From a virus, in the IMG/VR virus record IMGVR_UViG_3300009601_000004, positions 1 to 64,000 of that record: DNA of 64,000 nucleotides; one strand, 5' to 3'. The translations under genes were made by a program, and so were the position numbers. The stretch's first letter is position 1, and every line of letters begins with the position of its first letter. The notes under the pieces are model-generated. The model was not told the origin of the DNA. It saw only the letters and a list, made by a program, of their open reading frames with translations, and did not search any database. Below, one piece after another: positions 1 through 64,000 of the stretch.

Positions 1-27
1 CGCCGCCGCCGCCGCCGCCGCCGCCAC
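1..27. repeat. GCC/GGC trinucleotide repeat (poly-Gly coding)
   Basis: About eight to nine uninterrupted GCC units at the left edge encode polyglycine on the minus strand. The length may vary by slippage, and the true extent is unknown because the window cuts it. Confidence 0.8.
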
Positions 28-325
28 TTGGCATCGGAGACTTGCCGCCGCCGTTGCTGCCCTTGTTTCCGCCATACAGGCCGTGCATAGGTGTGCGGCC
101 CTCGTACTTTGCGCCGACGTCGCCGTAGGCCGCACCTGGGCGGATGTTCGCCAGCGTCACGGGTCCGCTAGGGGCCCCCAACATTCCGGCATAGCCACTA
201 AGATTGCTGCCGACCATGCCGAAGCAGTTGCGGTAGCCGTGAGCCTGACGGGGCCCAACCTTGCCGATGGCCATGACGCCACCACGGGGCCGTGAGACGT
301 TGCCGAGGTTACCGTAGCGTGACAT
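1..325 (-). CDS. Partial glycine-rich protein of the late block (runs off the left edge)
   Basis: The start is ATG at 325, reading MSRYGNLGNVSRPRGG; it overlaps the stop of the upstream gene as TAATG and has GGAGG a few bases before it. The frame stays open to base 1. The 108 visible residues are rich in Gly, Ala and Ser and end at the window edge in a pure glycine run encoded by a GCC/GGC triplet repeat. No domain is recognised. Its position at the end of a tightly coupled minus-strand series of fibre and membrane-anchored proteins suggests a virion or assembly role, but that is inference. The C-terminus is missing. Confidence 0.7.
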   Translation of the reverse strand, partial: MSRYGNLGNVSRPRGGVMAIGKVGPRQAHGYRNCFGMVGSNLSGYAGMLGAPSGPVTLANIRPGAAYGDVGAKYEGRTPMHGLYGGNKGSNGGGKSPMPSGGGGGGGG

Positions 326-1122
326 TATCGCCCTCCAAAGGCTACAAGGCCCAGCACCGCCGCCCCTGCAGCCAAACCAATCCACTTCCATGGCACGGGC
401 TTCGCGGGCACGGCCGCAGTAGAGCCGGCTTCGATGGTGGGTTCCGGCGGCAAGCCACTTTGGTTCTTACGCCCGAAGTGGGCACCGACGTCTCCCGGCT
501 TGCTCATGTCAGCCGGTGTGACTTCTTCTTGGATGACGGGGCCATACCGCATGTCCATGGTGACACCTGGCTGGTAGCCGGCGCCCAAGAACTTCGGACC
601 AGGTCCACCGCCCTGCTGGGGCGGGACGTGCATGGACGTGCCACCCGGCTTCCACGGCACGGAAGGCGTGAGCGCCGAAGGCCCCGAAGCGTGGTAGCGA
701 GGCAGGCCCTGCGGTAGTCCACGAGCCGTGGACGCTTGAGGACTGGTCAGAGTGCCCTTGTTGCTGATGGAGGCCTGCATGGGCTGTAGACCCCTGCCGA
801 AGACCTGTACACCTGGTGTGGGTGCCGACGCAATGACGCTAGGCGCCTTGTAGTACCCGCCGGGTACGATCTGCTTATTGTAGTCGGATGCGGGCTTTTG
901 CAAGTTGGACGTAGGAATCGCCACCGGGCGTATGAAAGCCGGTGTCTTTTCGGTCGTCAGCATCACGCGCTGCGGCACCTTTCTGGGGCTAGGTGGCGTG
1001 GCGAATGCCTGGTGTGGCTTCTTACTGGGTACGCTTTTGGAGACGGGCTGCATACCCGGTAGATTCTTCCAGCGGGACCAAGCTCCGGCGTCGCCGTACT
1101 TTCGCGCGTTGATCAAGGGCAT
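325..1122 (-). CDS. Proline-rich protein with C-terminal membrane anchor
   Basis: 265 residues, start ATG at 1122 with GGAG about seven bases upstream. Residues 1-240 are rich in Pro, Gly, Ser and Gln and look unstructured, with several basic patches. The last 20 residues form one hydrophobic helix, PWKWIGLAAGAAVLGLVAFG, ending in GGR, so the protein is probably tail-anchored. No known family is recognised. It is coupled to the next gene (TAATG) and preceded by the late-type motif CGCTAGACT at 1194-1186. A similar C-terminal helix occurs in the transglutaminase-like protein of the same block, which suggests both sit in the same membrane or virion layer. Confidence 0.75.
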   Translation of the reverse strand: MPLINARKYGDAGAWSRWKNLPGMQPVSKSVPSKKPHQAFATPPSPRKVPQRVMLTTEKTPAFIRPVAIPTSNLQKPASDYNKQIVPGGYYKAPSVIASAPTPGVQVFGRGLQPMQASISNKGTLTSPQASTARGLPQGLPRYHASGPSALTPSVPWKPGGTSMHVPPQQGGGPGPKFLGAGYQPGVTMDMRYGPVIQEEVTPADMSKPGDVGAHFGRKNQSGLPPEPTIEAGSTAAVPAKPVPWKWIGLAAGAAVLGLVAFGGR

Positions 1123-1185
1123 AGGCCGACTCCAGTTTCGCGGTAATTCGCGTGTGCCACCTCACACGTCTGCAAGGCTGCTCCT

Positions 1186-1194
1186 AGTCTAGCG
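1186..1194 (-). promoter_or_regulatory. Late-type promoter motif CGCTAGACT
   Basis: The minus strand reads CGCTAGACT, containing a sigma70-like -10 (TAGACT), 64 bases before the gene starting at 1122. The same motif, or CGCTAAACT, occurs before the genes starting at 6578, 8065 and 51417. No convincing TTGACA-like -35 lies 17 bases upstream; GTGTAGTAG is at the -35 position and GTGTGCTAG is in the same place at 6585-6593. Confidence 0.45.
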
Positions 1195-1226
1195 GCACAG
1201 CGTCCCGCCTACTACACGCGAACGAC

Positions 1227-1265
1227 TTGCTAATCCAACCCGCCAGCGGTATCGTGCCGCTGGCG
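1227..1265 (+). promoter_or_regulatory. Promoter with CCGCCAGCGG/CCGCTGGCG operator
   Basis: TTGCTA (1227-1232), a 17-base spacer and TATCGT (1250-1255). The spacer ends in CGCCAGCGG, and CCGCTGGCG follows the -10, giving a perfect 9-base inverted repeat (1241-1249 and 1257-1265) around the -10. The same decamer is found at promoters before 16471, 26913 and 28128, and a relative before 23492. It serves the small plus-strand gene at 1288. Confidence 0.65.
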
Positions 1266-1287
1266 AAACACTCTCACGGAGCGCACC

Positions 1288-1503
1288 ATGCGAAAGATAC
1301 ACGACGAATCCAACGGCGAGTATGATCTGACCTACTGGTCGGACGAGGACGTGGATGTCACACCACTACCGCTCGTTCAGCCCGCCGCGCTGTCTATCGA
1401 GGCATCTTGGGTAGACATCACCTGCGGCTTGCTCGCGGTCGTCGTGCTGCCCATCGTGGGCTGGCTCTGGCTTTGTGTCGCGCTTGGCTTGGCTTTGCAG
1501 TAG
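1288..1503 (+). CDS. Small membrane protein
   Basis: 71 residues, ATG preceded by ACGGAG at good spacing and by the promoter at 1227-1265. The N-terminal half is acidic (YWSDEDVDV) and the C-terminal half is one long hydrophobic helix, ending LWLCVALGLALQ. No family is recognised. It is the only plus-strand gene inside the late block and overlaps the 3' end of the sigma-like gene by 127 bases tail to tail, so its transcript would be antisense to the end of that gene. The promoter type matches the early units. Confidence 0.6.
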   Translation: MRKIHDESNGEYDLTYWSDEDVDVTPLPLVQPAALSIEASWVDITCGLLAVVVLPIVGWLWLCVALGLALQ

Positions 1504-2693
1504 CCCTGTAGGTGGCCACCTGGCGGCATAGGCACCGCATACCCGAGGCGGAATAATGCCTTGAGCGCGGATTCTACATGGTGGGCTTCGACGTCACCCG
1601 AGGCTAGGGCATCTACGGTCTTGTGTGCCCACGCGTGGATCTTGTCGCTGTGCTCCCCAGCCACGAACCATGACACGGCTTGCAGTGTGTCCATTCGGAA
1701 CGCCAAGCGCACTCGCAACATCCGCCGACTCTTGGTTAGGATGGCTTGAATCCAACTCGATGTGTAGGCCTGCCTGTCGATGATCTGTGCGTAGGCCAAA
1801 CGCTCCCCTTTGGGGTTGTGGACCGGGTGCTTAATCCCGTAGAACCAACAGACTACGGGTGCTGCCTTGCTGGGCAAGTGGTCTACTTCTATGCGAACAA
1901 TCGCCCACAATCTAGCACGGTCTAGGGATTCTTCGATGTGCTCTGCGTCCACTGGCTCTGCGTCTCGGTCCCACGGCTCACCCTGTGCTGCCCATCGCTC
2001 CTGCGTAGCCGTCGGGTAGCCCCCCAGTGGCTGCACTGTGCTGGTTCGTGTCGGTGGGTTCATTGCACGGCTGATGGACTGGAGCTGGTGTGTAGTGGTG
2101 CCCAAAGATGCCGCGGCCTCCGCCAAGGTTGCGCCTTGTCGGTAGACCGCGCGAGCAGCTCGATGTGCCAACCAGCGCTCCTGCCCTGGCACATGCACGA
2201 GGTTGTCGCGAGGCTCAGGGTCATTGATCGCCATCCGAATGTACCAGCCGGCCCACGAAGAGAAACGAGACGTTGTCGGATCCCAGCGCACTGCGGCCTC
2301 GTGCAGATTGATCATCACATGCTGGTGAATGTCTGCCTTCGGCGCGTCCGACCCTGTCCCCTGGTTGATCTTCACCCATGCCATGTCAGACCATGCGCTG
2401 ACCAGTTGCCACAATAGCTGGTCGGCTCGCTTGATCATCTCGCGGATAGCGTATTGGAACGCTCGCGACGTTCGGCCTTTTTCGAGCTTCACGAGGAGTG
2501 CCCGCAAGTCTTTCAGCCAGTCTTTACGGACCTTGCTCGGAGGTCGCGCCGGCCAGCGACGAAGGCGCCAACTTACCCGAGGCGCGCGGGACAGCAGCCA
2601 AGAAGCGGCGGCATACCAATCAAGTGCGTTTGCTGCCAGAGCAGCCTCGCGCTCTCTCTGGGTGCCACCGCTGCCGACTTGACGCCTCTCCAT
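1377..2693 (-). CDS. Divergent sigma-70-like RNA polymerase sigma factor
   Basis: 438 residues. Residues 88-158 match the plan of sigma region 2: DIHQHVMINLHEAAVRWDP followed by SRFSSWAGWYIRMAIND, the equivalent of the usual DLxQEGxxGLxxAxxxFDPxxGxxFSTYAxWWIRxAI. Residues 167-205 (HVPGQ...GATLAEAAASLG) resemble region 3 and residues 255-330 a region 4 with insertions. The C-terminal 100 residues are extra and end Ser/Thr-rich. Probable role: directing host RNA polymerase to viral late promoters, perhaps the CGCTARACT sites. It is two bases from the gene upstream, so probably co-transcribed with it. The sigma assignment is from motif reading; target specificity is inference. Confidence 0.7.
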   Translation of the reverse strand: MERRQVGSGGTQREREAALAANALDWYAAASWLLSRAPRVSWRLRRWPARPPSKVRKDWLKDLRALLVKLEKGRTSRAFQYAIREMIKRADQLLWQLVSAWSDMAWVKINQGTGSDAPKADIHQHVMINLHEAAVRWDPTTSRFSSWAGWYIRMAINDPEPRDNLVHVPGQERWLAHRAARAVYRQGATLAEAAASLGTTTHQLQSISRAMNPPTRTSTVQPLGGYPTATQERWAAQGEPWDRDAEPVDAEHIEESLDRARLWAIVRIEVDHLPSKAAPVVCWFYGIKHPVHNPKGERLAYAQIIDRQAYTSSWIQAILTKSRRMLRVRLAFRMDTLQAVSWFVAGEHSDKIHAWAHKTVDALASGDVEAHHVESALKALFRLGYAVPMPPGGHLQGYCKAKPSATQSQSQPTMGSTTTASKPQVMSTQDASIDSAAG

Positions 2694-2695
2694 CG

Positions 2696-3286
2696 CTACT
2701 CGCTCCCGGTATCGACGCTGGGAGCGAACTGCTCGCCGGCTTTCGCGAAGCTCACAACAAAGCGGCGAGCCTGTTCCGGTGCGCCGTCGCTGCCGTAGTG
2801 GTCGCGGAATTGCTGGGCAAGGTTGCGCGTCGTTGCCCCTTCTGCGTCATCCCGCAGCATCGAGTAGGCCCACACAGCCGGTGCCAAGTCAGACAGCGCA
2901 CGGGCCACCTGGTAGTCATACACGAACTCACACGCCGCTATAGTAACCCAACCCACGAGCACCGGGATGTGTCGTGGTAGCCGCGATACCTTGCTCCGCT
3001 CCTTGGGCCCCGCGGCCTTGAGCAGATGTTCCCACAGTTCCTCTGTGGTGCCCGTCGCGGCAAAGGTCTTCACGGCCTCAAAGTCCTGGCAGAGTCGATC
3101 AATAAGCGCTGTCCAAGCCTGCGGCGGTCCTTCCCGCTCTGGTGCCATCAGGCTAGACAGGGGGCTCTGTCCGTCGGCCATCAGGTCAAAGACCCGACTG
3201 TTCACTGCGCGGCAAAGCTCGATTACACCTGTGATCTCCATGAACTCGACATTGCGGCGTTGTGCCGCATAGCTCAGGGCCCCCAT
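2696..3286 (-). CDS. Conserved-looking late-block protein, unknown function
   Basis: 196 residues, start ATG at 3286 overlapping the preceding stop as TGATG. Mostly alpha-helical by composition, with a hydrophobic segment near residues 105-130 (RHIPVLVGWVTIAACEFVYDY) that could be a buried helix rather than a membrane span. No known domain is recognised. Its place between two unknown late genes and the sigma-like gene suggests a structural or assembly role only by context. Confidence 0.7.
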   Translation of the reverse strand: MGALSYAAQRRNVEFMEITGVIELCRAVNSRVFDLMADGQSPLSSLMAPEREGPPQAWTALIDRLCQDFEAVKTFAATGTTEELWEHLLKAAGPKERSKVSRLPRHIPVLVGWVTIAACEFVYDYQVARALSDLAPAVWAYSMLRDDAEGATTRNLAQQFRDHYGSDGAPEQARRFVVSFAKAGEQFAPSVDTGSE

Positions 3287-3765
3287 CAGGCTTCTGCCGA
3301 CTGTACACTGCGTAACTCTGCGTCATTGCGCATGGCCGTGACCAAACGCTGTGCGAACAGGGGCAGCGCATCGAACTGCTCTGCCGTCAGGGTGTCTAGG
3401 TCGACGTCGGCCATGTCATGCTCCCGCGACCAGCCGCCCCACTCCTCACGCGAGTCTGCCGTGTAACTGCGGCTGACCATGAAGCTAAGCATCTCTGTGT
3501 GAGCGCTCACCATTTCGCGGCGGTGTGACTCCGACAGGTCGAGCTGGCGTGCAAGCAACGCCATCGCCTCCTGTTTGTGATCTAGTGCATCCTGCAATGC
3601 GTTTTCAGCGTTCGTGTGAATGGCGCGCATCTTGCGAGTGATGCCTGACACCGACCGTGCCTCGTGTTCGCGCAGATCCTGCGCCACAGTCGCGCGCCAA
3701 TCGGCGTAGACGTCTTTGAGTACGGTGGACAGGCCCTTAGCGGCCTTGCGGGTGAACATAAACAT
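3286..3765 (-). CDS. Helical late-block protein, unknown function
   Basis: 159 residues if translation starts at ATG 3765 (MFMFTRKAAKGL); a second ATG two codons later (3759) is equally possible. GGGAGG lies 11 bases upstream. Longer reading frames upstream overlap the neighbouring gene and have low-complexity Arg/Ser/Thr translation, so they were not used. The protein is rich in Arg, Glu, Ala and His with heptad-like helices (residues 40-110). The stop overlaps the next start. No family is recognised. Confidence 0.7.
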   Translation of the reverse strand: MFMFTRKAAKGLSTVLKDVYADWRATVAQDLREHEARSVSGITRKMRAIHTNAENALQDALDHKQEAMALLARQLDLSESHRREMVSAHTEMLSFMVSRSYTADSREEWGGWSREHDMADVDLDTLTAEQFDALPLFAQRLVTAMRNDAELRSVQSAEA

Positions 3766-3814
3766 GATGGGTCTTCCCTCCCAGCCTTGGCGGAATGCCA
3801 CAACCGAGCGCAGT

Positions 3815-4231
3815 CTAACCGATTGCGCCGACAAACTCGGCAACCGCTGCGTAAAGCCATGCGTGAGCGACCGCATCTTGTGCCCATTCGTGGAGCGCTG
3901 GGTCGTCTGGTTTCCACTTTTTGAGCTTCGGGTGGTCGGCCAGCTCGTAGGCGTTTTGGTAGGCCTTGATGACGTGCGGTGGCACTTTGGCGGCACGCGA
4001 AACGCTTGATTGGCGCTGGGTCTCACCGAGTTGGTGCTCGTACTCGCGGGTCAGACAACCTAGCAGCTGCTCCAGGGTCTTGAGCAGTCTAGGGTCTTGC
4101 AAACGCGCGGCCAGGATGCCGGCCTCCGCCATGTGCATGTAATTCTGTGGTTCCTTCGCGATCTCTATGGACCGTGCAAACAGCTGTTCTGCTTTCAGGA
4201 AATTGATACGTTCGACTTCGATGAGTGGCAC
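3815..4231 (-). CDS. Unknown helical protein of the late block
   Basis: 138 residues, starting with GTG at 4231 preceded by TAGGAG six bases away, which decides the start. Entirely helical by composition (KAEQLFARSIEIAKEPQ...). No family is recognised. A stretch TTAGACT on the minus strand at 3819-3813, just past its stop, is placed like a -10 element for the following gene (start 3765). Confidence 0.7.
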   Translation of the reverse strand: MPLIEVERINFLKAEQLFARSIEIAKEPQNYMHMAEAGILAARLQDPRLLKTLEQLLGCLTREYEHQLGETQRQSSVSRAAKVPPHVIKAYQNAYELADHPKLKKWKPDDPALHEWAQDAVAHAWLYAAVAEFVGAIG

Positions 4232-4293
4232 TAGTGTCTCCTACCTTGCCGGCTGTATACCACGTCGCCCGCTTCACACGGCGCTCACTCACA

Positions 4294-5451
4294 TCAAGCC
4301 AGCCGCCACACGAGAGCCCCACGGTTGCCGATGACAACACCACCAAGCGTGGATTCAAACGACGTTAGGATGGTATCCCCTTCGTTCACGGAGGCGACGC
4401 ACATCAGGATGACACTCGAACCGTGTGTGGTTAAATTCCCCTCGAAGTGCCGAGTGCAGTCGGGTTGCGTGACACCTGCGACCTTCACGTCAAAGTGTAC
4501 GTCCATTGCGACGGAAGTCGTGGTGTAGATGGTGCCCACTTGCTTGCCCAATGTGATTGTGCCACCGCTGCCGCTGCCGACACTGCCGGCACCTCCGGCC
4601 TGGGTGGAGTCTGCGATTGTCCCCACGCCTGTGTAGTACGCAAATTCAGCCAGCAGGTTGAGGTCAATGGCGAGATCAGTGCTGGGTGTGCCCGACGGCA
4701 GGACTTGTGTGGATCCAGTCAGCGACAGAGCCCCACTGGTCGACAGCAACCGGCCCTCTAAGTCAAGGCCCCCACCGGGAGCCATGCCGCCCGCGATACA
4801 GATAATGTTCCCTTTGAGGTCTGCCCCACCACCTGCAGACGCCGCGCCGGCAAGCAGCCAATAGATGTTGCAGGCTTGCGCCCCGTTCGCGAGTGCATGG
4901 GTGTTGCCCGCATTGAAGGTCATGGTGCCGCTCACCCTGACCACAAAGATGGCGTCAGCGTCCCCTGCGGCGTCGAACGTCGTCGTCCCTGACGCGGTGC
5001 TGGCACCGGTCAGGTCGAAGACACCCGGTACAATCACCTGCCCGTTCGAGATGGTAGACGAAAGTCCGCCGCTCGACGTGAGCGCCTGGATCTGTGTCAC
5101 CATTGCATTCAGGTCGAGCAGGGCTTGAGCCACAATGTTTGTCGGCGTCGTGGCAAACTCGATTGTCGACTCCATGCGATAGATCCCTGTTGACGGTGCG
5201 GTCAGGGTCGTGTTGTTGACCGTAGCCGTCGCACGCAGCGCTAGGGTCTGCGGCGTACTGGACGAATCGTTGACATAGACCGAAGGGGCAAAAGCCCCCG
5301 CTGCCTCGATTACACCGTAGGACGCCGCGGCGCTGTCTAGTGATACGTACAAGACGCCACCCGACACCCCGATGGTGCCCTTGAGCCGTGCCTCGGTCAA
5401 ATTGGAAAAGCGGGGATGCACCCCGTCATCGAGGTAGGTGGGCTGTGACAT
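4294..5451 (-). CDS. Fibre-like protein with DUF3494 (ice-binding-like) domain
   Basis: 385 residues, ATG at 5451. Residues 1-100 are a short beta-rich module similar in style to phage fibre N-termini. Residues 105-260 read as a DUF3494 right-handed beta-solenoid: a VIVPGVFDLTGAS-type opening, FDAAGDADAIFVVRVSGTM, NGAQACNIYWLLAG and LEGRLLSTSGALSLT all match the family's typical PGTY...DAIFVF...GA...VFWQV...GR.L...GAVTL pattern. The last 100 residues form another beta domain with three Cys. DUF3494 proteins bind ice or act in adhesion; in a viral late block a surface adhesion or host-binding role is more likely. No signal peptide is seen. Confidence 0.75.
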   Translation of the reverse strand: MSQPTYLDDGVHPRFSNLTEARLKGTIGVSGGVLYVSLDSAAASYGVIEAAGAFAPSVYVNDSSSTPQTLALRATATVNNTTLTAPSTGIYRMESTIEFATTPTNIVAQALLDLNAMVTQIQALTSSGGLSSTISNGQVIVPGVFDLTGASTASGTTTFDAAGDADAIFVVRVSGTMTFNAGNTHALANGAQACNIYWLLAGAASAGGGADLKGNIICIAGGMAPGGGLDLEGRLLSTSGALSLTGSTQVLPSGTPSTDLAIDLNLLAEFAYYTGVGTIADSTQAGGAGSVGSGSGGTITLGKQVGTIYTTTSVAMDVHFDVKVAGVTQPDCTRHFEGNLTTHGSSVILMCVASVNEGDTILTSFESTLGGVVIGNRGALVWRLA

Positions 5452-5462
5452 ATTTGCGATCC

Positions 5463-6578
5463 TTACCGTTTACGGCGTTTGCTTCTGCGTTCTAGCCAGG
5501 CTTCTGCTGCGCTAATGGCCACGAAGGTTGCGATGCCACCTACTGCGGCTTCAACGGCAATGATGGAAAGCTGACGCCAGTAGGGCTTAGGGTTGTCTAA
5601 GGGCCCGTCCCCGATGTCATCGAGACCACGGCCACTACCACGGAAGCCAGGCACGGGGATGCCGGCCATGGGTGCGCTTCCGACGTTGAGAGGCGCCACG
5701 TTCAGGGCGGTGCGAGCGGGTGACAGTCTACCGGGTCGTTTCAAGCCAAAGCCCCCTAGCCCTGCCGATGCAAGGCCACCATAGTATTCAGATGCCGGTT
5801 CGGCGCTCTGGCCGGTGTCACCCCCGTTCGGTGGCAATCCCTTGTACCAAGACAGTGCTCCCGGTTTGGTCACCGAAGCGGGCAGGGCCATGTCGCCATG
5901 CGTCCCCATCTTCACGCCATGCCGCACGATGCTGTAGCCCAGCGGCGACCCCTTGAGCGTCGGCTCTGTCTCTGCCCAGTGCTGGTCTTTGACGGCCGCA
6001 CCAAAGGGCCAACCAATCGCAGCCGTGATGTGAAACCAATCGACGTCCTTACCACTAGTCCAGCCCCTCGGCATCGGGGTACCTTCGAGCCATCGTACCA
6101 TCTGGCCCGTCTTGCGAACACGGCCGATGAGCATGTAGCGGTTGGGCAGACCGATGGAGCACGCGAGGCTGTTCAGCAGCAGCGCCATGTCGTCACAGTC
6201 TCCCAAGCCCCATTCCAACGTCCGCCAAGGTGACGCGATGCGCTCTCCCGGCTCGTTGACGTAGAAGACCTCGTCTTGCACAAAGGCAAGCAGCGCAGCC
6301 GCCATCTTGGGGTACTCGCGCTGTTGCGTACCTCTTGCTTCAATGACCCGTACAGCGAGTTGGGCCATTCGAGGGTCACGGCCGTACTCTTCGGCTTTCG
6401 CTCGCAGGAACGCGATGCGCTTCGGGTGGGACATTCGAGCCCAGTTGTGAAGCACCGAGACCTGACCCGTCTTACCCGGCCCACGCTCTGCCAGAACGCC
6501 GTCAGAAACGGCTAGGGCCCCCGCACGTCCCATAGGGGTGCGGGGCTTCGGGCGTGTGGTCGTGGGGTGTCTAGGCAT
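5463..6578 (-). CDS. Transglutaminase-like cysteine protease/peptidase with C-terminal membrane helix
   Basis: 371 residues from ATG 6578 (MPRHPTTTRP). Residues 90-200 carry the transglutaminase-like core: the nucleophile Cys128 in WGLGDCDDMA and His183 in DWFHITAAIGW; the acidic third residue is not certain. A Gly/Pro-rich linker follows, then a hydrophobic segment SIIAVEAAVGGIATFVAISA and a basic tail RRSKRRKR, so it is probably membrane-anchored. No Shine-Dalgarno precedes the ATG; instead TAGACT ends exactly six bases before it, as expected for a leaderless mRNA. Possible roles are virion maturation protease or peptidoglycan/peptide crosslink processing; context favours a virion component. 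Confidence 0.75.
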   Translation of the reverse strand: MPRHPTTTRPKPRTPMGRAGALAVSDGVLAERGPGKTGQVSVLHNWARMSHPKRIAFLRAKAEEYGRDPRMAQLAVRVIEARGTQQREYPKMAAALLAFVQDEVFYVNEPGERIASPWRTLEWGLGDCDDMALLLNSLACSIGLPNRYMLIGRVRKTGQMVRWLEGTPMPRGWTSGKDVDWFHITAAIGWPFGAAVKDQHWAETEPTLKGSPLGYSIVRHGVKMGTHGDMALPASVTKPGALSWYKGLPPNGGDTGQSAEPASEYYGGLASAGLGGFGLKRPGRLSPARTALNVAPLNVGSAPMAGIPVPGFRGSGRGLDDIGDGPLDNPKPYWRQLSIIAVEAAVGGIATFVAISAAEAWLERRSKRRKR

Positions 6579-6584
6579 GACCAC

Positions 6585-6593
6585 AGTCTAGCG
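6585..6593 (-). promoter_or_regulatory. Late-type promoter motif CGCTAGACT, leaderless start
   Basis: CGCTAGACT on the minus strand ends at 6585; the ATG at 6578 begins after six more bases. A -10 to +1 distance of six to seven bases would put transcription start on the A of the ATG. Confidence 0.5.
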
Positions 6594-6632
6594 GGCCGCT
6601 ACCGGAACTAGCACACGACGGCACGGGTCCAG

Positions 6633-7175
6633 CTAGTGTGTGGTACTTGCAATTGGCTCTACCGTCCACCCACGGATGTTGACCCACACAGAGTCACTCA
6701 TGGCCACATTGAGGCTTAGTATTGAATCAACGGTAGTATCAACTAGTGGGGGTGAGCCCACGTCAGTCGATGGCGTACTGTCGATCACAGCACTTAAATA
6801 GGACATGGCCATACCAGCAACAGGCCCTTCGGACTGGATGGTAAATGTGCCTGTGAGGTGCCACGGGCTCTGGTACGTGCCTTTGCTCACCATCATGACC
6901 TCTGCCATGATGGTGCTGCCGAGCGCGACGTCGAAAGTCACATCCGACACATCCCCAGCGGCAACTGTGCCCCACGCGGTGACGCGGTAGCTCTTGCCTG
7001 CGACCAATTGGCAAGCCGCCAAAGTGGGACCTGGGAAGATGGTACGCGCGGTATCATCAGTGCTTAACGGGGCAATGGCGCTGTAGCTGGCCTCCGGCGC
7101 ACAACAGGCCTGCGCGCTGTTCAGCAGAGGTAGGCAGAAAAGGACCGCGAGTAACAGTAATAGAAAGCGTGGCAC
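6633..7175 (-). CDS. Secreted beta-sandwich protein
   Basis: 180 residues with a clear Sec signal peptide (PRFLLLLLAVLFCLPLLNSAQA, cleavage likely near residue 23, followed by CC). The mature part is beta-rich with Val/Thr/Ser-rich strands and no Lys-rich helices. The pattern of its central domain resembles the C-terminal domains of the two neighbouring fibre-like proteins (ending at 4294 and 7235), suggesting related folds. A signal peptide is odd for a tailed-phage structural protein and suggests export or a membrane-proximal virion role. No family name is assigned. Confidence 0.7.
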   Translation of the reverse strand: MPRFLLLLLAVLFCLPLLNSAQACCAPEASYSAIAPLSTDDTARTIFPGPTLAACQLVAGKSYRVTAWGTVAAGDVSDVTFDVALGSTIMAEVMMVSKGTYQSPWHLTGTFTIQSEGPVAGMAMSYLSAVIDSTPSTDVGSPPLVDTTVDSILSLNVAMSDSVWVNIRGWTVEPIASTTH

Positions 7176-7234
7176 GCTATTGACTCCTGGGAAGTGATGG
7201 CGACGGTTAGCCTCTAGAGCCTAACCCTTCTAAG

Positions 7235-8065
7235 CTACGGCGCGTTGATCTTGCGGATAGTCAAGGTCGACAGCCCCGCGGTGATACCTGCACCAGCCGT
7301 GTCCATGGTGACTGCGACGCCCAAGACATTGGTGGCGGTCGTGTCGATACCTGTGGTCACGACGGAGCGCCCACCTAGGGTGTTTGCGATTGGACCGCCC
7401 GTGAGCCCTGCGGCCAACTGAGCTGTGCCAGCGGCGCCGATCGCGCGCACCGTGACCTCTGCCACAACAGACCAGCCGTTATTTGAAACCACCGCATCTG
7501 CCGTGGCGGCAAGTGCCGTACCCCCAAAAGACACGTCAAAGCTGAATGCTGCGGTGACTGCCGCGGTCGTGCCACTTCCGATGAACTGCAACACATCGCC
7601 GACTGCCAAGCTGTTAACGGGCAGCGTGTAAGTCTGGTCAAACACCGTGCGGGTTGTGGTGTTGGCTACCACAGTTGACGAAACGACTGCTGTGAAGAGT
7701 GGCGTAACGGCGCCACCACCGGCTTGCCACGTCGGTTCCGTGCCTGCACCATTGGCAGTCAGCAGCTGGCCAGCCGTGCCGGCACCAATGCGCACAAGCC
7801 CGGTCGCGTTCCGAGACAGCAGGTCGCCCTGTGTCGTCAGGGCGGCGCCCGCCTCGTTGACTGGGGTCCAAGTAGCGCCGGCAGCTGCGGCGCTGGTGTT
7901 TTCGTAGAGTGTGCCAGCCGTCGTATTGAGGCAGAGCGAACCACGCAGAGCACTGAAAGACGGGACGCCCGCGTTTGCGTAGATGTCAATGTCGCCGGCG
8001 GACCCAGGACTGGCACCGCCACCGGAGCCTCGGAGGCGTACGGGGCTTGAAAAGATAGAGGGCAT
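7235..8065 (-). CDS. Fibre/spike protein
   Basis: 276 residues, ATG at 8065. Residues 60-120 contain a motif common in phage fibre proteins: LTTQGDLLSRNATGLVRIG, then GTAGQLLTANGAGTEPTW. The C-terminal 150 residues form a Thr/Val/Ala-rich beta domain (FDVSFGGTAL...). No catalytic motif. Likely a surface attachment or decoration protein. CGCTAAACT at 8107-8099 upstream is a candidate promoter. Confidence 0.75.
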   Translation of the reverse strand: MPSIFSSPVRLRGSGGGASPGSAGDIDIYANAGVPSFSALRGSLCLNTTAGTLYENTSAAAAGATWTPVNEAGAALTTQGDLLSRNATGLVRIGAGTAGQLLTANGAGTEPTWQAGGGAVTPLFTAVVSSTVVANTTTRTVFDQTYTLPVNSLAVGDVLQFIGSGTTAAVTAAFSFDVSFGGTALAATADAVVSNNGWSVVAEVTVRAIGAAGTAQLAAGLTGGPIANTLGGRSVVTTGIDTTATNVLGVAVTMDTAGAGITAGLSTLTIRKINAP

Positions 8066-8098
8066 AACGGGTACTCCGACTGTGGGTAGGACAGCTGT

Positions 8099-8107
8099 AG
8101 TTTAGCG
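8099..8107 (-). promoter_or_regulatory. Late-type promoter motif CGCTAAACT
   Basis: A minus-strand variant of the CGCTAGACT motif in the 66-base gap before the fibre gene starting at 8065. No clear -35. Confidence 0.35.
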
Positions 8108-8131
8108 CCTCGACCTGCTGAATGGCACAGC

Positions 8132-8560
8132 CTAGCCGCGAGACTCGCGGACTAGCTTGGCATAAGCGCGGTCAACTGCACGCTCTGCCAGATGGCGCAT
8201 GGGGTGATAGATGAACCAGTCCGTCCCCAACTCTGCAATCTTGCCCCAGAGTGTTTCTGGGAAGGTCAGCGCCTTGTCAATCGCGAGCAGCACATGGTGG
8301 ATAGCCGCGTCGCGCTTCTCCTCACCGGGTATGGCACGCAGAGCTGCACTGATCACGGCCTCCTTCGCGGTCCCGAGCGCGATCTCGATCTGGGCAGTAC
8401 GCACGTCGTTCAGCGTGCGGCGCTGCCCACGTATCTGCTCGTTCCATGCGTCTTTGGCTTCACGGAACGTCACACCGTCTTGGTGTCCATGCTCCTTGTA
8501 GTCCTTGCGCTTAGGCTTAGGGTTGTCGTCAATCCACTCTTTGATGGTGTCGCGTCTCAT
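8132..8560 (-). CDS. Unknown helical protein
   Basis: 142 residues from ATG 8560 (MRRDTIKEWIDDNPKPKRKDY), overlapping the stop of the previous gene as ATGA with GGAG seven bases upstream; an earlier in-frame start at 8602 lacks this support. The N-terminus is very basic and could bind nucleic acid; the rest is helical. No family is recognised. Confidence 0.7.
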   Translation of the reverse strand: MRRDTIKEWIDDNPKPKRKDYKEHGHQDGVTFREAKDAWNEQIRGQRRTLNDVRTAQIEIALGTAKEAVISAALRAIPGEEKRDAAIHHVLLAIDKALTFPETLWGKIAELGTDWFIYHPMRHLAERAVDRAYAKLVRESRG

Positions 8561-9105
8561 GTGTCGTCTCCGTAAATGAACGCGGAAGGCGTACCCTTCC
8601 ACTGCTCTGCGCGCCTTCTGGCACGTCGTGAGTCTCGCACAGGGGCCGGGATTGGCCCCCCTGCACCGGGTAGCATTGGACGAACCGGACTAGGCCCGCC
8701 TCGCGTTTTGGGTTTCCCCTTCGCCTTCTGCGGTTGAGCGACGGCCATGTCTGGCGCCGGCAAGTCTCGACCTTGCCCAGCTGGGGGCAGGTCGTGCATG
8801 ATGCCGCCGACCTGGTGCTGCTGTGGCGTGCCGGTCAGCCACGACGTCCAAGCCTGCCCCATAGTCGGTGGGGTGTCTGGCCCCACCTTCGTCGGCACAG
8901 CTTTGGGGATGGCGTGCTCCGCCATGTGTTGCCGTCGCGTCCAGTCCGTACCTAAGAGGTAGTGCAGCATTGCGTGCCGGCGCGCGTGCTTACCACATTT
9001 CTCACAGAATGGGTGACCCGGCATCGACTGCGCTAGGCACGCCTCTAGGGCAGGGCCCGAGCTGCGCACTTTTGGGATCCAGTTGATTCCGAAGCACCGC
9101 GCCAT
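8557..9105 (-). CDS. Protein with N-terminal zinc-finger-like motif and basic Pro-rich tail
   Basis: 182 residues, ATG at 9105 immediately after the previous stop. Residues 30-50 contain HPFCEKCGKHARRHAMLH, a CxxC plus His cluster that could bind one zinc. From residue 85 on the chain is Pro/Gly/Gln-rich and basic, ending RRARRRAEQWKGTPSAFIYG. Probably partly disordered. It could be an internal, nucleic-acid-associated virion protein; this is inference from charge and position. Confidence 0.65.
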   Translation of the reverse strand: MARCFGINWIPKVRSSGPALEACLAQSMPGHPFCEKCGKHARRHAMLHYLLGTDWTRRQHMAEHAIPKAVPTKVGPDTPPTMGQAWTSWLTGTPQQHQVGGIMHDLPPAGQGRDLPAPDMAVAQPQKAKGKPKTRGGPSPVRPMLPGAGGPIPAPVRDSRRARRRAEQWKGTPSAFIYGDDT

Positions 9106-9582
9106 CTAGGCCTCTGACTGCTTGCCAAGAAGCTGTGAGAGGTCGTACATGGGTTCGTCGAGATCGAGGTCTGTCCGGCGGTGGTCGGCCACCGCTGAAT
9201 ACTCCTCGACCTTCGCTTCATTGATCTTGTCCTTCTGGACGACCATGAACAGGAAGCCCAGTGACTGCGCTCCCATGATCTCACTCAGTGCCATCTGCGC
9301 TTGAGCTTGACCCGGCGGTGCGAGCAGGACACGGCTGGCATTCTCGAACAGAGACAAGTCGAGCATCATGGCTTGACCCTGCAGCTGAGCCGCGGGACGT
9401 CCATGGATCTGTGTGACGCCCACGCCAAAGTTAGGCACCGGGATCAGCATCCCAGACAGCTGGTCGATGGCCTCGTGTGTGGCGCCCAGCTGGCCAAACA
9501 GCTTGATCAGCCAAGGCGGAAGGTCCACGAGCTGAGGGCCTAGCTCGATGTTCTGCGCGGGCAGTCCCGTGGATTCAGTCAA
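9106..9582 (-). CDS. Unknown late-block protein
   Basis: 158 residues from a TTG codon at 9582 (reading MTESTGLPAQ), which overlaps the preceding stop by eight bases and has AGAGGTG just upstream. It has hydrophobic and amphipathic helices (LVDLPPWLIKLFGQLG, ALSEIMGAQSLGFLFMVVQK) but no clear transmembrane span, and an acidic C-terminus. No family is recognised. Confidence 0.65.
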   Translation of the reverse strand: MTESTGLPAQNIELGPQLVDLPPWLIKLFGQLGATHEAIDQLSGMLIPVPNFGVGVTQIHGRPAAQLQGQAMMLDLSLFENASRVLLAPPGQAQAQMALSEIMGAQSLGFLFMVVQKDKINEAKVEEYSAVADHRRTDLDLDEPMYDLSQLLGKQSEA

Positions 9583-10057
9583 GGGTCACCTCTGGCAACC
9601 CGCTGTCGTCGCCTAAGTCGTCAATGTCGAGGTCGAAGTCGTCGTCGTCTTCGAGCGCATCAAATACGATGCCCATCTCCGCCAGCCGAGCCACCTGTGC
9701 GGGGCTGATCAGAGCGCCGGCACGCTCGTGGATGAATGCCGAGTCAGGGACTTGGGCTTCGAGCGGTCCCGTGACGAGATCGATCTCTTGCTGGTCAACC
9801 CCTTGTTCGGCACCTTGGCGACGCACGGTCTCGATCTGCGCTTCGATGGCTTCAGCGATGTCCTCGACGGTGGGGTCCGGTATGACCTGGTAAGCACGCA
9901 GGTACACCCACCCTTCGGCGAGGTGCTGCAAGATGGTCTGCAGCTCTACGTCTGATTCAGACTGTGTGAACTCCATGTTGGGGTTGAAAGCGTCTGGAGC
10001 TGTGAGCCCCGATGCCCCGCACTGCATTGTGCGCGGGCGGATGTCTATACTCGGCAT
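9575..10057 (-). CDS. Acidic late-block protein
   Basis: 160 residues from ATG 10057 (MPSIDIRPRTMQCGAS), with GAGG eight bases upstream; the longer open frame to 10159 overlaps the previous gene and is not needed. Residues 70-110 are helical and Glu/Gln-rich; the C-terminus is strongly acidic (DALEDDDDFDLDIDDLGDD). No family is recognised. The acidic tail suggests a partner-binding or scaffold role, not shown directly. Confidence 0.65.
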   Translation of the reverse strand: MPSIDIRPRTMQCGASGLTAPDAFNPNMEFTQSESDVELQTILQHLAEGWVYLRAYQVIPDPTVEDIAEAIEAQIETVRRQGAEQGVDQQEIDLVTGPLEAQVPDSAFIHERAGALISPAQVARLAEMGIVFDALEDDDDFDLDIDDLGDDSGLPEVTLD

Positions 10058-10074
10058 GTGTCTGTCCTCATTGT

Positions 10075-10575
10075 CTAGGTTATTGAAAGAACTCCGCCAG
10101 GGTCGGCCGATGTCCCACGGAGGGTGACGCGCGCACCGGGGGGCCCTGTAAGGCCCCACTGGATTCCACTGCCCATGAAGCAGGGCATCTGGCGGTGCTC
10201 TTGTGTTTCAAGGTAGCCAGCTGTGTTCACACGTAGGCCGACTTTGCTCCCGGTGAAGAACGACCAATGCACGCCAGCGAGGTCGCCCGTCACGCGGTGT
10301 ATCGTCCAGTCGTAGATCGACTTGTCCGCTTGGTAGACCCCAGACTCTGGGATCACGATGCATAGGAGTGTGTCCAACCCGTCAGCGTCCGGTATCAGCG
10401 CTGCACGCACTGCACAATCTTTGGCTTCCAGCAACTTGAGCAGCGCGTGGTCCCGCATGAAGTTGTTTGGCCCCGTGGCAAGACGGGCCGCTAAGTCGTG
10501 GAATGGCTTGGACTGCGCCTGCAGGTGTGCGGGTAAGTGGTCGTAAGCAAATAGTTGTAGGATGTCATCAGCCAC
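10075..10575 (-). CDS. Acb2/Tad1-type helical hairpin domain fused to a C-terminal beta domain
   Basis: 166 residues. Residues 8-62 (FAYDHLPAHLQAQSKPF, HDLAARLA, HALLKLLEAKDCAVRAAL) match the pattern of the Acb2/Tad1 helical hairpin family: an aromatic start, HLQxxSxPFxxLA, then ALxKLLEAKDxAVRAAL. Acb2 proteins bind cyclic di- and trinucleotides and block CBASS (and related) signalling. Residues 65-166 form a separate beta-rich domain without recognised relatives. It overlaps the upstream coiled-coil gene by eight bases, so it is made with virion proteins; it may be packaged and delivered at infection. The family call is from motif memory; sponge activity is inference. Confidence 0.65.
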   Translation of the reverse strand: MADDILQLFAYDHLPAHLQAQSKPFHDLAARLATGPNNFMRDHALLKLLEAKDCAVRAALIPDADGLDTLLCIVIPESGVYQADKSIYDWTIHRVTGDLAGVHWSFFTGSKVGLRVNTAGYLETQEHRQMPCFMGSGIQWGLTGPPGARVTLRGTSADPGGVLSIT

Positions 10576-12682
10576 GGGGGATGTCCTTGATGAGGGCCGC
10601 TAGGGGGCCCTCAATTTTGTTGAGCAGCGCGATGTACTTGTTGATCAAGACGTCGTCGGCGCCGGCCTCTTCGGCTGCTTTGCGGATGGTCGTGGCCGTC
10701 AGGTAGCCACCGAGAGCCTTCGGCGCGTGCTTCACAGCGCTGATGGTCAGAGCTTGCCACTTCGCTTGCGGGTGCTTGCGCAGACCCTCTACGAGTTTGA
10801 CCATGAGCTTGCGCGCCATGGCCTGGTCAGCTGCTGGGATGTTGGCTTTGTCCGCTGGGTGTTGACGTAGGTTTGTGCGAGTGCGAGGGGGCTCTGTAGG
10901 CGCGGGTGCTGTTGCCCCGCCTGCGCTTGGGTCGTACTTCTCACGTCCCATGGCGGCGAGCGCAGCGGGTCCACCGACCTCACGGTAGGCGTCACCATGC
11001 GCAGCACGCGCGGCTTTCACATGTTCGGGCACTGCGGCCTCTTCTGCGATGCGTGCCTGCTCTGCTTCTGCCGCTGCTATTTCGTCATTCGTGAGACCAC
11101 GACCGTTGGTAGACAGCCACTCGCGAGCCTGCTCAAGCGTCATCTCCTCTTCCGTGTCCGGGTGGTAAATGACGCCTTCGCTGTCTTGCAGTAGCCCGTC
11201 CTCACGCTCGATTAGGTCGTCTTCGTCGTCTTCGTCGTCGTCCTGTTCGAGCTGCATGGCCGGCGTCATTATCACCTTGCCGACTTCGCCGGCCTGCTTA
11301 ATGACCTCCTTCACAATGCCTGCCCAGCCGTCGGCCTTGTCCTCCTCCTCTTTCGGGGACACAAAGCGGTCCTTGAAGGCGTCGACCAGTCCGAGTTTCT
11401 CCGCAAGTGCCAGTGCTGGCACAAGCATTGTACCGACGGCCATGAGGCTATTCATCGGGTTGGACGCTTCCATACGCTGCGTCATTAGGGCCGTCATCGA
11501 GGCGTTGTGGCTACGTTCGCGCTCGCGTTCTTCCGCACGACGGCGGTCGTCCTCTGCGCGGTCTTGGCGCTCGCGAGCTTCCCGGCGGTCGCGCTCCTCT
11601 TTGATCTGTGCTTCACGGCGATTCTGTTCGCGGTTTTCTGTCTCCCGACGTTCAAGGCGCTCCTCACGCATCCGAGACTCACGGCGGTCGAGGTCTGTGC
11701 GCGCTTGGTCCGCTTGGATGCGCGCCTGGTCGACTACCATCGTGAGGCTCTGGGACTGGAGCGAACCGTGTTCCTTCATTTGCTCGCGGTCGCGGTCGGC
11801 GGAGCGGTTGTACCACTCGCGCTCCGCACGGGCTTGCGCGTCCGAGCGGGTCGCGCCTTGGTTCATCAGGGTGCTGACCATCGTCGTGTAGTTGTCGACC
11901 GTCTTCGCAGCCATCCCGAACTGACTCGCATTGGCGTCGGCGCGAGACTCCTCTAGCCGTGCTTCGCGCTCGCGCAGGTCGGTGCGGTCGGACATCTCAC
12001 GGTCAAAGGTCGCTTTGTCCTTCTGTTGTAGGTAAGCAAACGTGCTGTCTGTCACCTGGCCAGCTCCGTAGCTCATGGGGGCTGGTGCGACAGTATCTGC
12101 ACCATTCAGCCGGCGCTGCTCTTGGAAGTAGATGTGGTCCGGCGGGATCTCTAGGACGTACGGCGTGTTCGCGAGGTCGAGGTCGGCACCGAATTGGTCA
12201 ATGGGTGTACACAGGAAAGTGCCGGGACCGAACGTCTTGATGATGTCTAGGCGTGAGCACATTGCGGGGAAGTCGCCTAGATGCTCCATTTTACCCGTCC
12301 CGCCCATGCGGTTGACACGTAGATGGTAGGTCTCGCCGCTTGTGCTGTAGCGTGCCCAGTCCGACCAGACGGGAGCAGAGCCTACGACTGACGAAGGTAG
12401 TCGCCCCATCCCACGATGAGCCTGTGCTGCTGGGCCTCCGACGCCTGGCGTGTCGGCAACCGCCCCTGTGTCGGCGTCGTTGTCACCGAACAGGTCGTAC
12501 CCTTCATCATCTTCTGGGGGAACGCCTGCCATTGTCGGCTGTGCAGGTGTGGGCTGTCCGTCTGGTGCGCTTGGTCGCGGCTGGTAGCTGTCCCAGTCGA
12601 CTTCAAATTCATCCCCGGTATCCGCGCCCGGCACGCTCACATTGTCACCTGGCATCGCTGGCAAACTTGGGTCCATTGACAT
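10568..12682 (-). CDS. Large coiled-coil protein, probable virion or membrane-associated component
   Basis: 704 residues, first gene of the leftward block. Residues 1-110 are acidic and Pro-rich (disordered). Residues 105-205 form a compact domain (WARYSTSGETYHLRVNR...GTFLCTPIDQFG...). Residues 215-410 are an almost continuous Arg/Glu-rich coiled coil (repeats of RREARERQDRAEDDRRR type). A hydrophobic segment, NSLMAVGTMLVPALALAEKL, follows, then a DDEDDEDD acidic run and a helical C-terminal domain. No known family. A minus-strand TATAGG lies at 12766-12761, possibly a -10. The architecture suggests a scaffold or membrane-linked structural protein. Confidence 0.7.
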   Translation of the reverse strand: MSMDPSLPAMPGDNVSVPGADTGDEFEVDWDSYQPRPSAPDGQPTPAQPTMAGVPPEDDEGYDLFGDNDADTGAVADTPGVGGPAAQAHRGMGRLPSSVVGSAPVWSDWARYSTSGETYHLRVNRMGGTGKMEHLGDFPAMCSRLDIIKTFGPGTFLCTPIDQFGADLDLANTPYVLEIPPDHIYFQEQRRLNGADTVAPAPMSYGAGQVTDSTFAYLQQKDKATFDREMSDRTDLREREARLEESRADANASQFGMAAKTVDNYTTMVSTLMNQGATRSDAQARAEREWYNRSADRDREQMKEHGSLQSQSLTMVVDQARIQADQARTDLDRRESRMREERLERRETENREQNRREAQIKEERDRREARERQDRAEDDRRRAEERERERSHNASMTALMTQRMEASNPMNSLMAVGTMLVPALALAEKLGLVDAFKDRFVSPKEEEDKADGWAGIVKEVIKQAGEVGKVIMTPAMQLEQDDDEDDEDDLIEREDGLLQDSEGVIYHPDTEEEMTLEQAREWLSTNGRGLTNDEIAAAEAEQARIAEEAAVPEHVKAARAAHGDAYREVGGPAALAAMGREKYDPSAGGATAPAPTEPPRTRTNLRQHPADKANIPAADQAMARKLMVKLVEGLRKHPQAKWQALTISAVKHAPKALGGYLTATTIRKAAEEAGADDVLINKYIALLNKIEGPLAALIKDIPRG

Positions 12683-12771
12683 TCGTAGTCCTCGTTTTCG
12701 TGGGCAATCGGTTTCCCAGCCGGTTGCAAGTGATCGACGTAAGCAGCGATTATTGCCCCCTCCTATAACCC

Positions 12772-12801
12772 TTGGGCACTTGCGCTAAGCAACTGTACAC
12801 T
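12772..12801 (+). promoter_or_regulatory. Sigma70-like promoter for the 12876 unit
   Basis: TTGGGC (12772-12777), an 18-base spacer and TACACT (12796-12801), about 75 bases before the ATG at 12876. The 193-base gap 12683-12875 between divergent units also contains GGTTGCAA at 12722-12729 and a leftward TATAGG. Confidence 0.5.
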
Positions 12802-12875
12802 GCTAGAACGAGTCGCACAAGGGCGGGAGCACCCAGCCTGTCCCTGCCCCCCTTAACCCGCAGAGGCATACACCT

Positions 12876-13283
12876 ATGGCGCGCAAAACGTCGGCCCGAA
12901 GCCAACATGACACATCGACCCGACTTCAAACCCAGTCGTCAACCGTCGCACTAGCAGAGGGTATCGCCCACCAACTGGGTGTCCCCCTACAGTCGTTTGT
13001 TGACGCTGCAATCAAGCAATCCATCCACCGCTACATCCTGGGAATTACAGATCCCATCTTGCCCGTACCGAGTTTCCACCGCACTGGTAAACGTCGGCAT
13101 GTGGCGAATCCAGAAGCGTACAAGGAGTGCATTGAGCGGTACCGCCAAGAGGATGTCATGGCGATCATCACAGCAGTGGAACGCATCGAGCCTGTCTACC
13201 CGGAGCAGGGTAAACGGGTCACTTTCATACCCGGCGACCCTGCCACCTACGTCAAACACCACCCACGGATGAAAAAGACATGA
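12876..13283 (+). CDS. Small basic protein, possible DNA-binding
   Basis: 135 residues, ATG with AGAGG upstream. The N-terminus is basic and Ser/Thr-rich; residues 25-50 (VALAEGIAHQLGVPLQSFVDAAIKQSI) look like a helical pair of the ribbon-helix-helix or helix-turn-helix kind. The remainder is basic with no known motif. First gene of a short rightward unit diverging from the late block, a common place for a regulator; the DNA-binding call is inference. The stop overlaps the next start. Confidence 0.6.
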   Translation: MARKTSARSQHDTSTRLQTQSSTVALAEGIAHQLGVPLQSFVDAAIKQSIHRYILGITDPILPVPSFHRTGKRRHVANPEAYKECIERYRQEDVMAIITAVERIEPVYPEQGKRVTFIPGDPATYVKHHPRMKKT

Positions 13284-14005
13284 GCAACACGGATCCCAGC
13301 GCCATGCCCAAAGACATCGAGCGCTATGGCAATCTGCTGACGCTTGCAGCCAACCCCGCCGCCGCGAGTGGCGAAGTGGCCAACGCGCTGAACCACCTTC
13401 GACGGATGGAGGACAAAGACCCCAGCATCCGCATACGCTTCGCAGAGTACAAGGTAGAGAATCCTACACCAGCAGCTCCTCAAGCTGCACCTGACCCGTT
13501 TGGGGACTTCCTGACGGACCAGCTAGGTGCTCTCTTCGGCGAGGCCCGGTCAGCTCTGAGCAGCAACGTACCCCAGGCTACGGCCACCATTGTTGCGGCT
13601 GTTGAGGAGCTACTCGGCACCGCGAAAACCGCTATCACACCAGGGACATCCAGCATGGACATCGACACTTCGGACATTGACTTAGGCGGCATCAAATGGG
13701 GGAAGGAAGTCACAACCCCTGACCAGGTGGCCGGTGCCTACGAGAAGATGGTGCGCACAGATGAGGACTTTGGCATCGTGGACGGCGACGACCCGTCAGA
13801 GGGCGACCTTGCCCAGATCTACATCCAGATACCTGTCGGTATGCTCGTACAGGTCGCCAAGAACGCCAAGCTCTCACACGAATTTGTAGGTCAGCTCATC
13901 GTAGACTTGCTGGACGATGGCGAAGACGACGACGACGACGGCGAGGTAGAAGAGGTCGAGCCACCATCACGCTTTGCGCGTGGTGCTCGGTCCCGTATGT
14001 CCTAG
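13280..14005 (+). CDS. Unknown protein with acidic C-terminus
   Basis: 241 residues, ATG overlapping the previous stop (ATGA). Residues 15-50 (YGNLLTLAANPAAASGEVANALNHLRRM) weakly recall DUF2786-type helices, not enough to name. The middle is Ala/Pro-rich; residues 135-210 form a folded acidic domain; the end is DDGEDDDDDGEVEEVE followed by a basic tail RFARGARSRMS. It ends just before a strong terminator, so the two genes form one unit. Confidence 0.65.
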   Translation: MSNTDPSAMPKDIERYGNLLTLAANPAAASGEVANALNHLRRMEDKDPSIRIRFAEYKVENPTPAAPQAAPDPFGDFLTDQLGALFGEARSALSSNVPQATATIVAAVEELLGTAKTAITPGTSSMDIDTSDIDLGGIKWGKEVTTPDQVAGAYEKMVRTDEDFGIVDGDDPSEGDLAQIYIQIPVGMLVQVAKNAKLSHEFVGQLIVDLLDDGEDDDDDGEVEEVEPPSRFARGARSRMS

Positions 14006-14056
14006 CGTCTGCACTGCGTTATACCGGAGGTGTTCCACCGTGCCCGGTACAGGAAC

Positions 14057-14089
14057 CGCCCACCAGGGATTTACCTTGGTGGGCGTTTT
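14057..14089 (+). terminator. Rho-independent terminator
   Basis: CGCCCACCAGG (14057-14067) pairs with CCTTGGTGGGCG (14073-14084), with a short loop, followed by TTTTC. It closes the 12876-14005 unit and faces the end of the leftward gene at 14095. Confidence 0.8.
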
Positions 14090-14094
14090 CGCGT

Positions 14095-14808
14095 TTAGAG
14101 GCCACCACTGGGGCGTGTGGGTAGCCAAGACGTCATCCAGGCCCAAGCCAGTGAGAGGGCGAAGCGGACCTTCCAGAGGCGTCCAGGCGGCTTGTAGGCG
14201 GCAGGAGCCGGTCCTACCACCTTGACGTGCGCCACACGGTGGAAAGCCTCCATGTTGAACATGGGATGATTTTCCCCCTTGGCAAGAGAGATGGCCATGC
14301 TGGCGGCACGCTTGTCGTCGTCTGCCACGACCATCAGGACCGCCTTAGCGACGCGGTCTTCCAGCAGTCGAGGGCGACCCTGCAGGCCGTTGGCGCGGGT
14401 CCACTGGGCGACGGCGTCACCGACTAGCTGGGTCACGTCGGGGATCTCTGCGTAGTGATTAGGGCCTGTGGAGCCCATGGCACCCTTGGGCGGGCGGCCA
14501 TCAAGGGTCCAAGCGCCGTCGGTGTAGCGCACTTGGGCGTCAGCAAAACCCACTTGGATGACGAACTTCCCGCGGTGGGCACCTAGCACCTGCAGTTCGG
14601 CGACGGCAAAGGCTACTGGGTATTCGGGCATGTGCGATTCGATGCCGATCTGACGAACGTCCCCAGCCTCGGAAGCATTGCCCCCAGCCATTCGGCAGTC
14701 ACGGCGCAGCTCTGTGGTGGGGAGCCATTGCAGCAAGATGCGCGGCAAAGGCCCACGGGGTTTGGGTGCGGTGGATTCGTGCTGTGGGCCAGCGGAAACA
14801 GTAGCCAT
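14095..14808 (-). CDS. Unknown protein
   Basis: 237 residues from ATG 14808 (MATVSAGPQHES), chosen because TAGGAGG lies seven bases upstream; the longer frame would run into the AT-rich region and lacks a ribosome site. Residues 75-130 are beta-rich (VQVGFADAQVRYTDGAWTLDG), residues 150-185 contain VAKAVLMVVADDDKRAASMA, and the end is hydrophobic (SLAWAWMTSWLP). It could be a nucleic-acid-binding or recombination accessory protein next to the AT-rich region, but nothing in the sequence proves it. Confidence 0.6.
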   Translation of the reverse strand: MATVSAGPQHESTAPKPRGPLPRILLQWLPTTELRRDCRMAGGNASEAGDVRQIGIESHMPEYPVAFAVAELQVLGAHRGKFVIQVGFADAQVRYTDGAWTLDGRPPKGAMGSTGPNHYAEIPDVTQLVGDAVAQWTRANGLQGRPRLLEDRVAKAVLMVVADDDKRAASMAISLAKGENHPMFNMEAFHRVAHVKVVGPAPAAYKPPGRLWKVRFALSLAWAWMTSWLPTRPSGGL

Positions 14809-14930
14809 GGATGACCTCCTAATGGTTGGTGGGGAGTGTAGCACGACGGTGCAAAGAGGGGGACGGCGAGCGGGTGCCGAGTAGGGAGAAACACGGAGAT
14901 TTGACGGGGGGTATAGAAATAGGTAAGACA

Positions 14931-15081
14931 TGCGTGGGAGGCTTTAGGCAGATTGCTAGAAAGAAAGAAGGTTAGTTAAGTAAGTAGAGACACACATTAA
15001 CCTAGTTAGAACCTTATATATCATACTATTACTACCCTATTCTGCTAACTTTACTAATCAACTAATATCTTTCTTTCCCGA
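14931..15081. other. AT-rich region with long imperfect inverted repeat; origin- or site-like
   Basis: In a GC-rich genome this stretch is strikingly AT-rich. GAAAGAAAG (14959-14967) followed by AAGGTTAGTTAAG is mirrored by CTTTCTTTC (15069-15077) preceded by TTACTAATCAACTAATAT, giving an imperfect inverted repeat of about 26 bases per arm around about 67 bases of TTATATATCATACTATTACTACC-type sequence. It lies between two divergent genes (starts 14808 and 15082). It could be a replication origin, a recombination site or a strong divergent promoter region. Confidence 0.55.
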
Positions 15082-16401
15082 ATGCTGCGTAAAGGCCCCA
15101 CGCACGACTTAACAGTTCCTATACCCCCCCAAACACTCTCCGAGATTTTGATGCGCAAAGACCCTCTCCTCTCGCTCACTTCCGGCCAATCAATAGCGAC
15201 CAGCGCACTGCTGGATGTCTTCCAATCCAGGTACTCAAACTCAACCGCTTACTCCTACCTCTGTGCTCTCCGCTCGATGCTTCGCGCAGGTGTCCAGTTG
15301 GACGAAGCCGAGCCCGTGCGCCTCTTCCACGCTGCTTTGTGTGCCGAACAGCCTGCTAGGGGCCGCCGCCTTCACCACGCCCTTGTGCATGTCCGTCGCA
15401 CCTATGGGCTCATGGTCGGAGCAGGGTGGGGATTCCTGACTGACCGGGCACCCGGACGGCCCCAACGCGACATCCCCCCCGTGGATGCCGCGGCAGGCCT
15501 GTACATCGACTTCGAGAAGGACTTGCTTGTACAGGGCATCAAACCTGCGTCTGCCGCGAAGACCCGCTACCACTGCGAACGGGTAGGAAGTCTCATCGGG
15601 GGCCGCAACGTCACGGCACCCGAAGCAACTGCTCACTTGTCCCCTAGCTACAAGATGCAGCTCCTCACGGCTTGGGGTCGTTTTGCTCGCTGGGTTGTTC
15701 GACATCAACGCGAATCGGAGAGTGAATCTATGTCCCACGTTCCATCCGGCGCAACACGCCAGCTCATCCACAAAATCGGATTCGCCCTGCGCTTGTCGGC
15801 TACCTCAACTCGTGTGGGACGGTATGAGCGACTAGAAGCCATGACGTGGGCTGAGATGGTACCGCTGGTAGACGAGCATAGTGGCGACGTGCGAGGGATG
15901 CGTCTCCCGCTGTCTGGTGCTTCGAGCGACTGGGGGCCGGATGGCACGCTCACCCGCGCCGTAGAGCTGTTCGGCCCCCGTGCGATGGGGTTGCTCGCCG
16001 CCCACCACGCATGGGCGTGCCCATTGAGCCGACATGACCCGCTGTTTCCCCACATACCAAAGTCGGGTAAGGTGCTGTCTGCCGGTGCGCTGCGTGAGAT
16101 ATTCCGGGAAGTCAGCAACGCGCGCAAAGGTGTGGAGACTCCAGGGGCACGTAAGAAGCAAGCAAGCGTCACGGCCTCCAAGGTTGAGGCGCAGTCCGAC
16201 CGCCCCATCTTCGCAGACGCGGAACCCATTGCGGATGACTACGACATGGACCCAGGGTTTGAGGAGGATGACGAAGCCATCACAGCGTTTCGCAATGCGG
16301 CACTGCAAGCGGGGATGTCACGCATCAGCTCACGCCTGCAGGAGACGACAGAAGCGGAAGATGCCGCAGAGCGCGAACGGCTCATTTCCGAGATCCAGTA
16401 G
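15082..16401 (+). CDS. Divergent tyrosine-recombinase-like protein, apparently lacking the catalytic set
   Basis: Up to 439 residues. The start is uncertain: ATG 15082 lies against the AT-rich repeat with no ribosome site, and ATG 15151 is an alternative. Residues 45-70 (RYSNSTAYSYLCALRSML) and 155-175 (KPASAAKTRYHCERVGSLIGG) resemble two core-binding SAM-like helical units of phage integrases, and DPLFPHIPKSGKVLSAGALREIF resembles the loop before the recombinase C-terminal helices, but no HxxR or GHxxxxxTxxxY follows. The C-terminal 90 residues are acidic. It may bind the neighbouring inverted repeat as a replication or partition protein. Function is inference. Confidence 0.5.
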   Translation: MLRKGPTHDLTVPIPPQTLSEILMRKDPLLSLTSGQSIATSALLDVFQSRYSNSTAYSYLCALRSMLRAGVQLDEAEPVRLFHAALCAEQPARGRRLHHALVHVRRTYGLMVGAGWGFLTDRAPGRPQRDIPPVDAAAGLYIDFEKDLLVQGIKPASAAKTRYHCERVGSLIGGRNVTAPEATAHLSPSYKMQLLTAWGRFARWVVRHQRESESESMSHVPSGATRQLIHKIGFALRLSATSTRVGRYERLEAMTWAEMVPLVDEHSGDVRGMRLPLSGASSDWGPDGTLTRAVELFGPRAMGLLAAHHAWACPLSRHDPLFPHIPKSGKVLSAGALREIFREVSNARKGVETPGARKKQASVTASKVEAQSDRPIFADAEPIADDYDMDPGFEEDDEAITAFRNAALQAGMSRISSRLQETTEAEDAAERERLISEIQ

Positions 16402-16409
16402 AACAATCA

Positions 16410-16449
16410 CCGCCAGCGGGTTGCAACCCGCGAGCGGTTGGAATAGACT
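16410..16449 (+). promoter_or_regulatory. Promoter with CCGCCAGCGG and GGGTTGCAACCC operator
   Basis: TTGCAA (16421-16426), a 17-base spacer and TAGACT (16444-16449). The -35 lies in the perfect palindrome GCGGGTTGCAACCCGC; CCGCCAGCGG precedes it and CGAGCGG follows. Drives the unit starting at 16471. Confidence 0.75.
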
Positions 16450-16470
16450 TGGCGGAGTGGAGGCACCTCA

Positions 16471-16863
16471 ATGCCGGATGACGTCCCAGACAAGGTAAGC
16501 ACTGTGGCGGCTGTAGTTACAGCCGAGCAGCGCAACCTTAGCCGTATCTCACGCATTGGAAAGGAACGCAACAGCACGCTTTCAAAGCAGGCAGCGCTTG
16601 CGATGCACAAAGCCATCTGCCAAGCCCTTGGTGTCCGTCTGTCCGACGAGGCGAGTGGTGCCAAGTCTACAGCCGCGCGCCTACTGGGCGTGCGTACACA
16701 GCGCTACACAGAGGCCACCAGTGGCACACGGGGATCACTTCCCAGTGTGTGCAACTGGTTCAGTCTGTGGAACGCGTCGCAGGCCCGTGAAGCTCGTGGG
16801 CTTCCTAAGCTCCAACTTGTGTGGGATGGCACCCACTTCGAGGCTAAACCCCTAGAGGACTGA
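16471..16863 (+). CDS. Small unknown protein, first gene of an early unit
   Basis: 130 residues, ATG with GGAGG upstream. Residues 25-75 are basic and helical (LSRISRIGKERNSTLSKQAALAMHKAI), followed by a possible DNA-binding helix-turn-helix (STAARLLGVRTQRYTEATSG). It heads a run of about twelve small genes under the TTGCAA promoter, the usual place for early regulators. The DNA-binding role is inference. Confidence 0.6.
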   Translation: MPDDVPDKVSTVAAVVTAEQRNLSRISRIGKERNSTLSKQAALAMHKAICQALGVRLSDEASGAKSTAARLLGVRTQRYTEATSGTRGSLPSVCNWFSLWNASQAREARGLPKLQLVWDGTHFEAKPLED

Positions 16864-16880
16864 AAGGTCAGAGGCGAAAC

Positions 16881-17195
16881 ATGAGTAAACTGGCATCAAG
16901 GGTTAACCGTGCCCTGTGGGTAGTGGACTGTCTGTGGACAAGCACAGGACAGGGCGTGGAAAAGCACCGGGTCAACCGGGCATCTCCCATGTACCCCACG
17001 ACAGAAGTACACGAAGTAGGCCGTACACACGACCTGACGCGTGGTCAGATTGTGCGGGACATCAACACGCTCCGTGACGCGGGGCTAGTGCAGACAGAAA
17101 AGCGGCCAGGCGGACTGACGCAGGCTTTTGCATACACACAATACATCGGCCTCACTCCTGACGGAATGCAGGCTATCGACCGGAGGGGACGCTGA
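16881..17195 (+). CDS. Winged-helix DNA-binding protein (MarR-like fold)
   Basis: 104 residues, ATG with AGAGG. Residues 40-95 show the pattern EVGRTHDLTRGQIVRDINTL, RDAGLVQTEKRPGG, then YIGLTPDG, which is the recognition helix, wing and following strand of MarR/winged-helix transcription factors. Probably a regulator of an early unit, possibly its own. The last base of its stop (TGATG) starts the next gene. Confidence 0.7.
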   Translation: MSKLASRVNRALWVVDCLWTSTGQGVEKHRVNRASPMYPTTEVHEVGRTHDLTRGQIVRDINTLRDAGLVQTEKRPGGLTQAFAYTQYIGLTPDGMQAIDRRGR

Positions 17196-17671
17196 TGTCC
17201 GACGAAGCACTAGATACCCTGGTCGCCCTGCGTAATCGCATTGAGAAGGACCACGCAGCCGACATCGAATTGTCCACAGAGGCCGACCTCTGGCGTCTCG
17301 CCAAATTCCCAGGGGTACCGCCACCCGCAGACCCGTACGGCGATGAGATCTCTGTCGACACCGGGGGACGCTGCCCCATCGACGGGAGTGAACAGATCGT
17401 AGCCCGCTACCTGCCGGCAGGTGGGTACTCAGCCGGCGATGCTGCGGCATGGGATTGGAACGAGCCCATCACATTCCGCAGGCGGAAGGCGAAGCATCCG
17501 GGCAAAACGTACTTTCACGGCAAGATGGAAATTGTATTGAACTGCTACCCTGACATCCGTGTGGGGGAGCACATCGCACACGTAAACGCCCCGCGAGGGC
17601 ACAGGCGGGCTGACTCCGTCACCTGGGACTCGGTAGGTAGCTTTGCCCGCTGGCTGGGGCCGTTGACATGA
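17195..17671 (+). CDS. Unknown small protein
   Basis: 158 residues, ATG overlapping the previous stop. N-terminal helix, then a beta-rich part with one CPIDGSE segment and many aromatic residues (AAAWDWNEPITFRR). No metal-binding set or known family. Confidence 0.65.
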   Translation: MSDEALDTLVALRNRIEKDHAADIELSTEADLWRLAKFPGVPPPADPYGDEISVDTGGRCPIDGSEQIVARYLPAGGYSAGDAAAWDWNEPITFRRRKAKHPGKTYFHGKMEIVLNCYPDIRVGEHIAHVNAPRGHRRADSVTWDSVGSFARWLGPLT

Positions 17672-18066
17672 GTGACTCCAAACATCGCAGCACCCTAGTA
17701 CGTCTGGATATGCTCTACGCCACAGGGGTTGCGGCACGCCTCCTGTACCCTCTGGAAGTGGTTGGCAGTGACGGAGCGCCATTAGGTGCTGCTCTCCACT
17801 ACACAGGGCCCTACGCCGCAGACAACCGCTGGGACCACTGCGTGAATGTCTTCATTGACTACCACCAAACAGAGCCACCTGCGGACGCCTGTCTCGACGT
17901 CACAGACACACTCACTATCATCTCACTCTGTGTCGCCATTAACTTCCAGCCCAAGCCCCATCTAGGGGATGCCGCAGTCTGCCAAGCCGTGCTTGAGGCG
18001 TTGCTGGCCCATTGCACAGACGTCCTAGCTGACGCCATGGCAGGTAAGGACAAGCCACATGAATGA
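17668..18066 (+). CDS. Unknown small protein
   Basis: 132 residues, ATG overlapping the previous stop by four bases. A Cys-containing domain (ACLDVTDTLTIISLCVAINF) with a hydrophobic core and a helical end (AVLEALLAHCTDVLADAMAG). Not membrane-spanning by length. No family is recognised. Confidence 0.65.
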   Translation: MSDSKHRSTLVRLDMLYATGVAARLLYPLEVVGSDGAPLGAALHYTGPYAADNRWDHCVNVFIDYHQTEPPADACLDVTDTLTIISLCVAINFQPKPHLGDAAVCQAVLEALLAHCTDVLADAMAGKDKPHE

Positions 18067-18196
18067 CCCCAAACAGCTCAGCGCTGGGCAGCTGACAGAC
18101 TCGGCACCCCACGAGTGCGATTGTCCCTCAGCTAGCGTCGGCAGCATCGCCGGCTTGCTTTTAATCGCCTTCGTTGCCTTCCTTATCTTCCGCTAG
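18059..18196 (+). CDS. Small membrane protein (45 residues)
   Basis: ATG at 18059 inside the end of the previous gene. Reads MNDPKQLSAGQLTDSAPHEC, then DCPSASVGS and one transmembrane helix IAGLLLIAFVAFLIF. No family. Coupling to the previous gene supports translation. Confidence 0.5.
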   Translation: MNDPKQLSAGQLTDSAPHECDCPSASVGSIAGLLLIAFVAFLIFR

Positions 18197-18207
18197 GAGA
18201 CTACCTA

Positions 18208-18993
18208 ATGTTCAGGACTCAAGACATCGGCGCCATAAACAGCGTCACCAAATACCCCTCGATCCCCACGTTTCACACCATGGGGGGCAGGGGCAAGCTA
18301 GGGCGCGTGAACCTGGCCATCCCCGATGAGCAGCTCTACTGTACCGAAAAGCTCGATGGTACCAACGCTCGAATCATCATTGACCCGCGTGATGGCGACT
18401 ACCTCATCGGAGGCCGCAACGAGCTGTTGTACGCTCGCGGCGACCGCCTAATCCGTGACTCCAACCGCATACTTCTTGCCACCATCGTCAAGGCCGAACA
18501 GGCCGCGGAGAAGCTGAAAGGGGCCAACGTCAGCACGGGCCCAGTGGTGGCCTACGGCGAGGTCTACGGGGGCCGTATCGGGGCTAACTGGAAGACCTAC
18601 GCAGACGACGAGAAGGCTGTAGGCTTCCGTGTGTTTGATACACAGGTCTGGACCGCGGGCATGTGGTTCGAGTGGCTGCACATGGACTCCAAGCTACGCA
18701 GTACCCGCCGGGAGCAAGGTGGACAGCCGTTCGTGGGCGTGGATGAGCTAGAGCGCAATGCAACCTGGCTAGGGTTCAAGACGGTGCCTGTCTCCCCCTT
18801 TGACCTTGAGCCGAAGGACAGCCAGACTGGCATCTTCGCGCAGCTCTGCGAGATGGGCCTTACTACGCAGGCTGCACTGACGGAAACCATCAACGCAAAC
18901 ACGAAGCGTCCCGAAGGTGTGGTCTTGCGCACGGCAAACCGCAGTTGGATCGCTAAGTTCCGCATTGAAGACTATGAACGGAGCATCCGGTGA
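18208..18993 (+). CDS. RNA ligase (Rnl2-like nucleotidyltransferase superfamily)
   Basis: 261 residues. Motif I is CTEKLDGTNARI with the adenylated Lys in KLDG; motif III is YGEVYGGR, IIIa VGFRVFDTQV, IV PEGVVLRT and V WIAKFR, in the right order for the ATP-dependent ligase fold. Length fits phage RNA ligases of the T4 Rnl2/DRB0094 type rather than DNA ligase. It would reseal nicked RNA, for example tRNA cut by host defences. The 2H-phosphoesterase-like domain at 62173-63096 could supply end healing. ATG follows AGGAGA by a few bases; co-transcribed with neighbours. Confidence 0.88.
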   Translation: MFRTQDIGAINSVTKYPSIPTFHTMGGRGKLGRVNLAIPDEQLYCTEKLDGTNARIIIDPRDGDYLIGGRNELLYARGDRLIRDSNRILLATIVKAEQAAEKLKGANVSTGPVVAYGEVYGGRIGANWKTYADDEKAVGFRVFDTQVWTAGMWFEWLHMDSKLRSTRREQGGQPFVGVDELERNATWLGFKTVPVSPFDLEPKDSQTGIFAQLCEMGLTTQAALTETINANTKRPEGVVLRTANRSWIAKFRIEDYERSIR

Positions 18994-19151
18994 GCAAGCT
19001 CAAAGAAATCTTGGTCTGGGTAGCTATTGCTCTACTGTTCTGCGTATTCGTAGCAGTGGGAGCGCTACCCTTCGCAGCCTATGGCCATGCCATGTATGGC
19101 GACTGGCGCTGTGGATTCTCACAGTGCCGCATCATCGTGGAGGCCCCCTAA
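18990..19151 (+). CDS. Small membrane protein (53 residues)
   Basis: GTG at 18990 overlaps the ligase stop (GTGA). Reads MSKLKEILVW then a hydrophobic helix to residue 30 and a C-terminal part with two Cys (WRCGFSQC). It ends TAATG with the next gene. Overlaps on both ends support it. Confidence 0.55.
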   Translation: MSKLKEILVWVAIALLFCVFVAVGALPFAAYGHAMYGDWRCGFSQCRIIVEAP

Positions 19152-19348
19152 TGAGCTTCACACCTTACGCACAGCGCCTCAGCGAGCCGACAAAGCGGGC
19201 ACACAACGCGCTCTCCGATCTGGGTGCCCGATTGGACGCACGGCTGAATCACCCAGAGGAGTGGGACAAGTCACACCTCAAGCAATGCCGCAAGGTCCGC
19301 AAAACCATACTGAAGCTGCAAGGGCAGCTCGCGGAAATCGAACGATGA
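19151..19348 (+). CDS. Small helical protein (65 residues)
   Basis: ATG at 19151 within TAATG. Basic and entirely helical (MSFTPYAQRLSEPTKRAHNA...). Coupled to genes on both sides. No family. Confidence 0.55.
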   Translation: MSFTPYAQRLSEPTKRAHNALSDLGARLDARLNHPEEWDKSHLKQCRKVRKTILKLQGQLAEIER

Positions 19349-19581
19349 GCAATCTACGCAAGGGAGAACTGACGTTTGCGGAGCGCTTCATGCGGGCGCT
19401 CCGCAAGCGCAAAGGCAGGGCAACCGTCCGGCGTCTGTCCTGGGACTTGGGTACCCCCGTCAACACCGTTGTGATAGCGGCCAACCGCTTGGAGAAGGCA
19501 GGCACTATTCTGATTGACCGCCCTACAGCCGAGTGGGCGAAGAGTTCGCACCATTGGTACATATCGGAGGCGTCGCCATGA
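19345..19581 (+). CDS. Small winged-helix-like protein (78 residues)
   Basis: ATG overlaps the previous stop (ATGA). Residues 20-65 (RKGRATVRRLSWDLGTPVNT, VVIAANRLEKAGTILIDRP) follow a winged-helix layout: helix, turn, recognition helix, wing. Likely DNA-binding; target unknown. Confidence 0.55.
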   Translation: MSNLRKGELTFAERFMRALRKRKGRATVRRLSWDLGTPVNTVVIAANRLEKAGTILIDRPTAEWAKSSHHWYISEASP

Positions 19582-19808
19582 ACCGCGCAGACAAGGAACA
19601 CCACGACTGGTTCGGCGGGGACTTGGTGATCCACATTGAAACAAGTGTAGGCGTAGTCAATCCTACACTGCGCCTAAGCCGTAAAGTGGGGGAGTTTGAG
19701 CCAACACTGCACCTAGAAATCTGCGAGCGCGACCTGGTCAACCTCGAATCGGCTGTTGCAACTTTGCGCAGCATCAAAGACGCGAAACGCGAAAAGGACA
19801 CCACATGA
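19578..19808 (+). CDS. Small unknown protein (76 residues)
   Basis: ATG at 19578 overlapping the previous stop. Beta-rich N-terminus (DLVIHIETSVGVVNPTLRLS), helical C-terminus. No family. Confidence 0.55.
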   Translation: MNRADKEHHDWFGGDLVIHIETSVGVVNPTLRLSRKVGEFEPTLHLEICERDLVNLESAVATLRSIKDAKREKDTT

Positions 19809-20116
19809 GCCGCCCACTATGGCAAACAACACTACGAGGGCTAGTCGAAGGACTAGCTCACGGCCCGGTCGTACTGACCGTCACAGTGCCCGAAGAGGCC
19901 GCAGCAACGCTGATGAGCCTAGAGACAACGATCGATGCACAAGCGGGGATGGCTGAAGTTCTGGGCATCGACATGGGGTGCGAAATGATGCACGACGGGG
20001 ACAAGCGCAGCACGCTCACCCTAGAGATCTCCCCACGTCCCGACTTCGCAGCCGGTCAAGTGCTCGAAATGATGGACATGCTGGACGTCAAAAACGGCTG
20101 GGAAGACGACGCGTGA
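19805..20116 (+). CDS. Small unknown protein (103 residues)
   Basis: ATG overlapping the previous stop. Alternating strands and helices (VVLTVTVPEEAAATLMSLE), acidic C-terminus. It could be a paralogue of the preceding small beta/alpha protein in layout, but identity is not evident. It overlaps the methylase start (GTGA). Confidence 0.55.
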   Translation: MSRPLWQTTLRGLVEGLAHGPVVLTVTVPEEAAATLMSLETTIDAQAGMAEVLGIDMGCEMMHDGDKRSTLTLEISPRPDFAAGQVLEMMDMLDVKNGWEDDA

Positions 20117-20958
20117 GTGCGCCATTCGCCTACTACGGGGGTAAGAAAAAGATTGCTGCATGGCTGGCTGGGCTGTGTCCCCTGCATTGCTTGTATGTCG
20201 AGCCGTTTGCGGGGGGCGCTGGCCTCTTCTGGGCGAGGGAGCGCACAAAGGTGGGCAACGCTGACGCCTACCGGGAAGTGCTCAACGACACGAACCAGGC
20301 CATCGTAACGGTCTACGAAGCTCTGCGGGATGACGCGAAAGAGGTCGAGCGTGTCATGTCACTAATCCCCTATGGGGAGACCGCATATCGCGAGGCTGTC
20401 CGTGTCTACAGGGGGGAGTCGGACAATGAGCCACTGGCGACCCGTGCTGCCTACCTGCTGTTCTACTGGTCCTGTTCCTTTGCAGGGAAGGCGGGTGGAG
20501 GCATCAAACGCGCCCGAACGTCCGAAAACCCGGCCATGACGTGGGCGAATAAGCTCGGGAAGGTCAGTGAGTGGACCGAACGCCTACGAGGCGTCTACGT
20601 CGAGGACGTCGACTATCGCCTGTGTATGACTCGATGGGACTCACCGGGCACGCTTCATTACTGTGACCCGCCCTATGTCGACGCGAACCAGGGCCATTAC
20701 AGTGGGTGGACGAACAGTGACCGCCGCGAGCTGTTCGAGTTTGTCGATACCCTACAGGGGTCTGTCATGATCTCCGGCTACCTAGACGCATGGTGTCTGA
20801 CTTACGCCGGCGATCGAGGATGGGCTGTCCACAGCAAGAGTGTGGCAGTGTCCGCAGGCCGGGAGAAGGCCGCGAGGGTTGAGACAGTCGTGATTAAGCC
20901 TGCAAGTCCAGCAAAGGGGTCACAGGTGCGCTACCTCTCGGCTTGCGCTGCAGCGTGA
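20113..20958 (+). CDS. DNA adenine methyltransferase, D12 class (Dam-like)
   Basis: 281 residues from GTG 20113 (reading MSAPFAYYGGKKKIAAWLAG), chosen by the GTGA overlap; the longer upstream frame reads Arg-rich nonsense. FAYYGGKKKIA is the family's N-terminal YxGGK motif, EPFAGGAGLFW is motif I (AdoMet) and CDPPYVDAN is motif IV (catalytic DPPY). It methylates adenine N6 in a short DNA site; GATC is the common target but cannot be read from sequence. Likely protects viral DNA from restriction or marks it. Confidence 0.9.
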   Translation: MSAPFAYYGGKKKIAAWLAGLCPLHCLYVEPFAGGAGLFWARERTKVGNADAYREVLNDTNQAIVTVYEALRDDAKEVERVMSLIPYGETAYREAVRVYRGESDNEPLATRAAYLLFYWSCSFAGKAGGGIKRARTSENPAMTWANKLGKVSEWTERLRGVYVEDVDYRLCMTRWDSPGTLHYCDPPYVDANQGHYSGWTNSDRRELFEFVDTLQGSVMISGYLDAWCLTYAGDRGWAVHSKSVAVSAGREKAARVETVVIKPASPAKGSQVRYLSACAAA

Positions 20959-20966
20959 GAGGGGCG

Positions 20967-21443
20967 ATGACGTTGTGCCTCGCCGACCTGTGGGATGCGA
21001 AAAAGCTCGAAGCTATCCCTGACGGGTCGGTGTGGCGCTACTTTGGCGAACCGCCTTTTGTCTGGCCACCTCTTCACGACGACCAGTTCGACTACATAGT
21101 GCAGCGCGTAGGTCGCTTCACGCTCAACCCGCTGACACACATGGGAAGCGCGACGATCAGTGCCATAGTCGCGCATCTCGCTGGACGGTCTCAAGTGGGT
21201 GTCGAGCTGGCTGTAGGCCCGTGCCGCCCTACTGTCCTCATGGGGGGCAAGCTGCAGCCATCACCCGAGGGGGTAGAGGTCACCCTCTGCCGGTACCCGT
21301 ACCGCGAGCTGCGCGTGTGGCGACCCTACGCGAACGATGTGCCAGCACTAGCCGGCTTGGACTCAAAGCGACCTTCTGACGCGGCGCGTGCCAAGGTAGC
21401 GGTTGCTCTGGCCCTGCTCGCGCGGGGCCAGAGCAACGACTAG
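20967..21443 (+). CDS. Unknown protein after the methylase
   Basis: 158 residues from ATG 20967 with AGAGG just upstream; a GTG at 20955 overlapping the methylase stop is an alternative. Mixed alpha/beta with many aromatic residues (SVWRYFGEPPFVWPPLH). No family. It meets the leftward HD gene tail to tail with a four-base overlap, so it ends this unit without a visible terminator. Confidence 0.6.
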   Translation: MTLCLADLWDAKKLEAIPDGSVWRYFGEPPFVWPPLHDDQFDYIVQRVGRFTLNPLTHMGSATISAIVAHLAGRSQVGVELAVGPCRPTVLMGGKLQPSPEGVEVTLCRYPYRELRVWRPYANDVPALAGLDSKRPSDAARAKVAVALALLARGQSND

Positions 21444-22081
21444 AAGGGGCAATCTTGCGGATATTTTGTCGCCTGGGTGCGGGCTTCCGCAGCATAGAAC
21501 GTGGCGACCATGGCACCTAGAACCGCTTGTGCTTTCACCAGGCGGTCTGCCAGACCTCGGCTAATCAGGCCATGGGAGGCAACCCCCGTCACGTTGAGTT
21601 CAACCAAAGCGTGTAGCTGTTCCCACTCCTTTGTGTACTTGAGGCCGATGCGCGCCAGCTTAGGTGTGAAGTCGGTAGCTGTGCAGCAGCTTTCCACGTT
21701 TGCAACGCGGTCAGCCGTCTTTACCAGACTCGCCAACGGGTTCTTGTAGCAAGCCGTCAGGTACTCTGAGCGGCTCCTTGTCTCACGATGGCTAAGTGCT
21801 TGGAGCGCCATTAAGAACTGGTCCTCCGCGAAGCCAGGCACCCGAGCCACCCAAGCGGACAGAGCGCTAAAGGTCTCAGCGGGCACAAGTGCGTCCTCTA
21901 CCGCGTCGTGCAAGTAGCCCAAGCAGATGACGTCCATCGCATGGTAGTCGTGGGTGCGCAGGACGCGTACGACAGCATCTAGGTGAACGCTGTAGGGCAG
22001 TCCACCGTAGGTGACCCCTGCCTCTTCCGCAGCTACGCTGCCGGCGTTACGGGCCTGCTCGATGATTTGATAAAGGTGCAT
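21440..22081 (-). CDS. HD-domain phosphohydrolase (SpoT/MESH1-type layout)
   Basis: 213 residues from ATG 22081 (MHLYQIIEQARNAGS), with AAGGA nine bases upstream. Metal-binding motifs: HLDAVVRVL (His), LGYLHDAVED (HD) and KTADRVAN (Asp), spaced as in HD hydrolases. YSVHLDAVVRVL with LHDAVED is typical of (p)ppGpp hydrolases of the SpoT/MESH1 group. A RelA/SpoT-like synthetase domain lies at 61036-62169, so alarmone turnover is plausible, but other nucleotides are possible. Confidence 0.78.
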   Translation of the reverse strand: MHLYQIIEQARNAGSVAAEEAGVTYGGLPYSVHLDAVVRVLRTHDYHAMDVICLGYLHDAVEDALVPAETFSALSAWVARVPGFAEDQFLMALQALSHRETRSRSEYLTACYKNPLASLVKTADRVANVESCCTATDFTPKLARIGLKYTKEWEQLHALVELNVTGVASHGLISRGLADRLVKAQAVLGAMVATFYAAEARTQATKYPQDCPF

Positions 22082-22086
22082 TAGAG

Positions 22087-22302
22087 TTAATCCTTGCGCG
22101 CGACGTTGTTGTTTGGCCAGACGGCTGCAGGTGCCAGCCACGTCTGAAGTTTCTGCACGATGTCAGGGCTAAGGTACACGCGGTTCCTTGCCTCTTCAAT
22201 GAGGTGGGAGTCGGTTGTCAGTACGATTTCGCCGTCGTACCTGCCGGGTGAGACGTAGACACCATCACCAAGGTAAGACGCGGCTTTTTTCTGGTCGGGC
22301 AT
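22087..22302 (-). CDS. Small unknown protein (71 residues)
   Basis: ATG 22302 with AAGAGG seven bases upstream. Reads MPDQKKAASYLGDGVYVSPG, then beta strands and a C-terminal helix. The LGDGVYVS motif is common in small phage proteins of unknown function. Five bases before the HD gene. Confidence 0.6.
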   Translation of the reverse strand: MPDQKKAASYLGDGVYVSPGRYDGEIVLTTDSHLIEEARNRVYLSPDIVQKLQTWLAPAAVWPNNNVARKD

Positions 22303-22550
22303 TAGAGGGCCTCTTGGCAGGAGCCGCACCAATCTTGCGGCATGACTGCGTGGTATTTAGCGAGTGCGAGCGTCTCGTGGTTGATCAAGGCGCCATGGGC
22401 TTCACACACTGTCACCCAAGGCAAAGCGCCGTCGCCGTCATCCATACCGGCCTGCTCTGCGTTGTAGACGCCGACCTTAGTGCCTGTTGTGCGAGCTGTC
22501 CGTAGCCTTACGCAGCCTGCGAGGCCGTGTGCGCTGTAGTCGCGGGCCAT
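22302..22550 (-). CDS. Small Cys/His protein (82 residues)
   Basis: ATG 22550 with AGGAGG seven bases upstream, overlapping the stop of the alanine-repeat gene. Contains VCEAHGALINHETLALAKYH and CGSCQEAL, possible zinc ligands. No family. Confidence 0.6.
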   Translation of the reverse strand: MARDYSAHGLAGCVRLRTARTTGTKVGVYNAEQAGMDDGDGALPWVTVCEAHGALINHETLALAKYHAVMPQDWCGSCQEAL

Positions 22551-23341
22551 CACTTCACCTCCTGAAGACGCGGGGCTAGTGGGATGTGCTTCCGCACGAT
22601 GGCAGCATGAGCAGCAGCATGAGTAGTAATATAAGCAGCAGCATCAGCAGCATCAGCAGCATAAGCCGCATGAGCAGCAGCAGTAGCAGTAGCAGCAGCA
22701 TAAGCCGCAGCCACATCAGCAGCATCAGCAGCATCACGAAGGGCTCTGCGCGGTACGTCTTCCCCTGCTGCCCAGCGTTCGGCTAGTTCAACGGCCCGTA
22801 GGGGGCGCAGCTCGCCGGCAGGCATTCCACTCAACCGAGTACGAGCACACGCGCAGGCAATGCGGACTAAAGTTCGGTGTGTCTCATCACCAGCTTCCCG
22901 CTTGGTCAGCCGTGAATAGAGCCAGAGGAGCCAGTCACCACGCGGGCATGTATCCCAGGCCGCTTGCCAGTCGGTCTTACCCCCTAGCCACTCAACGGCA
23001 TCTTCGCAGGGGCCGAGGTGTGCAATCTGTTCGCCGATTGTCTCGGGCTGCTTAGCGTGCTCGTCGCTGACCCACTGGTGCAGAGCTTCGATGCGCGCGT
23101 GGGTCGCCAGCGACGTGGACGCGGGGATCATCAGCTCGCAGCCCACCACATTCTGATGGTTGTCGAGGTAGCGGACGACGAGGACCACGCCCACGTCGGG
23201 GACCGTCCAGAAGGTGGCCTCTTTACGGTTCCCCTCGGTCGTATCGAGTTTGCGGGCGCCAATGGCGGAGAGAGCCTCCTCAATAACGAGTGCAGCGTTG
23301 CGACGGGAGGCGGTGAAGATGGAGGTAGGTAGAAATGCCAT
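22550..23341 (-). CDS. Protein with DWLLWL motif and alanine-repeat C-terminus
   Basis: 263 residues from ATG 23341 (MAFLPTSIFTASRRN), with AAGGA at good spacing. Residues 1-110 form an alpha/beta domain; residues 120-175 contain AWDTCPRGDWLLWLYSR and a helical Cys-containing segment (LVRIACACARTRL), a pattern seen in phage proteins and in proteins annotated as Imm5-like putative immunity proteins. Residues 205-250 are alanine helices with His/Tyr/Asp (AAAYAAATATAAAHAAYAADAADAAAY) from a GCA/GCT triplet repeat. The longer frame upstream overlaps a rightward gene and was rejected. Function unknown. Confidence 0.65.
   Translation of the reverse strand: MAFLPTSIFTASRRNAALVIEEALSAIGARKLDTTEGNRKEATFWTVPDVGVVLVVRYLDNHQNVVGCELMIPASTSLATHARIEALHQWVSDEHAKQPETIGEQIAHLGPCEDAVEWLGGKTDWQAAWDTCPRGDWLLWLYSRLTKREAGDETHRTLVRIACACARTRLSGMPAGELRPLRAVELAERWAAGEDVPRRALRDAADAADVAAAYAAATATAAAHAAYAADAADAAAYITTHAAAHAAIVRKHIPLAPRLQEVK
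22598..22738. repeat. AGC/GCA-rich triplet repeat tract
   Basis: Imperfect tandem CAG/AGC/ATC triplets (such as CAGCAGCATCAGCAGCATCAG) encoding the alanine-repeat helices on the minus strand; prone to expansion and contraction. Confidence 0.7.
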
Positions 23342-23401
23342 GGAGAGTCCTTGGGGTGTGCGTGAGGGGCGGAAGGCCCCCAAGCACAAAAACCATACTT
23401 C

Positions 23402-23443
23402 ACCCGCTGGCGGGTTGCAACCCGGCGGCGGGTGATTTATACT
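23402..23443 (+). promoter_or_regulatory. Strong promoter with GGGTTGCAACCC and CCGCTGGCGG operators
   Basis: TTGCAA (23415-23420), a 17-base spacer and TATACT (23438-23443). CCCGCTGGCGGG lies just upstream of and abutting the -35; GGGTTGCAACCC overlaps it; CCGGCGGCGGG fills the spacer. Heads the long rightward unit beginning at 23492. Confidence 0.85.
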
Positions 23444-23491
23444 CTTTGTGTCGGCGGCGCTCCCGCTTCCGATTCCCCCTCGGAGTTCCCC

Positions 23492-23809
23492 ATGAACCGC
23501 CACGCCAAGATTCCCGCCGACATGGGCCGCCCGCGCCCGCTGGGCTGGCCCGAAGAGACACCACTGTACTTCACGGACAATGACGCTGTGCTCTGCCGGA
23601 AGCACATGGGCAGCGCCGCAGCGCGCACAGGGCTCGACATCAGCGGACAGCCTGTCAGGTGGGTGGCTCCAGAAAACCGCCAAGAGTGGCGGGATGCTGG
23701 CCTCGGTGACATCCAGTGTGAGACCTGCAAAGCGCAGTTTGCCCGCCAGACCGAAGAGGCCCAGAGGCTCGCCCAGATGCTCGCAGAGGCTGGCCATGCA
23801 CCTGAGTGA
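23492..23809 (+). CDS. Small protein with CxxC pairs
   Basis: 105 residues, ATG with CGGAG seven bases upstream. Ends in a helix. CETCKAQF near residue 80 and VLCRKHMG near residue 35 could hold a zinc. The leader CCCCCGGAGTTCCCATGAAC is nearly repeated before 26913. First gene of the TTGCAA unit. Confidence 0.65.
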   Translation: MNRHAKIPADMGRPRPLGWPEETPLYFTDNDAVLCRKHMGSAAARTGLDISGQPVRWVAPENRQEWRDAGLGDIQCETCKAQFARQTEEAQRLAQMLAEAGHAPE

Positions 23810-24194
23810 CACCTACAAGGCGTTGGAGCGAATAGCGGCGCACGGTTGGTACAGCAATGTCGCGGGTACGTGTGACTTGGTGACGTGGTGTGTGCAGGTC
23901 GCGGACGGCGAGGCAGAGCACGATGACGAGTTCGACTACCTCGGACCCACCGCTTTTATCAAGCTCACCCAGCAGGGCTATGAGACCCTACATGCGCACC
24001 TCCACATGCGGGTCAATCTGGAGTTCGCGAACAAGCGCATGTCAGCGCTCGCCGATGAGCGCAAGGTCACGAGGGAACGCCGTTTCGAGATCACAAACGT
24101 CGCACTCTGGCTTGAACAGGGCATGGCAGAGGGCGAAATCCTTACCAAGCTCGCCTCTATGCGGAAAGTCCGCAAAGACGTAGTGGCCTCGTGA
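23796..24194 (+). CDS. Unknown small protein (132 residues)
   Basis: ATG 23796 inside the end of the previous gene. Residues 1-65 are mixed; residues 70-130 helical and basic (MRVNLEFANKRMSALADERK...). The pattern MRKVRKDV at the end recalls regulator recognition helices, weakly. No family. Confidence 0.6.
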   Translation: MHLSDTYKALERIAAHGWYSNVAGTCDLVTWCVQVADGEAEHDDEFDYLGPTAFIKLTQQGYETLHAHLHMRVNLEFANKRMSALADERKVTRERRFEITNVALWLEQGMAEGEILTKLASMRKVRKDVVAS

Positions 24195-24739
24195 GGGTCA
24201 CACAGATCCAGTGGCACCCGGCGACCACGCCACCTGACCACGTCAGCGAGGTACTGGTTTTACTGGATGAACAACAGTTCGCCCGTGTGGGCCACCACGA
24301 CGAGCGCTGGTACGTCACCGAGATGCAGCGCTGCCAGCCTTGTGAAGCGGTCGTACAATGGGCAGAGATGCCAGAGAAGCCGTCGCCCTATGAGTGCGCG
24401 ACAGACATCGAGGGTGCCACAGTAGAGGAGCAGTCAGACGCCGACCTCAAGACTGCTCAGAGCAAGACTCGCGCGGTGGGTGAGTTGCCCAACGGTGATC
24501 CGGTGTGGTTCGACACCTTCGGCAATGTCTTGGTAGGCACGCAGTACGCGGGAGTGTACGGTGTGAGCACACCCTACACAGTGCAAGACCTCCCGGAAAA
24601 GGGGCAAACACTCAGGGTCACGGTGTGGGCCTACCTCCAGGGGATGGATCGGGGCACCAACATACTGGGCACCCTGGCGGACGTGGAGCGTAAAGTTGTA
24701 GCCGAGCTGGCCCGCGGGCAAGCAGTGCCCCATGGCTAA
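24191..24739 (+). CDS. DUF551-like protein with C-terminal extension
   Basis: 182 residues from GTG 24191 (GTGA overlap). Residues 5-65 (IQWHPATTPPDHVSEVLVLL...VVQWAEMPEKP) match the DUF551 plan: W, PP, then VLVxx, then VxxWxxxPxxP. DUF551 is frequent in phages, function unknown. Residues 95-180 form a second domain (DTFGNVLVGTQYAGVYGVST). The stop overlaps the HicA-like gene. Confidence 0.65.
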   Translation: MRVTQIQWHPATTPPDHVSEVLVLLDEQQFARVGHHDERWYVTEMQRCQPCEAVVQWAEMPEKPSPYECATDIEGATVEEQSDADLKTAQSKTRAVGELPNGDPVWFDTFGNVLVGTQYAGVYGVSTPYTVQDLPEKGQTLRVTVWAYLQGMDRGTNILGTLADVERKVVAELARGQAVPHG

Positions 24740-25376
24740 ACCACCAAGACTGTCAGGCCGTGAGATACACAAGCGGCTCAAAAAGGCCGGCTTCGCCTAC
24801 GAGTCAAAGCGGGGCGCAGGCGCACACGCGGTGTTCTATTGGCCGGAAGGTATCGAGGTACCCAAAGGGATGGCGAACCCCATCGTTACGAGCTTCACAA
24901 ACAGTGGAAAGGATGCCGATCTTACCGGGGTGCGCCAGTGTCTCGACGCCGTCGAAGAGGTGAACAAACAACGGCCCAAAGGGGCGAACAAGCGTCTAAA
25001 CCCTAACCTAGAGGTCGAGCTGATGGCGCCGCTGGGACCGGGCCCGAAGCCGCTCCCGAAGCGCCGCCGCCCACCACCGGTACCCGTAGTCATGCGGCCC
25101 AAACGCAAACCCAAACCCCCAACGAAGGAAGTACCAGGCATGTCGGTACCGTCAACGCCAGCGACCACACCCGTAGACACCAACGTGATCATCGACCTAG
25201 AACCCGCCGGACTGGCCCTACTGGTCCGCATTGAGGACATCCTTCGAGCTGCGGCGGACCCGCACGACTTGGGTGTCGCAGTGACCATCGACCGCCAACA
25301 CCTGCTGAAGCGGGCGCTGGTCCAAGGGTTGACAGCCATTCAAGCGCGGCTCAGTCCCGCAAAGCCGGTGACGTGA
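24732..25376 (+). CDS. HicA-like domain with Pro-rich linker and extra C-terminal domain
   Basis: 214 residues. Residues 7-70 resemble HicA/YcfA: LSGREIHKRLKKAGFAYESK then GAGAHAVFYW with a His in the catalytic position, then a second helix. HicA toxins are small mRNA interferases of about 60-80 residues; here the domain is followed by a basic Pro-rich linker (95-140) and a helical C-terminal domain, and no HicB-like antitoxin follows directly. So it may be a dsRNA-binding-fold protein reused for another role. Moderate family confidence. Confidence 0.5.
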   Translation: MAKPPRLSGREIHKRLKKAGFAYESKRGAGAHAVFYWPEGIEVPKGMANPIVTSFTNSGKDADLTGVRQCLDAVEEVNKQRPKGANKRLNPNLEVELMAPLGPGPKPLPKRRRPPPVPVVMRPKRKPKPPTKEVPGMSVPSTPATTPVDTNVIIDLEPAGLALLVRIEDILRAAADPHDLGVAVTIDRQHLLKRALVQGLTAIQARLSPAKPVT

Positions 25377-25624
25377 TGAGCAAGGAATACAAAGTCCGCA
25401 TAACGGTCCCAACCTACATCTTCGTCACATACGACGTCACAGTCACGGCAGATGACGCAGACGACGCAATCGACAAAGCGTTTGATGTGCAGCTCGCTGA
25501 GGACAGACTGCCCTACAGGGCCACAGACGGCAGTATCGCGTCGCGCAACGGCACTAAGCTCGCTGGGGGTGACCGCGACAACATGGACTACGACGAAGCC
25601 GACGCTGAGGTGGTGGATGAGTGA
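25376..25624 (+). CDS. Small acidic protein (82 residues)
   Basis: ATG 25376 (TGATG with the previous stop); a GTG three bases earlier is possible. Beta-rich start (YKVRITVPTYIFVTYDVTVT), then acidic. Small proteins of this style are common in phages. No function known. Confidence 0.6.
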   Translation: MSKEYKVRITVPTYIFVTYDVTVTADDADDAIDKAFDVQLAEDRLPYRATDGSIASRNGTKLAGGDRDNMDYDEADAEVVDE

Positions 25625-25886
25625 TCAAGAGGGTGACAGCAGCACAGACGCCGGTATCGACATGGCAAACGCTGAAACACCCATCAACTGCACAACGTGT
25701 GTGTCGCTAGACGACTCCTGCGACCATCTCTCCTGCCGGGTGTCCTGTGCGTGGAGCAGGATCGGTAAGCAGTGCAGGAACAAGGACGCACTGAAGGAAC
25801 CAAAGAGCGCGCTCCTGCACGTCCATGCGTCCCTTAGAGACCCTGAAACATCGGTGAACTGCCCACATTGGCAAGGAAGTAGCTAA
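25617..25886 (+). CDS. Small Cys-rich protein (89 residues)
   Basis: ATG 25617 overlapping the previous stop. Cys at CTTC, SCDHLSC, VSC and QC suggest one or two zinc sites; the end holds CPHW. No family. It ends TAATGG with the next gene. Confidence 0.55.
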   Translation: MSDQEGDSSTDAGIDMANAETPINCTTCVSLDDSCDHLSCRVSCAWSRIGKQCRNKDALKEPKSALLHVHASLRDPETSVNCPHWQGSS

Positions 25887-26275
25887 TGGCCATGAACAAA
25901 AAAGAGAAGGCGGCGATGGCTGCACTCGAACGCAACATCTCACTTCGTTGGAGTGACCCAACCAACGAGGAGCTGATGCCCGACTTGCCCGAACCGCAGT
26001 ACGGCGGCACGACGGTGCTGGGTTGGACGGTCAATTATCACAAGATGCGTGCCGACGGGTTGTGTGGAGCGGTTCATGCCACAACGTCCGAAAGCGCAAG
26101 CCACCACTCGGGGCACACGCCAAAGGCCCACGGTTCCCAGGGGCCCATCGCACAGCACAGCACTCGCCTTCGTGCCCTTCGTGCCCTGCGCCGCCAGGTG
26201 GAGCGGCAGAGTGCGAAGCAGCTCGCCCTTATTGACATCGAGATGCGGGCAGAGCTGGCAAAAGGGACGAGCTGA
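25886..26275 (+). CDS. Unknown small protein (129 residues)
   Basis: ATG 25886 in TAATG. Helical start (MAMNKKEKAAMAALERNISL), then RWSDPTNEELMPDLPEP, a segment found in other phage proteins, and a basic helical C-terminus. Function unknown. Confidence 0.6.
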   Translation: MAMNKKEKAAMAALERNISLRWSDPTNEELMPDLPEPQYGGTTVLGWTVNYHKMRADGLCGAVHATTSESASHHSGHTPKAHGSQGPIAQHSTRLRALRALRRQVERQSAKQLALIDIEMRAELAKGTS

Positions 26276-26571
26276 TGCCGACGGGTACCGACGCATACTT
26301 TCGATGCCGAAAATGCTCCCATAAGTATGGGGGGCTGTGGCGCATCCCTGACCACCTGCAAGCAGGTATCCGTCGTACTGGCCGGACAAAGGTTGTGAAG
26401 CCGCGTGGAAGGATTCGGGGAGGCACAGCGCACGAATACACCTGCCCGTGCGGGCATACCGGGTGGAGCAAGCACTTCGCTATCGAAAAAGAAATTGCAC
26501 TCTCACCCCCTAGCGAGTCGCCGAAGGATGTCGAGCTGCGTTTCAAACTTGAGAAGGACGGCACACCGTGA
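26275..26571 (+). CDS. Zinc-ribbon protein (98 residues)
   Basis: ATG 26275 overlapping the previous stop. Two Cys pairs, FRCRKCSHKYGG and YTCPCGHTGW, about 45 residues apart form a likely zinc ribbon. The C-terminus is acidic and helical. Possible nucleic-acid binder. Confidence 0.65.
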   Translation: MPTGTDAYFRCRKCSHKYGGLWRIPDHLQAGIRRTGRTKVVKPRGRIRGGTAHEYTCPCGHTGWSKHFAIEKEIALSPPSESPKDVELRFKLEKDGTP

Positions 26572-26816
26572 AAGCGAAAGAGACCGGGAGATTCAGGGGA
26601 CACAGGGCGCGTCATCTGATGGACTTAGAGCACACGCTCTGTGGCATGGCCATCGACATTTACGTGCTCGACGAGGGTGATGGTGAGTGGGTACCTGACC
26701 CGTCGATGGCGTCCTACGCCATCAGTTGTAGCGCATGTGCCGCTGTGATCAATCTGTGCAAAGGCGTTCGCCTGTCGCGCAACCTTCACCCACCACGAGC
26801 ATCGGAAGACACATGA
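26568..26816 (+). CDS. Small Cys-containing protein (82 residues)
   Basis: GTG 26568 (GTGA overlap). ISCSACAAVI and HTLCGMAID give possible zinc ligands. It ends just before the next promoter, closing the 23492 unit. Confidence 0.55.
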   Translation: MKAKETGRFRGHRARHLMDLEHTLCGMAIDIYVLDEGDGEWVPDPSMASYAISCSACAAVINLCKGVRLSRNLHPPRASEDT

Positions 26817-26842
26817 GCGACAAACGAGCGGCAGAAAGTAGC

Positions 26843-26885
26843 TTGCACCCGCCAGCGGGTTCGGTTACCGCTGGCGGGTCAGCAT
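26843..26885 (+). promoter_or_regulatory. Promoter/operator with perfect CCGCCAGCGG...CCGCTGGCGG hairpin
   Basis: TTGCAC (26843-26848) with TACCGC (26866) at 17 bases, or alternatively TTCGGT with CATTAC at 17 bases. Between lie perfect 10-base arms CCGCCAGCGG (26849-26858) and CCGCTGGCGG (26868-26877), separated by nine bases. The same arms flank the -10 of the promoter at 1227. Confidence 0.55.
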
Positions 26886-26912
26886 TACCGCCGACCTTCC
26901 CCCGGAGTTCCC

Positions 26913-27110
26913 ATGAACAACATCCAGACCGCTGCCGAAACCATTGTGGACAGCATGAGTGACGCAGAGCTGCACAGATACGTGCGGAAGGAGTGGCACG
27001 ACGGCATCAGTGCGATGCTCGTGGATGACTGGGAAGGGCTCGACCTTGAGGAGCTGCTTGACGCAGTCGACGCTCTAGTGCTCACAGGTGCGCCACCTAG
27101 CGACGACTGA
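26913..27110 (+). CDS. Small acidic helical protein (65 residues)
   Basis: ATG with CGGAG upstream; the leader resembles the one before 23492. Acidic and helical (AAETIVDSMSDAELHRYVRK), ending EELLDAVDAL. Alone between a promoter and a very strong terminator, so it could be made in large amounts. Small acidic early phage proteins often act as inhibitors or DNA mimics; here that is only a thought. Confidence 0.65.
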   Translation: MNNIQTAAETIVDSMSDAELHRYVRKEWHDGISAMLVDDWEGLDLEELLDAVDALVLTGAPPSDD

Positions 27111-27116
27111 TTATCG

Positions 27117-27183
27117 CGGAGGCGTTCGGTGTGTGCATCCTTGTTGGGTCTACGCACACACCGAACGTCTCCGTTTTTTTTTT
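27117..27183 (+). terminator. Very strong rho-independent terminator
   Basis: A 20-base stem (27117-27136 with 27154-27173, one G-T pair) with a 17-base loop, followed by ten T. No promoter is visible between it and the next gene at 27204, so that gene depends on read-through or an undetected promoter. Confidence 0.92.
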
Positions 27184-27203
27184 CATGACGGAGGACGACG
27201 AAG

Positions 27204-27836
27204 ATGACGAACGAAGAGATACGATTGCGCAGATTGCTGGACACATCGGATGCCCTAGAGGCGCTGGCTGCTTTGGCCCTGCGCTTCGGTGAGGTTGAGC
27301 GACTCACCCAGCACCCCGACGGGCGCAACGAGACGGACACCACGCACACGGTCATGCTCGCGTTGGCTGCTGTCCTGGTGGCGCCGTCGATGGGGTTGGA
27401 CCCTGGGGAGTGTGTCATCATGGCGCTGGTCCATGACCTACCCGAAGCCTACGCCGGGGACACACCCACACTCGTGCGCCTGACCCCAGAGCAACAGGCG
27501 GACAAGGACGCAGCGGAGGCTGCAGCGACCCGGCGAATCCGTAGGGAGTTGCCCCTAATCGGTGCCCTGATCTCGAAGTACGAGCGTCAAGACACACCAG
27601 CTGCACGCATGGTCAAGGTGCTCGACAAGGTCATGCCGAAACTCACGCACATGCTCGACAGGTGTACGGTCGCCCGCAAGCAAGGGATGACCTCGGATGA
27701 CCTGCAAGAGATGCAAGACCAGCAAGCGGGGCACCTGCGCGAGCGCTACCCGGAGCGTGCGATGATCCCCGTTCACAACCTCTTTGACGAGATGACGGCG
27801 CGGTGCATGGCTGCGTACCCGGAAGACCTTGGGTGA
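27204..27836 (+). CDS. YfbR-like 5'-deoxynucleotidase (HD domain)
   Basis: 210 residues, ATG with GGAGG upstream. HD-type metal motifs: DTTHTVMLAL (His near residue 48), MALVHDLPEAYAGDTP (HD then E and GD), and the later Asp in KVLDKVMPKL. This order is the YfbR/HDDC2 family, which removes phosphate from dNMPs. In phages such enzymes reshape the nucleotide pool. Directly downstream of a strong terminator. Confidence 0.85.
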   Translation: MTNEEIRLRRLLDTSDALEALAALALRFGEVERLTQHPDGRNETDTTHTVMLALAAVLVAPSMGLDPGECVIMALVHDLPEAYAGDTPTLVRLTPEQQADKDAAEAAATRRIRRELPLIGALISKYERQDTPAARMVKVLDKVMPKLTHMLDRCTVARKQGMTSDDLQEMQDQQAGHLRERYPERAMIPVHNLFDEMTARCMAAYPEDLG

Positions 27837-28063
27837 AGTTCAGCCGCCAAGGTTGGTGTGCCTCGATGCTGCTGAGGCCTCCGCTGGTCTCGGACGGTGT
27901 GTTGCGGGTGCTCTACACGCTCGGCCCTGACTTGAGTCCGCTGGTGTGGGCTCACCTGCTAGGCGAAGATGCGGAAGAGATCGAGCGAGCACTGGTGTGG
28001 ACGGATCGCGAGCAGAAGGGCAGGCACTCGGCTTTACGCGCTCTATTTCAGCAAGCACCTTGA
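27833..28063 (+). CDS. Small unknown protein (76 residues)
   Basis: GTG 27833 overlapping the HD stop (GTGA). Helical, resembling a small winged-helix layout (LRVLYTLGPDLSPLVWAHLL, GEDAEEIERALVWT). Its stop overlaps the -35 of the next promoter. Confidence 0.55.
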   Translation: MKFSRQGWCASMLLRPPLVSDGVLRVLYTLGPDLSPLVWAHLLGEDAEEIERALVWTDREQKGRHSALRALFQQAP

Positions 28064-28088
28064 ACCTTGTACCGCTGGCGGGTAAGGT
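28060..28088 (+). promoter_or_regulatory. Promoter with CCGCTGGCGG in the spacer
   Basis: TTGAAC (28060-28065), a 17-base spacer containing CCGCTGGCGG, and TAAGGT (28083-28088). Heads the unit from 28128. Confidence 0.6.
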
Positions 28089-28127
28089 GTGGCAACGGCG
28101 AAACAACCAACACGGAACTGGCACTCC

Positions 28128-28514
28128 ATGAACGAGACAAGCGAAACACCCGACACGGGTGCGGACGAAGACGCGCACGACGTTGCGCTAGGGTGGGATG
28201 ACCGCATGGACATCCTGCGAGCTGGGCTGACTGTGGTCGCAGAGATCAGCGTAGAAGACGTAGACCTCCGCCAGACCCCAGACGGTGACTGGACGGAGAT
28301 GAGTGACATGGCGGTAGAAGCGCAGCTCATCGGAACGGCCCTTGCTGGCTTGGTCGGGTGGGTGCTCGAATTGCCGGCGGAGTCCTCCATACGCCGCGAC
28401 CTCATTGTGCAGGTCAACGACCAGATCTTCACGGGCGGGCTCACCATTCAATTCAACCGGGAGCCTATGCCCACCTTCGATCTTGGTTTAGCCCACGCGG
28501 AAGTGCCCCAGTGA
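28128..28514 (+). CDS. Unknown acidic protein (128 residues)
   Basis: ATG 28128 (MNETSETPDTGADEDAHD). Acidic N-terminus, then a folded domain. It ends in FDLGLAHAEVPQ; the same last six residues end the next gene, from a 22-base direct repeat at the gene junctions. First gene of the unit; no strong Shine-Dalgarno. Confidence 0.6.
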   Translation: MNETSETPDTGADEDAHDVALGWDDRMDILRAGLTVVAEISVEDVDLRQTPDGDWTEMSDMAVEAQLIGTALAGLVGWVLELPAESSIRRDLIVQVNDQIFTGGLTIQFNREPMPTFDLGLAHAEVPQ

Positions 28515-28762
28515 GTGGGCAAGGCCGGGAGGCAAACGACGCTAGGAACGTAGAGTACTTGGAAGGACGGGGGTTCATCCTGCAAACCATGGGAGCTTTC
28601 GGCTTCTGGACCTGCCCACACGACCAGCCCCCCCTTACCTCCGAAGATGCCGAGTCACTGGAGTACCTCACGAACCCAGATGGACCCCACGGCACTGTCG
28701 GGCCGGTACACGCCCGCATTCGTCACTACAATGCCTTAAACCACGCGGAAGTGCCCCAGTGA
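28511..28762 (+). CDS. Small unknown protein (83 residues)
   Basis: GTG 28511 (GTGA overlap). Contains FWTCPHDQPPLTSED and ends NHAEVPQ, identical at the end to the previous gene. No family. Confidence 0.55.
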   Translation: MSGQGREANDARNVEYLEGRGFILQTMGAFGFWTCPHDQPPLTSEDAESLEYLTNPDGPHGTVGPVHARIRHYNALNHAEVPQ

Positions 28763-29193
28763 GCGCGGGTGACGGTGGACCCGTCGCGATGTGCGCGAAG
28801 TGTGGCAATAAGCTGACCGCGTACGAGGAGTACATGCACTGCCCCGTTGAAGATGACCTCCAAGCACAACACGCGCGTGTGCCACTGGGCAAGGGTGTGC
28901 GGTTGCGCCGGTTGTCCGCGGAAGAGGCAACGCCAGGCAAACCAGAGAACGCTATCAAGGGCATACAACAGGCGAACTTCTGGCGCATAGCCGTGCTGCC
29001 GGACGGTGCCGAAGTGCCCGTGTGGCGCGATTACAAGAAGCGTGGCTACAGCTACGTCCTGCCTAGCGGTGAGCAGTGCCTTGTGCGCGGCGGCACTGTC
29101 CGGCTGGGCAGAGCAATACTAGGCACGCAAGACCCGTCGTACAGCAGTGTACGGGGTGAACTCGAAGACTTTCCACACTTTCTCGCAACTTAG
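28759..29193 (+). CDS. Protein with zinc-finger-like start (144 residues)
   Basis: GTG 28759 (GTGA). AMCAKCGNKLTAYEEYMHC near the N-terminus is a CxxC...H/C motif. The rest is alpha/beta (VWRDYKKRGYSYVLPSGEQC). No family. Leads into the SMC-like gene. Confidence 0.6.
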   Translation: MSAGDGGPVAMCAKCGNKLTAYEEYMHCPVEDDLQAQHARVPLGKGVRLRRLSAEEATPGKPENAIKGIQQANFWRIAVLPDGAEVPVWRDYKKRGYSYVLPSGEQCLVRGGTVRLGRAILGTQDPSYSSVRGELEDFPHFLAT

Positions 29194-29208
29194 CAGAGGA
29201 CATCTACA

Positions 29209-31884
29209 ATGGCTAAAACCAAGCAACGCTACATCCGCCGCATCGAGGGTGACGTTCAGTCACACATCGACGTAGAGCTAGGACCACGCACACTCATCCA
29301 CGGACGCAACGCGACGGGCAAAGACAGCATCGTGCGCACTCTCACACTCGCGCTGCGTGGCGCTGTAGACGACATGGCTGGACGGGACGACGTCAAGGCT
29401 GCACACGTCCTCTCTGGCCTCGCACCGGGCCGCATTGGCACGCTTCGTGCCCGTGCGCTCGATAACCTGGGAGACACCGCCAGCTTCATCATGGACGTAC
29501 CGGAGCCAGGCAAGACGAAAGGGCTAAAGCACGAACCTCTCAAGGGTGTGCTCTGCCCTGTCGTCGACTTGCGCGAGCATCTTCTGGCTGGGCCTGAGCC
29601 GCGTCGTCGGTGGCTACTCGGTATCATCGGCACCGACATGACGGAGGAGCGCATACGGGCATTGATTCCGGGGCCCCTGCTGTCCGAATACACCGCAGTA
29701 CACACCGCCGTGCGCATTGCGCTTAAGGGCGCACGAGGCGCCACAGACCTCACACCGGTTGAGCTGCTCACCAAGGTTCGCGGCGAAGCGGCCACGCGTA
29801 AGAGCGGGGCCGCACGGGACCGCAAAGCGCACCTAGCCATCGCCGCTGTGGGTGGTTCAAACGTCCCAGTGCCTGCGGCGAGCGAGCTGGAAGGGCTCAA
29901 GATGGAGATGGAGCAAGCGCAGGCCCTACTCGGACAAGTGCCTGCCGTAGTGGAAGCGGCGGCGCTGCCTACCCTTGTCAGCACACATGAGGTCTCGCAG
30001 CTGCCTGTGCTGGATACGCTGGCACACGGCACAGATTTGCGGGCAAAGGACGCACGCGTGAAGGCCGACGCCATCCAAGAGTGGTTGTATCAAAACCCGG
30101 AGCCGTCGCTTGAGGATGTCGACGCCGCACGCAGAGCCATCGAGGTGCAAGGTGCGCTGAAGATGGTCGCAGCTGCGCAGATCGAGGCGGTCACAGCTGG
30201 CCGCATTCATTCCTGTGTACTCTGCGGTGGCGGGCAGTCCGTACAAGGCACGGACATCGTCTTGGGTACGGATTCGCTGGACTACGCAGACAACGCCATC
30301 CGCTCCGCCGATGGTGTCATCGGGCAATGGCAGGGGATCCTTGACATTGTGAAGACCCGCACAGCAAACGCCGGGTACCTGTCCCAGTGGAACACGCAGA
30401 TTGCCACGCTGGAAGGGCAAGCGGCACGCACTCGTGTAACAGCGGCCGACATCCGTAAGCGCCAGCACGAGCAAGAGAACCAGCGCGCCCATGCACGCAC
30501 ACAGCAGACCACTGGCGACGCCGCCGCACTGGGTGGCGCTCGTAATGAGCTGGAGGTGTCGCTTCGCAAGGCTACGGAAGACTACGTCCGCGCGAAAGGG
30601 GCATTTGACGCCAACGCCAACGTGCGTAGGGCGCAGAGTCAGGCAACTGTCGCACAGTCGGATGAGGACAAGTACAAGCGTCTTGTTGAGGCGCTAGACA
30701 AGGTCGTCGGCGAGGTCTTGCACCAAGCCAAGGATCTGTTTGTCCAGCAGGTGCGGTCGTTCATGCCAGAGCGTAAGGACATGCCAGGGGCCGAACGTAT
30801 CGGCGGCGGTGGGATGTTTGAGATCAGCTTGAATGAGGGCAAGCGTGAGGTTTGCGACATCGGACTGCTCAAGGCGGCGGACGAAGGCGGCAACCCTTAC
30901 GTCGCGACATCCTTGTCGGGTGCCGAAGAGGTCATCGTGCGTACCGCCATGGCGTGTGCGCTGGGCGTCCGTAATGGTTCCGACCTTGTTGTCGTGACGC
31001 TCAACGAGCGCGGCATCCACCCTGACGACCTTGGGCCGGCGATGCGTGCGCTCTCCAAGGCCCCCTGTCAGATCATCTGGACCAACACCCTGCCGCCGAA
31101 AGGCCGCAAGCCCGCTGGCTGGACCATCATTGACACCGGCAAGATGGTTGCACCCTCAGAGCCCTTCGAGGCTGATGCTGCTCTGACATCGGTGGAGACG
31201 GAAGCAAAGGCTGCGGCCAAAGATGCCGCGTCACTAGCCGCTGCAGAAGCGCGCGATGACGGGATGAACGCGCAGGAAGTCCGCGAGGCCGCCGCCGATG
31301 CTGCGAAGGCGGCGGAAGCGGAAGTACGCGGCGACGTCATCAAGTCGTTGCTACCCTTCTGGGCGCAAGACCTCGGTCGTGGGATGCCGACACTCGCGCT
31401 CAAGGGGCCTGTGACTGACGTCGTCTCGCTGGCCTACCCGTCGTCTGGGGGCATCTGCGATTCCCATCAAGTGACAGAGGGCACCGAGATCACCACCGTG
31501 TGGCACCGCTTCAACAACGGGCTGGTGTGCCGTACTGCGCCTGGTCGGCTGTTGATGTTCAGTGGCCGCTGCCCTGACCCAACAGCTGCCGAGCCTCCCA
31601 GTGTGCCGGTGTGGGCTGGGGAGGTGGAGTCGGGGCCTTCGCTCTTTGTTGTGCAGGGCAAAGAGCCAGACATGCAAGCAGTGCTGACCGCCAGTGAGAT
31701 GGGTGACTACGTCGTCGAAGTGGCCTACAACAAGTGGGAACGCCTGCAAACAGGCGTCGTGCTCTGGAAAGGCAACAAGGCCACATCGGTGCTTACCGGC
31801 ACGTCGCGCGTCGCACCTGGACAGGTGGCCGAAGTTCGCGCACAGGTCGGTCGACAGACCGCCGGTCTCGAAGGAGGTGGTTGA
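29209..31884 (+). CDS. SMC/Rad50-like ATPase with variant Walker motifs and C-terminal extension
   Basis: 891 residues. Walker A is HGRNATGKDSIVRTL (residues 31-45), with Asp where Ser/Thr usually follows the Lys. The middle (about 190-480) is helical/coiled-coil with a CVLCGGG CxxC near residue 337, reminiscent of a zinc hook. The ABC signature is TSLSGAEEVIVRTA; the Walker B place reads LVVVTLNERG, with Asn-Glu instead of Asp-Glu. Residues 660-720 are Ala/Glu-rich helix and 720-891 an extra beta-rich domain. It may act in recombination with a nuclease, like gp46, but no gp47-like partner is adjacent. Possibly weakened ATPase. Confidence 0.75.
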   Translation: MAKTKQRYIRRIEGDVQSHIDVELGPRTLIHGRNATGKDSIVRTLTLALRGAVDDMAGRDDVKAAHVLSGLAPGRIGTLRARALDNLGDTASFIMDVPEPGKTKGLKHEPLKGVLCPVVDLREHLLAGPEPRRRWLLGIIGTDMTEERIRALIPGPLLSEYTAVHTAVRIALKGARGATDLTPVELLTKVRGEAATRKSGAARDRKAHLAIAAVGGSNVPVPAASELEGLKMEMEQAQALLGQVPAVVEAAALPTLVSTHEVSQLPVLDTLAHGTDLRAKDARVKADAIQEWLYQNPEPSLEDVDAARRAIEVQGALKMVAAAQIEAVTAGRIHSCVLCGGGQSVQGTDIVLGTDSLDYADNAIRSADGVIGQWQGILDIVKTRTANAGYLSQWNTQIATLEGQAARTRVTAADIRKRQHEQENQRAHARTQQTTGDAAALGGARNELEVSLRKATEDYVRAKGAFDANANVRRAQSQATVAQSDEDKYKRLVEALDKVVGEVLHQAKDLFVQQVRSFMPERKDMPGAERIGGGGMFEISLNEGKREVCDIGLLKAADEGGNPYVATSLSGAEEVIVRTAMACALGVRNGSDLVVVTLNERGIHPDDLGPAMRALSKAPCQIIWTNTLPPKGRKPAGWTIIDTGKMVAPSEPFEADAALTSVETEAKAAAKDAASLAAAEARDDGMNAQEVREAAADAAKAAEAEVRGDVIKSLLPFWAQDLGRGMPTLALKGPVTDVVSLAYPSSGGICDSHQVTEGTEITTVWHRFNNGLVCRTAPGRLLMFSGRCPDPTAAEPPSVPVWAGEVESGPSLFVVQGKEPDMQAVLTASEMGDYVVEVAYNKWERLQTGVVLWKGNKATSVLTGTSRVAPGQVAEVRAQVGRQTAGLEGGG

Positions 31885-33215
31885 TGCCGTGGGTAGAGGA
31901 CAGCAGCGCGCCGGTAGAGACCTACCGCCACGGAGACGGTCTCAGTCTGCGTTGGGGCCGTGAAAGCTGGTCCTTGCTGGTCTGGCGCTTGCCTCTGGGC
32001 ACGGGGATTATCACTACCCTTCAGTTGGATCCGAAACTCGCGGAAGCCTCGGGACTCGCGGCACTCGCGGCACTCGCGGAAAAAGAGCTAGACACCAGGC
32101 AAGAGGGTGACACCGTCCCGTGCGCGGCCACCAACCGCTCTTGGACACTGCGCTATGACGAGAGCATTGACGGCGTAGACGGTAGCGGTGGCTGGGTCTG
32201 GCTTGACGGTAGCGGTGGGTCATACAACCCTGGGGTAGCACAGCGTAAACACCCACTCGTCGCTTACTTGCGCCTGCAAGACCAGACCAGACGCTACTGG
32301 GGGCCTTCCACCACGCAGCTCGCGCACGATGCAAGCCCGTGGAAGGACGAAGAGACGGGGGCGGGTACGCCTACTGTGCAGCCGGCAGCGGAGGAGGTGC
32401 TCGCCGACGCACTCAAGGCCGAGACCCGCAGAGGCTGGCAAACGCTGCAAGATGGTCGAGCCTACCGCCAGGTAGGTGACACACACTGGGCCATCATCAC
32501 GGTTGCAGACATCGACGATGGCGTCCGCTTTGGATTGTGGGCGCTGTACCGCGATGGATGCCATGTACTGGATGTGGGGACAGGGCACACCGACACAGTA
32601 GAGCAACGTACAGCGTGGGGGGATGCGTACATTGCTACAGTCCACAGCGCTAAGTGGGCAATCTCCTCGGATGGCACAGCGCTCTACATTGACTTTACAG
32701 GGGCGCTCACGTGGACAATCTCGAAAGTGGCCGGTAGCATTTGGGCGCTGCACTGCAACGGCAAGCGTCTTTCGGACATTGTTCCAGGGCACACAGGAAC
32801 GGCTCGACAGCGCATCGAGTGGGCGGATGAGCACATCCAGCAGCTAGAGGCCATGCAGCGCGAAGACGGGGCAGCAGACGCACAAGAGAGCGCCATCAAT
32901 CCCAGCCACTACAAGGACCGCGACGTCTCCGAGTGCATCGACATCGTGCGCGCCATTACCTGGGATCCTGAAGAGGTCGCCTGTGCCGTGGCCGCCAACC
33001 TTGGCGATGGTGCTGCCCCCGATACGAAGTCTGTGGCCTTCGCTGACCATTGCCGACTCGACGCATTCAAGTACGTGTTCCGCGCAGGTGACAAGGTGCT
33101 ACCCGGTGAAAACGTCCACGACGCCATCGTTCGCGACCTCGGTAAAGCGGTCTGGTACCTCCAGAAAGCTCTGCATGAGTTGGGTGCCGGCGACGACCCT
33201 CGGGATGGCACATGA
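31884..33215 (+). CDS. Multidomain protein with C-terminal DUF3310
   Basis: 443 residues from ATG 31884 (TGATG, with AAGGAGG upstream). Residues 1-150 and 170-310 look like two or three repeated beta modules (GWVWLDGSGGSYN..., AIITVADIDDGVRFGLWALY). Residues 335-435 match DUF3310: INPSHYKDRDVSECIDIVRA, then AFKYVFRAGDKV, then DLGKAVWYLQKAL. DUF3310 is widespread in phages near nucleotide metabolism genes, with MazG-like helices. A tandem 9-base repeat (CACTCGCGG) at 32049-32079 encodes LAALAALAE. Confidence 0.75.
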   Translation: MPWVEDSSAPVETYRHGDGLSLRWGRESWSLLVWRLPLGTGIITTLQLDPKLAEASGLAALAALAEKELDTRQEGDTVPCAATNRSWTLRYDESIDGVDGSGGWVWLDGSGGSYNPGVAQRKHPLVAYLRLQDQTRRYWGPSTTQLAHDASPWKDEETGAGTPTVQPAAEEVLADALKAETRRGWQTLQDGRAYRQVGDTHWAIITVADIDDGVRFGLWALYRDGCHVLDVGTGHTDTVEQRTAWGDAYIATVHSAKWAISSDGTALYIDFTGALTWTISKVAGSIWALHCNGKRLSDIVPGHTGTARQRIEWADEHIQQLEAMQREDGAADAQESAINPSHYKDRDVSECIDIVRAITWDPEEVACAVAANLGDGAAPDTKSVAFADHCRLDAFKYVFRAGDKVLPGENVHDAIVRDLGKAVWYLQKALHELGAGDDPRDGT

Positions 33216-33919
33216 ACGCCCGCGACCGCCGCACGCTTCGCCGTACCGTGCGACGCCGTCTAATCGAAATGGGCGTACAGCCAATGGCCGAAGACATGAG
33301 GAGCATGACCTTTTCCTCGGCTTGTGTTGTACGCAATTCGATGCAGCAAAACCTGTGGATTCGCCGTAAGGTGCAAGAGGACAAACGGCCTAAGTTCCAG
33401 GCGCGGCCAGGTCACGGGTCGCCTTCCACTTCCCGTAAGTGGGGCCACTTGATGAATCATTTGGGGAAGCTACAGCTCCTGCGGACTTTCCAGCGTCACG
33501 CCCCTGCCTTCCCTGAAGGCACGCAGGTGGAGTACACCCGCAAAGACGGCACCACAGTCACGGGCACGACTGACACATACTACCCGCAGAGCGTGCTAAA
33601 TGACTACGGCGCCGTGTTGGTGAAAGGCCCTGCGTACCGGCTCAAGCTCACCCCAGAAGACGCCAAGCGTGTTGGCCACCCTGTCACGGTCACTGCGTCC
33701 CGCCTCCGCGTCGTCATCACCCTTGACCCCGTGGGCTGCGACTTTGACCTGAGTACGCACGACTTTGACACCGTGCCTCGCGTCCGGTGTGATGAGCCCG
33801 TACTCGGTGACCTGCGCGTCTGCTACGACCACGCCAAGCTGTGCCCAGAGTGCCGCGAGGAGCCCGTCAACCCCGGCGAGACCTGCAACCCCTGCCCTGT
33901 TTACCTGGATGAGCCATGA
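33212..33919 (+). CDS. Unknown basic protein with C-terminal zinc ribbon
   Basis: 235 residues, ATGA overlap. The N-terminus is very basic (MNARDRRTLRRTVRRRLIEM). Residues 105-165 are beta-rich; the end has LRVCYDHAKLCPECREEP then CNPCP, a likely zinc-binding cluster. Possible nucleic-acid binder. Confidence 0.6.
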   Translation: MNARDRRTLRRTVRRRLIEMGVQPMAEDMRSMTFSSACVVRNSMQQNLWIRRKVQEDKRPKFQARPGHGSPSTSRKWGHLMNHLGKLQLLRTFQRHAPAFPEGTQVEYTRKDGTTVTGTTDTYYPQSVLNDYGAVLVKGPAYRLKLTPEDAKRVGHPVTVTASRLRVVITLDPVGCDFDLSTHDFDTVPRVRCDEPVLGDLRVCYDHAKLCPECREEPVNPGETCNPCPVYLDEP

Positions 33920-34320
33920 AGACAACGCACACCCGCGAGTTGTTCCGCGTGCGTGGCTTGTCAGCCACGGCCATCACCGTGCCCATAGATACATCCTGGG
34001 TTGTCACCGGCTTTCGCCCTATACGGGCTAACCGGCCCCTAGTGATCTATGAGACAGCAAACACGCGCGTTGAGCTTCTCTCCACGCCTGATGGGAAGTT
34101 GTGGCACCCCACGCATGACGACCTGAACACGGTGCATCGACTGCAGCCGTGGGCTGTACCTGCGGGGGTCACATTCACCCTGCGCATTGAGGAGCGTGGG
34201 TCGTCGTTGGCTTCTCCCCTTATCACGGATCACCCGCCCCTTGTGGGCGCAAGTGGGGGCGGAGGGCGGTACACTTTCTACGGGGAAGAGACCACTATTT
34301 TGCAGGGGGATACCTACTGA
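33916..34320 (+). CDS. Unknown beta-rich protein (134 residues)
   Basis: ATG overlapping the previous stop. Alternating strands (AITVPIDTSWVVTGFRPIRA), no Cys pairs or catalytic motif. Ends TGATG with a tiny downstream frame. Confidence 0.55.
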   Translation: MKTTHTRELFRVRGLSATAITVPIDTSWVVTGFRPIRANRPLVIYETANTRVELLSTPDGKLWHPTHDDLNTVHRLQPWAVPAGVTFTLRIEERGSSLASPLITDHPPLVGASGGGGRYTFYGEETTILQGDTY

Positions 34321-34367
34321 TGACCAAGCCAATACCACGCCACATTTTCGACCCTTGGAGCCCCTAA
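34320..34367 (+). CDS. Candidate 15-residue coupling ORF
   Basis: ATG 34320 overlaps the previous stop (TGATG) and its own stop overlaps the next start (TAATG). Reads MTKPIPRHIFDPWSP. Its only likely role is to carry ribosomes to the next gene; it may also be just spacing. Confidence 0.3.
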   Translation: MTKPIPRHIFDPWSP

Positions 34368-34699
34368 TGAGCCGTGAGACACAACCGACGTGGGCAAGTC
34401 TCCAGGGTGCCGCGATACTTGCTTTTGTTGTGGGTGCCGCAAGCTGCTCGTTGGTCTGGTTAGCGGTCACCACACACCCCATGCCAGCGCACCCCGACAC
34501 GCCGACCATTCCTTTTCACCTCGAAGCTCACAGCGCCGTAGACTGGGTGGAGCATCAGGGCGAGCTGGTTCGCATCCGCGACGTAGAGAATGACCTGCTG
34601 TGTTGGGTGACTGTCCGGCTGGACGGCGACCCGATGAGCATGTGGTGTTCACCTGGTTGGGCACTTGAAGAACCGGGAGACGCAGACGATGAGCAGTAG
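34367..34699 (+). CDS. Membrane-anchored small protein (110 residues)
   Basis: ATG 34367 in TAATG. Residues 12-36 form a signal-anchor helix (LQGAAILAFVVGAASCSLVWLAV); the remainder would face the periplasm or exterior, with two Cys and an acidic tail. No family. Confidence 0.6.
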   Translation: MSRETQPTWASLQGAAILAFVVGAASCSLVWLAVTTHPMPAHPDTPTIPFHLEAHSAVDWVEHQGELVRIRDVENDLLCWVTVRLDGDPMSMWCSPGWALEEPGDADDEQ

Positions 34700-35102
34700 T
34701 AATTGGACATACGCAGAGAGCCCAGACACCGCCGCAAAGGCTCGTGGGGAAGGCTTCTTAGCCATTCGGCACACTCGCACCTGTGAGTGTCGAATCGTGC
34801 TTCACGGGCCGTCTCGTTCTGCCCTCGCGGACGCAGCTCACGAGGTAGACCGCGGCTTAGACTTGCGCGGCGAGCCGCAGCGCCTCACTCGCGCGAATTG
34901 GACGGGCCGCCCCACTGTAGAGGTGCCTACGCCGAAGGGCGCTGTTGTCGTCACGGGCCTCCGCTTGGTGGAGCCAGAGCCTTCAGTTGCTGGGGAGCCC
35001 TGTGGGGTGTGTTTGTCGCCCAACACCGAAATACTTGGGGACTACACTGATTGTGTCGACTGCGGCGCCTGCAGCTTGGACCCTGACTGGGTTGAAGCGT
35101 GA
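34689..35102 (+). CDS. Zinc-finger-like protein (137 residues)
   Basis: ATG 34689 inside the previous gene's end. The C-terminus has PCGVCLSPNTE and DCVDCGACSLD, four or more Cys for a zinc ribbon. N-terminal half alpha/beta. No family. Confidence 0.6.
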   Translation: MSSSNWTYAESPDTAAKARGEGFLAIRHTRTCECRIVLHGPSRSALADAAHEVDRGLDLRGEPQRLTRANWTGRPTVEVPTPKGAVVVTGLRLVEPEPSVAGEPCGVCLSPNTEILGDYTDCVDCGACSLDPDWVEA

Positions 35103-35284
35103 GCGACGCCCCCGAAGAGGTCCGCAAGCCGGCAAGGCCGGTTACTTTCGAGGGTGTGAGTTACCCTAGTGTGGGAGCGTTTGCGCGTTTCTACCGAGGG
35201 CATGAAGCGGGTCGGTTAACCAAACGTCAGCGCAATCGAGCGCTGGACGCACTGCGTGAAAACGCCAAAAAGGGAGGCACTTGA
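35099..35284 (+). CDS. Small basic protein (61 residues)
   Basis: GTG 35099 (GTGA). Contains TFEGVSYPSVGAFARFYRG, a pattern like small phage DNA-binding or NUMOD-like segments, and a basic helical end. Function unknown. Confidence 0.55.
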   Translation: MSDAPEEVRKPARPVTFEGVSYPSVGAFARFYRGHEAGRLTKRQRNRALDALRENAKKGGT

Positions 35285-35829
35285 TGCCAACAGGACCATT
35301 CTCACCCGGAAAGTTTCCACCGATTGACGGGCTCCCGCCTATCACGCAAGACGATGCAGAGGCCTTCGAGCAGGAGACTCACAGCAGCTTGGTTGAGTCG
35401 GGCTTGTCAACCATCATAGCCGTCGCGCAGGCAGCACAGGCTGGCCGTATGCCCCTCACGCGGGCACTCGGTCTCATCCAAGGCACCGCAGAGCAGTACC
35501 GCAACCTTGCCAATCTCTACGCTGCGGGAGAACCCGAGTTTGAGAAGGACGGCTATGGTGGGGGCCTAGTGCGCCGACGTCGGCCTGAAAATGCGGGAGG
35601 GCTCGCGGGCATACCACACGAGCTGACGGGTATGCTGGAGGGCCAGGCCGAAGCGGTCAACATCAGCGCGCTCACTTCTATCCTGAAGTCTGACGCTTCC
35701 GAGGACGCGAAGGCCGTGGCTAGTGCCCGCCTTGACGCTCTACTCTTGCCAGTGCCTGCTACGTGGACGCCGGCACCGTCCGAAGCCCTGCTTACCCCGC
35801 TACCCCCTGAACAACCCGAGGACGCTTAA
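35284..35829 (+). CDS. Unknown protein (181 residues)
   Basis: ATG 35284 (TGATG). Pro-rich ends around a helical core (LVESGLSTIIAVAQAAQAGR; LTSILKSDASEDAKAVASARLDALL). No family. Stop TAA, then ATG of the next gene at once. Confidence 0.6.
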   Translation: MPTGPFSPGKFPPIDGLPPITQDDAEAFEQETHSSLVESGLSTIIAVAQAAQAGRMPLTRALGLIQGTAEQYRNLANLYAAGEPEFEKDGYGGGLVRRRRPENAGGLAGIPHELTGMLEGQAEAVNISALTSILKSDASEDAKAVASARLDALLLPVPATWTPAPSEALLTPLPPEQPEDA

Positions 35830-36552
35830 ATGCACTGGTTCATCCCATCGAGTACCGGGGACTTCCGCTTGGAGTCCATCAAGGACAACACGAGCTGCAA
35901 GCTCACAGTGAACGACCCGACGACCTTCGAGTACGGCGAGATACTGACACCGTTCATTACCAAGATGCGCAAAGCCTCCTGGATTGACGACGCCGACGGA
36001 GTCGCCCGCAAAGGCAAGACTGTCCTCAAGATCAAGGCATCGATCCAGACGATTGGTGCCATCCTCGCGAGCATCGTGACCGAGTCCCGTGGTGAGACGT
36101 GGACAGCCATCCGCAGCGAGGGCGGGAAGGTGACGCTCTTGTCAGAGTCTACGGACCCTGGGAAGGCCATTGAGTCCGCACCCGATACCATAGCGGCTGT
36201 GACGGTTAAGAAGCCTCGACGGGGGTGCCCAGCACCGGAGGATGCAAACATCCGTGCGTCCCAAGTGCTTCGCACGTTCAGCACAGAAGTCCAGTGGTTG
36301 GACTTCTTGGCGACGGGCACCATGAAGCTCATCGGCAACGCCACAGGTCGTGCATACCGCGTGTTCCATCGCAAGCGCGCAGTCGAACGCCGGCTAGGTC
36401 ACTTGCTGGTCGACGACACGGGCGACGAGGTCTGTGTGTGGGATGACACCATCCCCGCTGAAGAGGAGATGCTCGCCATCAAACTGGCTGTGGAGCACCG
36501 CGAGGCGTGGCTCATGAGCGGTCACCTTGGTGGTGGCTTGGCGCTGATCTAG
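35830..36552 (+). CDS. Unknown protein (240 residues)
   Basis: ATG 35830 directly after the previous stop. Residues 1-100 alpha/beta, 100-130 basic linker (VKKPRRGCPAP), 130-240 a domain with TGTMKLIGNATGRAYRVFHR, then GDEVCVWDDTIPAEEEMLAIKL, a zinc-free pattern seen in other phage proteins. No function known. Confidence 0.6.
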   Translation: MHWFIPSSTGDFRLESIKDNTSCKLTVNDPTTFEYGEILTPFITKMRKASWIDDADGVARKGKTVLKIKASIQTIGAILASIVTESRGETWTAIRSEGGKVTLLSESTDPGKAIESAPDTIAAVTVKKPRRGCPAPEDANIRASQVLRTFSTEVQWLDFLATGTMKLIGNATGRAYRVFHRKRAVERRLGHLLVDDTGDEVCVWDDTIPAEEEMLAIKLAVEHREAWLMSGHLGGGLALI

Positions 36553-36773
36553 TGCCTCGGTACGAGTACCGGTGTGGTGAGTGCGGACACGTCCAAGACC
36601 TGTTCGGCATTCCTGTGTCGAGGCGAGATGAGCCCGTGATGTGCAACGCATCAGCTGCCCACCCTGACACGGGCGCTCCCGTCCGCTGTGTGCGACTTGT
36701 CGCGGTCACAGGGGGATTCTCGCTCAAGGGCGGCGGCTGGTACAAAGACGGTTACCAAAAGGACAAGCCATGA
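36552..36773 (+). CDS. FmdB-type zinc-ribbon protein
   Basis: 73 residues from GTG 36552 (overlapping TAG). Opens PRYEYRCGECGHVQDLFGIP, the hallmark of FmdB/Zn-ribbon_8 putative regulators, with a later Cys pair (MCN...RC) and a FSLKGGGWYKDGY end as in that family. Probably a small zinc-binding regulator; the target is unknown. Confidence 0.82.
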   Translation: MPRYEYRCGECGHVQDLFGIPVSRRDEPVMCNASAAHPDTGAPVRCVRLVAVTGGFSLKGGGWYKDGYQKDKP

Positions 36774-37012
36774 ATACATTTGCAACCATTTATGCCCTGG
36801 GGATGGCCTGGGGCGGGCTTCACACGGTGTGGCAGATTCACACGGGTAGGAGCGTCCTAGACACCGACCGAGCCGTCGTGAAAGTCTTACCGCTCACACG
36901 GCAGCAGATGATCCAAACCCTCGTGTTCGGTTCGGCGGTTCTTTGGCCCGCGTTGCTTGTGGCCATCCTGTTCAACCTGTGGTCCCGGTTGTCTGCTTGG
37001 GTGCATAGTTGA
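36770..37012 (+). CDS. Small membrane protein (80 residues, two helices)
   Basis: ATG overlapping the previous stop. Hydrophobic residues 3-25 and 50-75 (TLVFGSAVLWPALLVAILFNL). No family. Confidence 0.6.
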   Translation: MNTFATIYALGMAWGGLHTVWQIHTGRSVLDTDRAVVKVLPLTRQQMIQTLVFGSAVLWPALLVAILFNLWSRLSAWVHS

Positions 37013-37203
37013 AGGGGCGCAAACGGGCACTAGAGGCCTTGCGCTACTTTTCAGGCCAGATGTTTCTGGCGGAGGTCGAGGCGCGAGCCGAAGGCGACGC
37101 AGACGGGCAGAAGCTACTCACGGCGCTGGGTATTCACTGTCAAAAGCAGATGAGCGAAACGGCGCGCACCTTAGCTGATGAGGTACCCGATGCGCCGGAG
37201 TAG
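37009..37203 (+). CDS. Small helical protein (64 residues)
   Basis: TTG 37009 overlapping the previous stop (TTGA). Helical, basic start (MKGRKRALEALRYFSG), acidic end. The rare TTG start suggests low expression. Confidence 0.45.
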   Translation: MKGRKRALEALRYFSGQMFLAEVEARAEGDADGQKLLTALGIHCQKQMSETARTLADEVPDAPE

Positions 37204-37444
37204 GCGCCACTGGGTAAAGCTGGCATCGTTTCTGTACGAGCGCCACGATGGGCTGCGGGTGCATATCGGTGGATTTATCCGTGCAGCTGACAGGACACAC
37301 CTGTGGTCGGTTTACCGGCTCGATGACTTGATGCTCCCGGCGTGGAAAGCTGCGAAGGCGCGAGAGCCTAAGAGCCGCCGCGCATTGCTTCGCCTTGCGG
37401 ATGACCTGTGGCCTGCGCCTGTGGAAGAGCCGAAACATGCCTAG
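37190..37444 (+). CDS. Small basic protein (84 residues)
   Basis: ATG 37190, with an alternative at 37178. Reads MRRSRRHWVKLASFLYERHD; basic throughout, with strands (LRVHIGGFIRAADRTHLWSVY). Overlaps genes on both sides. No family. Confidence 0.5.
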   Translation: MRRSRRHWVKLASFLYERHDGLRVHIGGFIRAADRTHLWSVYRLDDLMLPAWKAAKAREPKSRRALLRLADDLWPAPVEEPKHA

Positions 37445-37961
37445 TTGGCCCAAGGAAAAGCTAGACAAGTGGGTGACTGTTTACACGGACGCAGGGTTTC
37501 ACGAAGGGAGGGCTCGTGTTGCGTACTTGGCGCGCACGAGCCTGACACCTAGATGGTTCGACAATGCTCGTGACTGCCAATGCACCGACGTGCAAGCGGC
37601 TGAAACTATCGCCATATGGTTCGCGCTCAACGAAGTACACCGGGTGTTCCCTGACCCCGCGACCATCGAAGGGCTGTTCGTGCGTACGGACAACAAGTGG
37701 GTCGCAGAGCTTGTGGGTGCCAAGACAAAGTCCCAGCGTAAGCATTACCTTCGGCGAGCTTTGAAGGGCCAGCTTCAAACCGATCTGCACACCGCGCTGA
37801 AAGGCGTGTTCAATGCTGCTGACCACTACGGGTACGAACTGCGGGTAAAGCATGTGTTCGCGCACGGGAGAGCTAACGACCCGACAGCGCGGTGGATGAA
37901 TGACCAGGCCGACAGGTTGGCAAATTTACGATCGAAGGAGCGACAAAATGCCGCTAACTAA
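37437..37961 (+). CDS. Ribonuclease H-like protein
   Basis: 174 residues, ATG 37437. Catalytic set of RNase HI: Asp in VTVYTDAGFHEG, Glu in VQAAETIAIWFAL, Asp in LFVRTDNKWVAEL and the C-terminal Asp in ARWMNDQADRLAN, with a His loop FAHGRANDP. It would remove RNA primers or RNA of RNA-DNA hybrids during replication. Located at the end of the long rightward unit, facing the DNA polymerase gene. Confidence 0.82.
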   Translation: MPSWPKEKLDKWVTVYTDAGFHEGRARVAYLARTSLTPRWFDNARDCQCTDVQAAETIAIWFALNEVHRVFPDPATIEGLFVRTDNKWVAELVGAKTKSQRKHYLRRALKGQLQTDLHTALKGVFNAADHYGYELRVKHVFAHGRANDPTARWMNDQADRLANLRSKERQNAAN

Positions 37962-38169
37962 GTGCTGGCCTCTACAGTTGGCTTGGCTTCTACCTCTTCG
38001 GCCCGCAGACCCGTGGGGCTTGCGGCAAACGTCCGTCGCGCTTAGCCGTGCCATGCTTGCAGCAAACCCCGAGTGGTACCGCCTGTTCGGTCTACCCAAA
38101 GGATGGACAAAGCATGTGCCGCAGTCTACCTATGAGGAGCTACTGAGCCTGGCAGCGAGACGGCCCTAG
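37948..38169 (+). CDS. Small unknown protein (73 residues)
   Basis: ATG 37948 overlapping the RNase H end. Trp/Leu/Pro-rich (LAWLLPLRPADPWGLRQT). Last gene of the unit; the CTAGCT...AGCTAG inverted repeat just after (38167-38191) may be a weak bidirectional hairpin. Confidence 0.5.
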   Translation: MPLTKCWPLQLAWLLPLRPADPWGLRQTSVALSRAMLAANPEWYRLFGLPKGWTKHVPQSTYEELLSLAARRP

Positions 38170-38186
38170 CTCCACAGGGACGGTAG

Positions 38187-38378
38187 CTAGGCCCAGTAGC
38201 CAGCATCACGGTGGCGGTTCATCGCTAGTTGCGCTGCGAGTATACGCTTGCCGTCTTTGCTGCGTTTGGCTTCGAGCAACGCGCGGTAGAGAATGCGGCG
38301 CTTAGCAAGGTACTCCGCGTGGAACTTCAGGTATTTCGGGTCAGCGCTGCCATACTTCTTGCTCACGTTTCGCTCCAA
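38187..38378 (-). CDS. Small basic protein (63 residues)
   Basis: ATG 38378 overlapping the polymerase stop. Lys/Arg-rich helix (YLKFHAEYLAKRRILYRALL). Last gene of the leftward replication module. Possible nucleic-acid binder. Confidence 0.6.
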   Translation of the reverse strand: MERNVSKKYGSADPKYLKFHAEYLAKRRILYRALLEAKRSKDGKRILAAQLAMNRHRDAGYWA

Positions 38379-41300
38379 CGGGATTGACCCATACCTAGCG
38401 GGTCATCTTCGCGGAGGGCCATCCCTGGATCAGCCGTGAAGTTGACACCGGGGTATGCCTCGTTGGTGACGTTCATCCGCTCGATGAGCAGGTCGTAGAT
38501 GCGCTTCGCGTCGTGCTCTGGGCACTCGACGGTGATGGAGTCGTGGCACTGGTTGATGATGCCGGTGCCGGGACCGGCGTACCCAAACGGAATGCGCGGT
38601 ACGAGGTCGGCCATGATCTTGTTCATCAGGCCCGCGCCACTCGCTTGGATGGGGAAGTTCACGAACTCATTCAGCTTCGAGGCGCGTTGGCCTGTGAAAT
38701 CGCGACGGCGCCAGGTGACCGGCTCGTAGATGCAACCGTGCGCCTTGACCAAAGCCAGCTCGCGGAGCCAACCGTCAATGAACTCCGGGCACCCCTTGAG
38801 CCAGTTTTCGTGCATGGCGCCGACCTCCATCTCCGTGAGGTCGGGGAAGAGGAGTACACCGCGCTTCTTGTCTTCGGCGGATGTGACCAAGCGGAACACC
38901 GTGTGGGTGTCCACGACCTCGACAGAGCCACCGCGGACGGCACAACCAGCTGCGTACTGCGAGGCGTATTGAATGGCCTTAGCGAGTTTGCGCATCTTCT
39001 CGAACTCGCCACCCCGCGCGAAGTCCTTGCGGCCAAACACGGAAGGTGCGCCGCCGAAGTTCATCATGCGAACCCGGCCGAAGACGGCTTCCATGGTCAT
39101 CTGGTGCGGGTCAATGCCCTTCTCAAAGGCTTCAAGGTACCGGGCAGCTCCCCAGCGGGCGGCGGCGATGCGCAGCTCCAGCTGGTCCATGTCGGCGCCT
39201 ACGAGCAGGTTGCCGGGTGCCGCGATGATCATGCCCTTGGCGAGTGCCGGCAAGTTCTGGACGTTAGGCCCGCTACTGCTGTACCGCCCGGTCACTGGGG
39301 TATGGTTGTTCCAATTCGCGTGGAGACGGCCATCTACCCAGGTGCGGCAGGCTTTATCCAGCGCAAGGTCGCCGGTTGGGGGGCGGAAAGGCCGGACGTA
39401 CGTGCCCCACATCTTCGCGTGGCGACGCACCATGCGGATGGAGTGGATGAACTTGCGCTGTAGGTCGGTGAGGTTTGGGTCAACCATGAGCTGACGCAAC
39501 ACGCTGTCCCCGGTGCTGATCTCACCGCTGCTCGTGTACAGCTCTTTGTTCTTCAGCTTCGTAGGGATGGGTAGTTCCCACTCATCGAATAGAACGGCGC
39601 GCAGCTGGGGGTGTGACAGGGGGTTGAAGGCTAGCGTGTCGAGACCCAGCTCTGACGCATTCGGCAGGAATCCAGCATCCCCGAACTCGTCTTTGGCGTC
39701 AGCGTCTGCCTCTTCTCGCTCATCAAGGGATGCTTCTAGCTGCCACTCGCTGTTTGCCTTGTCCGCTTTCTTGGAGCGCTTGACGATGTCCGTCACGTCC
39801 ACGCCACCGGCCTGGAGCACTTGACGAAGACGCAGGGTCCACTGCGGCACCGCACCACGCGGCAACGTGACCATGCCCTGCGACCCGTCAGCGTTCCGTT
39901 TGCCATTCCGTATGGTGATCTTGCCGGGAGACGCGAGCAATAGGTCAAGGCGCTCCCGCTCGTCTTGGTCGACCTGCATCCCTTGGTAGTGCATCCCTAC
40001 GCAGGCGCTCTGCATGACATGGTCCAGCGTCAGCACGCCGGTTTGCTGGCGCTCCTTGAGCACCTCGTACATGCGTGGGACGGTGTCACCGGGCACAACA
40101 TTGTCCCAGATGCAGTAGCGCCACAGCGTCTCATCCGTCCGAGCGTGTACTGCGGTGTGGTTGCCCTTCCAATCGTGGATGTCTGTCCACACACTGCCGA
40201 CGGTGCCGAGGTCGTTAGGTATCTCTGGCTGTACAGAGCGCTTTACTTGGATGCCATCAAGGTGGGGCGAAGGGCTCCACCCTGACCTACACTCGGTCAC
40301 GATTCGGTCGTATTGCCCGCTGTTCCAGCCTACTTTGAGTATTCCGGCGTCGGTTCCCCAGTGCTTCAGTATGCGGTCGCGCTCCGCTTGCTCGTGGGCG
40401 TCGTACAGGGGTAGCCGTGTACCATCGTCCATGGTGTACCAGTCTTCGTAGAACCCCGGCGGGTTGCTCTGAACATCGGCGATGGCTGCGCGTATGGCTT
40501 CGGACTGCACAGCGCCCTGCGACTCGTACACTTGGCGGAGCCGCACAGCCGCCTGCTGGCGCGCTTCCGTCTCGCGGCGCCACTGTACCGGGTCGTAGGG
40601 CACGATGACGCCCCATGTGGTCGTACCGATGCCAAGGCACCGCCGACGCGCAGTCATGGCACGAATGCCGTCAGTCTCCCAGTCCCAGAAGTGCGTCTTC
40701 GTGCCTAGCCAATCCAGGGGTAAGTAGTCTGGGTGGTCTCGCTGGATGAGCAGACGTTCCATATCGGCGACGCCGGGACGGTAGATCATCTTGGTGTCGA
40801 ACACACGCAGTTCACCGCGCCACCACCGCCAAGCCCGGTCGAGGTCCGCCATGAACACCTCATCCCACTGGCTTTCGCGCAAGACGAAACCAGGGCTCAG
40901 CATGGGCAGGATCTGTCGACCTGGGACGCGAGAGGGGTCGAGACCTTCGGCCTTCAGGCGTTCGGGGTAGTCAAAGAACGGTCGAGGGTCCACGGCGGAC
41001 AATGGCAGCTCGACTAGGCGGCCACGAGCGTTGCCAATGCCCCCACGTAGGCCAGGGACGATGGCGCGGGCGGACACCGGACCAAACGGAATGACGTGCA
41101 GAAACGGCGCAATCTCCCGATGCATCCGGGGGGCGCAACACTCGGTCGGCGTTGGGATTGGTTGCTTGCCAGCGCTGGCGCGCTTTTTGTTGCGACGGCG
41201 CAGCTTGCTTTCATACGCGGTCACGTCGCCGCCGGGGGACATGCACGCCACCGTAGATGTCGTTGATAGGTGATGGCGAGACGTGCCCAGCCGAACGAGT

Positions 41301-41521
41301 GCATCGTCTAGGTAGCCACCAGTACGCCCAGCAAAAGGCCGGTCGGCTAACAGCTCGGACTTGCCTGGTTCCTGTGCGACTCCGACGCGGTCAGTCCCCG
41401 GAATGATCTCGGAACCACAGGGCCCATGGCCTTCGGTGCGCAGTGGGCAGATGTCGCAGCGAGCGCCTAGTGCCTGCATGTCTTCGTAGGAGGTGTGGCC
41501 GGCTGGCCTGTCTATCACCAT
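38363..41521 (-). CDS. Family A DNA polymerase with N-terminal uracil-DNA-glycosylase-like domain
   Basis: 1052 residues. Residues 15-215 resemble family 4/5 UDG: Cys22 and Cys25 (CDICPLR), GTDRVGVAQEPGKSE, RPFAGRTGGYLDDAL, Cys93 and Cys128/129, possible 4Fe-4S ligands. Residues 275-480 are a 3'-5' exonuclease (WDWETDG, Asp280/Glu282). Residues 650-1052 are the polymerase: TGRYSSSGPNVQNLP, motif A GADMDQLELRIAA (Asp777), motif B KLAKAIQYASQY, motif C CHDSITVE (Asp994; Ser replaces the usual Glu of HDE). A UDG-like front end is known from SPO1-type phage polymerases. Replicative polymerase; GGAG lies ten bases before the ATG. Confidence 0.93.
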   Translation of the reverse strand: MVIDRPAGHTSYEDMQALGARCDICPLRTEGHGPCGSEIIPGTDRVGVAQEPGKSELLADRPFAGRTGGYLDDALVRLGTSRHHLSTTSTVACMSPGGDVTAYESKLRRRNKKRASAGKQPIPTPTECCAPRMHREIAPFLHVIPFGPVSARAIVPGLRGGIGNARGRLVELPLSAVDPRPFFDYPERLKAEGLDPSRVPGRQILPMLSPGFVLRESQWDEVFMADLDRAWRWWRGELRVFDTKMIYRPGVADMERLLIQRDHPDYLPLDWLGTKTHFWDWETDGIRAMTARRRCLGIGTTTWGVIVPYDPVQWRRETEARQQAAVRLRQVYESQGAVQSEAIRAAIADVQSNPPGFYEDWYTMDDGTRLPLYDAHEQAERDRILKHWGTDAGILKVGWNSGQYDRIVTECRSGWSPSPHLDGIQVKRSVQPEIPNDLGTVGSVWTDIHDWKGNHTAVHARTDETLWRYCIWDNVVPGDTVPRMYEVLKERQQTGVLTLDHVMQSACVGMHYQGMQVDQDERERLDLLLASPGKITIRNGKRNADGSQGMVTLPRGAVPQWTLRLRQVLQAGGVDVTDIVKRSKKADKANSEWQLEASLDEREEADADAKDEFGDAGFLPNASELGLDTLAFNPLSHPQLRAVLFDEWELPIPTKLKNKELYTSSGEISTGDSVLRQLMVDPNLTDLQRKFIHSIRMVRRHAKMWGTYVRPFRPPTGDLALDKACRTWVDGRLHANWNNHTPVTGRYSSSGPNVQNLPALAKGMIIAAPGNLLVGADMDQLELRIAAARWGAARYLEAFEKGIDPHQMTMEAVFGRVRMMNFGGAPSVFGRKDFARGGEFEKMRKLAKAIQYASQYAAGCAVRGGSVEVVDTHTVFRLVTSAEDKKRGVLLFPDLTEMEVGAMHENWLKGCPEFIDGWLRELALVKAHGCIYEPVTWRRRDFTGQRASKLNEFVNFPIQASGAGLMNKIMADLVPRIPFGYAGPGTGIINQCHDSITVECPEHDAKRIYDLLIERMNVTNEAYPGVNFTADPGMALREDDPLGMGQSRWSET

Positions 41522-41570
41522 GTCGCGTAACTCCAGCCTACCCAGCTATGAGTTATACGGGGCCTTGGCA

Positions 41571-41691
41571 CAGGGGTACCCCAGGGCATGAGCAGGGGTA
41601 CAGCCCAGTCAGACCAGCAGGGTACTAGAATACCCAACGCAGACGTCCCCCAAGCAAAGGCGGTCGGGTGGGGTGCGGGTGGGACAGGTAC
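41571..41691. repeat. Iteron-like CAGGGGTAC repeats upstream of DNA polymerase
   Basis: CAGGGGTAC at 41571-41579 and 41593-41601, CAGGGTAC at 41618-41625 and CAGGTAC at 41685-41691, all in the same orientation within the 348-base gap 41522-41869. The first lies in the palindrome GGGGTACCCC. The gap otherwise has no gene. It could be an origin or a repressor-binding array. Confidence 0.45.
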
Positions 41692-41800
41692 CCACGTCTT
41701 TGGGACAGTCCACAACATCGAGCACTCCTAGTGATGAGGGGGCACGCCACAAAGGTCCGGTCCATACTAAACGCAAGAGAGTACCCTCTCAGTAGAGAAA

Positions 41801-41865
41801 CCCGCTGCCTGATGTGGTCAGACAGCGGGCGGGTTGTAGGCCCTCCGTGGGGACCAAGGGCCTAC
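41801..41865 (-). terminator. Tandem hairpins after the 41870 gene
   Basis: On the minus strand GTAGGCCCT/AGGGCCTAC (41857-41865 with 41836-41844) is followed by CCCGCTG...CAGCGGG (41823-41829 with 41801-41807) and TTTCTCT. A likely terminator pair separating the upstream genes from the polymerase gene. Confidence 0.65.
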
Positions 41866-41869
41866 GAGA

Positions 41870-42748
41870 CTAGGCTACGCCGGGAGGTCCAAAGCCTGCG
41901 GGTGCGCTAGGTGCCGACGGGCCACCGGGAGGGGTCAGCCCGTTGGTACGGGCTGCGGGGGCTGCGGGACCGGCGGGTGCTGCGGGACCGGCGGGTGCTG
42001 CGGGGGGTCCAGCCGGTGCGGTTGCGACTGCGCCACCGGGACGGGGTCCACCAACGGCCGGGGGGCCAGCAGGGGGAGCGCCAGCAGGCGGCAACATTCC
42101 AGCGGCGGCGGTCGGTGCCAGCGCGGCGCCTCCGGTCATCTTCGCCATCTTGGTGTCATAGCCCCAGCTGATGTTCTTGCCGCTGGTTGCAATCTTGTTG
42201 AACTGCTCACGGGCCTTCTCGATGCCACCGTCAGGGCCACCCGTCAAGATGGTGACGAGGGGGAAGCCGTTGTCTCCCGACTTCGGATCCTTGTAGCCCT
42301 TGGGGGGCGGGTCGAAGGTAACGAACAGCGTCTGGCCCAGGAACCAGTCGACATCGAACTGAAAATTGTCATCAAGGCTGGTCAGGAAGGCTTCCAAGGT
42401 CTTGCCCGCCGCCGCCGCGTGGTCGCCGTAGACGCCAAGGGCCAACAGGCCGCCCTTCAGCTCACGTTCACGGTACTTGTCGGCTTCAGTGTTCTTGCCG
42501 TCGGGAAAGCTCACGGTGGTGCGGATGTTTTCACCAACACCGGCTTTGGATGCCAGCCATGAGCCGTCTTCCTGCGGCGTGAAGCAAGTAACGGCCTCAC
42601 CTTCGATCTTGTCGTACTCGTACCCGGTCCCGCTCGTTTCCGAGGAGGTGGCAGTCACCAAGATTTGGTAGATGCCGCGCAAAGGGTAGCCTGAGCTGAC
42701 GCCTTGTGGGCGCTCGCCTTGGAGGTTTTGAACTGTGCGTAATGCCAT
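41870..42748 (-). CDS. Probable replication accessory protein with Ala/Pro/Gly-rich tail (SSB-like candidate)
   Basis: 292 residues from ATG 42748 (MALRTVQNLQGERPQ). Residues 20-200 form a beta-rich domain (YPLRGIYQILVTATSSETSG ... EGEAVTCFTPQEDGSW). Residues 210-292 are Ala/Pro/Gly-rich, with an 18-base repeat encoding PAAPAG units. A compact beta domain plus a flexible tail beside a RecA-like ATPase, polymerase and helicase fits a single-stranded-DNA-binding protein, but the classical OB motif and acidic C-terminal tip are not seen. Function is inference. Confidence 0.5.
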   Translation of the reverse strand: MALRTVQNLQGERPQGVSSGYPLRGIYQILVTATSSETSGTGYEYDKIEGEAVTCFTPQEDGSWLASKAGVGENIRTTVSFPDGKNTEADKYRERELKGGLLALGVYGDHAAAAGKTLEAFLTSLDDNFQFDVDWFLGQTLFVTFDPPPKGYKDPKSGDNGFPLVTILTGGPDGGIEKAREQFNKIATSGKNISWGYDTKMAKMTGGAALAPTAAAGMLPPAGAPPAGPPAVGGPRPGGAVATAPAGPPAAPAGPAAPAGPAAPAARTNGLTPPGGPSAPSAPAGFGPPGVA

Positions 42749-42831
42749 GGGTCTTCTCGCTGTTGTCCGCTGTGAATGAATAGAGCCGGTTGGCGCGGAC
42801 AGAACCGCCGGCACTTCTGCAGAATCAAAAA

Positions 42832-43038
42832 TTAAAGGATGACCAACGTGCTAGTGTCGCCATTAGTGGCCATGGTGTAAAGCGTCCCATCAGAGGTCAG
42901 GGCAAAGTCTAGCAAGCGTAGTGCCCGACGTATGGTTTCAGTGCGGGAGGCGGCGCTTAGTGAGGTTTGGCAACTTTCGAGCATCTTTATGGTTGTGCTG
43001 TCCATATCGAGTTGGACGCGTGTTTTTCCCTTTCCCAT
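42832..43038 (-). CDS. Ribbon-helix-helix (CopG/Arc-type) regulator
   Basis: 68 residues. TRVQLDMDSTTIKMLESC is the strand and first helix, TETIRRALRLLDFAL the second helix with the turn SAASRTE, the usual RHH plan. It is a good candidate for binding the palindrome ACACGATCGTGT found at three promoters of this module. Its start coincides with the stop of the RecA-like gene. Confidence 0.8.
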   Translation of the reverse strand: MGKGKTRVQLDMDSTTIKMLESCQTSLSAASRTETIRRALRLLDFALTSDGTLYTMATNGDTSTLVIL

Positions 43039-44228
43039 CAGATGAGACCTCGGAGTGCGTTGGTTTGGCGACCAGCGCGAAGACGGCCACGGTGGATGCC
43101 GTCAACTGTGGCCCACCTGACGTGAGTGTAGTGATGGCCTTGGCGTAGCAGGTACTCCGCCCAAGGCTTCGCGGCGTCGCGTTCGGGCGTGCCGTTGACG
43201 ATGATAGCCTGCGCGATGTTTTCGGCTACCTCTTCCATCCACTCTAGGCCGCTGGGGCGCGGGACATGGTAGTTGTAGCCGTGGACGCGTGCCGCTTCCC
43301 GGATGATCTCCGCCGTGTTGAGGGGGCCGTCAAACTCGGGAACAATGTCGAACCGATCACCTGTCGCGACACCAGGGTTGCCACGCTCAGCGTTGCAACG
43401 GAAGTCCCAGGGTGGGCTTGCTTGCGCCGTTTCTCCTGGCCGTAGCACCGCTGTGGGTTGTGGGCGGCCCGTGGCGTACAGGCATATGTCGGCTTCGCAG
43501 GGCAGCACGCTGACCAGCTTGCCCCAGCTTAGGTCCGGTCCCAAGGGGTACGCACCGTCTTTGTCGTGATGGTAGGCCAGCTGGGCATGAGCAGTCAGAA
43601 CGCCGGGTATACCTGCCCAGCGCAGGGCCTTGCCTACTTCGGTGACCAGTGGGCGAAGAACGCCCCACATTGCGCGGTCAGTGCCTTTCTCTGTGCCATC
43701 AGGGCGGTACTGGGTGTAGCGCTTGCGGATGGCTGCAAAGCTGTTGGCCATGAGCAGGGTCGCATCGTCGACATACACCGACGTGAACCCGTTTTCACCT
43801 GCCCAGCGAATCCAAGCGGGAAGCTCCTCAAAGGTCGAGACGTGCTGGATCTGTTGACTCACGTCGATACCTAGAACGGTCTTCGCGGTAGTAGCACCGC
43901 CAGGTTGGGTGAGGATGAGGCCACCGCCGGCCACGAAGCGCAAAGCGTCCGTAGACTTGGAGGTGTTGGTTCCGCCAAACACCACGATGAAGGGCGGGTC
44001 GTCGAGCTTGCGGTCTGCACCGCGGCCCACGTAGAGGTTTGGTGCGTTGATGGCGGCGCGGAGGTCGGCATCGAGCTGCGGGGTCACCGGAGCCTTACCC
44101 ATCGCAGGGCCTGGAGCGATGACGGCCACCGTAGTGCCCGTCTGGGCTACGGCTACGGCTGGTACGGCGACTGCCGGCGCTGCGACTGCAGCGACGCCGG
44201 TAACACCGGGTCGAGGGTCTGTGGTCAT
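43038..44228 (-). CDS. RecA/Sak4-like P-loop ATPase
   Basis: 396 residues from ATG 44228 (MTTDPRPGVTG); an ATG at 44237 sits right on the ACGGAG ribosome site, so the later one is favoured. A Pro/Val/Ala-rich N-terminus is followed by a P-loop variant VVFGGTNTSKSTDAL, then Walker B GFTSVYVDDATLLM and a RecA-like core (GIPGVLTAHAQLAYHHDKDG). Similar Sak4-type ATPases act with single-strand-binding and nuclease genes in phage recombination. The P-loop has Ser in place of the second Gly. Confidence 0.72.
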   Translation of the reverse strand: MTTDPRPGVTGVAAVAAPAVAVPAVAVAQTGTTVAVIAPGPAMGKAPVTPQLDADLRAAINAPNLYVGRGADRKLDDPPFIVVFGGTNTSKSTDALRFVAGGGLILTQPGGATTAKTVLGIDVSQQIQHVSTFEELPAWIRWAGENGFTSVYVDDATLLMANSFAAIRKRYTQYRPDGTEKGTDRAMWGVLRPLVTEVGKALRWAGIPGVLTAHAQLAYHHDKDGAYPLGPDLSWGKLVSVLPCEADICLYATGRPQPTAVLRPGETAQASPPWDFRCNAERGNPGVATGDRFDIVPEFDGPLNTAEIIREAARVHGYNYHVPRPSGLEWMEEVAENIAQAIIVNGTPERDAAKPWAEYLLRQGHHYTHVRWATVDGIHRGRLRAGRQTNALRGLI

Positions 44229-44268
44229 GTGTGCCATCTCCGTGGGGGGTGAGTTTCGCCTGTCGAGG

Positions 44269-44323
44269 GTTGTACTGCAGAGGGTGCGGGTACGTCAAGT
44301 ATTTACCTACACGATGGTGTAGG
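44269..44323 (-). promoter_or_regulatory. Promoter with CCTACAC/GTGTAGG operator
   Basis: Minus strand: TTGACG (44298-44293), an 18-base spacer and TACAAC (44274-44269). The perfect inverted repeat CCTACAC-N4-GTGTAGG (44306-44323) lies just upstream of the -35. The same promoter pattern (TTGAC, 18, TACAAC) occurs at 46364-46393. Confidence 0.75.
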
Positions 44324-44333
44324 GATGCCGATC

Positions 44334-45425
44334 TTAATTCTTGAAAGGGCCTAGCAACGGCTGTACGCCGGCCGGGATTCCGTCAGGCCCATAGTCGCAA
44401 AGGTACGCGCCGGGGCAGGGCCCATAGCGGTGCTCACACACACCATTCTCGATCATCACTTTGGGGAAGCGATAAGGGTCCATGTCAGTGCTCACGAGCG
44501 CTTGCTCTTGCCACTCACCATAGCGAATGGTGTCGCCGAAGGTCTGCAGGCGCCAGGGCAGCACTGGAGGTGTCACACGCTCGAAGCTGAACGCATAGTC
44601 TCCTGCAGCCCCATCACGACGCTCTTTCGGGTCGTGTTTGAACGTCGCGTAGTTGGTCAGCACGCCGCCGAAGAACTGCCGGAAATGCTGCTCTCCGAGG
44701 AGCCGTAGCGCTTGGAACTGGCCTGACCTGGCGTAGCCTCGCTGCTGCCGAAGGTCGCGGCGTCCACGCGTCTTGTGGTCAGGTAGGTGGACGTAGCCCG
44801 TCCGGTCCCAGTAGCAGAGGTCTAAGCGCAATGTCATCATGTAGCGCGTGATGGCGGGGTCGATGCTCCACCCGTCCGTGGGGACAAACAGCCGCAGTTG
44901 TTGCTCGACTGCCAGAATCTCCCAGCGCTCGTACGCTTGGAAGTGTGCGGCGTAGGCATGGACAGCGGCTTTGGCCTCGTCAACGAAATCCGCCCACCAC
45001 GTAGTCTCGTCGACTTCGATCCAGGGCTTGTTGTCCTCCGCACGGGCTCCCAGCTCGATGGCACGCATGGGACTGTGAAAAACGTCTGGGTCTTCACCAC
45101 GCTGCTGGGCCATGACGCGCCGGTAGTAGTGCGCCAAACCCAAGTGGTACAAGGAGCCTCGAATCAGTGGAGGTGACCGTGGGTGTCGGACGTGTGCGAC
45201 ACGCGGGTCGTCTTTGAGCTTCGGGTGGTACAGGTAGGCCCACAGCTGGGGGCAGCGCAGCATGGTGGACAGACGGTGCCAACCTCGTTCGGACTGGCCA
45301 GCATCCATGAGGAGCTGACCCTCGACCATTACGAAGTCGGTAAGGTCTTCGGCTGGCATCAGCTCGCGTGCCATGTCGGCAGACAAGAAACCAATGCTGT
45401 CGAGGTGTTCGGGGCGGAGGGACAT
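44334..45425 (-). CDS. Cas4/RecB-like PD-(D/E)XK nuclease with 4Fe-4S cluster
   Basis: 363 residues. STMLRCPQLWAYLYHP gives the first Cys; RGSLYHLGLAHYY the family's His motif; RLDLCYWDRTG then LPDHKTRGRRD the active-site D...(D/E)xK; QFQALRLLG the QxxxY-like helix; CEHRYGPCPGAYLCDYG three Cys that with the first bind Fe-S. It likely resects DNA ends in recombination with the neighbouring RecA-like ATPase. ATG with TTTGGAG upstream. No Cas1/Cas2 or CRISPR repeat is present, so not adaptation-linked here. Confidence 0.85.
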   Translation of the reverse strand: MSLRPEHLDSIGFLSADMARELMPAEDLTDFVMVEGQLLMDAGQSERGWHRLSTMLRCPQLWAYLYHPKLKDDPRVAHVRHPRSPPLIRGSLYHLGLAHYYRRVMAQQRGEDPDVFHSPMRAIELGARAEDNKPWIEVDETTWWADFVDEAKAAVHAYAAHFQAYERWEILAVEQQLRLFVPTDGWSIDPAITRYMMTLRLDLCYWDRTGYVHLPDHKTRGRRDLRQQRGYARSGQFQALRLLGEQHFRQFFGGVLTNYATFKHDPKERRDGAAGDYAFSFERVTPPVLPWRLQTFGDTIRYGEWQEQALVSTDMDPYRFPKVMIENGVCEHRYGPCPGAYLCDYGPDGIPAGVQPLLGPFKN

Positions 45426-45487
45426 GCCAAAATCTCCAAAGGTGGGCGGCTAGGGTGTACCGTGCAGGTGAGCCAAAAAGTGTCCGC

Positions 45488-45979
45488 CTACTCGGTGTCT
45501 GGAATAAAGCCGACGGGAGCGCTTACTTTGAGCTTACGGTCTGCCGCTCCGCGCTCACCGGCAGGGGTCAGCACGAGGCCGTCCCAGGGGTGCAGAATGC
45601 GCTGTGTGCGAAGGAGCTTGAGTAGGTCGGTCGCTGCGTGGGCGCGCTGGCCTTGACCTAGCAGCCAGTCTATGACCTTGTTCTGGGGTTGGCCTGCGGT
45701 GCGTGAGACATGCGCGAGCAGCCGACGGGTGATGCTACCAGGCTGTCCGGTGTACTCCACACGCTTGCGCCAGTCGGCACGTACGAGGACAACAGCCGGC
45801 TTTGCGGGCCACAGCCAACCGCGAGACCGCAGAGAGGCTGCGGCTTCCCGCAGGGTGCTGTACTCGCGGCCTGTCATCTTGCTGAGACGCTTGCCGGGGC
45901 GGCGTGCGGCTGCACGCAGCACAAGCAACTCTGTAGGTGTCAGGGCAACCTCAAGCTCTGCGGCAGGCACGGCGTTCAC
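45488..45979 (-). CDS. Winged-helix-like protein (163 residues)
   Basis: ATG overlapping the previous stop. Residues 10-60 (LTPTELLVLRAAARRPGKRL ... STLREAAASLRSRGWLW) and 85-135 each read like helix-turn-helix/wing units; LVLTPAGE is a typical wing strand. Probable transcription or replication factor. No family name. Confidence 0.6.
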   Translation of the reverse strand: MNAVPAAELEVALTPTELLVLRAAARRPGKRLSKMTGREYSTLREAAASLRSRGWLWPAKPAVVLVRADWRKRVEYTGQPGSITRRLLAHVSRTAGQPQNKVIDWLLGQGQRAHAATDLLKLLRTQRILHPWDGLVLTPAGERGAADRKLKVSAPVGFIPDTE

Positions 45980-46326
45980 TGGCCGCCCGCTGCGGCAAGC
46001 AGGTCATCCATGTCCATGTTTTCGTTGGCTTGGATGTGCAACCAAGCGCTAGTCTGGCGACCCTCACACTGATTGCGGTTTTCCGCAGCGCTAATCTGCT
46101 GACGCCAGCGGAAGGAGGTCCGACGCTCCTTGCGGTTGTGGCCCTGGCGGTCTGTGCAACGGTAGAAGGTGCGCAGGCCAGCATCACGGAAGTTCGCGAC
46201 GCCGACAAAGCCAACGTGTGCAAGGTCTTCTGGCCACTCTTGTCCGTCACGGATCAGGAAGTAGCTGCCGTAGTCGGCTTCACAAGGCGGCGCGAGGTCG
46301 TCCCTTGCGGTGGTCTTTGTGCTCAT
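45976..46326 (-). CDS. Small unknown protein (116 residues)
   Basis: ATG 46326, TGGAGAG upstream, ATGA overlap. Mixed alpha/beta, with basic stretch RQGHNRKERRTSFRWRQQ and C-terminal NMDMDDLLAAAGGQ. No family. Downstream of the operator-bearing promoter at 46345-46393. Confidence 0.6.
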   Translation of the reverse strand: MSTKTTARDDLAPPCEADYGSYFLIRDGQEWPEDLAHVGFVGVANFRDAGLRTFYRCTDRQGHNRKERRTSFRWRQQISAAENRNQCEGRQTSAWLHIQANENMDMDDLLAAAGGQ

Positions 46327-46646
46327 AGTAACTCTCCAGTGTCTACACGATCGTGTCGGGAGCGTTGTAGTCCGAAAGGGGTGTTGTGGTCAAGTCTCTC
46401 GATCTCTTCGATCGCAGCCACCCACAGCAAAAGATCGAGGATGCCCCGTACTCTGTGAGGCACAGTCCAGATGACGACCCGTGAGTAACTGAGAGTTTCA
46501 AACCTAATTTCCCACAAGTCGAGCAGCCGGTTGTGCGCAGAAAAGCGCGTGAAAGCTGTAGGTGCCAATACAGCGTCCGGTAGCAGCCTCTGAAGTAGTT
46601 GCAGCACCGCAGTGGGTACGTCCGCTACGGTGGCGGTCCACTTCAT
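46323..46646 (-). CDS. Small unknown protein (107 residues)
   Basis: ATG 46646 overlaps the helicase stop (ATGA), and its stop overlaps the next start, so it is probably real. Leu/Val/Arg-rich (AVLQLLQRLLPDAVLAPTAF). The promoter and ACACGATCGTGT palindrome for downstream genes lie within its 3' end, where they also encode RHDRVDT. Confidence 0.55.
   Translation of the reverse strand: MKWTATVADVPTAVLQLLQRLLPDAVLAPTAFTRFSAHNRLLDLWEIRFETLSYSRVVIWTVPHRVRGILDLLLWVAAIEEIERLDHNTPFGLQRSRHDRVDTGELL
46345..46393 (-). promoter_or_regulatory. Internal promoter with ACACGATCGTGT operator
   Basis: Minus strand: TTGACC (46393-46388), an 18-base spacer, TACAAC (46369-46364), then the perfect palindrome ACACGATCGTGT (46356-46345) where transcription would start. 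CACGATCGTGTCGG is shared exactly with the site at 50283. Confidence 0.7.
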
Positions 46647-48778
46647 AACAACGACTCCCAGAGATCCATCTCTTCGTCTGCAGCCGGCACCAATGCGGTG
46701 GATTCGCGGATGGCCTCGAACAGTTTTTCTTGCGATTCTGCGTCTGTGCCGCGCATGGTGTCCCGCACTTCTGCCAGCGAGCTGTTGCCCGTCGTAAGCG
46801 AGATGTCGGGTACCTTGTCGATGAGGACAGAAGCCCGCCGGTCATCCACTGTGCCGTCCGCAACGAGTATGACCACTTGGCAAGGGCGTTTCATACCTAG
46901 CCGCTGGACGCGTCTCATCCACTGGTCGAGGTCACCGGGGCTCCACGGCAAATAAACGATGCAAAGCAGGTCACTGTCCTGCAGGTCGAGCCCGGTACCC
47001 CACGCCTGCCCGGTAGCGACGAGGACTGTAGGCCCTGCGTCCGCCATGTAGGCGTCCTGCATGGCTTGCCGTTCATGGCCTTCGAGCACCTCAAACCCGC
47101 CCGCACGGACGCGACGCAGCCGTTGCGCGGGTGTCTCTAAGACGAGCTTGCCAGCCTTGTTGGTGACATGCTGGCGCTCTGTGTTCGCTAGGGCACGGAC
47201 ACCGCAGAGCAATCGAGCCCGTGCTAGCGGGGCGCCCGACTTATTGCCCGCACGCTCTAGTGCGTCGTACAGTTCCCAACAGTCCGCGTGCCGTCCCGTG
47301 AAGATGACGCACTTCCCTTTGATCTCGGTCGCGTCACGCGTTGGGATTTTGCCTTGGGCCTCTACTTCCTTGTCTAGCGCGACCCTACGGCCCACGTAGT
47401 CTTCGATGAGGCCGATGGTGGCGCTGCGCTTGCGTGCGGCGGCTTCCTGCCCCTCCACTTCCGCGAGTAGTCCACGGGCACTGCGGTCCCCCTTGCCGGC
47501 TTCGCGCGCTAGGCGGCGCATCTCGGTGCGAAAGTACGGGTCGGTCTTGTCCTGCGTCCTGCGGCTCACACGCATGACCGACAGGCGGCGCGGTGGTAGC
47601 TGGGCGTCGACCACATCTTGGGGCACGGTCGCCACAATGTAGGACTTGCGGACCAGAAACTCCTCAGTGTTTTCCGTCCCCTTGACTTCCCAGCCAAAGT
47701 CTCCCGCCTGCGCACCACAGTAGCGCCCGTCTGACCGACCGCTTGTCTCTTCCCACCCGTTCGAGCACAGGGAGAGCTGGCCCCACCAGTCCTGTCGGCG
47801 GTCAGGCTGTGGAGTGCCCGTCATCACCAGCCGTCTTGGTGTGGTCAGAGACAGCGCGTAAGCGGCGTAGGTGCGCGTGCGCCGCCTCGGAAACTTCTGG
47901 GAGCTGTTCAGCTTACGGACGTGGTCCCAGCGCTTGTGCGACTTGGCAAAGTGCGACTCGTCGAACACGATGCTAGACCATTTGATCTTTTCGAGCGCAT
48001 CGAGGACGTGCAACAGCGTGTCCCAGCCTACGACAATGTGAGGGCGCCCGTTGGCGTAGGATTCGAAGGCCGGGTCGTACTCGCAGAAGTCGAGGTATTC
48101 GGCGAGCAGATCATCGAGTGGGACACGCTTACCGTCGCGTACTGGTGCGTGGCTTGCCGAAGGTAGCTCGCAGGGTCGCACACGGGAAAACTGGGCAATG
48201 GCCCTGGCGTACTGCGTTGTGACGCTGTTCTTCGTGACGTGCAAGACGGGACCGGGCGGACCCAGCTCGGCAAACACGGTCGCGCTCACTGTCTTACCAC
48301 CACCTGGTGGGACTTCCCACATCCCACCGCCACGCTCCAAGGCGAACCAGACGATGTAGCGCTGGAAGGGCGTAAGCACAAAGGGCCCACCGGGGCGCAC
48401 AAGCCAGTTACGCAGGTGGCCATTACGCGTGATTGTCTCAACTAGCGCGGCTTCAGCCTCGTCGCCGTAGGGTCGAGGGTGGTGGATGTTGTCGGGTTCT
48501 TTCACCTTGTACGGCAGCTGCCACGCGTCGAGCGTCCGTTGGACAATCCAAGCGCTATCGTAGCTAGGACCGTACCAAGTGCCTGTCTTCTTTGCGTGAA
48601 TGCCAGGGACCACGCGTAGGCTCTGGTAGACGTTGTCCAGCACTTGTTGCAGCGGGTACATCTTGCCGTCGCTCGCAGCGACCGGCCAACATCCCCCGTG
48701 GGGTCTGCAGATTACCCGGAGGGCTCGCATGTCGAGGGTGTAGCTGTACCGGGCATGGAGAGAGGATAGTGCGCTCAT
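46643..48778 (-). CDS. SF2 DEAD/SNF2-like helicase
   Basis: 711 residues. Motif I VPPGGGKTVSA; Ia LHVTKNSVTTQY; II IVFDESHFAKS (DESH); III MTGTPQP; V ATGQAWGTGLDLQDSD; VI DQWMRRVQRLGMKRP. This is the full set of SF2 helicases of the SNF2/DEAD-like phage group. Probably unwinds or remodels DNA at replication forks or origins. The stop overlaps the next gene; the start overlaps the DUF3987-type gene. Confidence 0.88.
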   Translation of the reverse strand: MSALSSLHARYSYTLDMRALRVICRPHGGCWPVAASDGKMYPLQQVLDNVYQSLRVVPGIHAKKTGTWYGPSYDSAWIVQRTLDAWQLPYKVKEPDNIHHPRPYGDEAEAALVETITRNGHLRNWLVRPGGPFVLTPFQRYIVWFALERGGGMWEVPPGGGKTVSATVFAELGPPGPVLHVTKNSVTTQYARAIAQFSRVRPCELPSASHAPVRDGKRVPLDDLLAEYLDFCEYDPAFESYANGRPHIVVGWDTLLHVLDALEKIKWSSIVFDESHFAKSHKRWDHVRKLNSSQKFPRRRTRTYAAYALSLTTPRRLVMTGTPQPDRRQDWWGQLSLCSNGWEETSGRSDGRYCGAQAGDFGWEVKGTENTEEFLVRKSYIVATVPQDVVDAQLPPRRLSVMRVSRRTQDKTDPYFRTEMRRLAREAGKGDRSARGLLAEVEGQEAAARKRSATIGLIEDYVGRRVALDKEVEAQGKIPTRDATEIKGKCVIFTGRHADCWELYDALERAGNKSGAPLARARLLCGVRALANTERQHVTNKAGKLVLETPAQRLRRVRAGGFEVLEGHERQAMQDAYMADAGPTVLVATGQAWGTGLDLQDSDLLCIVYLPWSPGDLDQWMRRVQRLGMKRPCQVVILVADGTVDDRRASVLIDKVPDISLTTGNSSLAEVRDTMRGTDAESQEKLFEAIRESTALVPAADEEMDLWESLL

Positions 48779-50241
48779 TCGTAGGCCAGGGCGGCGGCTA
48801 TGGCACTTCCGTCGTGCTCTTGGCGGTCTTGCCCGGTGTCAGCTGCCAGCGCCGGCTCGGGTGCCACGGCTTGTGGTACAGGTGGCACGATCTGACCGTT
48901 CACGACGCCGACGACGCGGGGAGCGGCTGGGGGGACCAAGTCGCGCCTTGGCGTGATCAGCACAGTGTCCCCGAATTGTTCGCGCTTGATTTTGGCCTCA
49001 CATGCGTCGGCCTCTTCGATCGATGTGCTGTAGTGGTCGTGGGCGAGCCCTGGGACCTTTCGTACAAAGATGGCTTCCGACTGTGCCAAGTGGTCGAGAA
49101 TTTCCCGCGTGTGACGGAGCGACATCGCAGGGCGGCAGCGCCTCAGCACTTCGGGGAACGACCGAAGGCCCCCTTGTACGGCTTCGAGCACGGCGCGGCG
49201 TTCGCGGCCGTAACGGTCGGTGTCAATCGCGTTGAGTGTGGAGACCACGCTTGCCAAGTGTAGGTCGGCGAACGTCGTACCCCAGCCCATCGAGCGGTCG
49301 TCTATGTACCAAGGGCGGCCGTTGCTTTTGCTGGCGTTGCCGATGTCCGAGCTGATGGTCACCGCAGCTTTGAGCGCTACCGACATGGCACGAGCGTAGG
49401 TAGGACGGGTCCACTGGTCTCGGCTACCGGCGCCCATCGCTTCGAGGTTGCGGGCCCACGCCTCTACACGAGCCCTCGCCTTGTCGGTGAAGCCAAGGCA
49501 AGGGCCTACACGGTGGTCTAGTTTGCGCCGTAGTGCCTCTACAAGTGTGACCCGTGTGGGTTCATCCCAGGGGGGCAGGAAGGCCAGACGCGAGCGTTTA
49601 GCGTGGACTAGAATCCATCGAGACATGCCGCCGTCTGTCCAGTCGTGGATGCCCGTGTGCTTTTCAAGAACACCCAACGCGACGCAGGCGAGCAGAGAGA
49701 CGCGAGGCCGCTCGATGGTGATGACAGCGCCTTTGCTGCGCTTCTCAATGACGTTGCCGTCCCAGGTGCTAAGCAGCCCCTCACGCATGGAGGCCTTGTA
49801 GGAACCGGCAGTCGTGCCCGCCAAGAACTTCGCCCACTCCCCGTAAAACATGAACAGCTGCGGGCGCTCCCCTAGATCCTCCAGGAACTTTGCCTCCGAC
49901 TCGTAGCCGCCGACACTGCACAGGTCAGGCTCTACGTCGCGCAGCATCTTGTGCGCCAGGCTACCCGCCGTCGTCTTCCGGCTATCCCCAGCCTCTCCGA
50001 CCAACATGCACCAGATTGTGCAAGACATCCCACCGTAGACCGGAATCAGCACGTCTGGGTCGACGGTCGCCGACAACATAGCGAGCGCTGACGCCAGATG
50101 GAAAGCGACGGGTGCGTCTGTGACAGCGGAGGCCCAAGTAACGTACTTCTCTAAGAAGCCGCCTTTGGGCACCGCTTTGCGTGCGATGTTGTCAGGGACC
50201 AACCGTGTGCCTTCGTTGTGAGTTTCGCCGTGGACTGCCAA
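48775..50241 (-). CDS. DUF3987-type P-loop replication protein
   Basis: 488 residues, apparently starting at TTG 50241 (MAVHGETHNEGTRLVPDN); no better start is close. The segment FHLASALAMLSATVDPDV and P-loop LVGEAGDSRKTTAGS followed by GYESEAKFLEDLGERPQ and FMFYGEWAKFLA match DUF3987 proteins, which look like DnaB/primase-helicase ATPases. C-terminal part helical with winged-helix character (RHTREILDHLAQSEAIFVRK). Likely replicative helicase/primase partner. Confidence 0.75.
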   Translation of the reverse strand: MAVHGETHNEGTRLVPDNIARKAVPKGGFLEKYVTWASAVTDAPVAFHLASALAMLSATVDPDVLIPVYGGMSCTIWCMLVGEAGDSRKTTAGSLAHKMLRDVEPDLCSVGGYESEAKFLEDLGERPQLFMFYGEWAKFLAGTTAGSYKASMREGLLSTWDGNVIEKRSKGAVITIERPRVSLLACVALGVLEKHTGIHDWTDGGMSRWILVHAKRSRLAFLPPWDEPTRVTLVEALRRKLDHRVGPCLGFTDKARARVEAWARNLEAMGAGSRDQWTRPTYARAMSVALKAAVTISSDIGNASKSNGRPWYIDDRSMGWGTTFADLHLASVVSTLNAIDTDRYGRERRAVLEAVQGGLRSFPEVLRRCRPAMSLRHTREILDHLAQSEAIFVRKVPGLAHDHYSTSIEEADACEAKIKREQFGDTVLITPRRDLVPPAAPRVVGVVNGQIVPPVPQAVAPEPALAADTGQDRQEHDGSAIAAALAYE

Positions 50242-50273
50242 GCTACCGGGGGGATCGACTCAACGCAAGGGAC

Positions 50274-50302
50274 TAGCACCATCACGATCGTGTCGGTATA
50301 GT
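50274..50302 (+). promoter_or_regulatory. Promoter with CACGATCGTG operator in the spacer
   Basis: Plus strand: TAGCAC (50274-50279), 17 bases containing CACGATCGTG (50283-50292), TATAGT (50297-50302). Downstream CCCGCCGCTAACGCGGG (50310-50326) resembles the CCGC..GCGG element. The palindrome lies between the divergent starts 50241 and 50340, so it can act on both. Confidence 0.65.
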
Positions 50303-50339
50303 GCGCTACCCGCCGCTAACGCGGGGAAAGGAGATCTGC

Positions 50340-50720
50340 ATGGCGATACTCATTCCGGCCAACGGGCTTTGGACCCACACCAAGACGGGGCGCATTTACC
50401 GCGTCCTAGAGTGCAAGGCGCTCTACCAGTCTAGCGTTGCCGAAGCACTCGATGGCACAACGTCAGTGAGGTACCGCATGGCGCGACTCGATGAGCTGCT
50501 GTTGTGCTTCCCCCCCACTGGGTGGCCCACCGCCATCCGACCCGACGCCGTTGGTGTTGAAGGCCTCGACTTGGAATTTGACCGGCAGATAGATGAGTTC
50601 GTGGAAAAGTTTGCGCCCATGACTACCGCCGATCTAGCGCGCGTCATCTTAGCGGCTGGGACGCCCAGCGAGGGTCCAGAGAACCCACCAGACTTGGTAG
50701 GTGAGGAGAGCATCGGGTAG
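50340..50720 (+). CDS. Unknown protein (126 residues)
   Basis: ATG with AAGGAG at ideal spacing. Beta-rich start (LIPANGLWTHTKTGRIYRVL), helical end (APMTTADLARVILAAG). It overlaps the exonuclease gene tail to tail by 72 bases. Divergent from the DUF3987 gene across the operator, so a candidate regulator; no DNA-binding motif is seen. Confidence 0.65.
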   Translation: MAILIPANGLWTHTKTGRIYRVLECKALYQSSVAEALDGTTSVRYRMARLDELLLCFPPTGWPTAIRPDAVGVEGLDLEFDRQIDEFVEKFAPMTTADLARVILAAGTPSEGPENPPDLVGEESIG

Positions 50721-51347
50721 CGCCCGATGGAGCTGCGTACCGCCGTCCTGCAGGATGCCGAGACGCTTGCACAACACTTCGAGCTTGAACACCTTGGAGC
50801 CTGTTGGATGCGCGTCTCGCGCCATCTGGTACAGACAGTCCTCTGCCCATGGCACTTGGAAGTTTTCGACGTGTTGGAACGTCTTTTTGACCATGCGCTG
50901 GTCAAAAGACTTGTTGTAGGCGGCGACCGTCACGCCAGGTGGCCAGACGCCGCTCCACATACAGAAGTTGTACCAGGCTTCCCAGGGTGTGGGAGCGTGC
51001 CGTAGGTCTGTCAGCTCGATGTCGTTGCATTTGAACGCGTGGCGGCTACCCAAAGGTGCCACCTCTCCAGGGGGCGGCCACTGCACAAGGCTGTCAAATG
51101 TGGAGAGGATGGAGCCGTCTACGTCTACGGCGACCGCGCCCAGCTCGACAACCTCTGCCCATTCATTGTGGGGAAGTCCGCTTGTCTCGGTGTCCAAGAT
51201 GACAAAGGGGGGTAGCGGCATCTTGAGGCCGCGAAGGTCGTGTAGCAAGCCCACAGCCGTGGGGTTGTCTGGTATTTCAGGCAGTGTGACATACTGCACA
51301 CCTTTGGCTACCGGCGGCTGTCCTGCTAAATCACTGTGCTCAACCAT
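50649..51347 (-). CDS. DnaQ-like 3'-5' exonuclease (DEDDh)
   Basis: 232 residues from ATG 51347 (MVEHSDLAGQPP), AGGAG five bases upstream. FVILDTETSGLPHNEW (Asp, Glu), GVTVAAYNKSFDQRMV (Asp) and LHRALPDALLTYQV (His and Asp) form the DEDDh set. It could proofread or degrade single strands. Overlaps the convergent gene by 72 bases. Confidence 0.85.
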   Translation of the reverse strand: MVEHSDLAGQPPVAKGVQYVTLPEIPDNPTAVGLLHDLRGLKMPLPPFVILDTETSGLPHNEWAEVVELGAVAVDVDGSILSTFDSLVQWPPPGEVAPLGSRHAFKCNDIELTDLRHAPTPWEAWYNFCMWSGVWPPGVTVAAYNKSFDQRMVKKTFQHVENFQVPWAEDCLYQMARDAHPTGSKVFKLEVLCKRLGILQDGGTQLHRALPDALLTYQVWWVLWTLAGRPSR

Positions 51348-51387
51348 GTGCTCTCCTACCCTAGACAAGCACCCTACCACGTCCAGA

Positions 51388-51396
51388 CGCTAGACT
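51388..51396 (+). promoter_or_regulatory. Late-type promoter motif CGCTAGACT
   Basis: CGCTAGACT 20 bases before the ATG at 51417, identical to the minus-strand copies at 1186 and 6585; AGGAGG follows. No good -35. Confidence 0.45.
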
Positions 51397-51416
51397 GTAC
51401 GCAGGAGGTACCTTCA

Positions 51417-51869
51417 ATGGACCCAGTAGCAACCGATTCCAGTGCGCCGTATGTGACCACCGACACCGACATCGACACCGACACCGACAGTGGCACTGCT
51501 GGCGTGTCGGTCGTGATTGACCCCATACTACCGCCGGGTGCCTTTGACCCTACCGACCCGATGTTCACGGCTGTGGCGGTCATCGTCGCCATTACGGTCA
51601 CCGCCGCTGCCCGCAAGCTCAGCAAGGTTAAACCGGCACTGGCCTCGCTGATGTCTGCCATCACGCCACCGTTTGCGATACTGCTCGCCGTGTTTGCGCG
51701 GGCGGCTGCAGACATTGTCTGGGGTGTGCCCTTCAGCGCTGACGTGCTGGGGCAGGGCCTTTTTGCTGGGGTGGGCGCTGTCACTGGCCACACGTCGTGG
51801 TTGAGCTTTACCAAGCACTTCCCGGCCTTCATCTCACTGCTGTTCCGCAAGACGTCAGCCGATGAGTGA
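51417..51869 (+). CDS. Holin-like membrane protein
   Basis: 150 residues, ATG with AGGAGG. Acidic TD-repeat N-terminus (VTTDTDIDTDTDSGT), then three hydrophobic segments around residues 50-65 (FTAVAVIVAITVTAAARK), 80-100 (SAITPPFAILLAVFARAA) and 110-135 (LGQGLFAGVGAVTGHTSWLSF). Length and layout fit three-helix phage holins, although no endolysin was recognised nearby. Confidence 0.6.
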   Translation: MDPVATDSSAPYVTTDTDIDTDTDSGTAGVSVVIDPILPPGAFDPTDPMFTAVAVIVAITVTAAARKLSKVKPALASLMSAITPPFAILLAVFARAAADIVWGVPFSADVLGQGLFAGVGAVTGHTSWLSFTKHFPAFISLLFRKTSADE

Positions 51870-52533
51870 CCCTTTCGACGAGTACACCGAGTTCCTTGAC
51901 AGGCTCCCTCGGATGCCGACGAACCCTAGCCCAGCGGAACAAAGCCACTTTATGGCGGAAATGTGGCGGTCGGCGTCAGCTAACTCCATGGTGCTGGCTC
52001 GTGTCGTGCGTGAAAACACGCAGGCACACAAAGACGGTAGCTCGCTGTACCGTGAGCTACTGGAGGAGCGGCGGGAAGCTCTGCGGCGCCAGGCGGGCCG
52101 TACGGATCACAGCCAGGTCGCCGCCGACCTTTTGTCTGTAGGGCCCCCACCAGCACCGCCGATGAGCGCGCCGTTGTCCGTGCCCGTCCTGCCGTCTCTG
52201 ATGACCCAGCCAGCCCCGCTACCAGCCCCAGCTGTAGAGATTGTGGCCCCAGCGGCCAGCGCACCGGCAGGGCCGGTAGCCGTCGCCAAACACTGGTTAG
52301 ACCGACTAAGAGAACTGCCTCTACCCATTCAGCTTACCTCGCTTGTCCTGGGTCTTGGCTTCTTGGGCATCATCGTAGGATTCTTTCGTTTGGACATGCA
52401 GTACAAGGAAGCATCCATCCGAAGCAATTCCGCAGGTGCCACGGAATTGGTTTCACCTGTTGCGCCTGTTGCGCCTGTTGAAACATCGGAGATGTCGACG
52501 CGCGACGGAACTGGATCCACCAACCTAGACTAG
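51862..52533 (+). CDS. Protein with single membrane helix (spanin/lysis- or virion-associated?)
   Basis: 223 residues, ATGA overlap with the holin-like gene. Residues 1-85 helical, 90-150 Pro/Ala-rich, 160-185 a transmembrane helix (LTSLVLGLGFLGIIVGFF), then a Ser/Thr tail with a VAPVAPVE repeat. Coupling to the holin-like gene suggests a lysis-related role; not proven. Confidence 0.6.
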   Translation: MSDPFDEYTEFLDRLPRMPTNPSPAEQSHFMAEMWRSASANSMVLARVVRENTQAHKDGSSLYRELLEERREALRRQAGRTDHSQVAADLLSVGPPPAPPMSAPLSVPVLPSLMTQPAPLPAPAVEIVAPAASAPAGPVAVAKHWLDRLRELPLPIQLTSLVLGLGFLGIIVGFFRLDMQYKEASIRSNSAGATELVSPVAPVAPVETSEMSTRDGTGSTNLD

Positions 52534-52760
52534 ACAGTTTCCTAGTTTGATGCTGGACAGTTGCCGTTGAGTCCCTGCTTTTGTGTATCACGCCACCCGT
52601 AGGGACACGCCTATTATCGGCTGAAAACCAAGGTTAAACCTTGGTTATTAGCTAAAAACCATAATACTTGCTTATCGTCGGTGTGTAGTGTTAGGCTTTG
52701 CCTCGTGAGTCCCTGGGAAGAGACTTCACGTAGGCGAAACACACCAAGAAAGGCGAGAAC
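52534..52760 (+). promoter_or_regulatory. Regulatory gap with AACCAAGGTT palindrome and promoter
   Basis: 227 bases without a gene. AACCAAGGTT-A-AACCTTGGTT (52626-52646) is a perfect 21-base palindrome. Then TTGCTT (52668-52673), 18 bases, TAGGCT (52692-52697). GAGTCCCTG occurs twice (52569-52577 and 52706-52714). AT-rich compared with surroundings. Heads the 52761 unit; could also be a recombination site. Confidence 0.5.
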
Positions 52761-53801
52761 ATGGCGAAAGGGGTAGACCCTGACCTTCGGTCAGTGGACA
52801 AGAGTAGTGAAGAGAACACCGAAGGTGAGACCTCACCTGCTGCGAAGTACACCGAAGCTCTCAATGCGGGCGACGACCCACATCAGGACTTCGTCCTAGT
52901 GCCCAAGGCCACTCGGTCTAAGGGTATTGACTGGTGGAAGGAGTTGGGTCTTGTCGAAGACGGTCCACAAGCCTCGGATGACCGCTTCTTTGCCCCTCGG
53001 GCGCTGACAGGGCGCTACAGCAGCAGCGAGCCAGAGATGCAGCGTATGCCCCCAAAGGTGGGAAGCCGTCGCCATCTGCGTGAGCAGGACGCGTACGAAG
53101 CTCGCTTCAAGGCAGGGGAAGACTTCGTCGTAGCCGACGACGACCTCGCCAAGCTAGAGATGCGCATTGCAGCGACAACCCCGCTCGACCTCTTCAACAT
53201 TCTGCGGAAGGGTGTCGGCCTCAGCACGGTGGAGCGCAGCCGAGCGCTAAACCGCCGCCTTGGGGCTGTGGAACGCGGTACCGAGATGCACCGCCGCATC
53301 GCAGCCGGTGAAGACCCCACGGGTGTCGTTGCTGCCTTGGACGAAGCACGGAAGAGTGGTCAGTTCGTGGTCCTCGACGACTTTAGCCTGATGGTCCCAC
53401 CGCCGACACCCGAGCAACGCACAGTGGTCAATGACCTCTTGGCCCTTGTGAGCGCTGCTATTGCCCCCACTGACCTTGAGCCCTTCCCCGACGACGCCGA
53501 CAACTGGAAGCAGGGCCTTCCCACAGGCGAGGACACGGTTGTCGGCATTGACAACGGCAGCTCTAGTCACCAGATCATCACCCCTGCGCCCGTCGGCATC
53601 CAGTGTGGCAGCTGTGATGTCGCTTGGTACGCCGACTCGAACGGCATGGTGACCATGCAGGTGTCCCGTGGTGTCGCTCGCGTGATCACAGATGAGACCG
53701 TCCAAATCGCCCCTGCTGTGCTGCCCTACAACTGTGCTTGCCCTCATTGTGGCAGTGGCGCGCTCAACCCTGTGAAGACACTACCGGAGACCTCCCCATG
53801 A
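52761..53801 (+). CDS. Stand-alone protein carrying a family A polymerase motif-A segment, with C-terminal zinc ribbon
   Basis: 346 residues. Residues 80-145 contain APRALTGRYSSSEPEMQRMP and, about 35 residues on, FVVADDDLAKLEMRIAATTP. These align with TGRYSSSGPNVQNLP and GADMDQLELRIAA of the polymerase at 38363: the Arg, the Asp (ADDDLAKLEMR), Glu and Arg of motif A are kept, Gln becomes Lys. Motifs B and C and the exonuclease are absent. Residues 275-345 have CGSC and CPHCGSG, a zinc ribbon. Function unknown; perhaps a polymerase-derived DNA- or primer-binding module or an interaction mimic. Head of its unit. Confidence 0.75.
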   Translation: MAKGVDPDLRSVDKSSEENTEGETSPAAKYTEALNAGDDPHQDFVLVPKATRSKGIDWWKELGLVEDGPQASDDRFFAPRALTGRYSSSEPEMQRMPPKVGSRRHLREQDAYEARFKAGEDFVVADDDLAKLEMRIAATTPLDLFNILRKGVGLSTVERSRALNRRLGAVERGTEMHRRIAAGEDPTGVVAALDEARKSGQFVVLDDFSLMVPPPTPEQRTVVNDLLALVSAAIAPTDLEPFPDDADNWKQGLPTGEDTVVGIDNGSSSHQIITPAPVGIQCGSCDVAWYADSNGMVTMQVSRGVARVITDETVQIAPAVLPYNCACPHCGSGALNPVKTLPETSP

Positions 53802-54142
53802 GTAAGCGCATATTCCACGTCACTGCCCACGCCTACGCGGACACCGGTGGCTCTGACATCGAAGCCGATAGCGCTGATGCTGCCATGGAAATTTACGTTG
53901 AAATGGACGAAGCGTCACCGTCGGTCTGTCACCAGTGCTCAGAGGGTGTGCAGTTTGGCGACTTTTTCATGCACACCGTGCAGGAAGGTGGCAAGGAAGT
54001 GTACAACGACCTTCCTTCTGCTGGGGAACGTCGCGAGATTGTGGCGCTGTTGGGCGCTATTGAGGCGTCGGTTAGCGTAAATGGTACCTTAGAGCCGGCT
54101 GACATTGCGCTGCGTCTGCGGGGTATCCTCCATGGAGCGTAG
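53798..54142 (+). CDS. Small acidic protein (114 residues)
   Basis: ATG overlapping the previous stop. Opens SKRIFHVTAHAYADTGGSDI, a beta/alpha pattern like small phage proteins; VCHQCSEG could be part of a zinc site. No family. Confidence 0.6.
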   Translation: MSKRIFHVTAHAYADTGGSDIEADSADAAMEIYVEMDEASPSVCHQCSEGVQFGDFFMHTVQEGGKEVYNDLPSAGERREIVALLGAIEASVSVNGTLEPADIALRLRGILHGA

Positions 54143-55412
54143 TCGACAGCAGCAACGCCTGTTCATCACGGTGGGCAGTAACCACCTTGAGGACTTCATC
54201 GACAAGGTCGCAGCGGAGGCGGAGACGCTGCGCACATCACACGGCAAGGGTGCGGTTGCGTTGGTGTTCAACACTTTCGACACGCGCCGTGCCGTGTCCT
54301 GGGAACTGGGTGCAAGCCTACGCGATTACCTCCTGTACGCCGTGGACACGTTCATACTGCGCGATCAGGCAGAGGAGCCGGCCATTGCTGCGGTGCTCGT
54401 TGTGGGCCCTCCTACGTACGCGCGTTTGATGAAGGTGGACAGCCGGTTCACACAGGGGGCCAACCCCATGCGCGCACAGGTCACCTACATTGCTACGGCT
54501 CCTGACATGGAGGAGCTGCGCCGGAACCTAGCGTCGATCGACACAGCACTCAGTGAGGCAGCGGCCAACGCCGACAGGACCGCTAGTGCACTGCAGGTGT
54601 CGGAACGTCAGGCCGCCCTTGCTCTGCAGCACGAACAGGACCGCAAGGAAGCCGTAGAGCGCACAAAGCAGAGCTTGCGTGACTTAGGGGGCCAGTTCAG
54701 CATCGAGACCGTGGGCATGGATGACGTCCGAGACCCTACCAAAAATGCGGGTGCCGCTTCCGAGCTGTCACGCCTAGAGCTGACCCGACACATGGCGCTT
54801 GACGACGTGAACCACCGTGCGCAGATAGGCGCACTCGAAGACCTGCTAAACGAGATTGCGCGGGACTTGGGTACGAAGCCTGGAGACTTCCAAGCGCTGC
54901 GCTCTGCTATCCTCCAAACCCGCCTGGGGCGCAACGCACCTGAGTTGTGGGCTGCGTGGATGACAGGCACCGTAGATTTGATGGGGATGCAAGCACTACC
55001 CCGTGTCGGCCACATGGCACCCATCCACCACGCCGTGCGCGCCATGATGCAAGCGCATCAATCAGACTCGACAGACCGCAAAGTCACGCTCAAGGAGCAA
55101 GCCGTCTTAGAGGCTGCGGCACCTACCCTTGCGCTGATGGAGACGGCTACAGGCAACCTGCGTAAGCTGTTCAGTGAAGCGGCTGAACGTGCCGAAGAAC
55201 GCCGCCAGCAGGCCGCTGCGGGCACCGACACACCACAGGCCGTGGTCCAGGGTCTCGACGACTTGCTCGTCCGTGTGAAGGCCCTCGGTGTCCGCGACGA
55301 CATGACCGAAGGTGAGCAAAACGCCATGAACATCGTGGCATCTCATCTAAGCACGCTTCAGCGCACCGCTGAAGCTCTACTTCCCCCCATCAACATCCCG
55401 GCGGCTACATGA
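54132..55412 (+). CDS. Unknown protein with central coiled coil (426 residues)
   Basis: ATG 54132 inside the previous gene's end. Residues 1-120 alpha/beta (LFITVGSNHLEDFIDKVA ... AVLVVGPPTYARLM), 125-195 coiled coil (LRRNLASIDTALSEAAANAD), then helical to the end, with several R/E/Q-rich segments. No family. In a unit with an AAA ATPase and UvrD. Confidence 0.6.
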   Translation: MERSRQQQRLFITVGSNHLEDFIDKVAAEAETLRTSHGKGAVALVFNTFDTRRAVSWELGASLRDYLLYAVDTFILRDQAEEPAIAAVLVVGPPTYARLMKVDSRFTQGANPMRAQVTYIATAPDMEELRRNLASIDTALSEAAANADRTASALQVSERQAALALQHEQDRKEAVERTKQSLRDLGGQFSIETVGMDDVRDPTKNAGAASELSRLELTRHMALDDVNHRAQIGALEDLLNEIARDLGTKPGDFQALRSAILQTRLGRNAPELWAAWMTGTVDLMGMQALPRVGHMAPIHHAVRAMMQAHQSDSTDRKVTLKEQAVLEAAAPTLALMETATGNLRKLFSEAAERAEERRQQAAAGTDTPQAVVQGLDDLLVRVKALGVRDDMTEGEQNAMNIVASHLSTLQRTAEALLPPINIPAAT

Positions 55413-55780
55413 ACTACGACCACAGTCTGCACAAGTGCAACGAAGAGACCTGCCAAGTCTGCCGGGGTGGCCTCGCCTTCTGTGAGGTCTGTAGCGGCGG
55501 GGAAGGGAGTCTCCCAACGTCGTGCCCTGGCCGTACTATGACAAGTGAAGAGGGTGACGAGGTCTACGGGGCACGCCGCGACTGGGCAGTCATCGCAGGC
55601 CACCGTGTGGAGCTTGTACGTGCCCACTACCAAGACCCCTGGCAGGAGGCAGCACGGTCTGTGACGCAGCGTCTTGACCGCCCTAACGCGGCGCCTGTTG
55701 TCGACTCTGCCTCCGATGCGCAGCTAGGGTCATACGCTCGGACCTTCTCCTCCCTTACTGCGCGGACGGACAGAGCATGA
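55409..55780 (+). CDS. Zinc-binding small protein with EGSLPTxCPG motif
   Basis: 123 residues, ATG overlapping the previous stop. CNEETCQVCRGG, then FCEVCSGGEGSLPTSCPG: a Cys-rich motif common in small phage proteins, which often carry VCxGxEGSLPTxCPG. Likely zinc-stabilised. The rest is helical. Function unknown. Confidence 0.7.
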   Translation: MNYDHSLHKCNEETCQVCRGGLAFCEVCSGGEGSLPTSCPGRTMTSEEGDEVYGARRDWAVIAGHRVELVRAHYQDPWQEAARSVTQRLDRPNAAPVVDSASDAQLGSYARTFSSLTARTDRA

Positions 55781-57009
55781 ACCCGCTCAAGCAACTAGCA
55801 GCTCGTGGGGCCATCTACGCTCAGCGCTACACGGGAAGTGCGGGCCAGATTGCACGCCGCACCAGTGACATCGTCGAGACGTGGTTTCACGCGCAAGAGG
55901 GTCCAGCCATCCTGCGGGGAGTGGCCGCCGTGTCCATCCTGAGCCAGCTGGCCGACCTTGTCCACACCATGTGGGACTTTGACCAGCTGATAGTAGCTGC
56001 AGGGTGGGAGCTAGTGCCTATGGGCAAGGATGCGCACACAGCCCTCATCACACGACTACGACCCTTTGCTCTGCGCTCACCGGACATCGAAGACGACGAC
56101 GGGGAAGGCCTAAGCGTCCTCACCTGGGTCGACGAGCACGGGCGGGCCGTTGTGATGGCGACCGAAAACAGGTGGGACGAAAAGTTTGCAGAAGTCGAGC
56201 CCGGTGCTCTTGATGCCCTGATCGGGTTTCATGTGTGGAGCCAGCCTATTTTGGAGGTTGTGCGGACCACCGACGAGGACGGCAGACACACAGTCACGCT
56301 GAACCCCTGCTCTGAGCCTGACCGGACCTTGGTGGGCAACCAGGTCCAGTCTGTGCAACAGGCTTGTGTGGTGTCGGAGGATACGCGGATTGTGGCTGTG
56401 CTGGGCTCGACGGGGTCAGGCAAGACATCCAGCGTCTATCAAGCGCTGTCAGGCCGTCGCGTGCTCTGCAACGTGGGGAACGTGCTGAGCCCGAGTAGCC
56501 TGATGGTGTTGGTACGCACGCTCAAGCCGGACGTGGTGGTTCTAGATGACCTAGAGATGTCAGACGACTTCGACGCCGGTCTAGGGCGGGCACTTGACCA
56601 GCTGCACCAAGAGGTACCGCTGGTCATCATCACCGTGATGCTGGACGAGTTCCTGTCGGTAGAGGAGATGGAAGCTGGGGCAATGTACTGGTCTGGAATG
56701 CGACCGGGCCGCATTGATCAGTTTGTGTTCATCGGCAAGCTCGATGACGGTGACCGCGCGAAGGTGCTCGATCTGTACGGGTGCCCTCCATCGCTGCTCG
56801 CAGAGGCCGTAGCAGGCACAGGCTGCCTTAGTGCTGCGTATCTACGGGAGACGGCCCTACGTCTCAAAGCGGGGGGTGACCTCGCTACGACGCTCCGCGA
56901 CATCCGCCTGCAAGCCCCCATCGAGATGTCCCCGGATGGCCTCGACTCGCAGGGCAAGCATTCGCGCAAATCTGTCACCACACCCGATGAAAACGAGGAC
57001 AGCCCATGA
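55777..57009 (+). CDS. AAA+ ATPase (BCS1-like core)
   Basis: 410 residues. The N-terminal 190 residues contain a helix around AILRGVAAVSILSQLADLV and a domain of its own. Walker A VLGSTGSGKTSS, Walker B DVVVLDDLEMSDD, sensor-like VPLVIITVML, and GMRPGRIDQFVFIGKLD, the RPGRxD element typical of FtsH/BCS1-type AAA+ proteins. C-terminal lid helices. The phage role is unknown: remodelling of protein or nucleic acid. Coupled to UvrD. Confidence 0.8.
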   Translation: MNPLKQLAARGAIYAQRYTGSAGQIARRTSDIVETWFHAQEGPAILRGVAAVSILSQLADLVHTMWDFDQLIVAAGWELVPMGKDAHTALITRLRPFALRSPDIEDDDGEGLSVLTWVDEHGRAVVMATENRWDEKFAEVEPGALDALIGFHVWSQPILEVVRTTDEDGRHTVTLNPCSEPDRTLVGNQVQSVQQACVVSEDTRIVAVLGSTGSGKTSSVYQALSGRRVLCNVGNVLSPSSLMVLVRTLKPDVVVLDDLEMSDDFDAGLGRALDQLHQEVPLVIITVMLDEFLSVEEMEAGAMYWSGMRPGRIDQFVFIGKLDDGDRAKVLDLYGCPPSLLAEAVAGTGCLSAAYLRETALRLKAGGDLATTLRDIRLQAPIEMSPDGLDSQGKHSRKSVTTPDENEDSP

Positions 57010-59150
57010 GACCGATTGCACTCCCCCCAGCACCAGGCACTGCAGCTACGGTTGACAACCGCAAAGTTAGCTACCCTGCGCATACCCGTCGCAAGGTGCA
57101 AGCCGCGCTTGACCGGCTCGACCCTGACCAGACGCGCAGCTCACAAGCTGTGCGAGCTGGCAAGCGGGGCGCGCTACGCATTGCAGCGACCGCAGGGTCA
57201 GGCAAGACGACGTCGCTAATCGCAACGCTCGCAGCGCTCATCGTGCTTGATGACGTGGACCCTCGCGAGATCTGCGCAGTCACGTTCACAAACAAGGCGG
57301 GTACCGAGATGCGCGAGCGCCTCGCACACCTCATTGGCCTAGTGCCCAAGGGCCTGCGCATGGGTACGTTTCACGCCCTTGCCCTGTCACGTCTTCGCGA
57401 GCTGGACAAGGACCGTGGGTGGGCGAATGACCGCAACCTCGACATCGCACGGTTTGACTCCGCCATACCGTCATCTAAAGAGATGTGGGAGTCAATCATA
57501 GGCTGGCGGCGAGGTGGCGTCTTTGGCAGTGAAGAGAAGTCCTTGTCTATCGACGGGGCGGATTGGCAAGAATACCAGCTTGTGGTCGACCAGCTTCGAG
57601 GGTCCGGTTTGCGCGTCAGTGACGACCCCCTCAAGGTGGCGGAAGCCTGCGAAAAGAAAGGTCTGCCCAGTCTGTACACGGCGTGGAAGCTGTTCGCTGG
57701 CGGCAAATCGCAGCTCAACATCTGGGACTTTGCCGATGCCCTAGACGCCTATCTCGACCTCATCACAGACGGTCGGGAGCCTTGGACGCCTCGGTACATC
57801 GTGGTGGATGAGGCCCAAGATAACAACATGGTGCAGCTGTCTGTCGCCATGGCTCAGCGCGCTGTGACTGACGGTACATTGGTGCTCGTCGGTGACGGCT
57901 CACAGAGCATCTACGAATGGCGTGGCGCGACGCCGGAGGTATTTTGCAAAGCAGACACTCTCATACCGGGCACTGAAACGACCACGCTACCCAACAACTA
58001 CCGCTCTGTCCCGGCCATCGTAGCGCTGGGCAACCGAGTCGGCGAAACACTGGGGAACGAGTGGACTGCCGGCCTTGTCGCCCGTGCCATCCGCCGCAGT
58101 GTGCCAAGCATCCAGCCTGTGGGGGCACTCGTAGGCAAAGACCCACTGATGACCGCCTACCTAGCAGCCGACGTCATTGCCAAGGCCGTGAAGGAAGGGG
58201 GAAAGCCCGACGACTTCGCTATCCTCATCCGCACCAACAACGCCGCCGCTCTCTACGAGGGTGCGCTCATGGCGAGGGGCATTCCATGTGTCCGCTGGGG
58301 CGGTACGCCTTTCTGGGAACGACACGACGTGCTCGGTTTCGTCGGGTACCTTCTGTTGGCGGAAGGCGGCAAAGGTGGTCGGGTAGCTGACACAACGCTC
58401 GTGCAGGACGGTGGGGCCTTCCGGCGCATTGTCAATCAACCTCTGCGCTACTTGCCCCGTGCGTGGACTGACGCCGTCGTAGACCGTGTCTACAACGGAG
58501 CCCCCTTGGTAGAGGCCATTCGGGATGAGCGCAGAGGCCTGAAACAAAAGAGCCAAGTGCGAACAGGCGAACTTGCCAGTTTCATCGAGCGCATTCAAGG
58601 CCACAGCTGGGAACACACCCTGTCAGTCGTGCGGCGCAAGATGGTCGAGGGAATCCCAAGGGACAATGGTCAGCAACCTGACGAAGAGAAACGCGCGGTT
58701 CCTGCGACATGCGCCGGCATCGCCAAGCGCGAATACTGCGGTGGGGAGCCGATGAGCAATGGCCTGCAATTCGCGCGGTACGCTGATGCAGGTGCGCGCA
58801 ACGCGGCGCGGGCAAATGGTCAAATCCCGGAGGGTAGGACCGTCCTGTCCACCGTCCACCGTTTCAAGGGCCTAGAACGCCCCCGCGTCATCATTCCGAT
58901 GGAAGATGGCCTATTCCCACACAAAAACTCGAAGGGTGACCCTGGCCGTTACGGCGAAGAACAGCGTTTGTTCTACGTGGCTGTGACCCGTGGACGTGAC
59001 CAGGTGTTGGTCACATGCTCACGCGCCAACCTAGATGGCGAGCCTCTTGGCACGTCGGACTTTGTGGACTTCCTGCCTGATGACGTGCGTAGCGACATCA
59101 AGGACGCCATGGCTATCGACGACTACGGCGACGAGGGGTACGAAGAATGA
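57006..59150 (+). CDS. UvrD/Rep-type SF1 helicase
   Basis: 714 residues, ATGA overlap. Motif I IAATAGSGKTTSL; Ia EICAVTFTNKAGTEMRER; Ib GTFHALAL; II VVDEAQDNN; III VLVGDGSQSIYEWRGA; IV NYRSVPAI; V TVHRFKGLERPRVII; VI LFYVAVTRGRDQV. Full set. It unwinds DNA 3'-5' in repair or recombination. Coupled to the tyrosine recombinase downstream. Confidence 0.95.
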   Translation: MRPIALPPAPGTAATVDNRKVSYPAHTRRKVQAALDRLDPDQTRSSQAVRAGKRGALRIAATAGSGKTTSLIATLAALIVLDDVDPREICAVTFTNKAGTEMRERLAHLIGLVPKGLRMGTFHALALSRLRELDKDRGWANDRNLDIARFDSAIPSSKEMWESIIGWRRGGVFGSEEKSLSIDGADWQEYQLVVDQLRGSGLRVSDDPLKVAEACEKKGLPSLYTAWKLFAGGKSQLNIWDFADALDAYLDLITDGREPWTPRYIVVDEAQDNNMVQLSVAMAQRAVTDGTLVLVGDGSQSIYEWRGATPEVFCKADTLIPGTETTTLPNNYRSVPAIVALGNRVGETLGNEWTAGLVARAIRRSVPSIQPVGALVGKDPLMTAYLAADVIAKAVKEGGKPDDFAILIRTNNAAALYEGALMARGIPCVRWGGTPFWERHDVLGFVGYLLLAEGGKGGRVADTTLVQDGGAFRRIVNQPLRYLPRAWTDAVVDRVYNGAPLVEAIRDERRGLKQKSQVRTGELASFIERIQGHSWEHTLSVVRRKMVEGIPRDNGQQPDEEKRAVPATCAGIAKREYCGGEPMSNGLQFARYADAGARNAARANGQIPEGRTVLSTVHRFKGLERPRVIIPMEDGLFPHKNSKGDPGRYGEEQRLFYVAVTRGRDQVLVTCSRANLDGEPLGTSDFVDFLPDDVRSDIKDAMAIDDYGDEGYEE

Positions 59151-60034
59151 AACGCGCAGGCTCCAAAGGTGGGCCCACCACACAAACACAAGCCAAGTTC
59201 CGTGCCCAGTTCGGCAAGTACCTCGCGGACCAAGGGCTGTCCGACGCAACAGTCAAGCAGTACGTGGGGCGTGGCGCGGCTTGTCTGCGCTCGCGTCAGA
59301 CGCCAGCGCAATGGCTGCAGTCTAAGGTGGGTAAGGGGGCACCTCGCGGGACCGTGCTGGGGTACCGTAGTGCAGCGCAGCACCTGCACGCCTTCCTGTC
59401 CATTGTGAAGCCTAGCATCGCAGGAGAGCCCCCTAAGGTCGACATGAAGCGTGTCGTCAAGAAGCGGCAGCTTCGGCTGAACAGTAGTCTTGATCCCGAA
59501 CGCCTCAAGATGTACATAGATGCCGTGCTCGCCGATAAGGTCATCTCACCCGAAGCGCGCGCCATCCTGCTGCTTTTGCCCTTCACGGGTTTGCGCGTTT
59601 CGGAGGCTTGCAACCTGCGACCGTCGCACCTGGTCAAGCAGGGCAATGTGCGCTGCATTCACGTAGCCGACGGCAAAGGGAACAAGGAGCGCTTCGTCCC
59701 CATGGGCAAGCGTGCCAAGCAGATCACTGACCACTACCAGCGCAAACACCGCTTGCAGGGGCCTTGGCTCTTTCCGAGTCCGATGTCCCCCTCCCGACCC
59801 ATCACACCCAACAACGTGCGTGTTCACCACCGCCGCATCCGCAGAGGTTTAGGGCCGGACTGGGAGTCTGTCCTTGTCCATGACCTACGGCATACGTTCG
59901 CGTCGCTGCTCATCGAGCGTGGTGTGCCCCTGCCGGCCGTCAAAGACCTGCTAGGGCATGAGAGCGTGAAGACCACCGAGATCTACATCCACAGCAACGC
60001 GAGCGCACTCAAAAAGTACGTCGACCAGCTCTGA
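59147..60034 (+). CDS. Tyrosine recombinase (XerC/D-integrase type)
   Basis: 295 residues. Catalytic residues: Arg in FTGLRVSEACNL, Lys in VADGKGNKER, HDLRHTFASLL (His, Arg), LLGHESVKTTEIYIHSN (His, Tyr nucleophile). N-terminal SAM-like domain at residues 15-100. Compact and Xer-like, so it could resolve multimers or integrate the element. It is fused in one unit with UvrD and ends only five bases from the convergent gene, leaving no room for an attP directly downstream. Confidence 0.93.
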   Translation: MKRAGSKGGPTTQTQAKFRAQFGKYLADQGLSDATVKQYVGRGAACLRSRQTPAQWLQSKVGKGAPRGTVLGYRSAAQHLHAFLSIVKPSIAGEPPKVDMKRVVKKRQLRLNSSLDPERLKMYIDAVLADKVISPEARAILLLLPFTGLRVSEACNLRPSHLVKQGNVRCIHVADGKGNKERFVPMGKRAKQITDHYQRKHRLQGPWLFPSPMSPSRPITPNNVRVHHRRIRRGLGPDWESVLVHDLRHTFASLLIERGVPLPAVKDLLGHESVKTTEIYIHSNASALKKYVDQL

Positions 60035-60039
60035 CAGGG

Positions 60040-60846
60040 CTAGGAAGGCTTCACGAGCAAGCCGACCATACGGCCGTTCGCGTCGTTCATCACGCTTAGG
60101 GCCATCATGTCCGACCCACGGAGAGCAGCCATCTGGGGGTGACCGTCGATGGTGACAATGCCGTGGTTAGCGGCACGGCAGCTGTCCAGCGCCTGCAACG
60201 AAGTAGCAGCCAACGGCGCGGCAGACGCGCGAGTGCCATCTGCGTGCTTGGCGAGGTAAGCCTTGATACCTCCCATTATAGTGAATGCTTGGCGCTGATC
60301 TGGCACGCTGACGCGCCACGTACCGTCCGGCAATTTTGCGTAAGGCTGGCGAGCGCGGCGGGCCAAGAACTCTGCTTTAGGTCCGACAATGTCAACAGCG
60401 TAGCCGCTACGTGCTTCCTGCGGCTTGCGCCAGCGGGTGTCGACCATGTCAGCACCTGCGAGGACCAGGAGGCCGTTCGCGCGTACTGAACCATAGGGCA
60501 CTTCGGTGAGGTCCGACTTGGCCGCGGCAGCTGCAATGGACTGCTCATGCACGATCTCTAGTCGGCGGTGGCTTTCAATGAGTTCCTGCTTAGCGGCACC
60601 CAGGCGACCGATGAGCGCTTGGTCTTCCTGCGCCTGCGCGATTGCGGCGTCAAGCTGCGTTTGCACAACCTCGGTCGCCTTAACGGCAGCGTAGGCGGCG
60701 GATTCTGCCGTTTCCTGCGCCTTGATCGCATCGTCTGCCTCGGTCTGCAGGCTCACAATGCGGTTCGATAGTTTGGTGTTTTCCGTCTTCAGTGACGTGA
60801 GTGTCGGCTTCTTTGGCGCGGCTTTACTGGGGGTTTCGTCTGGCAT
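60040..60846 (-). CDS. Coiled-coil protein with C-terminal domain, late block
   Basis: 268 residues, AGGAG before ATG 60846. Residues 15-115 are a coiled coil rich in Ala/Glu/Gln (LQTEADDAIKAQETAESAAYAAV). Residues 120-268 are a mixed domain (GLLVLAGADMVDTRWRKP ...). No family. Last gene of the rightmost leftward block. Confidence 0.65.
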   Translation of the reverse strand: MPDETPSKAAPKKPTLTSLKTENTKLSNRIVSLQTEADDAIKAQETAESAAYAAVKATEVVQTQLDAAIAQAQEDQALIGRLGAAKQELIESHRRLEIVHEQSIAAAAAKSDLTEVPYGSVRANGLLVLAGADMVDTRWRKPQEARSGYAVDIVGPKAEFLARRARQPYAKLPDGTWRVSVPDQRQAFTIMGGIKAYLAKHADGTRASAAPLAATSLQALDSCRAANHGIVTIDGHPQMAALRGSDMMALSVMNDANGRMVGLLVKPS

Positions 60847-60915
60847 GATGGCTCCTGTGCTTAGTGCGCCGGTAGCTTAACACCGCTCGCGGGACAGAGA
60901 GCGAGTATGAGAAGG

Positions 60916-61030
60916 TTGCAACCTTGCGCGTGCGCGGGTAGTATGCGCGTGGACATGCCAGTCCTCTCGTGTAGTGCGTTTCGCCGCGCCAAGACGCCCC
61001 CAGTCGATTGACTGGGGGTGTTCGTGTTTT
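60916..61030 (+). ncRNA. Candidate short transcript: TTGCAA promoter followed by terminator hairpin
   Basis: TTGCAA (60916-60921), 17 bases, TAGTAT (60939-60944), with the -35 inside AAGGTTGCAACCTT. About 50 bases after the expected start, CCCCCAGTC-gatt-GACTGGGGG (60997-61018) followed by TGTTCGTGTTTT would end an 80-base RNA. No plus-strand protein is coded there. The hairpin also fits termination of the leftward 61036 gene. Confidence 0.4.
60997..61030. terminator. Hairpin, possibly bidirectional terminator
   Basis: A 9-base GC-rich perfect stem with a 4-base loop between the stop at 61036 and the next leftward gene; T-rich only on the plus side. Confidence 0.6.
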
Positions 61031-61035
61031 GGGGC

Positions 61036-62169
61036 TTAGTGCAGGCCTCGGACCCCACCGCCAAGCGAAACAGAGCGAAGCCCCGACATGCGGTTCGAGC
61101 TGCTTTGCTTGATGTGGATGGTACCGCCCTTGATGGACATGTCGGCGTTGCTGTGCTTGTACCCGCGCGACTGTGCCCATGCACGCGCGCTAGTGGGTGT
61201 GAACTGCGGTCGAGGGAAGACAAGCACTTTCATGGCCTGTGGGTTTTTGCGGGGCTTCGTCATCAGCTTAGCCATGTGTGCCGGTCCTTTGGCCAGGATG
61301 GGGTCGATGGTGCGTATAGCTGCGGCGTCGCCTTGGTCGGCGAGGTCGGCGAGGCGAAATAGACGCTCCATCTCTGGGACATTGGCGTTGCCCTGCTTGT
61401 ACGCGGTGTGCGAACCTTTACCTAGCGTGGACAAGCGAGTGGACTTGAGCTGCAGCTCGACGGGCACTTCAACCATGCGCCCGTCTTCGGTTTCCAGCTC
61501 GCGCATCAGCGTGAAGTGGTAAGCGCGGTAGCCGTTGTTGGGGCTGGTGTAAAAGTCGTCGTCTAGCTTGGCGCGGCCCAGTGCCCCGCCTTCGATGATT
61601 TTGCGCATACTCTCCACACCATAGCGGTCGGGCATTACGATGGTGGTGGCTACCACGTCTGTAAGTCCCTTCTTACCCACAAGACGCTTACGGCGCAGCT
61701 TGTTGATCATCGAGTAGGGCGTCTTGACGCGTCCAATGAATTTGCCACCTCGCTTGGTTGCGATCTGTTCCACGTCACGCCTGACGTCTTGAAAGAGCCC
61801 CTGCATCGAGTCGCGGTAATCCAGCAGCTTACCCATCTCTTCAGACAGCTTGGTCTCTTCGATACGGCGGGTGTTCTGTTTGCCGTAGGGTTCAGGGTCG
61901 TCAACCGCTGGGATGCCGTCCCCATCGAAATCGTTGAAGAACGCCGGGTAGTCCTTGCGGCTTAGGCGTGTGTCACCTGTCGCATGGACTGCGTACTCTT
62001 CCGCTCCGCTGTTTGGTCTGACCGAGGGACGCACCACCATGACAGCGTGGCCTTCGCCGTCGTAGACGTGACACGGCTTGTTGGTCGCTGCTGCCTGTTG
62101 GTGAGCGCGCCGTAGTGCGTTCTTTTTGCGTGTGTAAACTGTCGAACGGCCGTCAATGGTGAAGGGCAT
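61036..62169 (-). CDS. RelA/SpoT-like nucleotidyltransferase-domain protein, probable injected (polyvalent) protein
   Basis: 377 residues, GGAG before ATG 62169. Residues 60-100 contain FFNDFDGDGIPAVDDPEPYG, a calcium-binding DxDxDG repeat. Residues 140-270 match the RelA/SpoT synthetase plan: GRVKTPYSMINKLRRK, GLTDVVATTIVMPD, NNGYRAYHFTL and VELQLKSTRL. The C-terminus (FTPTSARAWAQSRGYKHSNA) resembles a segment found in phage prohead/ejection proteins. It could make or bind alarmones in the host cell after injection. Catalytic activity is inference. Confidence 0.7.
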   Translation of the reverse strand: MPFTIDGRSTVYTRKKNALRRAHQQAAATNKPCHVYDGEGHAVMVVRPSVRPNSGAEEYAVHATGDTRLSRKDYPAFFNDFDGDGIPAVDDPEPYGKQNTRRIEETKLSEEMGKLLDYRDSMQGLFQDVRRDVEQIATKRGGKFIGRVKTPYSMINKLRRKRLVGKKGLTDVVATTIVMPDRYGVESMRKIIEGGALGRAKLDDDFYTSPNNGYRAYHFTLMRELETEDGRMVEVPVELQLKSTRLSTLGKGSHTAYKQGNANVPEMERLFRLADLADQGDAAAIRTIDPILAKGPAHMAKLMTKPRKNPQAMKVLVFPRPQFTPTSARAWAQSRGYKHSNADMSIKGGTIHIKQSSSNRMSGLRSVSLGGGVRGLH

Positions 62170-62172
62170 GTG

Positions 62173-63096
62173 TCATCTCCGGGTCATGTATAGAGCGATG
62201 GCGTAGGCGTCCCAAGTGTGTCGATGCTTGCGCAGACGTCGGGGTAGCCGTGGGTTGTTTTTGTCGTTGACCAGGTCCTGCAGTTCACGCCAGACACGCG
62301 AATCGCGGCCTACTTCGGTAGGTGTCAGCCCCAGCAAAGAAGAGGCCCAAGTGCGTTTGTCTATGACGGTTCGGCCTTGGCTTGCCCCATCGGAAGCAAT
62401 GGCGTTGACGACGTCGGCACTCCGCTTGTCCTTGCCGCCGCCCCACGTCTCTTCCACGACCAGGCGATAGGTGCCTTGCGCGAGCTGTGCGGCTCGTGCG
62501 GCGATGTGCTCGCCGATACCGGCCATCGTATCGAACGTCAGTACCTCACCGCTCCCTGCGGCTTCTAGCAGCCCTCGACCGCCTTTACTGTCTTCGTCCC
62601 AAGACCAGCCCCAAGCACCCAAGATGCGCCTGCCATCTGCCGTGATGAGGACGGCGGCACCGCTGGGGCCGTCGTCGACTGCGAGCACTGGGTTAGCGTG
62701 GCGCGGGTTGCGCTTGACCGTCGGTGTGCTGCGGGCCAGCAGCTCGATACGACCCGTCAAGGTGGGACCGTTGAGTGACTGATAGCCTTTCGTGATGAGC
62801 TGGTTGCTGTACGACGCAGCGACACCAGAGGCGTGCGAGACGGTGATGTGATGTGGGCCCACAGAAGGAAGTCCACGAGGCAGCTCAACGACCAGAGCCT
62901 GCGCCTGCTGGTCTTGCGCCACTCCTACCACTTTCATGCGCACTGCACGCCCGACAAGGTCAGGCAGAGCGGACAGCGCGAGTGTGACGTGGTCCGCAGT
63001 GACATGGGGATGTGCAGGCGCCACGGCGCGTAGCACAGCTCGCCGTGACTTAGGGGACAGCTTGACCGCGGTGTATTCGCGACGACGCTTTGTCAT
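62173..63096 (-). CDS. 2H-phosphoesterase-like domain fused to RuvC-like nuclease
   Basis: 307 residues from ATG 63096 (ATGA with the previous stop). Residues 30-125 have two HxT motifs, His36-Val-Thr38 (DHVTLALSAL) and His83-Ile-Thr85 (HHITVSHAS), spaced as in small 2H phosphoesterases/tRNA-ligase CPD domains. From about residue 135 a RuvC-like fold follows: LAVDDGPSGAAVL, RLVVEETWGGG, and C-terminal HTWDAYAIALY. The C-terminal half probably cuts branched DNA; the front half may process RNA or cyclic phosphates. The two-domain combination is unusual. Confidence 0.7.
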   Translation of the reverse strand: MTKRRREYTAVKLSPKSRRAVLRAVAPAHPHVTADHVTLALSALPDLVGRAVRMKVVGVAQDQQAQALVVELPRGLPSVGPHHITVSHASGVAASYSNQLITKGYQSLNGPTLTGRIELLARSTPTVKRNPRHANPVLAVDDGPSGAAVLITADGRRILGAWGWSWDEDSKGGRGLLEAAGSGEVLTFDTMAGIGEHIAARAAQLAQGTYRLVVEETWGGGKDKRSADVVNAIASDGASQGRTVIDKRTWASSLLGLTPTEVGRDSRVWRELQDLVNDKNNPRLPRRLRKHRHTWDAYAIALYMTRR

Positions 63097-63986
63097 GCGT
63101 CGATACCGGAGGCTTGCAGCTGGAAGGCGTGGGGCCACTTCGCAATGGTGTCCTCCATCCGCAGCATCTCAGCGTGCTCTTTGCCTGGTAGACGCCGACC
63201 GGCCTCTGCGTAGCCCATCATGCGGTCTTCCATCGCAACGTACTGCCGGTACATCTTCGTAGCCACTGCCATCGTGGGGAGGCCGTCGTTGTCGTCGTTG
63301 TCGTTGCTGGCCTGGATGGCCTTCACGAGCTTGCGCCAGTCCCAGTTTGGGATGCCAAAGACTTCCGCAACGTGCATCAGCGCGGCACCTGTAAGGATGC
63401 GCTGCTGCACCTGACCACGCCGGCTCCAGTTGAACCCGCGCAGCTTGCCATGGATGGGAGCACCCCGCTCGTAGGCGAGTTTGATGCGGTCGTCTGTGAT
63501 CTCGATGCCGACCTCGGTACCGTCAGGCGCAACCAAGTTGCCGGACACACCCGAGGCCTCTTTGCGCACGAGGATGTCATCGAGCATGTCGACGGCGGCT
63601 TTCAAGTCGGGCCCCGTGGCTTTACCTTGACGCCTCGCGGCAATCAATAGCTTCAGCTTGCGCAGCTGGATACCGGCTTGACCCCCTGACTCTTCCATGC
63701 GTGCTTTGTTGATCTCACGCTGGGTGACTTTGGCCGCTTGCTTGATCAAGTCGAGCCAGTCCCCTTGCCGGCGGTCGGCACTGTCCGACTTTTTTTGCTC
63801 CCGGCGCTCATTGCGACCACCTCGGCCTGTGATCATCCACGATGTGGTACCTGCCCGCGAGCCCAAAAAGGCGCGGAAAGCGGCTTTGTACTTTGTCAGG
63901 AAGCGGCCTAGCTCGGCAATGGCTGTACGGCGCTGGTTGACTGTATCCGCCATGTCTGCAGCCTCTTCTGCCATGTCATTCCACAT
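63093..63986 (-). CDS. Probable injected (polyvalent-like) protein, possibly 5'-truncated by the window
   Basis: 297 residues from ATG 63986, but the frame stays open to 64000, so the true start may lie outside. Residues 25-75 (KYKAAFRAFLGSRAGTTSWMITGRGGR then RREQKKSDSADRRQG) resemble a segment found near the ends of large phage polyvalent proteins. Then helices, and an acidic Asn/Asp run. No catalytic motif. The stop overlaps the 2H/RuvC gene. Confidence 0.55.
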   Translation of the reverse strand: MWNDMAEEAADMADTVNQRRTAIAELGRFLTKYKAAFRAFLGSRAGTTSWMITGRGGRNERREQKKSDSADRRQGDWLDLIKQAAKVTQREINKARMEESGGQAGIQLRKLKLLIAARRQGKATGPDLKAAVDMLDDILVRKEASGVSGNLVAPDGTEVGIEITDDRIKLAYERGAPIHGKLRGFNWSRRGQVQQRILTGAALMHVAEVFGIPNWDWRKLVKAIQASNDNDDNDGLPTMAVATKMYRQYVAMEDRMMGYAEAGRRLPGKEHAEMLRMEDTIAKWPHAFQLQASGIDA

Positions 63987-64000
63987 ACTGGCGTACTCAC

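Follow-up and report, generated by a model that had tools for sequence, protein, structure and literature searches.

A putative distant sister of the Acb2/Tad1 hairpins fused to an orphan domain: a PHROG 1761 protein from an IMG/VR virus

The gene and its neighborhood

The window (the whole 64,000-nt stretch of viral DNA analyzed here) comes from a virus record of 92,736 bp whose ends carry a 25-bp repeat (G000, comprising the window and the pieces L216 and L217). Its minus strand carries a gene of 166 codons at 10075..10575, with the GTG start codon at 10575 and the stop codon at 10075-10077; the ORF list confirms that this frame, pointed out in an earlier note made from the letters alone, is real and that its coordinates are exact. 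A Shine-Dalgarno-like AAGGA is found at 10584-10588, 8 nt ahead of the GTG. The end of the upstream gene (10568..12682, minus strand, 704 aa, no family match) lies inside the start of the 10075..10575 gene with an 8-bp overlap (10568-10575), and the downstream gene (9575..10057, minus strand, 160 aa if started at the ATG at 10057, without a convincing match to any family) belongs to the same apparent operon. The gene is one member of a tight operon. The frame is open, and the codon-position GC is alike in the part encoding an N-terminal helical hairpin (residues 1-62, 10390..10575), in the remainder of the gene (residues 63-166, 10078..10389), and in both neighbor genes.

The same minus-strand block encodes a fiber-like β-protein (7235..8065, minus strand), which exhibits similarity to the tail fiber family phrog_9851 (E 1.3e-5). 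It belongs to a group of four paralogs of the same virus, all on the minus strand, located at 7235-8065, 6633-7175 and, in the coordinates of the full genome, 86553-87182 (L217:6553-7182) and 88309-88929 (L217:8309-8929), with pairwise E-values among them ranging from 6e-33 to 3e-5. This paralogous group is the sole sign of virion genes in the block. The description of the gene product as a "virion-block protein" in the earlier note is therefore not supported: fiber-like proteins are present, but no hallmark virion gene was identified beside the gene, and the C-terminal domain of the product resembles nothing in the collections searched. Two other genes of the block encode a protein with a transglutaminase-core domain and a hydrophobic C-terminal segment (5463-6584, minus strand) and, at 4294-5451 (minus strand), a protein with an ice-binding-like domain (PF11999, E 1.1e-22). 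Searches of IMG/VR revealed no relatives of the neighboring gene 5463-6584 (pattern scan) or of a capsid-like protein, and therefore no syntenic copy of the fusion is available for comparison.

The N-terminal hairpin and its family

The product of the 10075..10575 gene (hereafter the window protein) begins with a hairpin that the PHROGs search confidently assigned to phrog_1761 (E 2.6e-21) and phrog_5120 (E 6.5e-12), both matches covering residues 1-62 and both families having no known function. In tblastn, 282 phage records match residues 1-62, and none of these 282 covers 80% of the window protein; across the tblastn searches the number of records was 282-374, and more than 500 candidate PHROG 1761 loci were found in IMG/VR. 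Residues 1-62 share 50-65% identity with stand-alone phage proteins, and the PHROG 1761 homologs are nearly all stand-alone, with a median length of 64 aa (80 IMG/VR loci). Apart from Glu40 and Arg46 (see below), the invariant residues of the family (F9, H13, L14, S22, F25, A29, K47, L49, E50, K52, D53 and R57) are intact in the window protein. The motif HLQxxSKPFHDLA...KLLEAKDCAVRA, on which the earlier note had based its assignment to Acb2, is indeed present at a level far above chance expectation; what it marks, however, is PHROG 1761/5120 and not the characterized Acb2 proteins. Searches of Pfam, NCBIfam and PADLOC with the whole window protein yielded no matches, the PDB gave only chance matches by sequence and only weak, unrelated helices with the family profile, and the IMG/VR searches with the window protein alone and with its C-terminal part were empty. 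The papers searched contained no account of an experiment on a PHROG 1761 member.

AlphaFold predicts helices at residues 2-9, 16-33 and 39 to 58 or 60 with pLDDT of 95-98, and a model of residues 1-63 alone reached pLDDT 95 and pTM 0.81. The predicted hairpin agrees with the layout of the Acb2 protomer, i.e. one short and two long antiparallel helices (PMC12043709). A Foldseek search of BFVD identified relatives as well as one predicted protein annotated as "Acb2/Tad1 hairpin domain-containing" (probability 0.97, 26% identity), while among the PDB matches of the whole model and of the hairpin alone (best E 0.42 and 3.7, respectively) there was no Acb2; T4 Vs.4 has a PDB entry (7uq2). In our judgment the missing PDB match counts only weakly against an Acb2 fold, because short helical models score poorly. 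The whole-protein Foldseek search is dominated by the unreliable C-terminal part.

Relationship to Acb2/Tad1

Phages employ Acb2 proteins to sequester the alarm signals of their bacterial hosts. As references we used T4 Acb2 (Vs.4, assigned to PHROG 717) and gp101 of Xandras (PHROG 1454), which has been named a CBASS antagonist (PMC11953737), together with a further set of Acb2 hairpins collected from IMG/VR. The curated cut-off of PF24729 (Acb2_Tad1_hairpin) is 27 bits, and the reference set is genuine PF24729, at 58-77 bits (T4 Acb2 70, Xandras 58; four further checked proteins also pass). When 73 PHROG 1761 sequences were compared with 64 Acb2-hairpin sequences in hhalign, the score was 33.0 and the probability 83 (E 9e-6 for a single comparison), and the alignment spans 37 columns in one register, nearly free of gaps. 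A HMM built from the Acb2 hairpins alone placed PHROG 1761 family members in the top 25 positions among 3,642 ORFs. Single family members match PHROG 1454 with E-values of 4e-5 and 6e-5 (Xandras Acb2 itself: 1.3e-29). When 9 genomes carrying the family were searched in full, PHROG 1454 matches fell on the family genes in 8 of them (E 6e-7 to 7e-4). PF24729 itself grazes a few relatives of the window protein, all of them below the cut-off. With Acb2/Vs.4 the family shares the register of the LA....LP..E...AL.KL.EA core, while the Acb2 signature EAMFWANAAIAR / EASMWACRAVF has EAKDCAVRAAL in its place in the window protein. Or perhaps the likeness is convergent, and any amphipathic two-helix hairpin would produce it? 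The sequence is short, Pfam returns weak matches to unrelated helical families with similar E-values, and no fold in the PDB was matched; against this stand the single, nearly gap-free register, the hhalign controls, which score at most half of the observed value (the highest of 60 column shuffles reached 15.9, the reversed profile 10.5), the leading ranks of family members in the HMM search, and the location of the PHROG 1454 matches. We therefore consider convergence quite improbable; judged from the profiles, the PHROG 1761 family is a distant but real sister of the Acb2/Tad1 hairpins, at the family level only.

The same does not hold for the window protein taken singly. It yields no match to PF24729, and thus does not exceed the 27-bit cut-off, it yields no match to PHROG 1454, and the Acb2 HMM ranks it 2068th of the 3,642 ORFs (E 640). 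The hairpin match claimed in the earlier note thus applies to the family but not to this protein, and it lacks a counterpart among PDB folds; likewise, "Acb2/Tad1-type" is acceptable in the broad sense of a clan, but by the Pfam cut-off the protein is not an Acb2. Since it is unrecognized by the Acb2 profiles, falls below the Pfam cut-off and is devoid of Glu40 and Arg46 (see below), the protein belongs to a sister branch and not to Acb2: it is predicted to be a divergent member of a new sister branch of the Acb2/Tad1 hairpins. The comparison with Tad1 reveals a different domain order. To judge by the name of the model, the two C-terminal helices of Tad1 are covered by the same Pfam hairpin model as Acb2, and in Tad1 these helices follow an N-terminal antiparallel β-sheet (PMC12043709), an order that is reversed in the window protein, where the probably β-rich part follows the hairpin.

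In the Vs.4 hexamer the interface involves L29, A66, A73 and A77, and cGAMP is contacted by Y8, H11, K23, R79 and F82, with mutation of F82 lowering the affinity more than 25-fold (PMC10097602). In the alignment the four interface positions correspond to L28, A44, A51 and A55 of the window protein, and 4/4 are retained (in terms of residue identity only). The hexamer-compatible interface that the earlier note asked for has its counterparts in these residues, but Glu40 and Arg46 are lost. Among the ligand-facing positions, R57 aligns with Vs.4 R79 and is kept, K23 is present but variable across the family (44/73), and the position of F82 is occupied by Leu60 (Leu/Ile/Val in the family), so F82 is not kept. 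The invariant F9 (or Y11) and H13, also kept in the window protein, lie near the positions of Vs.4 Y8/H11 with the spacing one residue longer; we infer their correspondence from motif and order. In the family, Cys or Ala occupies the position of the Acb2 signature Trp, next to which lies the family-specific K52-D53. This pattern suggests that, relative to Acb2, the scaffold has been kept and the ligand changed; as the pocket is unlike that of Acb2, the ligand is probably not cGAMP.

The window protein departs also from its own family. In residues 40-47 (MRDHALLK, 10435..10458, minus strand) Met40 and Leu46 take the place of Glu and Arg, both of which are kept in 72/73 sequences of the viral set (column counts), and the LP loop is lost as well. 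Four other PHROG 1761 proteins combine the hairpin with a C-terminal extension: L050 (2983-3516, 178 aa), L304 (3007-3345, 113 aa), L273 (3001-3630, 210 aa) and L271 (146 aa); on inspection (and, for L050, an additional comparison) their extensions are visibly unlike each other and unlike that of the window protein. Glu40 is lost in none of the 148 distinct short proteins and in 3 of the 5 extended ones (M/L at positions 40/46 in the window protein, Q/Q in both L050 and L304), with a Fisher p of 1.7e-5 that is descriptive: these are related sequences, selected by a motif that includes KLLEAKD. This suggests that the gain of a C-terminal domain accompanies a changed assembly. The same losses could be read as decay, the hairpin of a former sponge persisting as a structural leftover devoid of nucleotide binding: Glu40 (present in 148/148 distinct short relatives), Arg46 and the LP loop are gone, and no similarity of the window protein to the Acb2 profiles is detectable. 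The remaining invariant residues are nevertheless intact from F9 through R57, the frame is open, and its codon-position bias resembles that of the neighbor genes; all this speaks against a relic, which we regard as unlikely.

The orphan C-terminal domain and the possible function

Compared with PHROG 1761/5120, with which it has the hairpin in common, the window protein possesses an additional orphan domain of 104 residues (10078..10389), probably β-rich. AlphaFold predicts strands in residues 63-166, with pLDDT of about 60 falling to 35. Thus, the fusion of a hairpin to a roughly 100-residue β-domain is supported as to the fusion and its approximate length, while the strands themselves are of low confidence. 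No relative of this domain was found in the searched phages, in the IMG/VR viral collections, or in the virus's own genome, and hhalign detected no similarity to the fiber-like proteins of the same genome (probability 0.09); the best match in phages, a collagen-repeat protein at E 3, was dismissed as chance.

These results weigh on the proposal that the β-domain builds the sponge into the particle, to be delivered with the genome and to act at the onset of infection. Its attractions are the fiber-like proteins in the minus-strand block and the strands predicted in the C-terminal part; yet that part has neither a relative, nor a confident model, nor similarity to the fiber group, the PHROG 1761 sister proteins are stand-alone accessory proteins with no recorded virion role, and a stoichiometric binder at virion copy numbers would probably capture few signal molecules. 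Carriage of the window protein in the particle is pure conjecture, and we deem the proposal very improbable; still slightly less credence goes to its more specific form, in which a nucleotide-signal sponge, representing a novel offshoot of the Acb2 clan, would be anchored in the particle by its C-terminal domain and brought into the cell at entry. A likelier idea, though itself doubtful, is that PHROG 1761 as a whole represents an unrecognized class of late-expressed sponges with a new ligand.

The genomic setting of the relatives is mixed. At 74 family loci, the families met most frequently as nearest larger neighbors are the terminase large subunit, portal, head-tail adaptor and head morphogenesis families; in Gordonia phage Ruthy the PHROG 1761 gene gp8 (L221:1501-1713) is flanked by head-tail connector genes close behind the major capsid gene, and the copy of Vibrio phage martha adjoins the portal gene. 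The family gene has rIIA and topoisomerase genes nearby in T4-like Acinetobacter phages; a Ruegeria phage carries it among nucleotide-metabolism genes, and BigNuz-like phages carry it in accessory regions. A locus shared between vs.4 and the gene of the T4-like Acinetobacter phages was considered and rejected, the position near rIIA and the topoisomerase gene being a different one. Accessory counter-defence genes are typically scattered in this way. The mixed positions thus suit a mobile accessory gene, while a head-related role is compatible with them too.

The main rival explanation holds that the hairpin is an oligomerization or assembly module and no sponge at all, with PHROG 1761 proteins aiding head assembly or DNA packaging and the hairpin here serving to multimerize the C-terminal domain. 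It draws on the preponderance of terminase, portal and head genes near the family loci, including the positions in Ruthy and martha, on the retention of the interface residues while the ligand-facing ones differ, and on the existence of extended forms devoid of Glu40/Arg46. The positions near rIIA/topoisomerase, among nucleotide-metabolism genes and in accessory regions form a scattered pattern of the kind usual for accessory counter-defence genes and argue against it, and late placement suits a sponge too, because late products such as terminase-gene RNA can provoke CBASS (PMC10686824). We view the assembly module as possible but rather unlikely.

Taken together, the window protein is most likely an oligomeric binder of a small molecule (a nucleotide signal) with changed specificity, or a derived version of such a binder reused as an assembly module. 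The reading we prefer, with a probability of roughly 0.4, is that of a lineage-specific fusion in which an oligomeric binder of a small signal, probably a nucleotide, from the PHROG 1761 sister family is present in a derived form. Identical hairpins would pack into a small oligomer via the same small-residue interface as in Acb2 and trap between them an immune signal that is small, anionic and probably of the nucleotide type, leaving the host effector untriggered. In this virus the orphan C-terminal domain would have been added and Glu40 and Arg46 lost, which may have changed the assembly and the ligand, or else relaxed the sponge function. The product would act inside the infected cell, where it is made with the rest of its operon; particle carriage is not indicated.

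The useful result lies at the level of the family: PHROG 1761, very common and annotated with no function, appears as a sister of Acb2 in which the interface is kept and the pocket changed. If its members bind nucleotides, they would constitute a new class of counter-defence sponges and could lead to the discovery of a new signal. The existence of both stand-alone and fused forms makes nucleotide binding directly testable, and the fused copy in the window raises the question, does an extension of the hairpin alter its assembly?

The virus itself is unusual. In the complete record neither a phrog_2 terminase nor a PF04860 portal was found, and a PHROG search with 49 proteins showed no head or tail hallmark in its best 25 families. 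Many of the encoded proteins are small and either basic or single-pass hydrophobic, and small β-like proteins are also present (L217:3575-4192 and L217:4306-4947). The record may represent a tailless, perhaps membrane-containing virus unlike the known ones. At 61036-62169 (minus strand) the scanned set contains a RelA/SpoT region (Pfam E 2.1e-10; ORF assigned by inspection), the product of which is possibly a phage-encoded alarmone synthetase.
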